DNA of 64,000 nucleotides, from assembly GCA_027068915.1 (NCBI GenBank), contig JAMOLT010000010.1, positions 434,001 through 498,000 on the forward strand. Direction: 5' to 3'. Below the pieces are notes generated by a model. It was not told the DNA's origin and did not search any database. It saw nothing but the letters and a program-made list of their open reading frames with translations. Position numbers and translations under genes: made by a program. This document shows, one piece after another, positions 1 to 64,000 of this stretch. Source of the DNA: Sedimenticola sp. (lineage in GTDB: Bacteria > Pseudomonadota > Gammaproteobacteria > Chromatiales > Chromatiaceae). Numbering within the stretch: the first letter of the stretch is position 1; each line of letters opens with the position of its first letter.

Positions 1-274
1 CGCTCATCCGGCGCTCCCGTTGCCAGCGCATCAGGATGGCTCTCCAGAACCGACTGAATTTCCGCGGGCGTCAGTGCCAATCCCGCACGATTCGCCATCT
101 CCTGCAGCGCCCTCACATCGGCATTACGCGCTTGCATCTCCATGCTTCTCACCGAAGCCTGGGCGGTTTCCGCCTCTGTATCAATCGGATCAGCAACAGC
201 TGCGGTTGCCGCAGCCATGGCAATTGCCAAGGTAGACAATGCAAACCCTTTTAGAAAAAAATCACCATTGGCAT
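1..274 (-). pseudogene. 5' part of a small secreted protein gene, frameshifted in the signal peptide (continues off the left edge)
   Basis: Reverse strand reads KGFALSTLAIAMAAATAAVADPIDTEAETAQASVRSMEMQARNADVRALQEMANRAGLALTPAEIQSVLESHPDALATG with no stop, but ATG (266-268 or 272-274) is separated from it by a 7-nt T tract that is out of frame by one base. Confidence 0.5.
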
Positions 275-598
275 GTCATTTTTCCGTAATCCTGTCAAAC
301 ATTTGTTTTCTCCTCATACACCGTGGTTAACACCAAATCACTCCTAGAGCTTTATGCCTTCACCTTGCCTGTCCAGGAGCAATAGAGTGTAGACTACCCG
401 TGCGGAGTTACCTGACTATTCCAGGAATCCTCTCAAGGTCATGATTAATCAAGGCAAATGCAACAAGGGGCATATATGCTTCGCCCCGCGATGCAAGGAA
501 AGGTTTGTTTGCACAACATGGGGGCCTAAATTTGAGAAAGGGAAAGTGTATATTGCAGATAGAAAAAGCCACTCCTCATGACTACCGGAGGAAGTAGC

Positions 599-828
599 AT
601 GGAAAATGATGGCAAAGCAGAAAACTGGCAGAGATTTCTGTTGGGGAATCATTAAGAGTTAGTCAAAATCAACTGGCTGAGTTGACTCATATTTCTCAAT
701 CCACTCTACCAGCTATAGAAGATGACGGAATCCAACCTGGGGCAGAAAGAGCAAAACTATTTGCAAGAGTGCTGCAACGCCATCCAGTAGTTTTGGTATT
801 TCCAAGCTGGGACATGCAGCATGAATAG
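599..828 (+). pseudogene. XRE/HTH_3-type antitoxin-like regulator with a 1-nt frameshift
   Basis: GGAGG then ATG gives MENDGKAENWQRFLLG; after the GGGG at 643-646 the other frame reads ESLRVSQNQLAELTHISQSTLPAIEDDGIQPGAERAKLFARVLQRHPVVLVFPSWDMQHE*. Confidence 0.5.
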
Positions 829-855
829 CGGCGTAAGCCTAATCGAGTAGCCTGA

Positions 856-2304
856 TTAAGCGTCCGCAAGTTTTTTGCGCAGCAGCTCATTGACCTGTTT
901 GGGGTTGGCCTTGCCCTGGCTTTTTTTCATGACTTGTCCAACAAAGAAGCCGAGCATTTTCGGCTGTTTGTCCGGGGCGGCATTGCGGAAGTTTTCTACC
1001 TGGGCCGGGTTGCCGCTGATGACTTCATCGACGATGGCCTCGATGGCGCCGGCATCGGTGATCTGTTTCAGCCCTTTCGCTTCGATGATGGCATCGGCGG
1101 AATCTTCGCTTTCCCACATGGTTTCAAACACCTGCTTGGCGATTTTGCCGGAGATGGTGTTATCGGCGATCCGTTTCACCAGACCACTGAAACGCCGGGC
1201 GGAAACCGGGCTTTGGGGCAGATCCAGCCCGGCCTTGTTTAGCGCGCCGGCCAGTTCCACCATTACCCAGTTGGCAGAGAGCTTTGCATCACCCGCTTCC
1301 GCAACGACGGTTTCGTAGTAGTCCGCCTGCTCCCGGGTGGCGGTGAGCACATCGGCGTCGTAGGCGGACAGGCCGTATTGTTCCTCGAAGCGGGCGCGCC
1401 GGGCGGCGGGCAGCTCGGGCATTTCCTGGACGGTCTCGGCGATGAAATCTTCTTCGATGATCAGCGGCAACAGATCCGGGTCTGGAAAATAACGGTAGTC
1501 GTTGGCTTCTTCTTTGGAACGCATGGAGCGGGTTTCGTCCCTGGCGGCGTCATACAGACGGGTTTCCTGCACCACCCTGCCCCCGGCCTCGAGGATGTCG
1601 ATCTGCCGCTCCACCTCGAAGTTGATGGCTTTTTCCAGGAAGCGGAAGGAGTTGATGTTTTTCAGCTCGGCCCGGGTGCCCAGCTCTTTTTGCCCTACGG
1701 GGCGTACCGAGACATTGGCATCCACGCGGAAAGAACCTTCCTGCATATTGCCATCGCAAATCCCCAGATAGACGACGATCTGGTGGATTTTCTTCGCATA
1801 GGCCAAAGCTTCTTTTGCCGAGCTCATATCAGGCTCGGAGACGATTTCCAGCAGGGGCGTGCCGGCGCGATTCAGGTCGATACCGGTCATACCGTGGAAG
1901 TCTTCATGCAGGGATTTTCCGGCATCTTCTTCCAGATGGGCGCGGGTCACGCCGATGCGCTTGTTGTCGCCGTTTTCCAGGGTGATATCCACATGTCCCG
2001 GGCCAACGATGGGCAGTTCCAGCTGGCTGATCTGGTATCCCTTGGGCAGGTCGGGATAGAAATAATTCTTGCGGGCAAACACCGCACGGCGGGCAATTTC
2101 GGCCTCTACGGCAGTACCGAACAGGATGGCTTTTTTCACCACTGCCTCGTTGAGCACGGGGAGCACGCCGGGGAAACCCAGGTCAACCAGGCAGGCCTGG
2201 GTGTTGGGTTCCGCCCCGAACGCGGTGGAGGCGCCGGAAAAGATCTTGGATTTGGTGGTGAGCTGGGTATGAATCTCCAGCCCGATAACGGTTTCCCATT
2301 GCAT
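856..2304 (-). CDS. gatB: Asp-tRNA(Asn)/Glu-tRNA(Gln) amidotransferase subunit B
   Basis: [15 protein letters not shown]...; GatB family; operon with gatA and gatC. Confidence 0.97.
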
Positions 2305-2319
2305 AGCTTGTCGTCCTGC

Positions 2320-3783
2320 TCAATAGCCGCTAGGCATCTGTCGATGCCAGTCGCTGATTTGCTGTAGCTGGTGCGCCAGCGCCAACAGCCGCCCTTCTTC
2401 AAAATAGTTGCCGATGAGCTGCAAGCCTGCCGGCAGCTCATCGACCATGGGCGCGGGCATGGACAGGGCGGGCAGACCCGCCAGGTTCACGGCAATGGTG
2501 TAAATATCGGAAAGGTACATGGAAACCGGATCATCGGATTTCTCTCCCAGGCGGAACGCAGTCTCGGGAGATGCCGGCCCAAGCAGAATGTCCACTTCAG
2601 CAAATGCCTGGCGGAAATCATCCGCAATCACCTGGCGCACCTGCTGCGCCTTGAGGTAATAGGCGTCGTAATATCCCGCGGAAAGGGCGTAGGCACCAAT
2701 CATGATGCGGCGTTTCACCTCGGGGCCAAAGCCCTCTGCGCGAGAGCGTTTGTACAGGTCTTCCAGGTCTTGCGGATTTTCGCAGCGGTGGCCGAAGCGC
2801 ACGCCATCGAAGCGCGAAAGATTGGACGAGCATTCCGCAGGCGCCACGACATAGTAAGCCGGCACCGAGTAGTGAGAGTTGGGAAGGGAGACTTCCCGCA
2901 TTTCCACGCCCAGGGTTTTCAGCGTATCGATGGCGGTTTGCATGGAGGCATTCATGCCAGGGTTCAGACCTTCCCCGAAAAATTCTTTTACCATGCCGAT
3001 CTTCAGGCCCTTCAGGGGCTGGTTCAGTTGTCCGGCATAGTCGTCCACGGGGCGATCCACGCTGGTGGAGTCCCGCTCGTCAAAGCCCGCCATGGCCCCC
3101 AGCAAATGGGCGGCGTCTTCCGCGCTGCGGGTCATGGGGCCGGCCTGATCCAGGCTGGAGGCGAAAGCGATCATGCCGTAGCGGGATACCCGGCCATAGG
3201 TGGGCTTGAGGCCGGTGATGCCGCACAGGGCTGCGGGCTGGCGTATGGAGCCGCCCGTATCCGTACCCGTGGCGGCCACTGCCAAACGCGCCGCCACCGC
3301 CGCAGCGGAGCCGCCGGAGGAGCCGCCAGGGACGCGCTCCCTGTCCCAGGGATTCTTCACCGGGCCGTAGAAGCTGGTTTCATTGGAAGAGCCCATGGCG
3401 AACTCGTCCATATTGGTCTTGCCCAGCATCACCACACCGGCGTCCTTCAGCCGGGAGACGACCGTGGCGTCATAGGGCGAGATGAAATTGTCGAGCATGC
3501 GGGAACCGCAAGTGGTTCGAACGCCCTGGGTGCAGAAAATATCCTTGTGCAGCAGGGGAATGCCTGTAAGCGGGCCGCCATCACCCGCCCGGATGCGCTC
3601 ATCCGCCGCCTTCGCCTGCTCCAGCGCCTGCTCTTCCGCCAGGGTCAACACCGCATTGAGCTCGCCATCGAACTGCTGGATGCGTTGCAGAAAGTGGCGG
3701 GTAAGTTCCACGCTGGTGAAATCGCCGGCCCGCAGCCCGGCAGACAATCCGGCGATGGACATGAGGTGCAAATCACTCATCAT
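2320..3783 (-). CDS. gatA: Asp-tRNA(Asn)/Glu-tRNA(Gln) amidotransferase subunit A
   Basis: Amidase signature [32 protein letters not shown]. Confidence 0.97.
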
Positions 3784-4067
3784 TCGATCACTCTGGGGAC
3801 GAGATACAGCCCGTTCCCGATGGCGGGGGCCACCGCCTGATAGGCTTCCCGGTGGTTCTCTTCCGTGACCACATCCGGTCGCAGGCGCTGGGGCATGTCC
3901 AGAGGGTGGGCCATGGGCGTGATACCGCTGGTATCCAGCTCCCCCATGCGCTCCACCAGATCCAGTATGCCGGACAGCTCTGTATTCAGCGCCTCGATCT
4001 CGCCAGCAGCGACCGCAATGCGGGCCAGATGGGCGATTTTTTCTACTTCATCGGGTTCCAGATCCAT
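3780..4067 (-). CDS. gatC: Asp-tRNA(Asn)/Glu-tRNA(Gln) amidotransferase subunit C
   Basis: [19 protein letters not shown]...; the longer ORF start at 4193 is rejected in favour of the conserved N-terminus. Confidence 0.93.
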
Positions 4068-4377
4068 GCTTTTTCCACGGCGATGCTTCAAAGGAGGCAA
4101 AACTAGCATAAATCGAGGTGAATTTACACGCCGAACCCTGGCAAAAAAACCTGTTGTGGAAAAAAAACTGCGGTGGCCCAGCTTCGAAAACAACCGATTA
4201 TCAGCGGTAAATCAAGGAACTACGAACATCATCACAGAACGTGGGCAATGAGCGCAGAATACAGCTCTTGCCGAAAGGTGGCTACAGTTGATAGATTACC
4301 GCTCTTGAATCGGGAAAGGCCGCATTTGTTCTGCCGGTTGATCCCCCAACTCAATACCGGCAAGCAGACCGGGATAA

Positions 4378-5436
<1,059 letters not shown>

Positions 5437-5486
5437 GTCGAACTTCACACAAGATACGGGAATAACGCAGCACAAGGAGCCCTGAC

Positions 5487-6389
5487 ATCAAGTTTATTTT
5501 CGCAGAAGGACCCTCGCAGGGTGCCCGCGTACTCGGAGCAATGATTCTGTCCATCCTGCTGATGGTGATGGATCACCGCTTCCACCAGACGGAAACATTG
5601 CGCAGCACCCTTTCCGTATTGACCTATCCCATACAATTTCTGGCCGAGGCGCCCAGCAATATCGGCACCTGGGTTACAGAAACCCTGCAAACCCGCGGCG
5701 AGCTGCAACAATCCAATCAAGACCTCCACCGGGAAAACCTGAAGCTGAAAGCCGAGTTGCAGCTGACTGCGGCATTGCAGGCAGAGAACGAACGGCTACG
5801 GGATTTGTTGGGGTCGGCCTACAAGATCGGCAACCGGGTGCTGGTGGCCGAGTTATCCGCCATGGATCTCGATCCTTTCCGCCAGCAGATTGTCGTTGAC
5901 AAGGGCAGCCGCTCCGGGGTTTTCGAGGGCCAGGCGGTGCTCGATGCCCATGCGGTGATGGGGCAGGTGATTCATGTCAGTCCGTTGAACGCCACGGTAT
6001 TGCTGATCACCGATGTGGAGCATGCCCTGCCGGTACAAGTGCTGCGCAACGGCTTGCGCACCATTGCCGTGGGCAGCGGCAGGATCAATCAGCTGGAAAT
6101 GCCATACCTGCCGAACAATGCAGATATCCGCAGTGATGACCTGCTGGTTACCTCCGGTCTTGGTGGCAAATTTCCACCAGGCTATCCCGTGGCCAGGATT
6201 ACGGAAGTAAAACGGCAGCCGGGCAAGCCTTTTGCAACCGTGCTCGCCCGCCCTCTGGCACAGCTGGATCGCACCCGGGAGGCACTGCTGGTGTGGGAAG
6301 TCAATATCCCGCCGGAGTTTCCGGAGGAAGAGGAGCCCTCTTCCCCGCCAACCGGGATCTCGGCGGAAAGCGAGGTGGCTGCACCATGA
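5487..6389 (+). CDS. mreC: Rod shape-determining protein MreC, probable AUC start
   Basis: Conserved N-terminus (I)KFIFAEGPSQGARVLGAMIL begins at ATC 5487 behind AAGGAG (5474-5479); first ATG in the ORF track is 5541. Confidence 0.9.
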   Translation: MKFIFAEGPSQGARVLGAMILSILLMVMDHRFHQTETLRSTLSVLTYPIQFLAEAPSNIGTWVTETLQTRGELQQSNQDLHRENLKLKAELQLTAALQAENERLRDLLGSAYKIGNRVLVAELSAMDLDPFRQQIVVDKGSRSGVFEGQAVLDAHAVMGQVIHVSPLNATVLLITDVEHALPVQVLRNGLRTIAVGSGRINQLEMPYLPNNADIRSDDLLVTSGLGGKFPPGYPVARITEVKRQPGKPFATVLARPLAQLDRTREALLVWEVNIPPEFPEEEEPSSPPTGISAESEVAAP

Positions 6390-6874
6390 GTCCGGAAACC
6401 TCCCGGGGTCGGACGATTATCGTTATAACCCTGGTTATCAGCCTGGTACTGAGCGTCATGCCCATGCCGGAGAACCTGCAATATTACCGCCTGCAATGGA
6501 GCGCCCTGGTGTTGATCTACTGGTGCATGGCATTGCCGGAGCGCGTGGGCGTGGGTATCGGTTTTATTGTGGGATTGCTGCTGGATATTCTCACCGGCAC
6601 CCTGCTCGGCCAGCATGCTTTCGGGCTTTCGGTAATCAGCTTTCTTACCCTGAAGGCGCATAAGCGGGTACGGGTATTCCCCCTCTGGCAGCAATCCGTA
6701 TTTGTGGCGCTGGTACTGTATGTAGACCGGCTGTTGTTCTTCTGGGTGGATGGCGCCATCGGCCGACCAGCGGCCGTAATGGAATCCTGGGTTGTTCCCC
6801 TGCTGGGCGGGCTGATCTGGCCCTGGCTTTTCATTGTCTTCAGAGATTTGAGACGACGTTTCCATGTCAGGTAA
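6386..6874 (+). CDS. mreD: Rod shape-determining protein MreD
   Basis: Small multi-TM protein MSPETSRGRTIIVITLVISLVLSVMPMP; ATG overlaps mreC stop. Confidence 0.93.
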   Translation: MSPETSRGRTIIVITLVISLVLSVMPMPENLQYYRLQWSALVLIYWCMALPERVGVGIGFIVGLLLDILTGTLLGQHAFGLSVISFLTLKAHKRVRVFPLWQQSVFVALVLYVDRLLFFWVDGAIGRPAAVMESWVVPLLGGLIWPWLFIVFRDLRRRFHVR

Positions 6875-8753
6875 TCTGGACTTCAAGGATTATCGCCGCG
6901 AAGGCAGGCTGTTTACCCATAGAGCGATTACCGCTGGCGTACTGGTGGTCATACTGCTGGGCGGCATTGTCGGGCGGATGGTCTATCTGCAGGTGGTGGA
7001 CCACGAGCATTTCACCACCCTGGCCCAGGACAACCGGGTCAAGTTGATTCCCCTGCCGCCCACCCGGGGGCTGATCTATGACCGGAAAAACCGGCTGCTG
7101 GCGCTTAACCGTCCTGCTTTCAACCTGGAAATCATTCCCGAGATGGTGCAGGATCTGGAAAAATCACTGGCAGAACTCGAAGGACTGATAGAAATCAGCG
7201 CAGTGGACAAGGAGCGGTTCTACAAGCTCAAACGCCAGAAGCGGCGGTTCGAGAGCATTCCCATCAAGCTGGATATCTCCCAGGAGGAAGCCGCCCTGTT
7301 TGCGGTCAACCGCTACAAATTCCCCGGGATCTCCATCAAGGCCAGTTTGACGCGCACCTACCCCCTGAAAGACCTCATGGCGCATGTGGTGGGTTATGTG
7401 GGGCGCGTCAGCCTCAAGGACCTGCAATCCATCGATGCATCCAACTATGCAGGCACCACCTATATCGGCAAGACCGGGGTGGAAAAGTCCTATGAGGATA
7501 TCCTGCATGGCAAGGTCGGCCTGCAGCAGGTAGAGGTCAATGTACTGGGCAAGGCGGTGCGGGTGCTGGAGGAAATGCCGCCGCAACCGGGGCGCAGCCT
7601 GCGCCTGCACATAGACCTGGATCTGCAACGGGTGGCTCTGGATGCCCTGGGCGACGTAAATGGTGCTGTGGTCGCGATAGATCCCAGAACAGGCGGAGTA
7701 CTGGCCATGGTCAGCAAACCCGGCTTTGACTCCAATCCGTTTGTGGAAGGCATCAGCTCCAAAGCCTACAAGGCATTGCAGGAAGATCATGACAAGCCCT
7801 TGTTCAATCGAAGCTTGCAGGGAGCGTATCCTCCGGGCTCCACCATCAAGCCGTTCATGGCATTGGCGGGGCTGGAGATGGACTATCTTGGGCTCAAGGA
7901 AAAAATCTATTGCCCCGGTTTCTTTCAATTGCCGGGCCATGATCACAAATACCGCGACTGGAAAAAAACCGGCCATGGACTCATGGGTGTGGATGCAGCC
8001 ATCACCCAGTCCTGCGACGTGTTTTTCTACCAGTTGGCGCATGAGATCGGCATCGACAAGATCCAGCAATATCTCAAGGAGTTTCGCTTTGGAGAAAAAA
8101 CCGGCATCGACCTGGTTGGCGAGCGCACAGGCATTCGTCCTTCCCGCGAATGGAAGCGCAAACGCTTTAAACAGGTATGGTTCCCCGGGGAGACAGTCAT
8201 TATCGGCATTGGCCAGGGTGCTTTTGAAGCCACGCCGCTGCAACTGGCGGCTGCCACAGCAGCCATTGCCAACGGCGGTCACTACCACGAGCCCAGGCTG
8301 GTGGAAGAAATTGTGGATGAAAGCACCGGGGCGGTGCTCCCATCAGGTGGCAGGGAACATGTTATTCCTGTAAAGAACAGCAGCAACTGGGATGAGATTC
8401 ACAAATCCATGATTCATGTGATTGAAGGACCGCGGGGTACCGCCCGGCATCTGCAGAACGAGCATTACCGCATCGCAGGAAAAACCGGCACATCGCAGGT
8501 TTTTACCGTAAAACAGGATGAAGAGTATGACGAAAGCAAGATATCGGAAAAAATGCGCGATCATGCCCTGTTTATCGCCTATGCGCCGGTGGAAGATCCA
8601 CAGATTGCAGTGGCGGTAATCGTGGAAAACGGCGGTCATGGTGGGGCAACGGCAGCACCGGTGGCAAAACAAGTGATGGATGCATGGTTGCTCGAAGACG
8701 GCGGCAATACGGTACGGAGCAACCATGCAGCAACAGTAGGAGAAACAGAGTGA
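6864..8753 (+). CDS. mrdA: Peptidoglycan D,D-transpeptidase PBP2
   Basis: [28 protein letters not shown] (SxxK), AGKTGTSQV (KTG). Confidence 0.97.
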
Positions 8754-9889
8754 TTCCAGTCGGTCGCTCTCCCAGCGGGTTACCCGCCAGTGAGCCGGCC
8801 CGGCACCGGGGGGTACTGGCACGCGTTCATATGGATCTGCCTCTTCTTACCGGGCTTTTGCTGCTTTGCGTTTACGGGCTGGTGATTCTGTATTCAGCGT
8901 CTGGAGAAAATCTTCAGCAGGTGGAAAGGCAGGCGATACGCATGCTGATTGCCTTTGGCGCCCTGTTTTTTCTTGCCCAGGTACATCCCCATACCTTGCG
9001 CCGCTGGAGTCCCTGGCTATATGCCATCGGTGTTTGCCTGTTGCTGACGGTACTGGTTACCGGAGTGATCGGCAAGGGCGCCCAGCGCTGGCTGGATCTC
9101 GGTTTTATGCGCTTTCAGCCAGCAGAACTGGTAAAGCTTGCGGCACCAATGATGCTGGCATGGTATTTGTCCAGCAAACCCCTGCCGCCGAACTGGAAGC
9201 ATCTACTCCTGAGCTTGCTGCTGCTACTGGTGCCGGTACTGATGATTGCCAAGCAACCCGATCTCGGCACGGCGATTCTGGTTGCCTGCAGCGGCCTGTT
9301 TGTACTTTTTCTTGCGGGCATCAGCTGGCGCCTGATCATTGTTTTGGGGTTGCTGGTGGCGGCAGCGGCTCCTGCGGTGTGGTACCTCATGCATGACTAT
9401 CAGCGCACACGGGTGCTGACCTTTCTCAACCCGGAAAGCGACCCCCTGGGGGCCGGATATCACATCATCCAGTCAAAAATCGCCATCGGCTCCGGCGGCG
9501 TCTATGGCAAGGGATGGCTGAATGGCACTCAGTCACAGCTGGAATTTCTGCCGGAGCGCCACACGGACTTTATCTTTGCTGTGCTCGGCGAAGAGTTTGG
9601 TCTGATGGGCGTCCTGCTGCTGCTGGCAATCTTTCTGTTCATCATTCTGCGTGGTTTGTATATTGCCTCCCGGGCACAGGACAGCTACAGCCGCCTGCTG
9701 GCCGGGGCACTGATTCTGGTATTTTTTGTCTATTTGTTTGTCAACGCCGGCATGGTCAGCGGTCTGTTGCCGGTGGTGGGGGTGCCCCTGCCTCTGGTGA
9801 GCTATGGCGGAACGTCACTGGTGACCTTGATGGCCGGTTTCGGTATGCTCATGTCCATCCACACACACAGGAAGTTGGTGCCAAAATGA
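8750..9889 (+). CDS. rodA: Peptidoglycan glycosyltransferase / rod shape protein RodA
   Basis: SEDS family; GTG start overlapping mrdA stop, preceded by GTAGGAG. Confidence 0.95.
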
Positions 9890-10854
9890 AATCTATACTG
9901 CTTTTACCATTGTTGCTCAGCCTGTCCGCCTTTGCATACGCCAACCCACAGGTGGAAAAGTTCATTCAGCGTCTGGTGGAAACCCAGGGCTTCGACGCAG
10001 GGGAATTGCGTGAAGTGCTGGCAAAGGCACATAAGCGCCAGGACATTATCGACCGCATGAACAAACCTGCGGAACGAACCCTGAACTGGGGCCAGTACAG
10101 CAAAATTTTCCTGACCGACAAGCGCGCCAACCAAGGTATCGAATTCTGGAAGAGGAACCAGCAGGCGCTGCGCAGGGCAGAGGAAACTTTCGGTGTGCCG
10201 CCGCAGTTCGTGGTCGCCATCATCGGCGTGGAAACCTTCTACGGACGCATTACCGGCAAAGACAAGGTGCTGGACGCCCTCTACACCCTGGCCTTTCACT
10301 ATCCCAAACGCAGCAAGTTTTTTACCTCGGAGCTGGAAAAATTCCTGGTTCTTGCAAAGGAGGAAAAACTGGATCCCGCCAAGCCCATGGGTTCCTATGC
10401 TGGCGCCATGGGACTGGGACAGTTCATGCCCAGCAGCTATCTGGCCTATGCGGTGGATTTTGACGGGGACGGCAAGCGCGACATCTGGAACAATGAAACC
10501 GATGCCATTGGCAGTGTGGCAAACTATTTTGCCCGCCATGGCTGGGAAAAAGGGCTGCCGGTAACGGCAGAGTTTGATTCTGTGCCGGAGAACCCGAAAA
10601 AATATCTGGAAGCCGGGGTGAAGCCAAGCTTTACCCTGGGTGAGCTGAGGAAGGCAGGCATGGTGGTGGAGCCTGGCCTGGATGATGCGCTGGAGACAGC
10701 CCTGATCCGCCTGGAAACCGACCAGGGCGAGGAGTACTGGGCCGCCCTGAAGAACTTTTATGTCATCACTCGTTATAACCACAGCGAGCTGTATGCCATG
10801 GCTGTGTACCAGCTGAGTGAGCGTATTCGTGACCTGTTTGCCGACAAGGGCTAA
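9886..10854 (+). CDS. mltB: Lytic murein transglycosylase B
   Basis: [19 protein letters not shown] signal; [12 protein letters not shown] and [16 protein letters not shown] motifs. Confidence 0.95.
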
Positions 10855-11632
10855 AGCCCTCTGCTTCTGTTGCAGCCTGTCCCTCCTGGGGGGCTGCAGC
10901 ATCAAGACCAGCGATTTTCCGGACGAAGACTACGGGCCGGAAATTCCCGTGGATGTCAGTCATGTTCCCGACGCAGTGCCACAGCACGCGCCACGCAGCA
11001 AATACGGCAATCCGCCCAGCTATACGGTATTCGGCAAGACCTATTATGTGCGCGAACATGCCCGGGACTATCGCGCCCGGGGGCTTGCTTCCTGGTATGG
11101 AAAGAAATTCCATGGCAGGCGCACCTCCAGCGGTGAGCCTTACGATATGTACGCCATGACGGCGGCGCACAAGACTCTGCCCCTGCCCACCTGGGTGCGG
11201 GTGACGAACCTGGACAACGGCAAATCTGTGGTGGTCAAGGTAAACGACCGCGGCCCTTTCCACGCCGGGCGCATCATCGATCTGTCCTATACGGCGGCAT
11301 CCAAACTGGATGTACTGTCCAGGGGAACCGCGCCTGTGGAGGTGGTCGCCCTTGCCCCGGAAAACAGCATCGGCAAGGAGGAATCACCCCTTTCCCTACA
11401 GTTTCCGGCCTGGGTGCAGATCGGTGCATTTTCCAGCCGGGAGAATGCGCATCAGCTACAGCAGCGGCTACAGAAACAGGCCGGTATTGACGCCATGATC
11501 AAACCCCTGGAACAGAATGCGGGGCTTGCCTACCGGGTATGGCTGGGGCCGGTAGATAACCCGGGGCAGCTGCAGCAAATCAGGGAAAAGTTGTCCGAAT
11601 GGGGCATAGAAACCTACCGCGTAGTACAATAG
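10817..11632 (+). CDS. rlpA: Septal ring lytic transglycosylase RlpA family lipoprotein with SPOR domain
   Basis: LLGGC lipobox; [35 protein letters not shown]-terminal SPOR-like domain; overlaps mltB. Confidence 0.93.
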
Positions 11633-11667
11633 GCCGCCTGCTCTTAACCTGGTTCAGAATCTGATCG

Positions 11668-12804
11668 ATGCGATTGCCATTACATACATTGCTGCCCCTT
11701 TTCCTGTTGCTGTCAGTCCTCGGCCAGACACAGGCAGCCGTGCCTGTCCCGCCGCAGATTGCGGCCACGGGCCATCTGCTGGTGGATTTCCACAGCGGCG
11801 AAGTGCTGGCGGAGAACAACGCCGACAAACGCCTGGAGCCCGCCAGCCTGACCAAGATCATGACCGCCTACACCGTATTCAAGGAGCTGGAAGAGGGAAA
11901 CATCACCCTCAACGACCAGGTGCTGGTGAGCAAAAAGGCCTGGAAAACCCCCGGATCACGTATGTTTATCGAGGTGGGCAAACGGGTGTCTGTGGACGAC
12001 CTTATCCATGGCATGATCATCTCCTCGGGAAATGACGCCTGCGTAGCCCTGGCGGAACACGTCGCCGGCAGCGAGGAGTCCTTTGCGGCACTGATGAACA
12101 AGCACGCCCTGGAGCTGGGCATGGAGAACTCCCATTTCACCAATTCCACCGGCCTGCCGGATCCCAATCTCTACACCACACCGGAAGACATCCTCAAGGT
12201 CACCCGGGCCATCATCAGGGAGTTCCCTCAGTTCTATCCCCTGTACTCTATCAAGGAATACAGCTACAACGGCATCAAGCAGAAGAACCGCAATCTCCTG
12301 CTGTGGCGCGACGCCAGCGTGGACGGGGTCAAGACCGGCCACACCGAGGCGGCGGGCTACTGCCTTGTCACCTCCGCCAAGCGCGATAACATGCGTCTGA
12401 TGTCCGCGGTCATGGGCACCGCCAGCGATGAAGCCCGGGCCAAAGAAAGCCAGACCCTGCTGAATTTCGGCTTCCGCTTCTTTCAGACTCACCGCCTGTT
12501 CAATGCCCGCCAGCCGCTCAAGGAGCTGCGCGTGTGGAAAGGAGACAGCGACCATCTGAATCTGGGACTGGAAGAAGATCTCTACATCACCATTCCCCGC
12601 GGAAGCTACGACAAACTGGTAGCGAGAATCCGCATCGAGAACAACATCCTGGCGCCGGTTTCCCAGGGGCAGGTGCTGGGCCGGGTGATTCTCGAGCATG
12701 ACGGGGAAACCATCAAGGAAGCACCCCTGGTGGCGCTGCACGATGTACGCGAAGGCGGCATCATCCATAACCTGATTGATCAGGTGTTGATGGTTTTTCA
12801 CTAA
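11668..12804 (+). CDS. dacC: D-alanyl-D-alanine carboxypeptidase (PBP5/6 family)
   Basis: EPASLTKIMTAYTVF (SxxK), SSGNDACVALAEH (SGN), KTGHTEAAGYC (KTG). Confidence 0.93.
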   Translation: MRLPLHTLLPLFLLLSVLGQTQAAVPVPPQIAATGHLLVDFHSGEVLAENNADKRLEPASLTKIMTAYTVFKELEEGNITLNDQVLVSKKAWKTPGSRMFIEVGKRVSVDDLIHGMIISSGNDACVALAEHVAGSEESFAALMNKHALELGMENSHFTNSTGLPDPNLYTTPEDILKVTRAIIREFPQFYPLYSIKEYSYNGIKQKNRNLLLWRDASVDGVKTGHTEAAGYCLVTSAKRDNMRLMSAVMGTASDEARAKESQTLLNFGFRFFQTHRLFNARQPLKELRVWKGDSDHLNLGLEEDLYITIPRGSYDKLVARIRIENNILAPVSQGQVLGRVILEHDGETIKEAPLVALHDVREGGIIHNLIDQVLMVFH

Positions 12805-12826
12805 CCTCTGCTTCCAGCCTGTCATT

Positions 12827-13702
12827 ATGTCTGAACTGATTTATCTGAACGGCGAATTCATTCCCCAGGAAAACGCCTGTGTTTCTGTAATGGATCGCGG
12901 CTTCCTGTTTGGCGACGGCGTATACGAAGTGATTCCCGCCTACGCAGGGCAACCCTTCCGCCTCCGCGAGCACCTGCGGCGCCTCGACGCCAGCCTGGAG
13001 GGGATTCGCATGTCACCGCCCCTGGATGAGGATCAGTGGCGTGACATTTTGCAGCGGCTGCTGGCACAACGGGGCGATGCGGATCAGCAGATCTACCTGC
13101 AGATCACCCGCGGCGCCTATGGCAAGCGCCTGCACACCATCCCGGAAGACATAAACCCCACGGTAATGGCCTTCGCCACGGAGCTTGCCCGCCGCGATCC
13201 GGAACTGGTAAAACAGGGCATGAGCGTCATCACCCTGGATGACATCCGCTGGGATCGCTGCAACATCAAGGCGATTACCCTGCTGGCGAACATCCTCTCC
13301 CAGCAGCAGGCACGAGACGAGGGCGCCCAGGAGGCGATTCTGGTGCGCGACGGCCAAGCCAATGAAGGCACAGCCTCCAACCTGTTCATCGTCAAGGACA
13401 ATCTCATTATCACCCCCCCCAAGAGCCGGCATTTGCTGCCCGGCATCACCCGGGATCTGGTGCTGGAGCTAGCGAGGGACGCCGGTTTGCCCTATGCGGA
13501 AGCCAGTATCTCCGTGGAGGAGCTGGAAGCCGCGGAGGAGATCTGGATCACCAGCTCCACCAAGGAAGTAATGCCGGTCACCCGCCTCAACGGCCACCCG
13601 GTTGACAACGGGCATCCCGGCCCCATGTGGGAGAAGATGGACGCCTTGTACGCCGCGTGCAAGGCGCGCCTGCGTTTACGCAGCTCCTCGCCGGAGGATT
13701 GA
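12827..13702 (+). CDS. dat: D-amino acid aminotransferase (class IV PLP)
   Basis: YLNGEFIPQENACVSVMDRGFLFGDGVYEVIP. Confidence 0.9.
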   Translation: MSELIYLNGEFIPQENACVSVMDRGFLFGDGVYEVIPAYAGQPFRLREHLRRLDASLEGIRMSPPLDEDQWRDILQRLLAQRGDADQQIYLQITRGAYGKRLHTIPEDINPTVMAFATELARRDPELVKQGMSVITLDDIRWDRCNIKAITLLANILSQQQARDEGAQEAILVRDGQANEGTASNLFIVKDNLIITPPKSRHLLPGITRDLVLELARDAGLPYAEASISVEELEAAEEIWITSSTKEVMPVTRLNGHPVDNGHPGPMWEKMDALYAACKARLRLRSSSPED

Positions 13703-13703
13703 T

Positions 13704-13979
13704 ATGGCCGAACACAGAAAAGAACCCGCAGGCATGGCGTTTCCCTGCCACTTCCGCATCAAGGCCATGGGCCTGGACGAGGACGACTTCGACGCCCTGG
13801 TGGTGCAAATCGTCCGCCGCCACTGCCCGGATATTTCCGAAGGCGCGGTAAGCCTCAAGCCCAGCAAGAACGGAAAATATGTTTCCGTCACCGTGGACAT
13901 CGAAGCACAGAGCCGGGCGCATCTGGACGCCATCTACGACGATCTGACAGCCCATGACCGGGTGCTGATGCGCCTCTGA
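13704..13979 (+). CDS. ybeD: YbeD/DUF493 family protein
   Basis: [28 protein letters not shown]; between dat and lipB as in many gammaproteobacteria. Confidence 0.9.
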
Positions 13980-14614
13980 TGCAGCCGGTGATCCTGCGCT
14001 GGCTCGGTCTTCGGGACTATGAGCAGACCTGGCGGGAGATGCGCGCCTTCACCGACCGGCGCACCCCTCAAACGCTTTCAGAGATCTGGCTGCTGGAGCA
14101 TGCACCCGTGTTCACCCAGGGGCAGGCAGGCAAGGCCGAGCATATTCTCGACCCCGGCATCATCCCGGTAGTCCACAGCGACCGCGGCGGGCAGGTCACC
14201 TATCATGGCCCCGGCCAGCTGGTGATGTACCTGCTGCTGGATCTCAAGGCCGTCAACAAGGGCATTCGCGGCCTGGTCAGCTGTATGGAAGATACCGTCA
14301 TCCAGTTGCTCGCGGATCACGGCATCGAGGCGGCGGCAAGACCACAGGCCCCGGGCGTCTATGTGGACGAAAAAAAAATCGCCGCCCTGGGGCTGCGGGT
14401 GCGCAAGGGGTACACTTACCATGGCCTGGCGCTGAATCTGGACATGGATCTGGCACCTTTCGAACGCATTCATCCCTGCGGTCATGCGGGGCAGCAGGTG
14501 ACCCGGCTCAAGGATCTTGGCGTAGACCTGAAAGCATCGCAGGCCGGCAGCAAGCTGGCCGGCATTCTCTGCAGCCGCCTCAACCTGGAACCCCGATGGA
14601 ACGCCCATGACTGA
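13979..14614 (+). CDS. lipB: Lipoyl(octanoyl) transferase
   Basis: [27 protein letters not shown]. Confidence 0.97.
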
Positions 14615-15575
14615 CGACTACCGCGCACCTTCACGCAGCAAGAACAGCACCCATCAGCGGGGCAAGGACAAGCTCAGCCGCATTCCGGTGAAGGTGCAAG
14701 CCGCCACGGAGCTGCCCCGCAAGCCGGACTGGATTCGCGCCCGCGCTCCCCAGGGGCCGGGGGTCAGCCGCATCCGCAAGATCCTGCGGGAGCACAAGCT
14801 TTCCTCCGTCTGTGAAGAGGCTCAGTGCCCCAACCTGGGAGAGTGCTTCACCCACGGCACCGCCACCTTCATGATCATGGGCGACATATGCACCCGGCGC
14901 TGCCCCTTTTGCGATGTGGCCCATGGCCGCCCCGAACCCCTGGACGCGGACGAGCCCCGGCAACTGGCGCAGGCCATCCAGGAAATGGCCCTCAAGTATG
15001 TGGTGGTGACTTCCGTGGACAGGGATGACCTGAGGGACGGCGGCGCCGGTCACTACCGGGACTGCCTGCTTGCGATCCGCCAGCATACCCCGGAAACCAC
15101 CATCGAGATTCTGGTGCCGGATTTTCGCGGGCGCATGGAGATCGCCCTGGAGATCCTGGCGCAGGCGCCGCCCGACGTATTCAACCACAACCTGGAAACC
15201 GTGCCCCGCCTGTACCGCCAGTCCCGCCCGGGCGCGGATTATGCCTGGTCGCTAAAACTGCTGCAGGAATTCAAGGCCCGCCATCCCCGGCTGCCCACCA
15301 AATCCGGTATCATGCTGGGCTTGGGGGAGGAACCAGAAGAAGTGGAAGAGGTGATGAAGGATCTGAGAAGCCACGGCGTGGACATGCTCACCCTGGGACA
15401 ATATCTGCAACCGAGCCGGGAGCATCTGCCCGTTTCCCGCTTCGTTCCCCCGGAAGAATTCGAGCAGCTGCGGCAGCTGGGCGAATCCATGGGTTTTTCC
15501 AATGTGGCCAGCGGCCCCATGGTGCGCTCTTCCTACCATGCAGATCTGCAGGCAAACCCCATATTGAAACGATGA
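14607..15575 (+). CDS. lipA: Lipoyl synthase
   Basis: [13 protein letters not shown] and radical [16 protein letters not shown]. Confidence 0.98.
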
Positions 15576-15595
15576 AGCGGAGAACACATTTGCTC

Positions 15596-16621
15596 ATGGA
15601 TAAGATACATACAGTCCTGGTAACAGGCGGCGCCGGCTATATCGGCTCTCACACCAATGTGGAATTGCTCAAGGCCGGTTATGAGGTGATCGTGCTGGAC
15701 AACCTGAGCAACAGCCAGTACACAGCCATCGAGCGGGTCGAGGAGATCAGCGGCGGAAAAATCACCTTTATCGAAGCCGACTTGCGCAACAAAGACGATA
15801 CCCGGGCGGTATTCGGGAAACACGCCATCGATGCGGTCATCCACTTTGCCGGGCTGAAGGCGGTGGGGGAATCGGTAAACATTCCCATCCCCTACTACCA
15901 GAACAATATCGGCGGCACCCTCAACCTCCTGGAAGCCATGAACGATGCCGGGGTGAAGAACCTGGTGTTCAGCTCGTCAGCGACGGTCTATGGCGAACCG
16001 GCCTCTCTTCCCATTACAGAGGATTTTCCGGTTTCCGCCACCAATCCCTACGGGCGCTCCAAGCTCATCATCGAGGAAATGCTGGCGGACATCCACAAGT
16101 CGGACCCGCGCTGGAATATCGCCCGCTTACGCTACTTCAATCCCGTAGGCGCTCACGAAAGCGGCAGGATAGGCGAATCCCCCAATGATATTCCCAACAA
16201 CCTGATGCCCTATATCAGCCAGGTGGCGGTGGGCAAGCTGGAAGCCCTGTCGGTTTTCGGCAGCGACTATCCCACCGTGGACGGCACCGGGGTCAGGGAC
16301 TATATCCATGTCGTGGATCTGGCCAAGGGGCATATCAAGGCGCTGGAAAAACTGGCGGGCAACCCCGGATTGCTTACCTATAATCTCGGCACCGGGCAGG
16401 GCTATTCGGTACTGGAAATGGTGGCGGCCTTCGAGAAGGCCAGCGACCAGCCAGTGCCCTACCGGCTTGTACCCCGGCGCGAGGGTGATATCGCCACCTG
16501 TTATGCCGACCCCGGACTCGCCGCGCGGGAGTTGGGCTGGCGGGCGGAAAAAGGCATTGCGGAAATGTGCGAGGACAGCTGGCGCTGGCAATACAACAAT
16601 CCCCAGGGGTATGCCGAATAA
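15596..16621 (+). CDS. galE: UDP-glucose 4-epimerase
   Basis: [24 protein letters not shown] catalytic motif. Confidence 0.95.
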
Positions 16622-16627
16622 CAGGCC

Positions 16628-16898
16628 CTAGTGTACTGCGTCGGAATTAAAGGCCCTTTCAGTGAGTCACAATGCGGCCAGATGCAAGGCGTACTCACAC
16701 AGGAAGGGCCGCCCCCTTTCAAGTGAGTACAACACCGCAGATGGCCGCATTGTGGCTCACCCGAAGGGAGCCCCCCAAAAGCGCCAGGACGGTGTTGGGG
16801 TACTTGCCAAGGGAGCAACCATTGCCTGCGCACCCCGCCTTGTCCTGGCACTTTTGGGGGGCTCTGAAAGAGCCTTTAATTCCGACGCAGTACACTAG
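16628..16898. repeat. MITE-like element, full copy, with nested hairpin arms
   Basis: 35-bp terminal inverted repeat CTAGTGTACTGCGTCGGAATTAAAGGC(C/T)CTTTCAG (34/35); inner arms GAGTCACAATGCGGCCA/TGGCCGCATTGTGGCTC and GAGCCCCCCAAAAGCGCCAGGAC/GTCCTGGCACTTTTGGGGGGCTC. Confidence 0.9.
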
Positions 16899-17929
16899 CC
16901 CGCATCCGGAAGATGCAGGTCATAGCGCTCCATCAGGTAGCACAGGCAGTCCTGGCGAATCACCGCCTCGTTTCTGGTGAGCATGGAAGGCATCACCGGG
17001 GTGCGCGTGCGCAGCTCACCATTTTCCACCGAAAAATAACGGGTGGCCACATCATGGTTTGCTTCGTTTTTCACCTCCAGGGGGATATCCAGGCCCTTGC
17101 CCACCCTGCCGAAACAGGTGCCTGCGGGAATCTCCCGGAAGTTCAACACCTCCAGATCATCCAGCAGGCACAGATCATAATTCTGGCAGCCGAAGCCAAA
17201 ACTGACTTCCGGAGGGATTTTCACGATAGCTACGGTGTGATAAAGATTCAGATCATGGGGTGAGATGGCATGCGCAGGGTGCTTCGCCAGGTGCAGGCAG
17301 GCGTCCAGATATTCACTGGCATGCTGCACGCCATGCACCTGGCCGACCTTACCGCATTCCAGGGTCACCGCGGGGCAGAGTTCGGTCATAGCCATGGACT
17401 GCACACCCTTGGGACGGGTGAAGTACACCACAGTGCGACTGAACATGGCCGCCAGATGCAGCGATTCCGTGCGCACCACATTGACGCAGGCATAGTGCGG
17501 GTTGAGGCCGGTGTTGTTGTGCACATCCACACTGGCGAAGACGCCCTTTTTCGCCATGGCATCGACGATGCTTTCCATCATGGCGTGCTCTGCGGTACGG
17601 GGCAGCTCACTGCCCGGCCAGACCCGGTTGTAGTCCGGCTGTCCCGCCAGTCTGCGCATGTTGACCGCCGCCGCCGAGGTATTGCCGATGAACAGGGACA
17701 GGGAGCGAGGCAGTTCCTGGTCACCGCCGCCCGGCCGGTATTTGCGCAGCAAATGGCGCACGGCTTCCCAGCCCACATCTTCGTTACCATGCATGAGTAC
17801 CGACATGAACAACGGCGCTTCCCGCCGTCCCTGCAGGTGAATCAGGGTGGGGCCACCGAGAAAGGCATGCAAATCCCTTGCAGGCAAATCCAGCAGTCCC
17901 TTGGGAAGTTCGCAAAGTTCAGCATACAT
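16895..17929 (-). CDS. Succinylglutamate desuccinylase/aspartoacylase-family zinc hydrolase (M14-like)
   Basis: VLMHGNEDVGWEAVRHLLRKY (HxxE type), SVDVHNNTGLNPHYACVN; start at MYAELCELPKG. Confidence 0.8.
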   Translation of the reverse strand: MYAELCELPKGLLDLPARDLHAFLGGPTLIHLQGRREAPLFMSVLMHGNEDVGWEAVRHLLRKYRPGGGDQELPRSLSLFIGNTSAAAVNMRRLAGQPDYNRVWPGSELPRTAEHAMMESIVDAMAKKGVFASVDVHNNTGLNPHYACVNVVRTESLHLAAMFSRTVVYFTRPKGVQSMAMTELCPAVTLECGKVGQVHGVQHASEYLDACLHLAKHPAHAISPHDLNLYHTVAIVKIPPEVSFGFGCQNYDLCLLDDLEVLNFREIPAGTCFGRVGKGLDIPLEVKNEANHDVATRYFSVENGELRTRTPVMPSMLTRNEAVIRQDCLCYLMERYDLHLPDAG

Positions 17930-17931
17930 AA

Positions 17932-19349
17932 TCAGATCTTCCAGGCAGAAACGGGCTGGGCGCTGTCCTGACGCATCCGGTAGGTGCGTACCATGGCAGG
18001 AAAATCCTTGCCGTTGCGGGAGATCCATTCGCGCTGCCAGCGGGCTCCGGTCTGGCGGCTGGCGGCGCGGGCTTCGATGATGTCCAGCCAGCGGTCGGCC
18101 TCCTGTGTGCCAATCCCCAGACGCAACAGCCCGGCCCGCGCCTGGGGAATGAGCTTTTGCAGACACAGGTCAGCAACACTGCCTTCCTGTCCGTCGAACC
18201 AGACGATCCGGGCGTCCAGCCCGCGGCAGGCGCTGCTGTAGAAATTCTCCTTGGCGTCGATGAAGGGCAGGCGGGCTTCCGCATCCTTTTCCATGGCCAT
18301 GAGTTCCTGGGTCAGCCCGAAATAAAATGCCGCATTGGCAATGACATCGAGTATGGAAGGGCCGCTCGGAATCACCCGGTGCTCGATGCGGATATGCGCC
18401 TTGCCGTTCTCTGAAATACCGACCAGCGGCCGGTTCCAGCGCCAGATGGTGCCGTTATGCAGGCGCAGGTGGGCCAGGGATTCCACCGGTTCATCCATGA
18501 GCTGGGGCAACAGCACCGGATAGCGGTCACGGTTGGCCTCGAAGCACTCCATGATGGAATGCTCCGCATAGCGCACGCCGAAGGTGACGCGCTTGGAATA
18601 ATCGCTGGCGCCCACAGCCACGGACTGCTCGAACAGGGGGATACGGGTTTCATCCCAGAGTTCATGCCCGAACAGAAAGGGCGAGTTGGCCGACAGGGCC
18701 ACCATGGGCGCGGAAATGATCTTGGAAAGGTTGTAGGCGCGGGCGGCCTGTTGCGGAGGAATCTTCAGATGAATCTGGAAGGAGGTGGTGGCCGCTTCCA
18801 GCATCACATCATCATGTTCCGCCACCAGATGCTCCCGGGCAAGAATGTCCAGGGCCAGGGGCTGGTCATTGCGCATGCGCAACACCTGCTCATTGAGCGC
18901 CTGATAACGCTGCATGGCGGAGATATTCTCCAGGCACAAGTCCGACTGCTGCACCGTAGGCAGGATGCCGATCATGAGCATGTGGGCCGCCTCCCGGTTC
19001 GCCGCCACCTCGCAGCGCTGCCAAAGCGCCGCCAGCTCCTCATGCATGTGATCAAACATGCCATCCGCAAAAGGCACGGGACAGGTATTGAGTTCCACAT
19101 TGAAAGTGGATAGCTCCGGCACCACCAGGGGATCATCCATATGCCGCAGAAAGGCCTGATTGACGGGAGAGGGAAGGCCCCGGTCGGTCACCAGCCAGGC
19201 TTCAATTTCACTGCCTGCCATGGCTTCTCCCTGGTCGAGAACACCATCCGCCATCCATTGTTCCAGCAGGGCGGTCTCTGCAATCACCCGATCCCGAAAA
19301 CGTTTGAAATCCTCCTCGGAAAAGCTGCTACGACTGATTTCCTGCCCCA

Positions 19350-19350
<1 letters not shown>
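17932..19350 (-). CDS. GCS2-type glutamate-cysteine ligase / carboxylate-amine ligase family protein
   Basis: GSEIEAWLVTDRGLPSPVN, STFNVELNTCPVP; GCS2-like fold. Confidence 0.7.
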
Positions 19351-20033
<683 letters not shown>

Positions 20034-21296
20034 CTACTTTTTCTTCATGGAGCTGAAGAACTCTGCATTGGTTTTGGTGGATTTGAGCTTGTCATACAGG
20101 AATTCCATGGCGGCCAGTTCGTCCATGGGATGCAGGATCTTGCGCAGTATCCAGATTTTCTGCAATTCGGCTGCAGGAATCAGCAGTTCCTCGCGGCGGG
20201 TGCCGGAGCGGTTGATGTTGATGGCGGGAAAGACGCGCTTCTCGGCGATGCGCCTGTCCAGGTGCACTTCCATGTTGCCGGTGCCCTTGAATTCCTCGTA
20301 AATCACGTCATCCATGCGTGAACCGGTTTCCACCAGGGCAGTTGCCAGAATGGTCAGGGAGCCACCCTCCTCCACATTTCGCGCCGCACCAAAGAATCGC
20401 TTGGGTTTCTGCAGGGCGTTGGCGTCCACGCCGCCGGTGAGTACCTTGCCGGAAGAGGGAATGACCGTATTATAGGCCCGCGCCAGACGAGTGATGGAAT
20501 CGAGGAGGATCACCACATCACGGTTGTGTTCCACCAGGCGCTTGGCCTTGGCGATGACCATCTCCGCCACCTGCACATGGCGGGCGGCAGGCTCATCGAA
20601 GGTGGAGGAGATGACCTCCGCCCTGGATACCGAGCGCGCCATTTCCGTGACCTCTTCGGGACGCTCATCAATGAGCAGAATGATTAGATACACTTCAGGA
20701 TGGTTGTTGGCGATGGACTGGGCGATGTTTTGCATCATCATGGTCTTGCCCGCCTTCGGTGGGGACACGATCAGCCCGCGCTGCCCCTTGCCCACGGGCG
20801 CCACCAGCTCGATGGTGCGTACAGTAATATCTTCGGTGCTGCCATTGCCCATTTCCAGATGCAGGGATTCATTGGGAAACAGGGGGGTAAAGTTCTCGAA
20901 CAGGATTTTGCTCTTGGCTGACTCCGGCTTGTCATAGTTGATCTCATCGATCTTCAGCAGGGCAAAATAGCGTTCATTGTCCTTGGGCGGGCGGATGGTA
21001 CCGGTAATGGTGTCTCCGGTACGCAGGGCGAAGCGCCGGATCTGGCTGGGAGAGACATAGATGTCATCCGGCCCGGCAAGATAGGACGAGTCTGCCGATC
21101 GGAGGAAGCCGAAACCGTCCTGCAGAATCTCCAGTACACCTCCGCCGTGAATGTCTTCACCTTTTTTGGCATGCGCCTTGAGAATGGAAAATATAAGGTC
21201 CTGCTTGCGGGAACGGCCTGTGCCCTGGATTTTCATGGATTGTGCCAGCTCGGAAAGAGCGGGGACCGGCATTTGCTTGAGATCGTTAAGATTCAT
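20034..21296 (-). CDS. rho: Transcription termination factor Rho
   Basis: [43 protein letters not shown]. Confidence 0.98.
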
Positions 21297-21444
21297 GGGT
21301 ATTTGATTTAGAAGAGTTGAGAAAAGAAGGTTAAAAAAGCTCCCGGACAATGAATTACCGGGGAATCAGAAATTTTGTAATGACGTACCGACTGCAGTAT
21401 TGACGTGAGCGCCATGGCGAATATTGCCATGGCACCCTGAAAAT

Positions 21445-21771
21445 TCAGAGATTGCTGTCGATGAAGGCGGTAAGCTGGGATTTGGATACTGCTCCCACCT
21501 TGGTGGCTTCAATTTCGCCGTTTTTGAACAACATCAATGTCGGAATGCCCCGAATACCATATGCAGGCGGGGTATCTGGATTGTCGTCGATGTTCAGCTT
21601 GGCTATTTTCAGCTTGCCCTCATATTCAGCAGCGATTTCATCCAGCACGGGCGCAATCATTTTGCAGGGCCCACACCATTCGGCCCAGTAGTCTACCAGC
21701 ACGGGTACCTCTGCCTTTAGCACTTCCTGTTCGAAAGTGTCGTCCGCCAATTGAACGATTTTGTCACTCAC
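21445..21771 (-). CDS. trxA: Thioredoxin
   Basis: [25 protein letters not shown] active site. Confidence 0.97.
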
Positions 21772-22038
21772 TGACTATTTCTCCGGAAAAAATTAAAGTA
21801 AAGAATTTGCATCGTCTGAAGCAACGATGCCTTGATATGGATTCAATATGCGTATGTAAAAACTTCAAAGATGCAGTAGATGCGGGTCGCTTCCTGGCTT
21901 GATATTGCCAAAGAACCTGATCCGAAACGCCCCTATGTACGGATTTTGCCCTGACCGGGGTATGTTTTTCAAGTTTTTATTGCATTTGAGGCATGCTGGT
22001 CTACAGAAAAACTCTGTTTGCGGTATCCTTCCCCCGCT

Positions 22039-23331
22039 ATGAATGAAGAAAAACACCTTACAAACATACGTTTTGACAGCTTTGGCCTGTCAGAAGCCAT
22101 ACTTGTCGGCGTCAAGGATGCCGGCTTTGAGTATTGCACCCCCATACAGGCAGCAACCCTCCCTCCGGCTCTGGCCGGTCAGGATGTAGCCGGGCAGGCA
22201 CAAACAGGCACCGGCAAGACCGCAGCCTTCCTGCTGGCGGCGTTGCATCGCATGGAGGAGCACCCACCATCGGAAAAGCGGCGCCCCAACCAGCCCAGGG
22301 TATTGATCGTTGCACCTACCCGTGAGCTGGCGATCCAGATCGAGAGGGACGCAAGAGTGCTGGCCGGGCATACAGGACATAAGGTGCAGGTCGTGTACGG
22401 CGGCACTGGCTATGAATCCCAGCGCAATGCGGTAAAAGAAGGGGTGGATATACTCATCGGCACTCCCGGACGCCTTATTGATTACTTCAAACAGAAAATC
22501 TATGACCTGCAAGAGATCCAGGTGGTGGTGCTGGATGAAGCAGACCGCATGTTCGATCTCGGGTTCATCAAGGATATCCGGTTCCTGCTGCGCCGCTGTC
22601 CCCCACCGGACAAGCGCCTGGGGATGTTGTTCTCGGCAACCCTGTCTTTTCGGGTCAAGGAGCTTGCCTACGAGCATATGAACAACCCCAAGGCCATCGA
22701 AGTCGAGCCGGACAAGGTTACTGCCGATCGCATTGAGGAGCAGGGCTTCATGACCGCCAACGACGAGAAAATACCTTTGCTCATTGGCTTGCTTCGCCAT
22801 TGGCAAAATGCCAGAACCATCGTCTTCGTCAATACCAAACGCGCTGCTGACGAGGTCTGGGGGTTTCTGCAGGGCAACGGTATAGAGACTGCTGTGCTGT
22901 CTGGTGATGTACCGCAGAAAAAGCGCATGAGCCTGCTGAAGAAATTTACTGAAGGCGGTTTAGATGTGCTGGTGGCGACAGATGTCGCTGCGCGGGGCTT
23001 GCATATTCCGGACGTAACCCATGTCGTAAACTATGACTTGCCGGAAGATGCCGAGGATTATGTGCATCGAATCGGTCGCACTGGCCGGGCCGGGGCTGCT
23101 GGCAGCGCCATCAGCTTTGCCTGCGAAACCCATGCCTTTTCATTGCCGGATGTCGAGGCCTATATCGGCCACAGCATTCCCATGACCTCCGTCCCTGGAG
23201 AGCTGTTGGCAGAAGTGGATCCTTCCAGTCGTATCCGTATTCCACGCAAACCACGGCAAAACAACGGTCGCGGCAACAGGGGAAGAAGCAGCGACCAGAC
23301 CCGGCATTCAAGGAAACGTCGACAAGGATAA
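22039..23331 (+). CDS. rhlB: ATP-dependent RNA helicase RhlB
   Basis: AQTGTGKTAAF, VLDEADRMFDLGF (DEAD), HRIGRTGRAG. Confidence 0.93.
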   Translation: MNEEKHLTNIRFDSFGLSEAILVGVKDAGFEYCTPIQAATLPPALAGQDVAGQAQTGTGKTAAFLLAALHRMEEHPPSEKRRPNQPRVLIVAPTRELAIQIERDARVLAGHTGHKVQVVYGGTGYESQRNAVKEGVDILIGTPGRLIDYFKQKIYDLQEIQVVVLDEADRMFDLGFIKDIRFLLRRCPPPDKRLGMLFSATLSFRVKELAYEHMNNPKAIEVEPDKVTADRIEEQGFMTANDEKIPLLIGLLRHWQNARTIVFVNTKRAADEVWGFLQGNGIETAVLSGDVPQKKRMSLLKKFTEGGLDVLVATDVAARGLHIPDVTHVVNYDLPEDAEDYVHRIGRTGRAGAAGSAISFACETHAFSLPDVEAYIGHSIPMTSVPGELLAEVDPSSRIRIPRKPRQNNGRGNRGRSSDQTRHSRKRRQG

Positions 23332-23365
23332 TGTCTGGGGAGGAAACCCAGAAAGGAAGAAAAGT

Positions 23366-25891
23366 ATGACCGGGAATCGAGAGCAACGGTGGCGACTGCC
23401 AACCCTCGCCTCCTATCAGGGACAGTATTTCTACATGGCGCTCGTTCTGGTTGCAGTGCTGATATCGTCTGCCTGGGTGGGACAGCATTATGTCAACCAT
23501 GCTTCGGAAGAGCAGATCAGTCGCATTGCTGTTCGCGCCCAGGCAGAGAAAGAAACGGGAAAACTGCTGTGGGAACTGCAGGAAATACAGGAGTGGCTGG
23601 GGAATCAGCTTATCGAGCCAGGAACCCAGTCCAGCAATCAGCTCCATCTCCTGACCCAGGCTCTGGAAAAGCACTTTGCAGAACTCGCCCGGAGCATGCA
23701 GGAGCTAAACCAGGAGGAACCGCCGCTAAAGGAACCCGTACCCCTGGCCAGACTGTCACGCTTCAAGGCGGATATTGCCACGTTTCTGCATATCTCCAAC
23801 AACAATGTCCTGCGTTTTCCGGGAATCTACATCATGCAGCCAAAGTCCAGGGCGATTCTGGATACGCTGGACACTATCGCTTTTCAAATTGCCAAGAAAA
23901 ACAACCGGAGCCAATTTACTCACCTGGTGTATCAGGTGCGCCATACCTGGTTGCAGCTGCTGTCTGAATTCCACCTGCTGGTGGCAAATCGTTTCAGCGT
24001 ATTCTCGGACAACCCTGAAGTGGGTATAGAGGCCAATTCCAAAAACATAAAAGAATACTTGCGGCAGATGCAGCAGCAATTGGTGCAGCTGCAGAAAACC
24101 CGGGCGCCTGCGTCATTGCAGTTGGCGGACGATATCTGGCAGCGTTTGCTGGCAAACGTAGAGGAATGGAACCAACACTACGAAAACCTGCTGGAGAACC
24201 TGCATTCCGAGCGGTGGCGGGAAGACATGTATCTATACAGAACCTCCCTGCAGCCCCAGATAAAGCAGATGCAGGCTGATTTGAAACAGATACAGGACAG
24301 CCTTTTTCGGCAGACAGCTGATGATATCACCGGGTTGACAAATATTGCATCACGCCTTAGCCAGACAATTTTTGTCCTTACCGTCCTGGGAATCTTCTGG
24401 ATTGTATTTGCCTACATCTATCTGAGGATAGGGGTAATAAAACCCATTGCCGAAACCGCCCATGCCCTGCGCCAGGAAGCCAACGGCAACAGCGATGTAG
24501 TCATTCCCCGGCCAAAGCTGGCAGAGACCCAGGATCTGGTAGAAGCCTTCAGTGAAATGCGCCGCCAGGCATGGAAGCGGCAACAGGGGCTGGATCATCT
24601 GGCACATCATGACCCCCTTACCCAGCTGCCCAACCGCCTGCTGTTCATGGATCGCCTGGAACATGCCCTGAGCATTGCCCACCGGCACAACACGATGGTT
24701 GCGCTGCTGTTTCTGGATCTCGATAATTTCAAAAAAATCAATGATGCCCTTGGGCATTTTGCCGGAGATGAATTGCTGGTGAATGTAGCTGGTCGCCTGC
24801 AGAAGGTGATACGCAATTCAGACACCGTCGCCCGCCTGGGAGGGGATGAATTCGCCGTCCTGCTGGAAGATATCGGACAAAAGACCTTTGCCAGAAATGT
24901 CGCACTGAAAATCCTGGAAGAACTGCAGACACCGCTGGAAATCGGCAGTCAGCAATATCATATTTCCGGTTCCATCGGCATTGCCATTGCTCCCTATGAC
25001 GACAATCAGCCCGGCGATCTTTTGCGTGATGCTGATGCCGCCATGTATGAGGCGAAACGGCGAGGAAAAAACAACTATTACTTTTTTTCCAGTGAGCTGC
25101 TGCAGCGCGTCAGCCGCCAGCTCGACATGGAACACCGCTTGCGCGATGCGGTGCTGAAAAAGGAATTTCTTTTCCACTATCAACCCATAGTGGAGGCGGA
25201 TACCGGCAAACTTATCGCTGTGGAAGCGCTGATGCGCTGGCAGCCGAAAGGTGAGCCATTGAAGTATCCGGCAGATTTCATGGAGATCATGAAAAGCCAG
25301 AACCTGGATCTGAGCGAAAAGGTTACAAAACATCTTTTTTCCCAGGTTGACGACCTGCAGTTTGTCGCCCAGGTCGAGCACGGTTTGCAGCTACGGGTTT
25401 CAATAAACATGGCTCCCGGTGCGTTGCGTGACCCGGCCCGGCACAGCAGCGTCGTAACAACGCTGAGCCAGCTGAAATATCCGTCTCACATCATTCTGGA
25501 AATTACAGAGGACACCCTGCTTGAGGATCTTGCCACTGCACGCGCCTTGTTCAGTGAGTTACGCCAACTGGGAATATCCCTGGTACTGGATGACTTTGGC
25601 ACCGGGCAGTCCTCCCTCAATCATTTGCGCAGCTACCCGTTTGACAGCATCAAGATTGACCGGGAATTTGTAAGGGATATTTGTTCCGATGAAGATGATG
25701 CAATTCTAGTCAAGGCAATCATCCAGCTCGCCCACAGCTTTGGCATGAAAGTGGTTGCAGAAGGGGTGGAAACCGAAGCCCAGAGAAGCTACCTGGTCAG
25801 CATCGGTTGTGACTACCTGCAGGGGTTTGTTATCAGCAAGCCGCTGCCGGTGGATGCACTGCTGGTATTTCTGGAAACAATAGAGACTTGA
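23366..25891 (+). CDS. Membrane GGDEF-EAL protein (c-di-GMP metabolism)
   Basis: Two TM segments flanking a sensor region; ARLGGDEFAVLLED; EALMRW; LEITEDTLL; LDDFGTGQSSL. Confidence 0.9.
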   Translation: MTGNREQRWRLPTLASYQGQYFYMALVLVAVLISSAWVGQHYVNHASEEQISRIAVRAQAEKETGKLLWELQEIQEWLGNQLIEPGTQSSNQLHLLTQALEKHFAELARSMQELNQEEPPLKEPVPLARLSRFKADIATFLHISNNNVLRFPGIYIMQPKSRAILDTLDTIAFQIAKKNNRSQFTHLVYQVRHTWLQLLSEFHLLVANRFSVFSDNPEVGIEANSKNIKEYLRQMQQQLVQLQKTRAPASLQLADDIWQRLLANVEEWNQHYENLLENLHSERWREDMYLYRTSLQPQIKQMQADLKQIQDSLFRQTADDITGLTNIASRLSQTIFVLTVLGIFWIVFAYIYLRIGVIKPIAETAHALRQEANGNSDVVIPRPKLAETQDLVEAFSEMRRQAWKRQQGLDHLAHHDPLTQLPNRLLFMDRLEHALSIAHRHNTMVALLFLDLDNFKKINDALGHFAGDELLVNVAGRLQKVIRNSDTVARLGGDEFAVLLEDIGQKTFARNVALKILEELQTPLEIGSQQYHISGSIGIAIAPYDDNQPGDLLRDADAAMYEAKRRGKNNYYFFSSELLQRVSRQLDMEHRLRDAVLKKEFLFHYQPIVEADTGKLIAVEALMRWQPKGEPLKYPADFMEIMKSQNLDLSEKVTKHLFSQVDDLQFVAQVEHGLQLRVSINMAPGALRDPARHSSVVTTLSQLKYPSHIILEITEDTLLEDLATARALFSELRQLGISLVLDDFGTGQSSLNHLRSYPFDSIKIDREFVRDICSDEDDAILVKAIIQLAHSFGMKVVAEGVETEAQRSYLVSIGCDYLQGFVISKPLPVDALLVFLETIET

Positions 25892-26557
25892 TCAAGAGCA
25901 GCCAAGGCCGCATAACAACGGCTCGAAATGCTGCAACGCCATGAATTCCGTAATATCCCGTGCAGGTTGTTTCGCATCCGGTTGCAGCATGCACAACAGG
26001 TGTGCAATGCCGAAGCTGTGAGCAGAACGAAGCACCGGCAAGCTGTCATCAATAAACAGGGTGCGCTCAGGTGAATAATTCACCACTTGCTGCAAGCGCC
26101 CCCAGAAAGCAGGATTTTCCTTTGGCAGGCCAATTTCATGGCTGCTGATTACCTGATCCAGGTGTTCGCCCAGGCGGGTTTTGCCCATCTTCAGTTGCAA
26201 GGCCTTTTGGTGCGCATTAGTCACCAGTACTCTGGCTTTGCCCTTGTCCTTGAGGCATCGCAAAAAGTCCACCACATGAGGATGTACCGCAATCAAATGC
26301 TCCACTTCTGTTTTCAGCAACGGAATATCCAGGGCAAGCTCCTTGCTCCAGTAGTCCACACAGTACCAGTTCAGCGTTCCCTCTACTTTCTTGTAGCGAT
26401 GTAGCAGCTCTTCTGTTGCTGCCTCCAGCGTCAGCCCGTGTTGCTCGGCATAGCGTCGGGGCACGTATTCCAGCCAAAAATGATTATCGAAATGCAGATC
26501 CAGCAGTGTACCGTCCATATCCAGCAATACGGTGTCGATCTGTGCCCAGTCAAACAT
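25892..26557 (-). CDS. yrfG: HAD-family GMP/IMP nucleotidase (YrfG-like)
   Basis: MFDWAQIDTVLLDMDGTLLDLHFDNHFW. Confidence 0.85.
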   Translation of the reverse strand: MFDWAQIDTVLLDMDGTLLDLHFDNHFWLEYVPRRYAEQHGLTLEAATEELLHRYKKVEGTLNWYCVDYWSKELALDIPLLKTEVEHLIAVHPHVVDFLRCLKDKGKARVLVTNAHQKALQLKMGKTRLGEHLDQVISSHEIGLPKENPAFWGRLQQVVNYSPERTLFIDDSLPVLRSAHSFGIAHLLCMLQPDAKQPARDITEFMALQHFEPLLCGLGCS

Positions 26558-26641
26558 GGAATTTCCTGAAAAAAAGCATTTGCACTCTATCTCCGGGCTT
26601 TGTAGCCTGTGGTTTGTATAACAATATACAGACCCCTTCAT

Positions 26642-27430
26642 ATGACATTACCAGACATCCGGCATATCAGCCAGATTGCCCGAAGAGCGGGCGAAGACAT
26701 TCTGCAAATTTATGCGCAGGATTTTGACGTGCAGGAAAAATCAGACCATTCTCCCCTTACCCAGGCAGACATGGCTTCACACCGGCTTATCGAAGATGCC
26801 TTGAAGCAGCTCACGCCGGAGATTCCCGTGCTTTCGGAAGAATCCACAGCGATTCCCTATGCAGAGCGCCGGCAATGGCAGCGCTATTGGCTAATCGACC
26901 CTCTCGATGGCACTCGTGAATTCGTCAAGCGCAACGGGGAATTCACGGTGAATATCGCACTTGTCGATCAAGGCTTCCCCATTCTTGGCGTGGTGCATGT
27001 ACCGGTCACCGGCACCACCTACTTTGGAGATATCGTCAGCGGAGCCTTTCGTCAGGAGAACCACGGGGAGCCAGAACCAATCCAGGTGACACGCCCCTGC
27101 GCCACCCCGGTGCGCGTTGCGGGAAGCCGCTCTCACGCCGGAGACAGCCTGGCGCGGTTTTTGCAGAGATTGCCAGCGCATGAAATCGTCAGCATGGGCA
27201 GCTCCCTCAAGCTGTGCCTGGTGGCGGAAGGGAAGGCAGATATCTATCCGCGCCTGGGACCTACCTCGGAATGGGACACTGCAGCCGCCCAGGCAGTAGT
27301 GGAAGCCGCTGGCGGCCAGGTAACAGACACCAGCCTGCAAAGGCTGCGCTATAATCAGAAGGATTCCTTGCTGAATCCGCATTTTCTGGTGTTTGGCGAC
27401 GATACCATCGACTGGAAAGCCTGTTTGTGA
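26642..27430 (+). CDS. cysQ: 3'(2'),5'-bisphosphate nucleotidase
   Basis: PVLSEEST and WLIDPLDGTREFVKRNGEFTVNIALV; inositol-phosphatase fold. Confidence 0.93.
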   Translation: MTLPDIRHISQIARRAGEDILQIYAQDFDVQEKSDHSPLTQADMASHRLIEDALKQLTPEIPVLSEESTAIPYAERRQWQRYWLIDPLDGTREFVKRNGEFTVNIALVDQGFPILGVVHVPVTGTTYFGDIVSGAFRQENHGEPEPIQVTRPCATPVRVAGSRSHAGDSLARFLQRLPAHEIVSMGSSLKLCLVAEGKADIYPRLGPTSEWDTAAAQAVVEAAGGQVTDTSLQRLRYNQKDSLLNPHFLVFGDDTIDWKACL

Positions 27431-28455
27431 AACTACGCCTGAGCCTCCTTTTCGTTATCTTGACGGCACTGCTGGGGCCAGGCAGCCTGACTCTGACTGC
27501 AGCGGGCGAAGATCCTCTGGTTTTTGATGATATTCCTCTCAAGGAGCTGGTTCAGCACCCGGACTGGTTCAAGGAAAGCTTTCTGGATCTGCAGGATGAT
27601 TTGCGCGAGGCCTTGAATGGCGGCAAGCAGGGAATCATCGTCTACTTTGGGCAGAAACGCTGCCCCTATTGCCGCCAGCTGATGGAAGTCAATTTCAGGC
27701 AGCCGGACATTGTCAAATACACCCGTGATAACTTTGATGTCATTGCCATCGACATCTGGAACCCGGAAGAGGTCACAGATCCTGAAGGCAATACCATGAC
27801 CCAGCGGGAATATGCCGTGAAAATGGGCACCAACTTTACTCCGTCACTGGTGTTTTATGATGAAACCGGCAAAGCCGCTCTGCGTTTGCGTGGTTATTAT
27901 CCACCCTATCAGTTTCGGGCCGCCCTGGAGTATGTGGCAGATGAGCACTACAAGCGGGAGCCGTTCAACTATTATCTGGCCCGGGGCGACAGCACCCTGC
28001 GGTTTGAGGCAGAAGATATGGTGGAAGAGGAATTTTTCCTGCCACCGCCATATAATCTGGATCGCAGCCGCTTCCCCGGAGAGCGTCCTCTGGTAGTGTT
28101 TTTTGAGCAGGGAAACTGCCATGCCTGCGACATCCTCCATACTCAGCCCCTGCGCCAGCCTGCCATCCTGGAGTTACTCGGGGCTTTCGAGGCGGTACAA
28201 CTGAACATGTATGCAACCGACCCGGTGATTACGCCGGACGGCACCAGAACCAGCGCCAGGCGGTGGGCGGAGTCATTGGGCATTTTCTATGCTCCGACAT
28301 TGGTTTTCTTCGACGAAAACGGCGGGGAAATTATCCGCGTGGATTCCGTGGTGCATTTTTTTCGCCTACGCAATGTTCTGAGCTATATACTGGCCAAAGG
28401 CTATTTATCCTACCCCAGCTTCCAGTTGTGGCGTTCCGCAGAACGTAACCGTTAA
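27427..28455 (+). CDS. Secreted protein with two thioredoxin-fold domains
   Basis: Signal peptide; domain 1 YFGQKRCPYCRQL, domain 2 FFEQGNCHACDILH; GTG start overlapping cysQ stop. Confidence 0.8.
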   Translation: MKLRLSLLFVILTALLGPGSLTLTAAGEDPLVFDDIPLKELVQHPDWFKESFLDLQDDLREALNGGKQGIIVYFGQKRCPYCRQLMEVNFRQPDIVKYTRDNFDVIAIDIWNPEEVTDPEGNTMTQREYAVKMGTNFTPSLVFYDETGKAALRLRGYYPPYQFRAALEYVADEHYKREPFNYYLARGDSTLRFEAEDMVEEEFFLPPPYNLDRSRFPGERPLVVFFEQGNCHACDILHTQPLRQPAILELLGAFEAVQLNMYATDPVITPDGTRTSARRWAESLGIFYAPTLVFFDENGGEIIRVDSVVHFFRLRNVLSYILAKGYLSYPSFQLWRSAERNR

Positions 28456-28588
28456 CCCGCCTTTCTCACCGGGGTTCGGGAATTCCGATCGATCTGGCGA
28501 AGATGTTGGCAATGATCTGGTCACTGGTAACCAACTGGATCATAAATCTTTTTCCAGGGCAGGCTTCCGATCCGGTGAGAAATGCGGG
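28456..28588. repeat. Small element bounded by 17-bp inverted repeats
   Basis: CCCGCcTTTCTCACCGG (28456-28472) vs CCGGTGAGAAAtGCGGG (28572-28588), 16/17 complementary, in a convergent intergenic gap. Confidence 0.6.
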
Positions 28589-28597
28589 TGAATCCAT

Positions 28598-29035
28598 TCA
28601 GGGGCAGAATGTTCTCAGGTAATCTTCATAGTTGTCACGCCTGCGCCTCAAGCCTTCCCCCTCCGCGGGGGAGTAACCCCGGCGCAGCTTCGCGCTGACG
28701 GCCTCCAGCTGCTTGCCCTTGTTCCAGCAGGCGCGCAGCTTTGCCGGCCCGGGCTTTTTCCTGGCATTGCTTTTCGCCAGCTTGCGCTTGTGTTTCAACC
28801 GATCCCGGTCACGCTTGCGATATTGTTTATAGAGCGATTTCTCCCCGGAGCGTAAGGGGGACCATACCGGCTGGGCCTCGCCGGTTTCGATGCGCTCCCC
28901 ATCGCCTGCACAGGCCTGCTGCTGGAAACTGATGCCTCCGTCCGCCTGCGTACAGCGATACACTTGTGCTGCATGACTGCTACCGATAAGTAGGAACGAG
29001 ACAAAACCGAGAAAAAGAAGGCTTGCTGATGACAT
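28598..29035 (-). CDS. Secreted DUF4124-like protein
   Basis: MSSASLLFLGFVSFLLIGSSHAAQVYRCTQADGGISFQQQACAGDGERIE. Confidence 0.65.
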   Translation of the reverse strand: MSSASLLFLGFVSFLLIGSSHAAQVYRCTQADGGISFQQQACAGDGERIETGEAQPVWSPLRSGEKSLYKQYRKRDRDRLKHKRKLAKSNARKKPGPAKLRACWNKGKQLEAVSAKLRRGYSPAEGEGLRRRRDNYEDYLRTFCP

Positions 29036-29201
29036 GGCTCTCTCCTTAAACATACGAAAATACGCACCAATCCGTGGGCTGAGCCAATCATAACTGACCG
29101 CAGAAGAACCTTGCAACTCCGGCATTTCTGTCACTGCCAGGTCAATAAAGCCCTGCTGTCAGGTATAATCGGCTTTTGTCAGCCTGTAGACAGCCAATCC
29201 C

Positions 29202-32939
<3,738 letters not shown>

Positions 32940-32953
32940 TACACTGCATCAGA

Positions 32954-32970
32954 CTAGTGTACTTCGTCCA
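32954..32970. repeat. Remnant of MITE-family terminus
   Basis: CTAGTGTACTTCGTCC just after metH stop, compared with CTAGTGTACTGCGTCGG. Confidence 0.45.
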
Positions 32971-33053
32971 AAATCACGAATCAGGTTTGATAGCTGGTTA
33001 TTTCCCCGGATAGATTCGATAAATCATGTGACGGGGCAGCAGGAGCGAGATAT

Positions 33054-33398
33054 ATGAGCAAGGAACAGGAGTCCCCTGGCAACGAACCCATCATCAAAGA
33101 TGCCGCGTTGCAGGAACTGCAGAAAACCAATGCGCTGGAGCAACAACTGCAAGCCATCCGCAGGAACACCGAAGAAACGCAAATCAGGCTGCTTGAGCTA
33201 CAGCAAGAGCTGAAAAAAACCCGCCGCGGTATTCGTATTTTCTGGATCGCAGAGCTGCTGGGGCCGGTGTTGGCCATCGTCTTGATCCTGGGCGGCGCCT
33301 GGTATGCATTGAAATATGCAGAAGAACACTATCTGGGCGGCGAATCGGTGATCGACAAGTTTCTGCTGAAAGAGGAAAAAAACAAGCCACCAACATGA
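33054..33398 (+). CDS. Hypothetical coiled-coil membrane protein
   Basis: Heptad-rich N-terminus and one TM IFWIAELLGPVLAIVLILGGAWYAL; overlaps tmcA start. Confidence 0.6.
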   Translation: MSKEQESPGNEPIIKDAALQELQKTNALEQQLQAIRRNTEETQIRLLELQQELKKTRRGIRIFWIAELLGPVLAIVLILGGAWYALKYAEEHYLGGESVIDKFLLKEEKNKPPT

Positions 33399-35434
33399 GT
33401 ACTCCCCCGCAAGGCTCCAACTTTCATCGGCAATGGCGGAATTTCCAGATTATCAGTGGTGAAGCAGACAGCTGCTATCAGCAAGCCATGACCGCCCTTG
33501 CCGGGGAACAGGCGCTCTGGATCAGCGCTTGCGCTCCGGAAGGGGTAGATGCCCTGCCGGCGGAAAAAGTTGCCGAACTGCTGGGCCAGGATGTAGCCCA
33601 TCTGGTTTTTGATGCCTTGGATGCATTTGATGTAGATGCCTTCGCCATCGCCTCAGGACTGGTGAGAGGCGGAGGAAACTTTCTGTTACTGACCCCTCCC
33701 CTGGCTGTTTGGTCTAAGCAGCACGACCCGGAATCCAGCGACACAGAAGGCGGCAGAACCAGCTATTTTATTGAACGATTGGCACGTATTTGCCAAAAAT
33801 ACCAACAATTAGCGCCATTGCGCCAGGCTTCTACGAACACCTCAGCTGGCGGGATCACCACCAGAGAACAGCAGCAGGTGATCAGCACGCTGGAAACCAT
33901 CGCCCACGGGCACAGAAATCGCCCCCTCATCGTTATTGCGGATCGGGGAAGAGGAAAGTCTTCTGCATTCGGCATGGCGGCAGCAAAGTTGCTGGCGGAA
34001 GGCAGCAAACAAATCCTGGTAACGGCACCACGCCGGAATGCGACCATCGCCCTATTCCGCCACGCAGGTTCGGCTCTGCCCGCAGCCCGGCAACAGCACG
34101 GTCTGCTGGAATATGGTGATTCCCGACTGCAATTTGTAGCTCCGGATGAGCTTGTGCAGAAACTGCCGGTGGCAGATCTGCTGCTGGTAGATGAAGCGGC
34201 AGGCATTCCCGTGCCACTGCTGGAGAAACTGCTGCTACGATACAAGCGAGCCGCCTTCGCCACCACGGTGCATGGGTATGAAGGCAGCGGAAAGGGCTTT
34301 AGCCTTCGTTTTTCCCGGGTGCTGGACAAGCACAGCCCCCAATGGAAGCAGCTGCATATGCATCAGCCCGTACGCTGGGCGGAAAATGATCCCCTGGAAG
34401 ACTTCAGTTTCCGCGCCCTGTTGTTGGATGCAGAGCCGGCAGCAGTGCCAGATGACGCCCCTGCCGATGCCACCAGGCTGGTTGCCCGGCAACTGCCCAG
34501 GGAAGAACTGGCCCATGATGAACCACTGCTGCGCCAGCTGTTCGGCCTGCTCATCAATGCCCACTACCGCACCACACCAACAGATCTGCGGCACCTGCTG
34601 GACGCACCCAACCTCCAGCTGTGGCTTGGCAGCATTGACGGGCTGCCGGTGGCCGCCATGCTGGTGGCTGCAGAGGGGCAATTACCAATGGAACAGCATG
34701 AACAGATCATGGCGGGAAGGCGCCGCCCGGCAGGGCATCTCCTGCCTCTGGCGCTGGCTACCCAGTGCGGATTTCCCGAAGCACTGGGTTTGCGCTGTGA
34801 ACGTGTAGTGCGCATCGCCGTGCATCCGTCCCTGCATCGGCGCGGCATTGGCAGCAGAATGCTGGAGGCCCTGTTGAGCAGCGCCTCCGGGCGCGGGACG
34901 GAATTGGTGGGAAGCAGCTTTGGCGCCACCCCCGGACTGGTGAACTTCTGGCGCGAAAGCGGGTTTTTACCGGTACGCCTGGGATTCCGGCGGGAAGCCA
35001 GCAGTGGCGCGCATTCGCTGCTGGTGCTCCAAGGGCTGCAACCGCTGGCAAGGGATATCCAGACCGGGAGCCGGCAGCGATTCCTTGAGCAATTCCCCCT
35101 GCAGCTGGCAGAAAGGTTCAGCGACCTGGAGCCGCCGTTGATCCGGTCTTTGGGGCAAGAAGGCCAATCAGCAAGGGCAATGCTGTCAGAAGAGGATCGC
35201 AGGTCGCTTCAGGCATTCGCCACAGGCGGCAGGCAGTATCTGGACAGCCTGGCGCCATTGTGCCGCCTTGCCCTGCACCTGCTCGAAAGCGGGGCGGCAA
35301 ATTCGGATATCCATATTGTCAAACTATTGCAAAAACACAGTTGGCAGAGCACCGCCGCCATTTTGGGGTTTTCAGGCAAAAAAGCAGCGCTGGAAGGCTT
35401 ACGCCGAGCGGTAAGGGCGTTTCTTCATTCTTGA
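33395..35434 (+). CDS. tmcA: tRNA(Met) cytidine acetyltransferase TmcA
   Basis: RGRGKSSAFGMAAAKLL helicase Walker A; DLLLVDEAAGIPVPLLEKLL; GNAT domain RIAVHPSLHRRGIGSRMLEAL. Confidence 0.93.
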   Translation: MSTPPQGSNFHRQWRNFQIISGEADSCYQQAMTALAGEQALWISACAPEGVDALPAEKVAELLGQDVAHLVFDALDAFDVDAFAIASGLVRGGGNFLLLTPPLAVWSKQHDPESSDTEGGRTSYFIERLARICQKYQQLAPLRQASTNTSAGGITTREQQQVISTLETIAHGHRNRPLIVIADRGRGKSSAFGMAAAKLLAEGSKQILVTAPRRNATIALFRHAGSALPAARQQHGLLEYGDSRLQFVAPDELVQKLPVADLLLVDEAAGIPVPLLEKLLLRYKRAAFATTVHGYEGSGKGFSLRFSRVLDKHSPQWKQLHMHQPVRWAENDPLEDFSFRALLLDAEPAAVPDDAPADATRLVARQLPREELAHDEPLLRQLFGLLINAHYRTTPTDLRHLLDAPNLQLWLGSIDGLPVAAMLVAAEGQLPMEQHEQIMAGRRRPAGHLLPLALATQCGFPEALGLRCERVVRIAVHPSLHRRGIGSRMLEALLSSASGRGTELVGSSFGATPGLVNFWRESGFLPVRLGFRREASSGAHSLLVLQGLQPLARDIQTGSRQRFLEQFPLQLAERFSDLEPPLIRSLGQEGQSARAMLSEEDRRSLQAFATGGRQYLDSLAPLCRLALHLLESGAANSDIHIVKLLQKHSWQSTAAILGFSGKKAALEGLRRAVRAFLHS

Positions 35435-35502
35435 TCTTGCTCAACGCAAAACAGCCTGCATTCGGCTCTAATCTATACTTTGCGCGAGAGTGTGGCAGGA
35501 AC

Positions 35503-35937
35503 ATGTCCAATCAGCACCCTGTACTTGCACCGGAAGATATTCCCAGCATTGCCCTGGGATCCATGAACGACACCCATCACGAAGAAGTAGTCTTGGTGAA
35601 TGCCCTGGGCACACTGCTGCAACGGGCCCAGAGTGGCGATGTCGATGAAGCTGCAATTAGCGCAGCCCTGGAGGGGTGGATCATCCACACGGAAGAGCAT
35701 TTTGCACGGGAAAACCACCTGATGCAGGAATACGGCTTTCCTCCCTATGCAGTTCATGCACAGGAGCATGCATTCGCCCTGGAAAACCTGCGCAGGATTC
35801 AGCAGCAATGGGCACAAAACCGGGAAGTAAATGACCTGAGCAATTTTGTCTTCAACAACTGGCCTCAGTGGTTTCAGTTGCATGTGAACAGCATGGACAA
35901 TGTAACTGCGCAATTTCTATCCAGCTTTGTGGATTGA
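35503..35937 (+). CDS. Bacteriohemerythrin
   Basis: HHEEVVLVN...HTEEHFARENHLM...HAQEHAFALE...H pattern of hemerythrin. Confidence 0.85.
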   Translation: MSNQHPVLAPEDIPSIALGSMNDTHHEEVVLVNALGTLLQRAQSGDVDEAAISAALEGWIIHTEEHFARENHLMQEYGFPPYAVHAQEHAFALENLRRIQQQWAQNREVNDLSNFVFNNWPQWFQLHVNSMDNVTAQFLSSFVD

Positions 35938-35955
35938 ATCCGCACCCTGTATTAG

Positions 35956-36777
35956 ATGCCGGAAGGGCCAGAAATACGCCGCGCCAGGGATGAAATAGCC
36001 GCCGCTATCGAGGGGGAAACCGCCACCCGGGTAATTTTTTACCAGCCAGCCCTGGAGCGGTGGAACGGTCGTTTCGATGGCGAGAAAATCCTGGAGGTGC
36101 GCAACAAGGGCAAAGCCCTGCTTACGCATTTTGCCCATGGTTACAGCATCTACAGCCACAATCAACTGTATGGCCGGTGGCTGGTGGCGGAACCGGGCAA
36201 AATGCCGGAGGGCAACCGCCAGTTACGCCTGGCCATCCATACCGCCCGTATGTCTGCATTGCTGTACAGCGCTTCTGATATCGCAATCTGGCCTTCCGAT
36301 GACCTGCACAACCACCCTTTCCTGAAGAAACTGGGGCCGGATGTTCTGGAGGAAAGCACAGCTGCAGAGGAGATCCACCAGCGTCTGCGCTCCAGTGCAT
36401 ACAGCAAGCGACAGCTTGGTGGTTTTCTTGCCGATCAGTCTTTTGTGGCAGGCCTGGGCAACTACTTGCGCTGTGAAATACTGTTTGCCGCCGGTCTGCA
36501 TCCGCGTCGGCGTCCGCACGAGCTGAGCGAGGAACAATGCAGGCTGCTGGCAGAGAAACTTCTTGCCCTGCCGCGCCAGTCCTACAAGACCCGGGGAATT
36601 ACCAATGATGTGCACCGGGCGGAGAAGCTGATGGAGGCAGGGCGCAGTTTTGAGCAGGCCCGCTTTCAGGTATTTCGCCGCGCAGGAGAGCCTTGCTACC
36701 GGTGTGGCTCATGCATCATTCAGGAAAAGCAGGGAGGACAGACCTGTTATCTGTGCCCGGGCTGCCAGAACCTTTAG
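35956..36777 (+). CDS. nei: Endonuclease VIII
   Basis: MPEGPEIRRARDEIAAAIEG; C-terminal zinc finger CYRCGSCIIQEKQGGQTCYLCPGCQ. Confidence 0.93.
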   Translation: MPEGPEIRRARDEIAAAIEGETATRVIFYQPALERWNGRFDGEKILEVRNKGKALLTHFAHGYSIYSHNQLYGRWLVAEPGKMPEGNRQLRLAIHTARMSALLYSASDIAIWPSDDLHNHPFLKKLGPDVLEESTAAEEIHQRLRSSAYSKRQLGGFLADQSFVAGLGNYLRCEILFAAGLHPRRRPHELSEEQCRLLAEKLLALPRQSYKTRGITNDVHRAEKLMEAGRSFEQARFQVFRRAGEPCYRCGSCIIQEKQGGQTCYLCPGCQNL

Positions 36778-37427
36778 CGTGCGCCAAATATCACCATGGT
36801 TTTGCCCTTGACGCTGATCAGCCCTTGGGCCTCGAGGTTTTTCAGCACCCGGCCAACCATTTCCCTGGAGCAACCGACAATGCGGCCGATCTCCTGACGG
36901 GTGATGCGGATCTGCATGCCATCGGGATGGGTCATGGCGTCTGGTTGTTCGCACAAATCCAGCAGGGTGCTTGCCACCCGTCCGGTGACATCGAAAAAGG
37001 CCAGGTGGCTGACTTTTCGGCTGGTGCTGAGAAGGCGTTCGGACAACTGCTTGCCCACGGCAAAAAAGAAATCCCTGGTGTGATCTTTCAGTTCGTTTTC
37101 CAGCAGTGCCTGCAAGCGCTGATAACTGATTTCTGCAATTTCACAGGCGCTGCGGGTGCGGATGATGACTGAGCGGGTGGATTGCGGGACAAACATGCCC
37201 ATTTCGCCAATGAACTCTCCCTTGTTCGCATATGCGAGGATGATTTCCTTGCCATCGTCATCTTCAAGCAATACGGTCAGTTGCCCGCCAAGAATATAGA
37301 GCAGGGTGTCCGCAGGGTCACCCGGCTTCATCAGCTCCTTGCGCGCCGGATATTTATGGATATGGCAATGTGCAAGAAACGGGGCCAGCCACTGTGGAGG
37401 TGGTGGCGGAGGATTGACTATGCTCAT
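36774..37427 (-). CDS. crp: Crp/Vfr-type cAMP-responsive regulator
   Basis: GEFIGEMGMF...RSVIIRTRSACEIAEISY cNMP fold; HTH RITRQEIGRIVGCSREMVGRVLKNLE. Confidence 0.88.
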   Translation of the reverse strand: MSIVNPPPPPPQWLAPFLAHCHIHKYPARKELMKPGDPADTLLYILGGQLTVLLEDDDGKEIILAYANKGEFIGEMGMFVPQSTRSVIIRTRSACEIAEISYQRLQALLENELKDHTRDFFFAVGKQLSERLLSTSRKVSHLAFFDVTGRVASTLLDLCEQPDAMTHPDGMQIRITRQEIGRIVGCSREMVGRVLKNLEAQGLISVKGKTMVIFGAR

Positions 37428-37567
37428 TCTTTTCTACCCTCTGCTGGTGTTGCTTTCATCCTTTGTTACGGCATTCTGCCATGAGTAAGCCCTTACAGCA
37501 AAGCTGTTATTTGTCCTGGCCTGTGTTAGCTTTTGGGGCCTATCGAGATCGCAGGAGAAAACAGTCA

Positions 37568-37987
37568 ATGAAAGCGCGAGTGAAATGGGTGGATGGCGCC
37601 CTGATGCTGGGTGAATCCGGCAGCGGTCATGCAGTGGTCATGGACGGACCGGAAGAGCATGGTGGGCGGAACCTGGGCGTGCGGCCCATGGAAATGCTGC
37701 TCCTCGGTATGGGCGGCTGCGCAGAATTCGATGTCATTCATATTCTGAGAAAGAGCCGCCAGGATGTGCGTTTCTGTGAAATCGAGTTGCAGGCAGAACG
37801 GGCAGACGCCGAACCCAGGGTATTCACCCGTATTCATGCTCACTTCAGGGTGGGCGGCAGGGGATTGACGGAAAAAGCGGTGGAGCGGGCGGTCAGACTG
37901 AGCGCAGAGAAGTACTGTTCCGCGTCCATCATGCTGGGAGAAACTGCCAAGATCAGTCACGATTTCGAGCTGGTGGAGATGGATTAA
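37568..37987 (+). CDS. OsmC/YhfA-family protein
   Basis: PMEMLLLGMGGCAEFDVIHILRKSRQ; divergent from crp. Confidence 0.88.
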   Translation: MKARVKWVDGALMLGESGSGHAVVMDGPEEHGGRNLGVRPMEMLLLGMGGCAEFDVIHILRKSRQDVRFCEIELQAERADAEPRVFTRIHAHFRVGGRGLTEKAVERAVRLSAEKYCSASIMLGETAKISHDFELVEMD

Positions 37988-38030
37988 TGTGCCGGGTTCC
38001 GTGGAACCCGGCGCGGTATCTGCGAGGATT

Positions 38031-38079
38031 TTAGCAGGGTTGAAAAAAGCCATGGAAGGCTTTTTTCAACATCTGTTAG
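38031..38079. terminator. Bidirectional hairpin terminator (hairpin family copy 1)
   Basis: TAGCAGGGTTGAAAAAAGCC-atggaa-GGCTTTTTTCAACATCTGTTA between convergent OsmC and dsbB. Confidence 0.8.
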
Positions 38080-38567
38080 CGCTCTTCCTTACCGAGCAGA
38101 ATACCCAGGCTCAGGAACAGTAGGCCAAGCACGAATACCAGCGTCCATCCGGGTATGCTGATACCGAACATGGACCAGAGAATCTCGCCACAGTCCCCGG
38201 TGCCCTTGAATACATCTTCGATAACCTTCATGAGGGAATCGTTTTCCAGCATGAATTCCAAGGTGCCACCACAACTGAGCTCTTCATGGGTGCCGTATTG
38301 CAGCCACAAATGGCGCAGCGCTATACCAACGCTGACCAGGCTGGCCGTGGTCAGCAGCAAGCCATAAATACGCCGACCGAATCCGTCAGGATTGTGCAAC
38401 AGGGCGATGAAGAAAATTGCAGCAATCACCATGATGGAAATGCGCTGAAAGATACACAGAGGGCAAGGCTCCAGCCCAAGGTGGTACTGGAAATAAAACA
38501 GTGCGGCGCCAATGGCGACAACACAGGCCAGAAAGCCGGCAAGAAACGGTGCGCGCCCGCTATACAT
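38076..38567 (-). CDS. dsbB: Disulfide bond formation protein DsbB
   Basis: 4 TM; LGLEPCPLCIFQR; second Cys pair. Confidence 0.93.
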   Translation of the reverse strand: MYSGRAPFLAGFLACVVAIGAALFYFQYHLGLEPCPLCIFQRISIMVIAAIFFIALLHNPDGFGRRIYGLLLTTASLVSVGIALRHLWLQYGTHEELSCGGTLEFMLENDSLMKVIEDVFKGTGDCGEILWSMFGISIPGWTLVFVLGLLFLSLGILLGKEER

Positions 38568-38860
38568 TACCGGCTTCCGGCGGGATGCTTGCGCATCTTC
38601 TGCATTTGTTCCCGCATGGACTTTTCTATTGCCTCAATTTCGGCTCTGTCCACTACGCCATCTTTGTTGCCGTCCATGTCGGCAAACTGTTTTTCCTGGG
38701 GTGCAAGGAACTCCGCTTTGCTGACGGCACCGTCCTTGTTGCTGTCCAGCTGCTGCATGAATGCATCGGACATGGAGGCTGGGTTGGCTCCTCCGGGCGG
38801 CAGGGCAACTGCAATCGCAGGAAGGAAGGCAAGAACAAACGGGATAACGGTTTTTTTCAT
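38567..38860 (-). CDS. Periplasmic EF-hand protein
   Basis: Signal peptide; LDSNKDGAVSKAEF and MDGNKDGVVDRAEI EF-hand loops. Confidence 0.85.
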   Translation of the reverse strand: MKKTVIPFVLAFLPAIAVALPPGGANPASMSDAFMQQLDSNKDGAVSKAEFLAPQEKQFADMDGNKDGVVDRAEIEAIEKSMREQMQKMRKHPAGSR

Positions 38861-39190
38861 GGAAGCTCCTGATAGTTATAGAATTAAGTGAATACCTGAA
38901 TCTGTGTTGCTTGTGAATCCAGATGGTTCAGGTGAAGATAGACCTGCTTTTCCAAGCGTATATTTCGCCACCGGAGTCAGGATTGCGCACAAGTTTTGTC
39001 AGGGACCGGCCGCAGAAGTTCAATACTATCGGGATTTCCCCGTTGTTTGCCGCAGTATCAATAGCGTTGCTACTTTAGCAGCCAGACCGGAAAGGTCAAT
39101 AGCATTCACGGGCTGGCGAGCTGACCCCTGAAACAGGGCAAAGCTCTGCCGACATTATGCAGCGGCAAATAGGGAGAGGGTCACCTAGTC

Positions 39191-39243
39191 CTAGTGTACT
39201 GCGCCGGAATTAAAGGGTCTTTAATTCCAACGCAGTACACTAG
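39191..39243. repeat. MITE family, terminal-repeat-only copy
   Basis: CTAGTGTACTGCGCCGGAATTAAAGGGTCTTTAATTCCAACGCAGTACACTAG; near-perfect palindrome of the TIRs without internal sequence. Confidence 0.85.
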
Positions 39244-39473
39244 TCTTGATTCTAGTGAAAATTCGGTGTCTTCCAATTGGTTTTCTGTGGTTTAATGCCA
39301 CCGGTAAGGGATCATGCCTGATCTGAAAAAAAGAATGTCCAGGAATACCAGCGGGTTGGCTGGTCAGGAGCGGACGCTGGCAGATCGACTCCATCGTATT
39401 CGATTCACCGGAGCTGGATGAGTTTGGCAATATTTTGTCGGCACATATTTGTTGACACAGGAAGCATGTTTTT

Positions 39474-41123
39474 ATGAGTACCCCGCAACCTGGTATGCCC
39501 GCAGGCAAGGAACCGGAAGGGATTGCGCCCCCGGCAGAGCCGGTTCGCTCGAAAAAGAGCTCATGGGTAATGCTCATGGTGCTGGTACTGTACGGGGTGC
39601 TTGTAATACTGGTCATTTTCAACGGCTATCAGGAATATCAGTCTCTTCGTCTGCTGGAATCAGGCGCCGGGACTATCGCAACACCGGATCAGACCCTTTA
39701 CCGCCTGGTGCTCAGTCATGGCCTGTTGCTGGTGTTGATGCTGGTGGCTCCGGCGATACTCATGTATGTACTTGTCGGGCGGGAGAAAGAGCTGCAGCAA
39801 ATGCGCATTCAGCATGAAGCACTACAATCCCAACTGCGCTACCAGAGTTTTCATGACCCCCTGACCTCCCTGCCAAACCGCATGTTGCTGGAAGAGCGGC
39901 TCGCCAACAAAATTGCCGCCGCCCGCCGCTCAGGAAAGCGCTTTCTTTTTTTATTGGCCAGCCTGAATGACTTCAAGCGCATCAACAAGAATCTGGGGTA
40001 TGAAATCGGGGATGAAGTCTTGCGGCTTGTCGCCCAGAACATCGTAAGCGGGTTGCGCGATGCAGATGCTGTAGCACGTTTTGACGGGGATGTATTTGCT
40101 GTTGTCGCGGATATCAACGAAAAAGCGGAAGCCAACATTATTGCCCAAAAAGTACAGGGCAGCCTTGCCCACCCCATCGATGTTGCAGAATCACCTTTGA
40201 CGGTGAACGCCGCCATTGGCGCCGCCATTTTTCCTGATCAGGGTGAAGACATGTCGGTACTCATCAAGCATGCGGATGATGCCGTAACCAAGGCCCGGGC
40301 TGCAGGCAACAACAACATTGTATTTTCTGAAGAAGACGCCAACAGTGGCATGGAAAGGCTGGCGCTGATTACCGGCATCAAGGACGCCATGCTCGAAGGG
40401 CATCTAAGCATGGTCTATCAACCCAAGCTGAAACTGACTGCACCGGATACCCACGCCTTCGAAGCATTACTGCGCTGGCATCACCCGGAACATGGCCTGC
40501 TGCCTTGCGACATGTATATCCCCCTGGTGGAGCAAACCCGTCATATTATCGATCTTACTCATTGGACTGTAGAGAATATTTTTACCACACAGCGCGATTT
40601 GCTGGACAAGGGGGTAAGCGTAAGTATCGCCATCAACCTGTCTGCCAGGGTGCTGGATGAGGACGGCTTCCCCCTGTGGGTGGAACGCATGATTGGTCAG
40701 TATGGATTGGATCCAACCCTGGTTCGCTTTGAAGTGACTGAAAGCGCCATCATGCAAGATTCAGAACGCGCCCTGCAGGTATTGCTGCAACTGGCTGCTA
40801 TTGGCGTCGGCCTGAGCATCGATGATTTTGGAGTCGGACATTCATCTCTTGCCTATCTTTCCCGCCTGCCGGTGGATGAACTCAAGGTCGACAAGAGTTT
40901 TGTGCGTAACATGATCAAATGGGAAAGCGACCGGGCGATTGTCAGGGCAACCATCAATCTGGCCCACGATCTGGGATTGAGTGTGGTGGCAGAAGGAGTT
41001 GAGGACATGGACCAGGCGGCCATATTACGTGAAATGGAGTGCGACATGCTCCAGGGCTACTGCATCAGCCAACCGCTGACCGAAGAACAGCTGCAACAAT
41101 GGATTTCATCCCAGGCCGCCTGA
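39474..41123 (+). CDS. Membrane protein with degenerate GGDEF and intact-looking EAL domain
   Basis: RFDGDVFAVV instead of GGDEF; EALLRW, FEVTESAIM, IDDFGVGHSSL intact. Confidence 0.88.
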   Translation: MSTPQPGMPAGKEPEGIAPPAEPVRSKKSSWVMLMVLVLYGVLVILVIFNGYQEYQSLRLLESGAGTIATPDQTLYRLVLSHGLLLVLMLVAPAILMYVLVGREKELQQMRIQHEALQSQLRYQSFHDPLTSLPNRMLLEERLANKIAAARRSGKRFLFLLASLNDFKRINKNLGYEIGDEVLRLVAQNIVSGLRDADAVARFDGDVFAVVADINEKAEANIIAQKVQGSLAHPIDVAESPLTVNAAIGAAIFPDQGEDMSVLIKHADDAVTKARAAGNNNIVFSEEDANSGMERLALITGIKDAMLEGHLSMVYQPKLKLTAPDTHAFEALLRWHHPEHGLLPCDMYIPLVEQTRHIIDLTHWTVENIFTTQRDLLDKGVSVSIAINLSARVLDEDGFPLWVERMIGQYGLDPTLVRFEVTESAIMQDSERALQVLLQLAAIGVGLSIDDFGVGHSSLAYLSRLPVDELKVDKSFVRNMIKWESDRAIVRATINLAHDLGLSVVAEGVEDMDQAAILREMECDMLQGYCISQPLTEEQLQQWISSQAA

Positions 41124-41302
41124 TATCACTGTAGGTGCTTATTTTACATCATAAAAACAAGAATCATTAACTACACCCCGTCCATTTCTGCAGAATAATA
41201 CCAGTTGACCTAAATAAGCTTTTTTTGTTATACATACGGGGTTTTTGTCGCGCCCTATGGGCGACCTCTTTTAAGTAACTGAAAAATGAGTGGAGTTGGG
41301 AA

Positions 41303-41611
41303 ATGAAAAAAATCATCGTGATTGCGGCGCTGGCAGCCAGCATGGGTTCTTTTGGTTCGGCGGTAGCTGCGGGTGACGCGGCAGCTGGCAAGGCAAAAGC
41401 AGCGGTATGTATTGCCTGCCACGGTGCCAACGGCATCAGCCCCAATCCGCTGTGGCCGAATCTGGCCGGTCAGCACGCAGCCTATATGCTCAAGCAATTG
41501 AAAGCATTCAAGGATGGCACACGCAAAGACCCCTTGATGTCTCCGCAGGCGGCACAGCTGTCCGAGCAGGATATGGAAAACCTGGCGGCGCATTTTTCCG
41601 GCCTGAAGTAA
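41303..41611 (+). CDS. Monoheme cytochrome c (class I, c553/c5-like)
   Basis: Signal peptide; CIACHGANG; distal Met region DPLMSPQA. Confidence 0.88.
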   Translation: MKKIIVIAALAASMGSFGSAVAAGDAAAGKAKAAVCIACHGANGISPNPLWPNLAGQHAAYMLKQLKAFKDGTRKDPLMSPQAAQLSEQDMENLAAHFSGLK

Positions 41612-41695
41612 GATGAACCAGAAACAGGGGGCAGCCGAATGCTCCCTGTTTTATTGCAAACCGATCAAGAATTACGAATGTACCTGGAGTATGAA

Positions 41696-42301
41696 ATGAA
41701 AAAAGCACTGTTGATCGCTTCTTTTGTGGCCCTGGCCGTTTCTGGCACCGCACAAGCAGCCGGTGACGCGGCAGCCGGCAAAACAAAGTCCGCAGCTTGT
41801 GCTGCCTGTCATGGCGCGGATGGTAACAGCGGCGCAAACCCCCTGTGGCCCAAGCTGGCCGGCCAGCATCCCAAGTACATTGCCAAACAGCTGCATGACT
41901 TCAAGGCCAACCAACGCAAGGACGCCACCATGGCGCCCATGGCTGCCCCCCTGAAGGATCAGGACATTGATGATCTGGCCGCATATTTTTCCAGCCTGAG
42001 CCGCAAGATCGGCGAGGCTGCAGCGGAAAAGGTGGAGCTGGGGCAAAGCCTGTATCGCTCTGGCAACAGCAATGGCGCCTCTGCCTGTACTGGCTGCCAC
42101 GGCCCCAGCGGTGATGGAAATGGGCCTGCCAACTTCCCGGCCCTGAGTGGTCAGAGTGCTGCCTATGTCGCCAAGCAGCTCAAGGACTTTCGTTCCGGAG
42201 CCCGCAGCAATGATCTGAACGGGATGATGGCCGGTGTTGCCTCCAAGCTGACGGATGAGGAAATCGAAGCGGTTTCCCAGTATGTGCAGGGGCTGCATTG
42301 A
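41696..42301 (+). CDS. Diheme cytochrome c4
   Basis: Signal peptide; CAACHGADG and CTGCHGPSG; two c-type domains. Confidence 0.9.
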   Translation: MKKALLIASFVALAVSGTAQAAGDAAAGKTKSAACAACHGADGNSGANPLWPKLAGQHPKYIAKQLHDFKANQRKDATMAPMAAPLKDQDIDDLAAYFSSLSRKIGEAAAEKVELGQSLYRSGNSNGASACTGCHGPSGDGNGPANFPALSGQSAAYVAKQLKDFRSGARSNDLNGMMAGVASKLTDEEIEAVSQYVQGLH

Positions 42302-42327
42302 TCTGCTGACATACCCGAATCAAGAGA

Positions 42328-42352
42328 CCCCGCACTGCAGCGGGGTTTTTTT
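42328..42352 (+). terminator. Rho-independent terminator after cytochrome c4
   Basis: CCCCGC-actgca-GCGGGG followed by T7. Confidence 0.88.
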
Positions 42353-42369
42353 ATGGCCATTGCCGGGAT

Positions 42370-42669
42370 TCAGGCCTGATGTTCCCAGGGTTCGTGAATT
42401 TCCAGCGTACAGCCATAACCGTAATAGCCATGTCGTTCTTCTTCCACACTGCGCTTGATCTGCATATGCATATGCACCGGAGCGGGATCATATTCTGACT
42501 TCATCACCACGTTCAATGCCTCTTCAATCTGCAGTTTCTCCGGCAGCCATAGCATGGCACCGGTGGTGCTGATATTGGTGAGAAAGCCCGTGCGGTATTC
42601 TCCCCCTCCCTGTTTGCGGTAATGCACCGGACCATGCCATTCCACCCGCGGACTGATTCTTCGATCCAT
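42370..42669 (-). CDS. PilZ domain protein
   Basis: MDRRISPRVEWHGPVHYRKQGGGEYRTGFLTNISTTGAML. Confidence 0.8.
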   Translation of the reverse strand: MDRRISPRVEWHGPVHYRKQGGGEYRTGFLTNISTTGAMLWLPEKLQIEEALNVVMKSEYDPAPVHMHMQIKRSVEEERHGYYGYGCTLEIHEPWEHQA

Positions 42670-42754
42670 TTTTGCTCCACACTCATGTAGTGACAACCTG
42701 TCTTACATTATGGCAGATTCTGGTGAATACACCTGCCATCATAGCGCATACTGT

Positions 42755-45109
42755 TCAACGCCTCGCAAACAGGTGGGGGAGAATATCATGGTAAGTGATG
42801 GCAAAATGCACCTTGATGCCTTTGCAGATATGGGCCGGAATTTCCTCCCAGTCACCCTGGTTATCTGCGGGCAGAATCAATTCTCGGATGCCTGCGCGGC
42901 GGGCAGCAATGACTTTTTCACGAACTCCACCGACGGGAAATACCTCACCAGTCAGGGTCAGTTCGCCGGTCATGGCAATGTTGCGCGCAGGTTTGCCCAG
43001 CGCCAGAGACAGTAATGCAGAGGCCATGGTCACACCAGCAGAAGGGCCGTCTTTGGGGGTGGCGCCAGCGGGAACATGCAGATGGATGAAGGATTTCTCA
43101 AAAAAATCCTGCTCGATACCAAACTGTTCTGCGTGACTGATGACGTAGCCATAGGCAATTTCTGCTGACTCCTTCATCACGTCACCGAGTTGCCCGGTGA
43201 GTTTGAAGCCCCGTACAAAACTGTGGGTATGCACCGCCTCGATGCTCAGGGTGGCGCCACCCATAGCAGTCCAGGCCAGGCCGGTAACCACGCCCGCACC
43301 GGACAGCTTGCGCTCATCCCGAAACACGGCCGGGCCGAGATATCCCTGCAGGTTATCCAGCGTGACCTCAATGGGCGGCCTGGTGCCTTCAAGCATGTTT
43401 ACCACGGCCTTTCGCACAATTTTCGCCAGTTGCTTGTCCAGACGGCGCACACCGGCATCCCGGGCATAGTCCTGAATGATTCTGCGCATCACCGGAGCCT
43501 TGATCTTGATCTGGCCGCGCTTCAGGCCCGCACTCTTGATCTGCCTGGGCAACAGGAAACGCCGGGCGATTTGCAACTTATCTTCGGCAATATAACCGGA
43601 AAGCTGGATGATCTCCATGCGATCGAGCAAGGGTGCAGGGATGGTATCGAGCTGGTTGGCAGTGCAGATGAACAGGGTCTCGGAAAGATCGAAACGCAGA
43701 TCCAGATAGTGATCGAGAAACTCGGCATTCTGCTCCGGATCCAGCACCTCCAGCAGTGCCGAAGCAGGATCGCCCTGAAAGCTGGCACCGATCTTGTCGA
43801 TCTCGTCCAGCATGATCACCGGATTCTGGGTGCCGGCGGTTTTCATGGCCTGGATAAACTTGCCGGGCATCGCGCCAACATAGGTGCGGCGGTGCCCTTT
43901 GATTTCAGCCTCGTCGCGCATCCCGCCCACAGAGAAGCGATAGAACTTGCGGTTCATGGCCTGGGCCACAGATTTTCCGACGGAAGTCTTGCCCACGCCG
44001 GGCGGCCCCACCAGCAGGATCATGGAGCCCTTGATCTCCCCGCGCTGAATGCCAAGAGCCAAAAACTCCAGGATGCGTTCCTTCACGTCATCCAGGCCGA
44101 AATGATCTCTGTCCAGCGCCTTGCGGGCATGGGCGAGATCCAGGTTGTCTTCAGATTCCTTCCCCCAGGGAAGCAGGGTGATCCAGTCCAGATAGTTGCG
44201 GGTGACATTGTACTCCGCCGAACTGCTGTCAAGGATGGAGAGCTTGTCCAGCTCCTCTTCCACCCGCGCCTGGGCTTCTTCACTGAGTTCGAGCTTCTCC
44301 ATGCGTTCACGATATTTATCGACATCGGCGGTACGGTCATCCTTGGAGATGCCCAGCTCCTGTTGAATCACCTTGAGTTGCTCGCGCAGGAAGAACTCCC
44401 GTTGCTGGGCATCCATGTGCTCTTCCACGGTATCGCGGATCTTCTGCTGGGAACGTGCCAGATCCAGCTCCTTGCTAAGCAGTGCCAGCACCTTTTCCAT
44501 GCGCGGCAGCAGTTCGACGGTTTCCAGCACCTCCTGCTGTTCCCGCTTGCTGGCGGATGTCAGCCCGGTGGCAAAATCCGTTAATAAAGAAGGGTTTTCG
44601 GGGCCAAAGCGATCCAGGAAAAAGCGCAATTCTTCCTGCAGCAGGGGGTTCAGGGGCAGTAGATCCTTGATGGTATTGACGATGGCCAGGGCATAGGCCT
44701 TGACGTCCTTGGTCAGCTTGCCAGTTGGCTCGCGCAGGTAGTCCACCCGGGCGATGTAGGGCGGATTGTCGCTGATATATTTTTCGATACGGAAGCGCTG
44801 CAGGCATTCCACCAGCACCTGCAACTGCCCATCCACCTCATGCACTTTGTGAATGCGGCCCACGGTACCGACCCGGTACATGGCCTTGGCGGTGGTTTTT
44901 TCCGCCTCGTCATCTGCCGTCAATACCAAGCCGATCAAATTGGAGTCCGATTTGCGGATAGCCTCAAGGGTGGGCGCCCAGTATTTCGCATCCATGAGCA
45001 ACGGAACCCCCTGGCCGGGGAAAAATGGCCGGGCAGCGATGGGCAGCAGGTGAATGATGCTGGGCAGCACCTCATCGGCACGGGCAAGCAACTGGCTTTC
45101 GTCGTTCAT
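42755..45109 (-). CDS. lon: ATP-dependent protease Lon
   Basis: GPPGVGKTSVGKSVAQAMNRKFYRFSVGGMRDEAEIKGHRRTYVGAMPG; catalytic PKDGPSAGVTM; start at MNDESQLLARAD rather than ORF start 45328. Confidence 0.95.
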   Translation of the reverse strand: MNDESQLLARADEVLPSIIHLLPIAARPFFPGQGVPLLMDAKYWAPTLEAIRKSDSNLIGLVLTADDEAEKTTAKAMYRVGTVGRIHKVHEVDGQLQVLVECLQRFRIEKYISDNPPYIARVDYLREPTGKLTKDVKAYALAIVNTIKDLLPLNPLLQEELRFFLDRFGPENPSLLTDFATGLTSASKREQQEVLETVELLPRMEKVLALLSKELDLARSQQKIRDTVEEHMDAQQREFFLREQLKVIQQELGISKDDRTADVDKYRERMEKLELSEEAQARVEEELDKLSILDSSSAEYNVTRNYLDWITLLPWGKESEDNLDLAHARKALDRDHFGLDDVKERILEFLALGIQRGEIKGSMILLVGPPGVGKTSVGKSVAQAMNRKFYRFSVGGMRDEAEIKGHRRTYVGAMPGKFIQAMKTAGTQNPVIMLDEIDKIGASFQGDPASALLEVLDPEQNAEFLDHYLDLRFDLSETLFICTANQLDTIPAPLLDRMEIIQLSGYIAEDKLQIARRFLLPRQIKSAGLKRGQIKIKAPVMRRIIQDYARDAGVRRLDKQLAKIVRKAVVNMLEGTRPPIEVTLDNLQGYLGPAVFRDERKLSGAGVVTGLAWTAMGGATLSIEAVHTHSFVRGFKLTGQLGDVMKESAEIAYGYVISHAEQFGIEQDFFEKSFIHLHVPAGATPKDGPSAGVTMASALLSLALGKPARNIAMTGELTLTGEVFPVGGVREKVIAARRAGIRELILPADNQGDWEEIPAHICKGIKVHFAITYHDILPHLFARR

Positions 45110-45191
45110 TCGTATTTCATTATTCGCTGATTTCCATGAGCCTTTTGACATGGGGCTGAAACAAGAGAAATCAAGACAGAGAAAAAGAAAT

Positions 45192-45374
45192 GTGCCGTTC
45201 CAACACCTGAGGAACCGGCGCTTTTTTGGGGGGGCCTTCGGCTGAGCCACAATGCCGCCCTCTGCAGTGCTGTACTCACTTGAAAGGGGGTGGCCCTTCC
45301 TGCGCAAGCACGCCTTGCGTCCAGCCACATTGCGACCCGCTGAAAGAGCTTTTAATTCCGACGCAGTACATTAG
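45192..45374. repeat. MITE family, truncated copy (one terminus) between lon and rsmA
   Basis: Right end GCTGAAAGAGCTTTTAATTCCGACGCAGTACATTAG plus internal GAGCCACAATGCCGCC and CTTGAAAGGGGGTGGCCCTTCCTG; internal order inverted relative to the 16.6 kb copy. Confidence 0.85.
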
Positions 45375-45376
45375 TT

Positions 45377-46153
45377 TCAGGAAATAGCGTTACTCAGGTG
45401 GGCAAAGTCCTCCACAGACAATTGTTCGGCCCTGGCAGAAGGGTCTATACCGCAATTCCTCATCGTATCTACTGATACCAGCTCCCTGAGGGTGTTACGC
45501 AGGGTCTTACGCCGCTGGGAGAAGGCCTGGGCGACCACCTGCGAGAATATTTCAGGCTTTTGAATAGCGATGGGCGGCTTATCATAGGGGATGAGGCGCA
45601 CGAAGGCAGATGCCACCTTGGGTGCGGGTTGAAATGCACCGGGGCCGATGGGAAACAGCATCTGTACTTTGCAGGAGGCTTGCAACATCACGCTCAGACG
45701 GCCATAGGTCTTGCTTCCCGGCCCCGCAGCCATGCGTTCCACCACTTCTTTTTGCAGCATGAAGTGCATGTCCTGCAGGCATTGGGCATTTTCCAGCAGA
45801 TGAAACATCAGGGGGGTGGAGATGTTGTAGGGCAAATTGCCGACGATGCGCAATTTTCCACCAGTTGCTGCCAGCTGGCAGAAGTTGAATTTCAGGGCAT
45901 CTGCAGAGTGCAGGTGAAAACCTGGGTGATGGGCATATTTGGTACGCAGCAGCTTTACCAGATCCCAATCCAGCTCCACAGCATCAAGCTTGTTCACCGT
46001 CGCCAGCAGCTGTTCAGTAATAGCGCCTTGTCCGGGGCCAATTTCTACAAGGTGGTCGCCAGGGGCAGGACGGATGGAGCGGATGATTTTGTCGATAACC
46101 ACAGGGTCATGAAGGAAATTCTGCCCGAATCGTTTGCGTGCCCTGTGTGCCAT
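45377..46153 (-). CDS. rsmA: 16S rRNA (adenine1518/1519-N6)-dimethyltransferase
   Basis: RKRFGQNFLHDPVVIDKIIRSI; VEIGPGQGAITEQL; NLPYNIS. Confidence 0.97.
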   Translation of the reverse strand: MAHRARKRFGQNFLHDPVVIDKIIRSIRPAPGDHLVEIGPGQGAITEQLLATVNKLDAVELDWDLVKLLRTKYAHHPGFHLHSADALKFNFCQLAATGGKLRIVGNLPYNISTPLMFHLLENAQCLQDMHFMLQKEVVERMAAGPGSKTYGRLSVMLQASCKVQMLFPIGPGAFQPAPKVASAFVRLIPYDKPPIAIQKPEIFSQVVAQAFSQRRKTLRNTLRELVSVDTMRNCGIDPSARAEQLSVEDFAHLSNAIS

Positions 46154-46413
46154 TTGGGCATTGTACCCTTGATTTCTCCTGACTGTGGTCTATTGGTTAT
46201 TATTAACTTGGCCATCAAATATATCTGCTATGGTGCATAATGAATCTTTTCATGCTCGAAATACTTTTTAACCTGTACGGGTCTTTTCTGCAGTATGCAC
46301 AACTGCTTCCTGGCCTTCGGTTGAACCCTATCTTACCCAGGCCACTCCACAATGGCCTCCTTTTTTAGCTACCCTGTGCACTTGAAATTGGAATTCGCCA
46401 AACTCAATCTGAA

Positions 46414-46650
46414 GGGCATCTCTATTTATTCTGTTTGAGCAGGTGCATGCTTGAGATGCCCAAGAGCAAGGCGAGAGTCGCAGCAAGCGCCCCAAGGCGT
46501 CTTCCCTTGTGCAAGCGCAATTTATCGAGTGTACTGCTCACGAGCGCAACGAGTGCTTCGGGATTTGTAACAAGCCCGGGGATGGGTAAAGATAAGGCAG
46601 TACATGAGTAACTGCAGGGATTTTCAACGAAAGTATTGAGCCTCTCAAGT
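46414..46650. repeat. Putative ~240-bp repeat/MITE with GGGCATCT... ends
   Basis: AGGGCATCTCTATTTATTCTGTTTGAG...GCTTGAG at left and reverse-complement-like GAGCCTCTCAAGTGCACAGATGCC at right; related sequence at 49858-49906. Confidence 0.4.
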
Positions 46651-46714
46651 GCACAGATGCCAAGCAAGAATATTAATTAGAGCTGGCCTGAACTAGAGTT
46701 TTGGAGTGAGTCGT

Positions 46715-47917
46715 ATGTATAGAACCAGTAACAATGTTCTCATGAACCATCTTTTTTTAAACGGGAGCAAGAAACACGGGGTAACCACGCTCCTCCTGAT
46801 CCTGCTGGTTTTTTCCGACCTGTGCGGTGCAGGGGAGAAAGACTTCCGAAAACAGTTTATAACGAATTACAAGACCTTTCAGTTTGGCGCCCAGGAAAAG
46901 CTGGTTAAGGGAACTAGTGCCCGGCATATGCAGGCTGAAATTCGTACCCTGGTCGATGAGGCAATGACTACTAACAAGGATTACACCGATAGACTGTATA
47001 TGCTGGATGTAGCCAATGCCATGGCCAGTGCCTACCAACACTGGCATGGGGATATCAAGGCTTTGACAAAGGAAATAGAAAAACTAATAAAGGCGGAGCT
47101 TAAGCAGGAAGAAATACGTGTTGCCAAGCTGATGCGGTGGAAGAAAGAGGAACGATTTCTTGGTAATTTTGTAATGAAAGACCATATGGCAGAAATGGAG
47201 CAGGCAGGTGTTGCGCCAGTTATATATCCGCATTGGGTGCATCGCATCTGGTTTGAATGCAAGGTCTGTCACCAGGATATTTTTGCAATGAACAGGTGGC
47301 GTAACAAGGTCTCACATCAAAAAATTGAGTCAGGAAAACAGTGTGGTGTTTGCCATGATGGGAAAATGGTTTTCGGAGTCAAGGACAAGGGGCAGTGTAC
47401 AAAATGTCATATTGCCGGAAAACCCGAGGCTGAAAAATTGCACCATACAGATAAGATTGATCATGCTAGGATCAAGCAAGTTGCAGAACGGGTGGGGGCT
47501 GAATGGAATATTGAGAATCTCCCAGAAGGTAAAGTTCCTGTTGATAAGTTTGGCTTTATCAACTGGCTTAATCTGAAAGAAAATGGAGTCTTTAAGCCAA
47601 TCCACTCTTTAAGAGAGGGTTTTGCACATGAAGTACGGGATAATAAAATATTATTTAAATCAAAAGGGAAGATTGATGATGTAATTTTTGATCATAAAGT
47701 ACATTCTAACTGGATTAACTGCTCGTCATGCCATCCGGAAATTTTTCGTGAAACTACCACTAATGATGTAAAAATGATTCGAATGTCAAAAGGAAAATTT
47801 TGCGGCTACTGCCATGGCAAAGTATCTTTTACTTTTGCAGACTGCAAGCGTTGCCACAACCAGAAAAAGGGAGCCGGCAAGGCTGGGGTAATTATTCATC
47901 AGGGGGCCGCACAATAA
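46715..47917 (+). CDS. Hexaheme cytochrome with two c7-type triheme modules and an N-terminal helical domain
   Basis: CKVCH, CGVCH, CTKCH, CSSCH, CGYCH, CKRCH; signal peptide; GGAG 8 nt before ATG. Confidence 0.85.
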   Translation: MYRTSNNVLMNHLFLNGSKKHGVTTLLLILLVFSDLCGAGEKDFRKQFITNYKTFQFGAQEKLVKGTSARHMQAEIRTLVDEAMTTNKDYTDRLYMLDVANAMASAYQHWHGDIKALTKEIEKLIKAELKQEEIRVAKLMRWKKEERFLGNFVMKDHMAEMEQAGVAPVIYPHWVHRIWFECKVCHQDIFAMNRWRNKVSHQKIESGKQCGVCHDGKMVFGVKDKGQCTKCHIAGKPEAEKLHHTDKIDHARIKQVAERVGAEWNIENLPEGKVPVDKFGFINWLNLKENGVFKPIHSLREGFAHEVRDNKILFKSKGKIDDVIFDHKVHSNWINCSSCHPEIFRETTTNDVKMIRMSKGKFCGYCHGKVSFTFADCKRCHNQKKGAGKAGVIIHQGAAQ

Positions 47918-48088
47918 CTGGCCCAGGAAGTTTTGACCGCATGCCAGACATGGTAATCCTGCCTGCATTTAAACAAGCCAAACCAAGCCGGCAAGCAGAC
48001 CACAAAAATTCAGCCTGATGCAGGCGGTGACGAAGCAGACTGGAGGGTGTTTTTTTGGCTCGTCACTATAATTAAAGAGGAGGAGAGC

Positions 48089-48793
48089 ATGAGATCACCT
48101 TTTAGGTACACAAGGCTACTTGCAGCATTCTCTCTGGCTATATACGGCTGCTTCACGCAAATCGCTGCAGCTGAAGACTCCAGCCTTATTGCCGGCAAGA
48201 GCATTTTTGACCGTTTGTGCATCTATTGCCATGGAAGCAAGGGGGAAGGAGATGGCCCCGCTGGCTTGTTGTCTGGCGTAGACACGGGTGACCTGTCCAA
48301 CCAGGCATACATGTCAAAGCTGTCAGACCAGGAGCTGTATGACCGCATTGCCTGGGGCCAGGAGAAATTTCCTTACCTGCAGATGCCGGGCTGGAGATCC
48401 AGCCTGAAAGAGCAGGAAATACGAGCCGTTATAAACTATGTCCGTTCTTTGGCTGTAGACAAGGGACCGCTGACAACTCCATCTCCGAAGGAGAGAGAGA
48501 AAAAATTCCGGGATGACCCGCTAGAAAGGGGGCGTGTGCATTACCTTCACTACTGCTCCGGGTGCCACGGTAAATCTGGCGATGGTGATGGCGAGGGTGG
48601 AAAAAACCTTGCAACAAAACCCGCCGCACTAAGTGACCCTGCTTTAGCTGCCACGATAACGCCAGCAAGCATCGATGCCTATTTAACCACCAATTCCGGC
48701 AGAGGTGGTGGCAGAAATATGCCAGTATTCGAAGATGGTTTTAGAGATAAGATCAAAGACATCACTCTGTACATCAAGACCCTGGCAAAATAA
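48089..48793 (+). CDS. Diheme cytochrome c
   Basis: Signal peptide; CIYCHGSKGEGDG and CSGCHGKSGDGDG; GAGGAGAG SD. Confidence 0.9.
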   Translation: MRSPFRYTRLLAAFSLAIYGCFTQIAAAEDSSLIAGKSIFDRLCIYCHGSKGEGDGPAGLLSGVDTGDLSNQAYMSKLSDQELYDRIAWGQEKFPYLQMPGWRSSLKEQEIRAVINYVRSLAVDKGPLTTPSPKEREKKFRDDPLERGRVHYLHYCSGCHGKSGDGDGEGGKNLATKPAALSDPALAATITPASIDAYLTTNSGRGGGRNMPVFEDGFRDKIKDITLYIKTLAK

Positions 48794-48969
48794 TATAAAA
48801 GAAAATTCTTCCATTGCCCGAAAAGGATCATGATTTTATCCCCCACCTCATAAGGCCGGGCTTTATTTTAGGATAAAATTGCGATATATTCGATTGAACC
48901 AACCGATAATACGCAAGTCTTACGGTTGCGTTATAGATGGATTTATATAACTTTAAAGAGGTAATGCAA

Positions 48970-49311
48970 ATGAGTGAGAATGTTGATAAGAATCGCAGAA
49001 GTGCTTTGAAGCTGGCTGTTGGCGCTGCCGTTGCCGTACCATTGGGTATGTTAACTACCCGTAAGGCTTTTGCAGAAGGCTTGCCGCACGTCGACGAAGC
49101 CAGCGCCACTGCTGTCGCACTGAAATATTCAGCTGATGCAACAAAGGCTGAGCGTGTTGATAAAGCAGGCACTCCTGCAGATCAGCAATTTTGTCATAAC
49201 TGTCTGCTTGCACCATCCCATGAGGGCGACTTTTTTCCATGTCCACTGTTTCCCGGCAATACCGTTGCCAGGGATGGATGGTGCGCTAGCTGGACGCTAC
49301 TAACAAAGTAA
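48970..49311 (+). CDS. High-potential iron-sulfur protein (HiPIP), Tat-exported
   Basis: Twin-arginine NRRSALKLAVGAAVAV; FCHNCLLAPSHEGDFFPCPLFPGNTVARDGWCASW four-Cys pattern. Confidence 0.9.
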   Translation: MSENVDKNRRSALKLAVGAAVAVPLGMLTTRKAFAEGLPHVDEASATAVALKYSADATKAERVDKAGTPADQQFCHNCLLAPSHEGDFFPCPLFPGNTVARDGWCASWTLLTK

Positions 49312-49376
49312 ATAATACTGCACGGGCTTGTTTCACCAGCGTAACTTGGTGATAGTAAAGGCCACCTCCATAGATT

Positions 49377-49445
49377 GTCATTCCGGCGCAGGCCGAAATC
49401 CATAAGTCCTTGAAAACTTTGGACACCGGTCTATGCTGGTGTGAC
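49377..49445. repeat. REP/dRS3-like palindromic repeat
   Basis: GTCATTCCGGCGCAGGCCGAAATCC...GGACACCGGTCTATGCTGGTGTGACG imperfect inverted repeat. Confidence 0.55.
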
Positions 49446-49481
49446 GAAAACCGAATTATTCGAGGTGTCCTAAAGCAATTA

Positions 49482-49508
49482 AAATGGATGGTAGACCCAT
49501 CCATTTTT
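49482..49508 (+). terminator. Hairpin plus T-run
   Basis: AATGGATGG-tagac-CCATCCATTTTTTT. Confidence 0.7.
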
Positions 49509-49523
49509 TTATGCTCACTGGTT

Positions 49524-49650
49524 ATACTGCGTCGGAATAAAAGGCCCTTTCAGTGAATCACAATGCGGCCAGATGCAAAGCGCGTCTCGCTGAGAATGGC
49601 ATGCCCTTTTCAAGATATGCAGCAACCGCAGGGAGGCCCGCAAATGGCCC
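49524..49650. repeat. MITE family, degenerate left-end copy
   Basis: ATACTGCGTCGGAATAAAAGGCCCTTTCAGTGAATCACAATGCGGCCAGATGCAAAGCG matches the 16628 copy left end. Confidence 0.8.
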
Positions 49651-49901
49651 GACCCCGCGTCGCCTAACAAGGCTGTTAGCCGTATAAGGACGTACGGCCA
49701 TTTTCAATGACCATAAGTCATTGAAAATCGAGGAAAGACAAAATCACATTTTTATCTTTCCGGGTTGAGAAAAACCATGGTAGGCTTTTTTCAACATCCT
49801 GCTAAAGCGCCTACTGTTGGCGGCAACCCATGAAGACCTGCTAACGAATGCCGGCTTTTGAGCCTCTCAAGCTCATATCTTCTCAAACTGATAGAGATGC
49901 C

Positions 49902-50627
49902 CTAAATATCAAAAGGCAAATAGATATAGTCTAAATCATGCCGGTGTGTTCCGATGGCTTTTCTATCTTCAAAGTCAAATTCAAAGCCAGAGCCCACGAA
50001 TGGGCTCTTTAGGTTATGACATTTTTCACTACATATATTATTTTCAGGTGATGGCATGGTTAATCCACCTAGCTCTTTATAGTCATCTAATGTGTAGGTT
50101 CCTGTTTTTTCCATCATCATGTCGACATACACACTGCCCGGGCCATGACACATTTCACATTCAACATTGGCCATTTCAGGCGTTTCTTCAATACTGACAA
50201 ACCCGCCAGGCTCTCCATACCCGGTCACATGACATTTCAGGCACTCCCCGTCTGTAGTGTAATCCCTGTCAGGATCCAGCCCCGCCTTGAGCTTTGCCTC
50301 CGCCCTTACGCCCGACTTCAAAAGCTCAAAGCTTTTTGCCATTTTTGTGCCAAGCCACGATTCATAATGCGGCATATGACATATTCTACAGTTTTCAACC
50401 CCCACATACTTTACCTGCGAGGCCTCAACCTGCACTGCAGTCTCTAGAGAGCCTGTTATTGCTCCGGGTTTTTTATTCTCTGCGACTGTCTGTTTATTGT
50501 TTTCAGTGTCTGGAGAGGGCTTTAAGGCAATAAAATAGAACGACATGCCCCCTAAGGCAAGTACAATAAGTACAACCAACAGTTTTATATATCTTTCCAT
50601 GTCACCGTTATTGTGATGATGCCCCAT
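49902..50627 (-). CDS. Membrane-anchored multiheme cytochrome, c554-like
   Basis: N-terminal TM; CRICH, CLKCH, CEMCH plus CSEKCH (CX3CH). Confidence 0.85.
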   Translation of the reverse strand: MGHHHNNGDMERYIKLLVVLIVLALGGMSFYFIALKPSPDTENNKQTVAENKKPGAITGSLETAVQVEASQVKYVGVENCRICHMPHYESWLGTKMAKSFELLKSGVRAEAKLKAGLDPDRDYTTDGECLKCHVTGYGEPGGFVSIEETPEMANVECEMCHGPGSVYVDMMMEKTGTYTLDDYKELGGLTMPSPENNICSEKCHNLKSPFVGSGFEFDFEDRKAIGTHRHDLDYIYLPFDI

Positions 50628-50672
50628 TCATTGCATGGAGTTTAGATAAAAGACCATTCATTCTATGGTTCA

Positions 50673-50714
50673 TTAACAGGTTGTTGAAAAACAGTGTTTT
50701 TCAACAACCTGTTA
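50673..50714. terminator. Perfect 20-bp hairpin (hairpin family copy 2)
   Basis: TTAACAGGTTGTTGAAAAAC-agt-GTTTTTCAACAACCTGTTAA. Confidence 0.85.
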
Positions 50715-51422
50715 ATGCTCGGTTTTTTTCCTCAGCATATGACAGCGTCTGCAATTGAAGGGCTCCTGAACCGGATAAGTCACCGGGAAAGCCACTACTC
50801 CATGACATTTTCCACACCATTTTCCTTCGAATATTCCAGCCATCCGAATATTAGTAGCTCCAACTTCCTCTTTAAACAGCACTGGATGACAGCTATTGCA
50901 ATTTATCATGTTGCTGTGAGCACCATGCGGAAACAGGACATCCGGGAAAAAACTTTCTGCCACCTCGAGCCTGATCATGTTTTCAAAAAAGCCTTCTTCC
51001 GCTTTTTCCTGTGAGGATTGTTTTTCATCAATACTAGCCCGCGGCGATATCAGTCCTTCAATTTCCGCCTTTGTCCAGTTCACCAGCCCAAACTTATCCT
51101 TTGGCAACAGCTCGAATGCCGGCGCATCTCCATCAATACCCTCATTCCGTTTCAGGTATCCGTACACATCTACGTCGTTGAGGAATTGACCAAGCATTTG
51201 CTCCTGGGAAGCCTCACATTCCAAGCCGGTTACCTGTTTGCACAAACTGTCACCCGCCTCTGTTGGTGTCTGCTTTATAGGAACCATTGCTGACACTTCT
51301 TGGGACTGCATACGACTATCTGTTGCAGTACAGCCGACAAGAAAAACAACGGGGAGAAGAGCCGCCACAATAAGAGCCGACTCAGGCCGGGGATATCTCA
51401 AACCACCGAAAGAAAGGCGCAT
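50712..51422 (-). CDS. Triheme c7-type cytochrome lipoprotein
   Basis: Lipobox-like LVGC; LLPKDKFGLVNW; CNSCH, CGKCH, CRRCH. Confidence 0.85.
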   Translation of the reverse strand: MRLSFGGLRYPRPESALIVAALLPVVFLVGCTATDSRMQSQEVSAMVPIKQTPTEAGDSLCKQVTGLECEASQEQMLGQFLNDVDVYGYLKRNEGIDGDAPAFELLPKDKFGLVNWTKAEIEGLISPRASIDEKQSSQEKAEEGFFENMIRLEVAESFFPDVLFPHGAHSNMINCNSCHPVLFKEEVGATNIRMAGIFEGKWCGKCHGVVAFPVTYPVQEPFNCRRCHMLRKKTEH

Positions 51423-51505
51423 AAACGTGTTTCCCGTTATTTTTAACCTAAAGCAATAAGCTTGCGGCGGCCCGCTTGTACCAGGCAGCCAGACTCATCC
51501 ATGCT

Positions 51506-52300
51506 TCATTTAACTGCTGTTGATTTAGTTTGTTCTTTTTTGACTTTTTCCTGAGTATGGCACCGGGAACAGTCTGCCAGTGGGAAAGCCACTTTGCCAT
51601 GGCATCTGCCACACCATTCGCCTTTGCTGATCTCCAACATGCTCATTTTATTCTGCCCTTTGGCCATTATAAAAATAGCCGGATGGCAGCTCGAGCAGTC
51701 CAACCAGTAAGCATGGGCCTTGTGCGGGTACAATACATCCTTAACAAAATCACCTTTGGCCTTAATGATTATATCCAAGTCGAGTGGTGGAATAACCGGC
51801 GCATTCTGGTCAAGGCTATCGAGGGGCTGGATTTCGCCCTGATCTACCACTGCAACCCAGTCGGTCAATCCAAACTTATCTTTGGGAAGGCCTGCTAGTG
51901 CGGCGGGGCGGTCGCTCATACCTATCTGGTAGGCTTCACTTGAAGGGCTATTTGGATCTCCTTTTCCAGCAATTTTTCCATCACTCCCCAAGTAGATTGA
52001 GTTTTTAGACGCTGCCTGCTTTGATGGGGCTGCAGCTGTAGCAGCTGCTGCATCTTTAGCCTTATCAACAACTTTCACCGGCACTGCCGTTTCTTTTCCG
52101 GCAGTTTCTGCGACTTTATTTTTCACTTTATTGGCTGGCGCTACACTTACTTCCGTTGCCTTAGCTTCAGCCTTGTTCTCTAGCGCGGACACAGGTTCCG
52201 ATCGGCCAGGCTCACCCGAGGTAGTACAGCTTACGATGACTATCAGCGGTAGAGTTGCTATTACACCAACATTAATAATTCTATGAAATAGTGTTTTCAT
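51506..52300 (-). CDS. Triheme c7-type cytochrome lipoprotein with Ala/Lys-rich linker
   Basis: Lipobox-like IVSC; low-complexity EAKATEV...DAAAATAAAPSKQ; LPKDKFGLTDW; CSSCH, CGRCH, CSRCH. Confidence 0.85.
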   Translation of the reverse strand: MKTLFHRIINVGVIATLPLIVIVSCTTSGEPGRSEPVSALENKAEAKATEVSVAPANKVKNKVAETAGKETAVPVKVVDKAKDAAAATAAAPSKQAASKNSIYLGSDGKIAGKGDPNSPSSEAYQIGMSDRPAALAGLPKDKFGLTDWVAVVDQGEIQPLDSLDQNAPVIPPLDLDIIIKAKGDFVKDVLYPHKAHAYWLDCSSCHPAIFIMAKGQNKMSMLEISKGEWCGRCHGKVAFPLADCSRCHTQEKVKKEQTKSTAVK

Positions 52301-52313
52301 CTATATCAGCCTC

Positions 52314-52691
52314 TCATTGATTGCTAGCTGCTTCATCTGCTTTCGGTTTAAATTCTGCCGAATGACATCTCTCGCACTCAAGAGGCTCCCAGGCGATCTG
52401 CCCATTGTGACAAACACCACAAGATTTTCCGTCCATAATGTCATTCATGTTGGCATTGTTCGCCCCTTTGCGCATTACGAATATGCTTTCATGACAAACT
52501 TTACATTTGTAGCGTATGCGATGAAACCAATGCGGAAAGACTACCGCACCAACCTCCGCCTTTTCCATGCCATCACGAGTCGCGTCCATATAGATGTCCC
52601 CATATTCCTTCGCTTCAGCAAGAGAAAAAGCAAACACCACTATCAGTGACATTACTAATAAATTACTACGTACCGACTTAACTTTGATCAT
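52314..52691 (-). CDS. Periplasmic triheme c7-type cytochrome
   Basis: Signal peptide ...SLAEA; FPHWFHRIRYKCKVCHESIFVM, CGVCH, CERCH. Confidence 0.87.
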   Translation of the reverse strand: MIKVKSVRSNLLVMSLIVVFAFSLAEAKEYGDIYMDATRDGMEKAEVGAVVFPHWFHRIRYKCKVCHESIFVMRKGANNANMNDIMDGKSCGVCHNGQIAWEPLECERCHSAEFKPKADEAASNQ

Positions 52692-52972
52692 ATAAAACCC
52701 CTCACAAAAAAACCATTTTTATTATAGGTTTATAGTTTTCTGTGCAGCTTTCATACCGCACTATCCCCCATGAGAAAACATCACACCACAAAAAAAAACA
52801 TTAAACAACCATGTTTTTATTATGTTACTCGACTTCATTTAAATAAATTTCTAGTATGCCAATCGGGAAATTCTACCGGGTCGTTTACATATTATTTGGG
52901 CATTATTCCTTGAATTTTCCCGGTTGTGGTCTATTGGTTACTATAAGAGGGAATGAATGTGAGGAACAAAAA

Positions 52973-53206
52973 ATGACAGCGCATTGTGCCGATATTCTGA
53001 TCCATATTAACGAAAGCCTGGATGACGCCAGCATTCATGATATCGAGCGAGATATCAGCATGATCGAAGGCGTTTACAGCGTCTGCACCTATGAAAACAC
53101 TCGCCACCTGATGTTGGTGGACTATGATCCCGGGTGTGTCGCCTCCCAGGAGCTACTGGACAAGATGAAGAATCATGGCTTGCACGCTAAACTGATTGGC
53201 CTGTAA
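52973..53206 (+). CDS. Small ferredoxin-fold/HMA-like protein lacking the CxxC metal motif
   Basis: MTAHCADILIHINESLDDASIHDIERDISMIEGVYSVCTYENTRHLMLVDYDPG...LLDKMKNHGLHAKLIGL. Confidence 0.6.
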   Translation: MTAHCADILIHINESLDDASIHDIERDISMIEGVYSVCTYENTRHLMLVDYDPGCVASQELLDKMKNHGLHAKLIGL

Positions 53207-53338
53207 TTGACCTGGCTATTTTTCACAGCAGGTTTCCTTTATCTTGGCTGTTCAGGCAACGGAATACGTTGGCGTGCCCCGCGCTATGGGCATACAATTA
53301 GTAAGGTTATTGTAGTTTAACTATGCAGGAGTAGGCTT

Positions 53339-54163
53339 ATGAAAACGCTGATAGCGGTGGTTCTTGTGTTCTGTGTCCAGGGTGCTCTTGCGGATGGAAT
53401 AGGTTTTGATCCGTCGACGGGCATCAACGCAGGGAACAACAAGATATCCAATCTGGCTGATCCTGCCCAGCCCGGCGATGCCGCCACCAAGGGCTATTCG
53501 GATGCGCAGTTGGCTACACATTCAGCCAATGGCAGCGCGCATCATGCTCGCTATACAGATGGTGAGGCAGTGGCGGCCATTCTGACAGCAGATGGCGATA
53601 GTTCAGGCTTGGATGCAGACAAACTGGACGGCATGGATGCGGATGCTTTCATGCTGGATTATGGTTATGGGGGATATATTCCCGTTCCGTTGGGTTCGCT
53701 GTTTCTCAATAATGCCGCTTTCGATAGTTGGGGAGTGACGTTACCTGCCAGTGGCACCTCCTCTTTCACCATAAATTCGGTCGCCCCAAAAGACATTTAC
53801 TACTGGAATACAATCAATAGCACGGAACTGATCGTGGAAATCATGGTGTATTATCCAGGGTCGGCGGGTGCATGCCAGGCGGTGATCGAGCCGCTGCCCA
53901 AGGATGTTACCAGCTATCTTCGCGTGGGATTTCAGGATGGTTATTACAGTGTCGGCATAACCGCTGACCCGTTTCCGCCATTTACCGGGCCCCACAGTTC
54001 CCTGTCTCAGGAATACAAACTGACGGGCATCCCCCCCGAGAGTCCCTTTCGGTTGGAAATTTCCAGAAAAGGCGATGATCCTGCAGACAATTGCGGCGAA
54101 ATCCGTATTGCTGGCGTTGCCATCAGATATCCGCAGCAAGGGCACAAAAATAATTGGTGGTAG
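53339..54163 (+). CDS. Secreted hypothetical protein with phage tail-fibre-like segment
   Basis: Signal peptide; NKISNLADPAQPGDAATKGYSDAQL and GLDADKLDGMDADAF. Confidence 0.6.
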   Translation: MKTLIAVVLVFCVQGALADGIGFDPSTGINAGNNKISNLADPAQPGDAATKGYSDAQLATHSANGSAHHARYTDGEAVAAILTADGDSSGLDADKLDGMDADAFMLDYGYGGYIPVPLGSLFLNNAAFDSWGVTLPASGTSSFTINSVAPKDIYYWNTINSTELIVEIMVYYPGSAGACQAVIEPLPKDVTSYLRVGFQDGYYSVGITADPFPPFTGPHSSLSQEYKLTGIPPESPFRLEISRKGDDPADNCGEIRIAGVAIRYPQQGHKNNWW

Positions 54164-54257
54164 CCTGTCATTGTTGCAGGGCCAGGCTCATGTGTGCGCA
54201 TAGCGAAATTTGTCTGAAAGTTATACAATTTCCAGCCGTTTTCGATTTTTGAACCCT

Positions 54258-55607
54258 ATGCCCGGCAAGCTGTATATCAAAACCTTTGGCTGTCAGATGA
54301 ACGAGTACGACTCCAGCAAGATGGAGGATGTGCTGCGCGAGTCTCACGGCCTGGAAATCACCACCGACCCCGAAGCGGCAGACGTGTTGCTGCTCAACAC
54401 CTGCTCCATCCGCGAGAAAGCCCAGGAAAAAGTGTTTTCCCTGCTGGGCCGCTGGAAGGACTGGAAGCTGGAAAAGCCCGGACTGGTAATCGGCGTGGGT
54501 GGCTGCGTCGCCAGTCAGGAAGGCGAGGAGATCCGTAACCGGGCGCCTTTTGTCGATCTGGTCTTCGGCCCCCAGACCCTGCATCGCCTGCCGCAGATGC
54601 TGGATAACCAGCGCAAGCACAATCAGCCGGTGGTGGATGTGAGCTTTCCCGAAATCGAAAAGTTTGATTGCCTGCCTGAACCCCGGGCGGAAGGCCCCAC
54701 CGCCTTTGTTTCCATCATGGAAGGTTGTTCCAAATACTGCAGCTTCTGTGTGGTGCCCTATACCCGCGGAGAAGAAATCAGCCGTCCTTTCGATGACGTG
54801 ATTGATGAGGTGGCGCAGCTGGCAGCACAGGGCGTGTGCGAGGTCAATCTGCTGGGGCAGAACGTCAACGCCTATCGTGGCCAGATGCATGATGGCGGGA
54901 TTGCCGACCTGGCATTGCTGATCCGCTTCGTGGCGGCAGTGGATGGTATCGAGCGCATTCGTTTTACCACCTCCCATCCTGTCGAATTCACTGACAGCCT
55001 CATTGACGTGTATGCCGATGTGCCAGAACTTGTGAGTTTTCTGCATCTGCCGGTACAGACCGGTTCGGACCGCATCCTCATGGCCATGAAGCGTGGCCAC
55101 AGCGCCTTCGAATACAAGCAGAAAATCAGGCGTCTGCGCGAGATCCGCCCAGACATCAGCATTTCTTCCGATTTCATCATCGGCTTTCCCGGAGAGACCG
55201 ACGATGATTTCAACCACACCATGGCGCTCATCGAGGAAATTGGTTTCGACCAGTCCTTCAGCTTCATCTACAGCCGCCGCCCTGGCACGCCCGCAGCCGA
55301 CCTGCCCGATGACGTGCCTCATGCAACAAAGCAGGCAAGGCTGGCGCAGCTGCAGCAGGTGATCAACAGCAATGCCCAGCGCATCAGTCACCAGATGGTG
55401 GGTACGGTGCAACAGGTGCTGGTGGAACGCCATGCGCGCAAGGATGCTACAGAACTTGCGGGCCGCACCGAAAACAACCGGGTGGTGAATTTTGCCGCCC
55501 CCGAATCCCTCATTGGACAGTTCGTGGATGTGCGCATCACGGGCGCCCTGCCCAACTCATTACGCGGAGAATTACCGGACGAGACCGCTGCCGCGGCCAT
55601 CGCCTGA
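54258..55607 (+). CDS. miaB: tRNA-2-methylthio-N6-dimethylallyladenosine synthase
   Basis: [15 protein letters not shown]; radical [22 protein letters not shown]-like C-terminus. Confidence 0.97.
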
Positions 55608-55614
55608 AGACTGT

Positions 55615-56604
55615 ATGACAACCGCCCTGGCATCTGACCACCCTGAATCTCTGGACCTCATTCTGGAGCCTGCAAACAACGAACGCCTGCGCAACGTCTG
55701 CGGCCAGCTGGATGAACACCTGCGGCAGCTGGAAGTACGCCTGGGCATCGAGATCAACAACCGTGGCAACAGCTTTCGCCTGATCGGTACGCAAGATGCG
55801 GTGCAGGCCGGAGCGGAGCTGTTGCAGAAGCTGTACCTGGCCACCGAAAATGAAGTGCTTACCCCGGCCACCGTGCACCTCTACCTGCAGGAATCCGGCA
55901 TCGAAAAACTGCTGCTGCCCGCCGAACCCGATCTGCCCGAGGTGGTGATCAAGACCAAGCGCGGCATGGTACGGGGGCGCGGCCCTCACCAGAAGGAATA
56001 TCTGCACCGGATTATGCGCCATGACATCAATTTTGGCGTGGGACCGGCCGGCACGGGCAAGACTTACCTGGCCGTGGCCTGTGCGGTGGAGGCCCTGGAG
56101 CGCGACAAGGTTCGCCGCATCATGCTGGTGCGCCCGGCGGTGGAGGCCGGTGAGCGGCTGGGCTTTCTGCCAGGTGATATGGCGCAGAAGATCGATCCCT
56201 ACCTGCGCCCACTGTACGATGCCCTGTATGAAATGCTGGGCTTCGAACGAGTGCACAAGCTGGTGGAGCGCAATGTCATCGAAATTGCCCCCCTGGCCTA
56301 TATGCGCGGACGCACCCTGAACGAATCTTTCATTATTCTCGATGAAGCCCAGAACACCACCCCGGAACAGATGAAAATGTTCCTCACCCGCATCGGCTTC
56401 GGTTCCACTGCGGTGATCACTGGCGATGTAACCCAGGTGGATCTGCCGCGACACCAGCAGTCCGGCCTGCGCCAAGCCACAGAAATCCTCGCCAAGGTAG
56501 AAGGCATCAGCTTTACCTTCTTCAACGCCAGGGATGTGGTGCGTCACCCCCTGGTGCAAAAAGTGGTACGGGCTTACGACCGCCATGAGAACCGCGAAGA
56601 ATGA
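55615..56604 (+). CDS. ybeZ: PhoH-like ATPase YbeZ
   Basis: GPAGTGKTYLAVACAVEAL; FIILDEAQNTTPEQMKMFLTRIG. Confidence 0.95.
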   Translation: MTTALASDHPESLDLILEPANNERLRNVCGQLDEHLRQLEVRLGIEINNRGNSFRLIGTQDAVQAGAELLQKLYLATENEVLTPATVHLYLQESGIEKLLLPAEPDLPEVVIKTKRGMVRGRGPHQKEYLHRIMRHDINFGVGPAGTGKTYLAVACAVEALERDKVRRIMLVRPAVEAGERLGFLPGDMAQKIDPYLRPLYDALYEMLGFERVHKLVERNVIEIAPLAYMRGRTLNESFIILDEAQNTTPEQMKMFLTRIGFGSTAVITGDVTQVDLPRHQQSGLRQATEILAKVEGISFTFFNARDVVRHPLVQKVVRAYDRHENREE

Positions 56605-57059
56605 GTCCGAGGGTGCTAATCCAGGTTGCAAGCAGAGAAAAGAGCTTGCCCGCGGAGGATAATCTTCAGCAATGGGCGCAGACTGCGCTGGGGCCGAATG
56701 CAGCAGATGCCGAAGTTGTCATCCGCATCGTGGATGAAGAAGAAAGCCGCCGACTCAATAACAGGTACCGGGGCAGGGACAAGTCCACCAACGTCCTTTC
56801 CTTTCCTTTTGAGGCGCCCCCCGGGGTGCCGGTGAAGCATATTGGCGACCTGGTAGTGTGCGCCCCCGTGGTTGCTGCAGAGGCCAGGATGCAGGGCAAG
56901 CCCCTGGAGCATCATTGGGCTCATATGATCGTGCATGGCATCCTGCATCTGCGGGGTCATGACCATGCAACCGAAGAAGACGCAGGCCACATGGAATCCC
57001 TGGAACAGGAATTGCTGCATGGCATGGGCATTCCTGATCCCTATAACGAGAGACAATGA
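56601..57059 (+). CDS. ybeY: rRNA maturation endoribonuclease YbeY
   Basis: HMIVHGILHLRGHDHATEEDAGHME zinc motif. Confidence 0.96.
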   Translation: MSPRVLIQVASREKSLPAEDNLQQWAQTALGPNAADAEVVIRIVDEEESRRLNNRYRGRDKSTNVLSFPFEAPPGVPVKHIGDLVVCAPVVAAEARMQGKPLEHHWAHMIVHGILHLRGHDHATEEDAGHMESLEQELLHGMGIPDPYNERQ

Positions 57060-57901
57060 ACGATAACAGCCCTTCAAAATTTTCATCACTGCGCCGGTTT
57101 CTCAACCGGGTGCTTAAGCCGCTGCTGCAGGCCGAACCGGAAAACCGTGAACAGCTGGTGCAGGTTCTCAAGCAGGCGCGCACCCGCCATTTGATGGACG
57201 GAGAAGCACTTTCCATGATGGAGGCGGTGCTTCAGGTTTCCGAACTGCGGGTGCGCGATATCATGATCCCCCGAGCACGCATGGTGGTGGTGGAAAGAGA
57301 CAAGTCCGTAGAAGACCTGATGCCAGTCATCATCGAGTCCGCGCATTCCCGTTTCCCCGTCATCGGTGATGATCGCAGCGAAGTGGTAGGCATCCTCCTG
57401 GCCAAGGATCTGCTGCAATACTGTGGACAAGGCAGCCCCACATTCAACATGCGCGATGTATTACGCTCCGCCGTATTCGTACCGGAGAGCAAGCGCCTGA
57501 ATGTCCTGCTCAAGGAGTTTCGCCTCAGCCGCAACCACATGGCCATCGTCATCGATGAATATGGCGGTGCCGCCGGGCTGATCACCATCGAAGACGTACT
57601 GGAGCAAATCGTCGGAGAAATCGAGGATGAGTATGATTTTGACGAAGGCGCATACATACTCAAGCGGGGCAAGGATCTGTACACCGCCAAGGCCCATACC
57701 ACCATTGAGGATTTCAACGAGTTCTTCGGCACCGAGTTTGACGATGACGACTATGACACCATCGGCGGCATGGTGGTCAACGCCCTGGGACACCTCCCCC
57801 AGCGTGGAGAAGTTGCCGAAATCGGTGATTTTCGCTTCACCGTGGTGCGGGCGGACAGCCGCAAGGTGCGTTTGCTGAATATCGAACGCCTGCCGGGCTG
57901 A
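57056..57901 (+). CDS. corC: CBS-domain CorC/YbeX family protein
   Basis: VRDIMIPRARMVVV; CBS pair; CorC_HlyC C-terminal domain. Confidence 0.93.
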   Translation: MNDNSPSKFSSLRRFLNRVLKPLLQAEPENREQLVQVLKQARTRHLMDGEALSMMEAVLQVSELRVRDIMIPRARMVVVERDKSVEDLMPVIIESAHSRFPVIGDDRSEVVGILLAKDLLQYCGQGSPTFNMRDVLRSAVFVPESKRLNVLLKEFRLSRNHMAIVIDEYGGAAGLITIEDVLEQIVGEIEDEYDFDEGAYILKRGKDLYTAKAHTTIEDFNEFFGTEFDDDDYDTIGGMVVNALGHLPQRGEVAEIGDFRFTVVRADSRKVRLLNIERLPG

Positions 57902-57936
57902 CCATTGGTGCGCTGCACCAAAATCAATTCAGCCAA

Positions 57937-59442
57937 ATGGACAACAAACGCAGCACCATACTGATCTTGTTCCTCGCTTTTCTCGGCGGCAGCGCAATGG
58001 TGCTGGCGTTTGCCCCCTTTTCCCAAGGGTGGATTGCGGTGCTCTCCCTTGCCGCCCTGTTTACGCTGTGGCGAAACGCCAGCCCGGCACGGGCTTTTAC
58101 CATTGGCTGGGCCTGGGGCCTGGGTTGCATGGGCTTTGGCGTTTTCTGGCTGCACAACAGCATTGCCCAGTTTGGTGGCGTAACCCTGCCTCTGGCGATA
58201 TTGCTTACCCTGGCATTTGCAGCGGTACTGGCTCTCTTCCCCGCCCTGGCCGGAGGGCTTGCCAGAAAGTGCTCCGGGATCAGCTCCACAACCCTGGTGC
58301 TGGCGTACCCGGCCAGCTGGGTATTGATGGAATGGGTACGCAGCTGGCTACTGACCGGGTTTCCCTGGCTCACTGTCGGCTATTCGCAAATCGACACTCC
58401 GCTTTCCGGCTATGCCCCGTTACTCGGTGTGTATGGCGTAAGTTTGATGTTGGCCCTGAGCGCCACTGCCCTGAACCAGGGACGCAGCTGGTGGTTGTTG
58501 CTGTTGCCCGGTATCTGGGCGGGAGGCTGGGCCTTGCAACAGCTGCAATGGACCGAGCCGGTCGGGGAGCCGTTCACCGCGACATTGCTTCAGGCAAGCA
58601 TCCCCCAGGAAAAAAAGTGGCTTCCCTCCGAGCTACGCCCTACCCTGGAGTTTTACCTGGAGGCCAGTGATGCACACCCAGACAGCCGCCTGATAGTCTG
58701 GCCGGAAACTGCGGTTCCCGCCTTTGCCCATCAGGTGGAAGAAAGTTTCCTGCAGCCCCTGGATCAGCGCTTTCGCCAGCAAGGAAGGGATCTGCTGCTA
58801 GGCATTCCCGTGCGCGATGCCCAGGGGCGTTCCTACAATGCCATGGTCAGCCTGGGCGGCTCCGGGCGCGGCGAGTATTTCAAGCGCCATCTGGTGCCCT
58901 TTGGCGAGTTCATGCCGTTCAAAACCCTGTTGCAGCCCCTGGTCGAGTTGTTCGCCATTCCCATGTCATCTTTTTCCCCCGGCGACAAGAGCAAGCCGCC
59001 ACTGCTGAAGCTGGCGGGTATGGAGGCGGGCATTTCCATTTGTTATGAAGATGCCTTCGGGGAAGAGGTCGTCCAGGCGCTGCCCCAGGCCGCATTTCTG
59101 GTGAATGCCAGCAACGATGCCTGGTTTGGCGATTCCCTCGCACCCCATCAGCACCTGGAAATGGCACGCATGCGCACCCTGGAGACGGGGCGCTATCTGT
59201 TGCGGGCGACCAACACCGGAGTATCGGCGATCATTGATCCCCAGGGTGCCCTGGTGCGTGTGCTATCCCAGTTTGAACGCGGCGCCATCAGCGCGGAAAT
59301 CCAGCCCATGCAGGGACAGACCGGGTTTTCCCTCTGGCGGAACTGGCTGGTGGTGGGGCTTTCCATACTGCTACTGGGAATCGCCTGCTTTCCCATGGCA
59401 AAATCACTCCCTTCGAAGAACCAGGTTCAGGTGAAAAAATGA
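57937..59442 (+). CDS. lnt: Apolipoprotein N-acyltransferase
   Basis: Multi-TM N-terminus; nitrilase domain [32 protein letters not shown]. Confidence 0.95.
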
Positions 59443-59831
59443 AAAGAGAAATCATCAGCACAGACAAGGCACCCCAGGCCATAGGCACCTATTCCCAGGC
59501 GGTAAAAATCGGCAACACCGTGTATCTGTCCGGACAGATCCCCCTGGTGCCGGAAACCATGGAAATGGTGGAAGGCGATATGGAACAGCAGATCCGACGG
59601 GTATTCGACAATCTGCAAGCGGTTGCCCAAGCAGCGGGCGGTGGCCTGGCGGATGTAGTAAAACTGAATGTGTTTCTTACCGATCTGTCTCATTTCCCCC
59701 TGGTGAGCAAGGTCATGGCCGACTACTTCAGCCAGCCCTATCCGGCGCGGGCAGCTATCGGCGTTGCCGCGCTGCCCCGCAATGCCGAGGTGGAGATGGA
59801 TGGAGTGCTGGAGCTGGAAATCAGCCGATGA
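59439..59831 (+). CDS. ridA: 2-iminobutanoate/2-iminopropanoate deaminase (RidA/YjgF)
   Basis: [30 protein letters not shown]. Confidence 0.95.
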
Positions 59832-60234
59832 TGGTTACAGTCACCTGCCGTTGGTGGGCACTGCTACGGTGCTCGTATAGATAGATCCCCTGCCAAATGC
59901 CCAGCCCGAGCTGCCCCCTGGCGACAGGCAGGGTCAGATCCATGTTGGTGAGGATAGAACGAATATGGGCAGGCATGTCGTCACTGCCTTCATCGATATG
60001 CCGAAACATGGGAGAGCCTTCCGGCACCAGGTTGACCAGGAATCGCTCCAGATCACCGCGCACGTCCGGATCAGCATTCTCACACAGGATCAATGAGGCG
60101 CTGGTATGTTGCACGAACACATGGCACAGACCGGTGATAATGCCGGATGCCGTGACCACCTTCTTCACTTCCTGGGTGATATCGTAGGTGCCACGCCCTG
60201 CTGTTAATAGGTCGAGCTGTTTCTGACGAGCCAT
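59821..60234 (-). CDS. YjbQ/UPF0047 family protein (secondary thiamine-phosphate synthase fold)
   Basis: [32 protein letters not shown]. Confidence 0.92.
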
Positions 60235-60236
60235 GG

Positions 60237-61748
60237 CTAGCGCCTGTTTCCTGTGATCCCTGAAGCTTTTTTCTGGATAACGGTAGCTTGCAGTTTTCCG
60301 GAATATTCCCAGGGACCGGGGTTGACAGGGTTCCTGCGCGGCCGACCCTCCATATCCATGGGGGTGGTCGATAGCAGCCTGGCGGCATCCACGAAAGGCG
60401 CTGTTTTCCCGGGGCGGAAGCCTGTTGCCGTGCCCATGCCATCTGCGGGAAAACTGCTGAACCAGGCCGGATCAAATGCTTTCAGGCGCAGCTCTCCCGT
60501 GGCGGGGGAAAAGCCCGAGAAACGGCCACCGATATAGATATTTCCGGAAAACAGGTTCTCATGCACCGTGTCCGGGTCGATCTCTACCAGTACGGTGTCC
60601 GGGTTGGCGGTGATTGAACTGCCGGCTTGCTCATATCCGAGAAAGATATTGTTGCGCACGGTGTTGCGATCCGAATACCTGATACTTTGCAGTACATGCC
60701 GCCGATTGGAGCCGATGAACAAATTGTGCTCAATGCGGTTATCGCTGGAGCCCAGGCGCGGGTTGCCGGTCTCCTGCCAGAAACTGGTGCCGTGTCTAAC
60801 GTAGGGGCCGAAAATATTGTTGCGGATCACCGAGTTTCGCACCGAGGTGAAGTTGGGACCAACGTCACTGTTGTGAAAATAGTTGCCTTCCACCAGCACA
60901 AATTCACTGATCCCCTGACCCTGGCCATCCAGGGCGCTGCCGTCGCAACGCGGATCATCATAAGAAATATTGTCTTCCGCGCAAGTGCTGGCAGGATCGG
61001 CGTTGATCTGGAAATCCGAGCTGCTGTTATCGTACAGCTCATTGCTGCGCACAATAAGCCAGTCCCCGCCGTTGGAAAGGTAGATGCCATGACCGTCACC
61101 CCTGCCCGCGCCAAAGGCGGTGTTGCCATCCACCACCATCCAGTCGGACTGACCGGAAAAGATGGGATCCTTGTACTGGTTACCGACGCGGTTGTTGAGC
61201 ACGGCGATGCCTTTCTGGTGGCCAGACGCCACATACTCCATGCCCACGGCACGGATGCCGTAGCTGCCACCATTCAAGGTGAAGCCGTCGATGGCGACAT
61301 GGTTCGCCCCTTCGAGGTTGAAGCAGGTTTTTCGCCCGCTGCCGCAGCAATCAATGCTGACCTTGTCCGAAGCGGCTCGAATGACGATGGGTTTGTCGTA
61401 GCTGCCGGAGTTTCCTCTATCGAGCTCCCAGCAACCAGCGTATTGGCCATCCAGAAACAGGATTTCCTCTCCGGCCTTGACCCGGGAAAAAGCCTGATCA
61501 GGACTCATGGGGGAAGAGATGCTGCCATCACCATTTCCTGATGGGCTGACGTGCAACACACGATCCGACTGGTACCTGGGGTCGGTATAGTAGCGGTTGA
61601 AGCGTTCCGGTGCGCCGAAGAAGTTTTCTCCCCGCGCTGGCGTTATTACCAGGTTATCATAAGGCGCTGCAGTGACTGAACCACCTGCCGCCAGGCAGCA
61701 GGCAATGAACAATCCAGGCAGCTTGGGGGCTTCCAGAGCCTGAAGCAT
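60237..61748 (-). CDS. Secreted right-handed parallel beta-helix protein
   Basis: Signal peptide MLQALEAPKLPGLFIACCLAAGGSVTAA; repeated Asn/Ile rungs (NSVIRNNIFG, NRIEHNLFIGSN, NTVRNNIFLG). Confidence 0.8.
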   Translation of the reverse strand: MLQALEAPKLPGLFIACCLAAGGSVTAAPYDNLVITPARGENFFGAPERFNRYYTDPRYQSDRVLHVSPSGNGDGSISSPMSPDQAFSRVKAGEEILFLDGQYAGCWELDRGNSGSYDKPIVIRAASDKVSIDCCGSGRKTCFNLEGANHVAIDGFTLNGGSYGIRAVGMEYVASGHQKGIAVLNNRVGNQYKDPIFSGQSDWMVVDGNTAFGAGRGDGHGIYLSNGGDWLIVRSNELYDNSSSDFQINADPASTCAEDNISYDDPRCDGSALDGQGQGISEFVLVEGNYFHNSDVGPNFTSVRNSVIRNNIFGPYVRHGTSFWQETGNPRLGSSDNRIEHNLFIGSNRRHVLQSIRYSDRNTVRNNIFLGYEQAGSSITANPDTVLVEIDPDTVHENLFSGNIYIGGRFSGFSPATGELRLKAFDPAWFSSFPADGMGTATGFRPGKTAPFVDAARLLSTTPMDMEGRPRRNPVNPGPWEYSGKLQATVIQKKASGITGNRR

Positions 61749-61797
61749 TTGACTTTCCTCCTTGCCGGTCATTGTCTTCTTGACCTTTGAGAAGATA

Positions 61798-62601
61798 CTA
61801 CCCCGTGGCGAACAACCGCGCCAGTTCCTTGCCGGGATCTTCCGCCCGCATGAAGGCCTCGCCCACCAGGAAGCCATGCACATCATATTGGCGCATCAGG
61901 GCCACATCGTCCCTGCCGAGGATGCCGGATTCGGTGATTACCAGCTTGTCCGCCGGGATCTGCTCCAGCATGTCCAGGGTGATCCGCAGGCTGACCTCGA
62001 AGCTGCGCAGATTGCGGTTGTTGATGCCGATCATGGGGTTGTCCACATCCAGCGCCCGGTGCAGCTCTTCCTCGTCATGCACCTCGATGAGCACATCCAT
62101 GCCCAGGGAATGCGCCAGGGCATTCAGCGCCACAAGCCGTGCATCATCCAGGCAGGAAGCAATGAGCAGGATACAATCCGCCTCCATGGCCCGGGCCTCG
62201 ATCACCTGGTAGGGGTCGATAATGAAGTCCTTGCGGATCACCGGCAGGGCGCAGGCGGCCCTGGCCTGTTGCAGATACTCGGGCGCGCCCTGGAAGAAAT
62301 CCCGGTCGGTCAGTACGGACAGGCAGGCCGCGCCATGGGCGGCATAACTGCGGGCGATATCCGCAGGGCGAAAATCCTCGCGCAGCACCCCTTTGGACGG
62401 CGAGGCTTTCTTGATCTCCGCGATCACCCCGGAGCGGCCCAGGGCGATCTCGTGCTGCAACGCCCGGACAAAGCCCCGGGGCGGGGATTTCCGCTCCAGG
62501 CTGTCCTCCAGCTCCTGGCGGCCAACACTTGCCTGCGCCCGGGCAATTTCCTCTTCCTTGCGGCGGATGATCTTTTTCAGAATGTCCGGCGTATCGGCCA
62601 T
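61798..62601 (-). CDS. trpC: Indole-3-glycerol phosphate synthase
   Basis: [32 protein letters not shown]. Confidence 0.97.
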
Positions 62602-62606
62602 GAAAG

Positions 62607-63629
62607 CTACTCGAAACTCTGGGAGACGATGACCAGCTTGTCCAGGCGGTTGCGCGCCTCGCCGCTGCTGATGGCCTGGCTGGCCTTGGCCACGCCTTCT
62701 TTCAGGTCTTCGGCCAGCCCCGCGGTATAGATGGCGGCCCCGGCGTTCAGGGTGACGATATCCCGCGCCGGGCCGGGGTGGTCTTCCAGCACCGAGCGCA
62801 TGATGCGAAGGCTGTCTTCCGGGCCATCCGCGGTGATTTCACTGACGGGCGTACGCTGCATGCCGAATTCTTCCGGCCAGATGGTATAGCGGCGGATGGC
62901 GCCGTCCCGAAGCTCGGCCACCTCGGTCTTGTCCCCGATGCTGATTTCATCCAGGCCGTCCCTGGCGTGCACCACCATCACATGGCGGCTGCCCAGACGT
63001 TGCAGCACTTCGGCCAGGGGCAGCAGCAGCGCCTCGCTGAATACGCCCAGGAGCTGGTTGGGAACCCCGGCGGGATTGGTCAGGGGACCCAGGACATTGA
63101 AAATGGTGCGCACGCCCATTTCCTTGCGGGGGCCGATAGCGTGTTTCATGGCGCTGTGATGGCCGGGGGCGAACATGAAGCCCACGCCGACTTCCTTCAC
63201 GCAGTGGGCCACTTGCTCCGGGGTGAGGAACAGGCGCACCCCCGCCGCCTCCAGCACATCGGCGCTGCCGGATTTGGAGGAAACCGAGCGGTTGCCGTGC
63301 TTGGCCACATGGCAACCGGCGGCCGCAGCCACGAACATGCTGGTAGTGGAGACATTGAAGCTGCCGGAGGCATCGCCGCCGGTGCCGACGATATCCACGC
63401 AGTGTTGCAGACCGGAAATGTCCACGCCGCTGGCCAGCTCCCGCATTACCTGTGCGGCGGCGCTGATCTCGGTTACGCTTTCTCCTTTCATGCGCAGGCC
63501 AACGAGAAAACCACCGATCTGGGCGGGGGTGGCGCCGCCGGTCATGATGGCATGCATGACCGCATTCATTTCTTCTCCGCTCAGATCCTGCTTATCGAGA
63601 ACCCGGGCAATCGCCTGTTTCATATTCAT
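62607..63629 (-). CDS. trpD: Anthranilate phosphoribosyltransferase
   Basis: [36 protein letters not shown]. Confidence 0.96.
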
Positions 63630-63646
63630 GCTAAGACTCCTGTTAT

Positions 63647-63844
63647 TCAATCCTCAGCCGTTACTCGCTGAAATGCCACTTCCCTCATGTTCGCCTGGGT
63701 CGAAGCATGTTCTATGGTCATACTCGCCAATTTGCCTTCGGCATCCAGGTCGATAGAGATGTTTTCATCGATCTGACGGGTTTCGCTCACAATGTTATCC
63801 GACAATTCGACGAGAGTGGCGTCCGTGTCTTCAAAGTATTTATT
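63647..63844 (-). other. DUF2283-like ORF without a canonical start codon
   Basis: Reverse frame NKYFEDTDATLVELSDNIVSETRQIDENISIDLDAEGKLASMTIEHASTQANMREVAFQRVTAED*; no upstream ATG/GTG/TTG in frame near the domain start. Confidence 0.5.
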
Positions 63845-63912
63845 ACCCGAAGGCGCCTGTCCGCTTCCCGGGTGTAGAGAAAATACCGGGTAAACCTCAT
63901 CTGCTTCAACGG

Positions 63913-64000
63913 CTATTTTCCCTGCAGAAAATTCCGCAGCATGTCGTGGCCATGCGCGGTGAGGATGGATTCCGGATGGAATTGCACGCCCTGAATGTCC
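63913..64000 (-). CDS. trpG: Anthranilate synthase glutamine amidotransferase component, C-terminal fragment
   Basis: Reverse frame ...DIQGVQFHPESILTAHGHDMLRNFLQGK*. Confidence 0.85.
   Translation of the reverse strand, partial: DIQGVQFHPESILTAHGHDMLRNFLQGK

Follow-up and report, generated by a model that had tools for sequence, protein, structure and literature searches.

A c7-type cytochrome and HiPIP island in a Sedimenticola genome, a candidate accessory periplasmic electron relay of the Uet type

The window analysed here, a 64,000-nucleotide stretch of a Sedimenticola sp. contig, contains an island of seven intact open reading frames at the positions first proposed (Table 1). The island, inserted between rsmA and its divergent neighbour, may serve as an accessory periplasmic (periplasm-to-outer-membrane) electron relay of the Uet type, a reading drawn from sequence comparisons to which we assign a probability of roughly 0.52. 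The original prediction that the region codes solely for exported redox carriers holds for both reading frames and protein families: the cytochromes contain 20 CXXCH sites (6+2+3+3+3+3) plus one CX3CH (CSEKCH, in C554), and there is one HiPIP. The motif TGYN6TGYCAY occurs genome-wide about once per 5.8 kb on both strands (490 occurrences in 2.83 Mb; control, 112), so that 20 in-frame heme sites per 6 kb far exceed background.

Table 1. Features of the island and its surroundings; positions are those of the window.
Feature	Position	Strand	Description
Island	46706-52691		seven intact ORFs
HEX	46706..47917	+	hexaheme cytochrome; N-terminal helical domain, then two c7-type triheme domains
DIH	48047..48793	+	diheme class I cytochrome c, exported; two PF00034 domains
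HiPIP	48937..49311	+	high-potential iron-sulfur protein, PF01355 (E 1.5e-18); Tat-type RR signal
C554	49902..50627	-	c554-like cytochrome, PF13435 (E 8e-24); N-terminal membrane anchor; 3 CXXCH + 1 CX3CH
TLa	50712..51422	-	c7-type triheme cytochrome, one TIGR04257 domain
TLb	51506..52300	-	c7-type triheme lipoprotein, one TIGR04257 domain
TP	52314..52691	-	soluble periplasmic c7-type triheme cytochrome, one TIGR04257 domain
Left edge repeat	46114..46203		rsmA 5' end and upstream sequence, copied at right edge; repeat families D2, D4
Right edge repeat	52866..52944		degraded second copy of rsmA 5'/intergenic sequence
Palindrome	50671..50717		perfect, 23-bp arms, between C554 and TLa; repeat family I3
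HMA-like ORF	52856-53206		between island and miaB; native to congeners
Tail-fibre-like ORF	53339-54163		between island and miaB
Native diheme cytochrome c	41639-42301		c4-like; 4.4 kb upstream of island

Probable start codons are the ATG at 46715 for HEX and the ATG at 48089 for DIH. Profile searches identified the two c7 triheme domains of HEX (TIGR04257/PF14522, E 3e-36), and TLa, TLb and TP match TIGR04257 with E-values from 1e-14 to 1e-21. All four proteins score above its curated cut-off of 40 bits (HEX, 123; TP, 76.5; TLb, 66; TLa, 54), and all matches of island proteins to the MtrA/DmsE, c3, HmcA and QrcA profiles are below cut-off. The lipobox Cys25 of TLb is invariant across 10 orthologues and Asp never occurs at +2, the residue from which sorting to the outer membrane is predicted. 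The lipobox of TLa is present only in this genome and in that of one congener, G154. The top relatives of DIH belong to loci L062 (53%) and L078 (45%). Like the HiPIPs of purple sulfur bacteria (PDB 1eyt, 1cku), the island HiPIP is a clear family member (67 bits versus the Pfam cut-off of 22) with an RR signal and four cysteines that align to 1eyt; unlike them, it is encoded together with multiheme cytochromes. It is the sole HiPIP among 15 same-genus genomes. Residues 74-166 of C554 align with Nitrosomonas cytochrome c554 (PDB 1bvb; NF043010) with an E-value of 1e-23, but the match ends at about residue 170, the protein has a membrane anchor and three CXXCH plus a CX3CH as fourth site instead of four CXXCH, and it fails the NF043010 equivalog cut-off (99 versus 400 bits). 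The CX3CH is genuine, since three relatives in the genus, one within this genome, retain it at the same site. A paralogue of C554 is encoded 290 bp from the edge at the start of contig C54.

The best PDB match of the c7 domains is GSU1996 (3ov0, E 2e-38). GSU1996-type dodecaheme 'nanowire' cytochromes of Geobacter (TIGR04257; PDB 3ov0, 3ouq, 3oue) are built from the same triheme domain, of which they contain four, whereas the island proteins contain one or two and include lipoprotein forms. The position of the axial Met209/Met287 of GSU1996 (PMC10138318) is occupied by Met in four of the five island c7 domains (HEX domain 2, 31/31 sequences; TP, 18/18; TLb, 12/13; TLa, 2/2), where we infer axial Met ligation of one heme per domain. 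The first c7 domain of HEX differs in having a His, not conserved, at this position, and the N-terminal helical domain has no known relative. The predicted structure of HEX (mean pLDDT 67) is confident only in these N-terminal helices, residues 47-135 approximately, and a Foldseek search with this model returned no PDB match at E <= 0.001, the top one being the c7 cytochrome PpcC. A capacitor role has been described for GSU1996 (PMC10138318), and the island c7 proteins might likewise serve chiefly to buffer electrons in the periplasm, evening out fluctuations in the supply of donor and oxygen. Their similarity to GSU1996, the axial Met retained in most domains and the many hemes without an enzyme would all fit storage. 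We nevertheless consider this rather improbable, as a pure buffer could do without a HiPIP, a lipoprotein of the outer membrane or a c554-like protein with a membrane anchor, and the linkage to NHL and 18-heme genes would be left unexplained.

The island was expected to be AT-rich and acquired, and the data agree on both points. Its GC content is 0.457, compared to 0.553 +/- 0.036 in 6.66-kb windows, and the GC3 of its genes is 0.41-0.53 versus a mean of 0.68 in 19 other genes of the window. The site is empty in congeners, where rsmA lies directly beside the HMA-like ORF and miaB, and the island is flanked by a duplication of about 90 bp of the rsmA 5'/intergenic stretch (local alignment score of the two edges, 71; shuffle maximum, 40). 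Of 15 same-genus genomes, 13 lack HEX, and the other carrier, G154, has it at another locus. The location between rsmA and miaB is correct, but two further ORFs separate the island from miaB. Integration linked to a tRNA was rejected, the window being devoid of any tRNA; no mobile-element gene was seen within the island, and a search with HEX against plasmids gave zero matches. The palindrome was rejected as an island-specific mobile repeat and represents a dispersed resident repeat, because its 31-bp core is found at 9 places in the genome. Most differences between the cassette genes of the window and of G154 are at third codon positions, consistent with purifying selection. Their dS (NG86) gave no value, which we read as saturation; lon and rsmA gave 0.72 and 1.26.

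Synteny across relatives revealed that the six cytochromes and the HiPIP, originally proposed as a unit, are not conserved as such. The conserved core is HEX+TP+TLb+TLa, found in Sedimenticola-type MAGs and in an altered form in one 'Deltaproteobacteria' MAG. Only in L078 is it linked to DIH-like and C554-like genes, and a HiPIP is listed for none of the other HEX-bearing genomes of the family. The core loci differ between the two congeners that carry the core, that of G154 (locus L059) being followed by NHL and 18-heme genes. In L043, L049 and L050 the core adjoins an inner-membrane multiheme module (6-heme, cytochrome b and triheme proteins). HEX itself is not bound to outer-membrane conduits, because paralogues in relatives also occur singly or with a cluster of molybdopterin oxidoreductase, NrfD, FeS and NapC-like genes. 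The core might tentatively be seen as a hitherto undescribed electron 'bus' of the periplasm, passed on horizontally and present in Gammaproteobacteria and 'Deltaproteobacteria', which can couple to a variety of membrane modules, whether cytochrome b modules, Uet-like outer-membrane conduits or Qrc/PhsA-like molybdo-complexes. The present island would then be the version wired to high-potential HiPIP/diheme carriers; this is possible but doubtful.

The same paralogues bear on another explanation, in which the island has no solid or extracellular partner and serves a periplasmic enzyme with a soluble substrate, in the redox chemistry of sulfur oxyanions, arsenic or nitrogen oxides. HEX and the c7 proteins would then be the pool through which a molybdopterin enzyme or an NrfH/NapC-type dehydrogenase exchanges electrons. 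In the g45, g34 and g13 genomes, HEX paralogues lie beside genes for NrfD, FeS and NapC-like proteins and a Tat-exported molybdopterin protein, whose top NCBIfam matches are PhsA, DMSO/selenate reductase and QrcB, all below cut-off. A further paralogue is accompanied by MopB, FeS and NapC-like proteins (L087), and another by an NrfH-like tetraheme and a protein that its sequence suggests to be siroheme-reductase-like (L078). However, no such enzyme lies beside the island or among the window ORFs scanned. The HEX of the window is linked to TP, TLb, TLa and C554, close relatives of which adjoin NHL, 18-heme or Uet-type genes, and TLb, as a predicted outer-membrane lipoprotein, would have no obvious role. 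We thus regard this explanation as unlikely.

The Uet (undecaheme electron transfer) pathway, by which 'Ca. Tenderia electrophaga' carries out EET, is known from Tenderiales and Gallionella (PMC10734462, PMC5371394) and comprises three c7-domain trihemes UetDEG, the porin UetC, the NHL proteins UetHI and the undecaheme UetJ (PMC10734462). It wires cells to electrodes and minerals, and the island resembles its inner part. Like it, the island encodes several c7-domain trihemes predicted to be periplasmic, and TP and TLb are homologous to Uet-type ones, with 47% and 50% identity to c7 trihemes in L051, which is a complete uet-type locus from a member of the same family (tetraheme, PPIase-like, candidate porin, trihemes, NHL, undecaheme). 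In relatives, such trihemes are also linked with genes for a large multiheme cytochrome and NHL propellers. The closest relatives of C554 (68-70% identical) include genes inside or adjoining the uet-type loci of two congeners, G106 and G154. Unlike Uet, the island adds HEX, which has no established place there, DIH and HiPIP; it is without the UetA tetraheme, UetB isomerase, UetC, UetHI and UetJ, and the G154 core is accompanied by an 18-heme protein. That the island encodes neither a porin nor an NHL protein, and no large multiheme cytochrome either, speaks against a Uet relay. The suggestion of a periplasm-to-outer-membrane conduit is supported by triheme homology and by the neighbours in relatives for the relay part only.

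The porin encoded at a Uet-type locus of a congener has matches in G106 and G154 only, and none in this genome. Together with the NHL and 18-heme genes retained beside the G154 core and the lack of the cassette in 13 of 15 congeners, this would suit the view that an EET locus shed its outer-membrane genes once it had been transferred, leaving the periplasmic part stranded as a non-functional remnant. Yet all seven frames are unbroken, the heme motifs have been kept, as has the axial Met, and the third codon positions differ most. The set is also not merely a truncated G154 cassette, because HiPIP, DIH and C554 are additional genes. We judge a remnant very unlikely.

A Pfam scan of 20 of the other window ORFs showed no oxidase, reductase, hydrogenase or porin among them. 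The claim that the carriers lack a recognisable partner is true of the window but not of the system, as relatives have partners beside the cassette and homologues of these occur in this genome on contig C61. The C61 locus encodes a NHL-14-heme protein, a triheme, a NapH-like 7-heme protein, an 8-heme protein, a candidate 432-aa barrel and an 8-heme 960-aa protein, and it also includes an NtrC-type regulator. It contains homologues of the L043/L049/L050 module (31% over 337 aa, E 4e-43; 29%, E 5e-15), and its NHL-14-heme protein, a diverged fusion, matches the L059 NHL (E 4e-31) and 18-heme (E 5e-44) proteins. The candidate outer-membrane barrel has zero Pfam or NCBIfam matches. In the PCC3/PCC4 and Mtr/Mto porin-cytochrome conduits, periplasmic multiheme carriers are thought to join the outer-membrane conduit and the inner membrane (PMC5566968, PMC10734462). 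The island too has such carriers, but neither a porin nor a decaheme MtrA/MtoA, the cut-off of TIGR03508 being reached by no island protein. C61 is a candidate conduit only, its porin being unconfirmed and its 425-aa 8-heme protein scoring 30 bits against the TIGR03508 cut-off of 192. C61 can do without the island, because six congeners that lack HEX have it.

In the Uet-type relay that we favour, TLb and TLa would be anchored in the outer membrane on its periplasmic side, and electrons would cross the periplasm on the c7 heme wires of TP and the double-domain HEX, most c7 domains having one putative high-potential His-Met heme. The anchored C554 may provide an additional relay, and DIH and HiPIP may be the high-potential carriers through which the relay communicates with the inner-membrane respiratory chain. 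For the membrane-spanning parts the relay would depend on genes in trans, of which the C61 multiheme locus is the most plausible source. Electron uptake is slightly favoured as the direction, since HiPIP and diheme cytochrome c, the carriers added here, are of the high-potential kind.

Part of an EET apparatus can thus change its genomic site separately from the porin, and in a Sedimenticola-type lineage from vents a HiPIP is linked with c7 wires. Should the relay operate together with C61, EET capacity here would be modular and overlooked by searches that demand a porin-cytochrome cluster. The island also gives a short list of candidate genes for electron exchange in Sedimenticola-type bacteria.

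The island between rsmA and miaB contains seven intact ORFs, all coding for exported redox carriers, and encodes nothing else. Its minus-strand group (TP, TLb, TLa and the c554-like protein) is transcribed towards the plus-strand group (HEX, DIH and HiPIP). The heme count of the original prediction, 20 CXXCH plus one CX3CH, is exact, and the AT-richness it described is borne out by a GC content of 0.457 vs 0.553 for the window. The CX3CH of the c554-like protein is preserved in three relatives within the genus. The N-terminal helical domain of HEX gave no family match and no confident fold match, and could be the docking part of the protein. The 31-bp core of a palindrome in the island occurs at 9 genomic places (≤3 mismatches) vs none in the reversed control.

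Features of the island and of related loci. Bare coordinates are window positions; G000 is the genome carrying the window (G000:C10:434001-498000), G106 and G154 are congeners, and C numbers are contigs.
Feature	Position	Strand	Description
Island	46706-52691
HEX, hexaheme		+	Six CXXCH, two c7-type triheme domains
HEX helical domain	residues about 47-142		Conserved
DIH, diheme		+	Two class I cytochrome c domains
HiPIP		+	Third gene of group
TP, TLb, TLa, trihemes		-	One c7 triheme domain each; lipobox in TLb, TLa
c554-like protein		-	Membrane-anchored
Palindrome	50671-50717		Perfect, 23-bp arms
rsmA 5' end and upstream sequence	46114-46203
Degraded copy of the same	52866-52944
Tail-fibre-like protein	53339-54163		Between HMA-like ORF and miaB; weak PHROG tail matches
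Similar domain (GLDAD-LDG)	C61:37131-38675
Counterpart of G154 cassette flank	G000:C10:309291-312767		No cassette
Second multiheme locus (L099, L100)	G000:C61:41954-55927
Partner-gene homologues	C61:41954-47468		NHL-14-heme fusion, triheme, NapH-like 7-heme
nos-like genes (L103)	G000:C10 about 117-127 kb		Nitrous oxide reductase (PF18764), NapC/NirT-type hexaheme, others
Uet-type locus, G106 C70	L163:1174-9161		Extra c554-like gene, conserved CX3CH
Uet-type locus, G154 C98	L164:1457-9998		Extra c554-like gene, conserved CX3CH

The island is an insertion between rsmA and a small HMA-like ORF. In congeners with this region assembled, the HMA-like ORF and/or miaB directly follows rsmA; this empty site, together with the rsmA 5' duplication at the island edges, upholds the proposal of an acquired module. 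No transposase, integrase or tRNA that would mark the insertion mechanism was seen. The hexaheme gene is missing from 13 of the 15 same-genus genomes, some of them incomplete. G154 is the only other carrier; its rsmA-miaB site is empty (L130), and its cassette is located on contig C30 (L059), with a left flank that matches a cassette-free segment of the window's contig at 83%. The two HEX proteins are sisters in the tree (support 100/99), with 68% identity vs 93% for lon and 78% for rsmA. Given the different locus and these identities, the cassette has moved or was acquired more than once. The tail-fibre-like gene is not at the corresponding place in congeners.

HEX, TP and TLb occur together in L059, L073, L075-L079, L081-L084 and L089 (TLb only partial in L073 and L084), most of which also have TLa. 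In L078, labelled Deltaproteobacteria, HEX converges on TL-TP-TL; a DIH-like gene precedes this group on the upstream side and a c554-like one follows downstream. Most of the set is thus found again there, HiPIP alone excepted. Among the 15 congeners HiPIP was found in G000 only, and the list of HiPIP-positive genomes includes no other HEX carrier from the family.

The c7 trihemes nearest in kind to TP and TLb are those of loci for the undecaheme electron transfer (Uet) pathway, which comprises UetDEG trihemes, the UetC porin, NHL proteins UetHI and the undecaheme UetJ (PMC10734462). A complete uet-type locus exists in the same family (L051), and the c554-like protein has relatives at 68-70% inside those of G106 and G154. 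Of the genes in these two loci, only the c554-like one was found in G000, where it lies 290 bp away from one end of contig C54. Since the Uet porin was not found in the G000 genome (2.83 Mb, 61 contigs, nearly complete), we do not class the island as a Uet system, and read it as filling the role of that system's triheme subunits. The island c7 domains also match Geobacter GSU1996, whose domains have one His-Met heme each (PMC10138318); four of the five keep the GSU1996-type Met.

The G154 cassette continues with genes for an NHL-propeller protein and for an 18-heme cytochrome. In L043, L049 and L050 the cassette's neighbours code for a 6-heme protein, a triheme and a protein resembling cytochrome b. 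A second group of HEX paralogues lies beside molybdopterin protein, NrfD, FeS and NapC-like genes, which indicates that HEX serves in more than one setting. In L039, L041, L044, L040 and L045 HEX paralogues accompany a Tat molybdopterin protein, NrfD, FeS, a pentaheme of NapC-like type and another two c7 hexahemes; this respiratory complex matched no named family, and its PhsA/QrcB-like molybdopterin protein fell under all NCBIfam cut-offs.

In G000, homologues of the relatives' partner genes are on contig C61. After them come genes for an 8-heme protein, a candidate barrel of 432 aa (no match in a database search), an 8-heme protein of 960 aa and a sigma-54 response regulator, and next to this locus is a gene for a histidine kinase. 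Of the 15 congeners, 8 have the 960-aa protein, and six of these lack HEX. Elsewhere in G000, the L103 genes possibly serve N2O respiration.

Judged from sequence, the island is a real, acquired cassette for a predicted Uet-like periplasmic relay, with unusual HiPIP and diheme additions. Gene content, insertion, conservation, homology and the presence of the C61 locus are shown directly, and the scheme that follows is inferred. TLb and TLa would sit on the outer membrane facing the periplasm; the TLb lipobox is invariant in ten orthologues, and its +2 residue is never Asp. TP and HEX may act as shuttles, DIH and HiPIP would provide the link to the respiratory chain, and the membrane-spanning parts would come from C61. 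HiPIP and diheme c are high-potential families, and on this basis we slightly favour electron uptake towards a putative oxidase.
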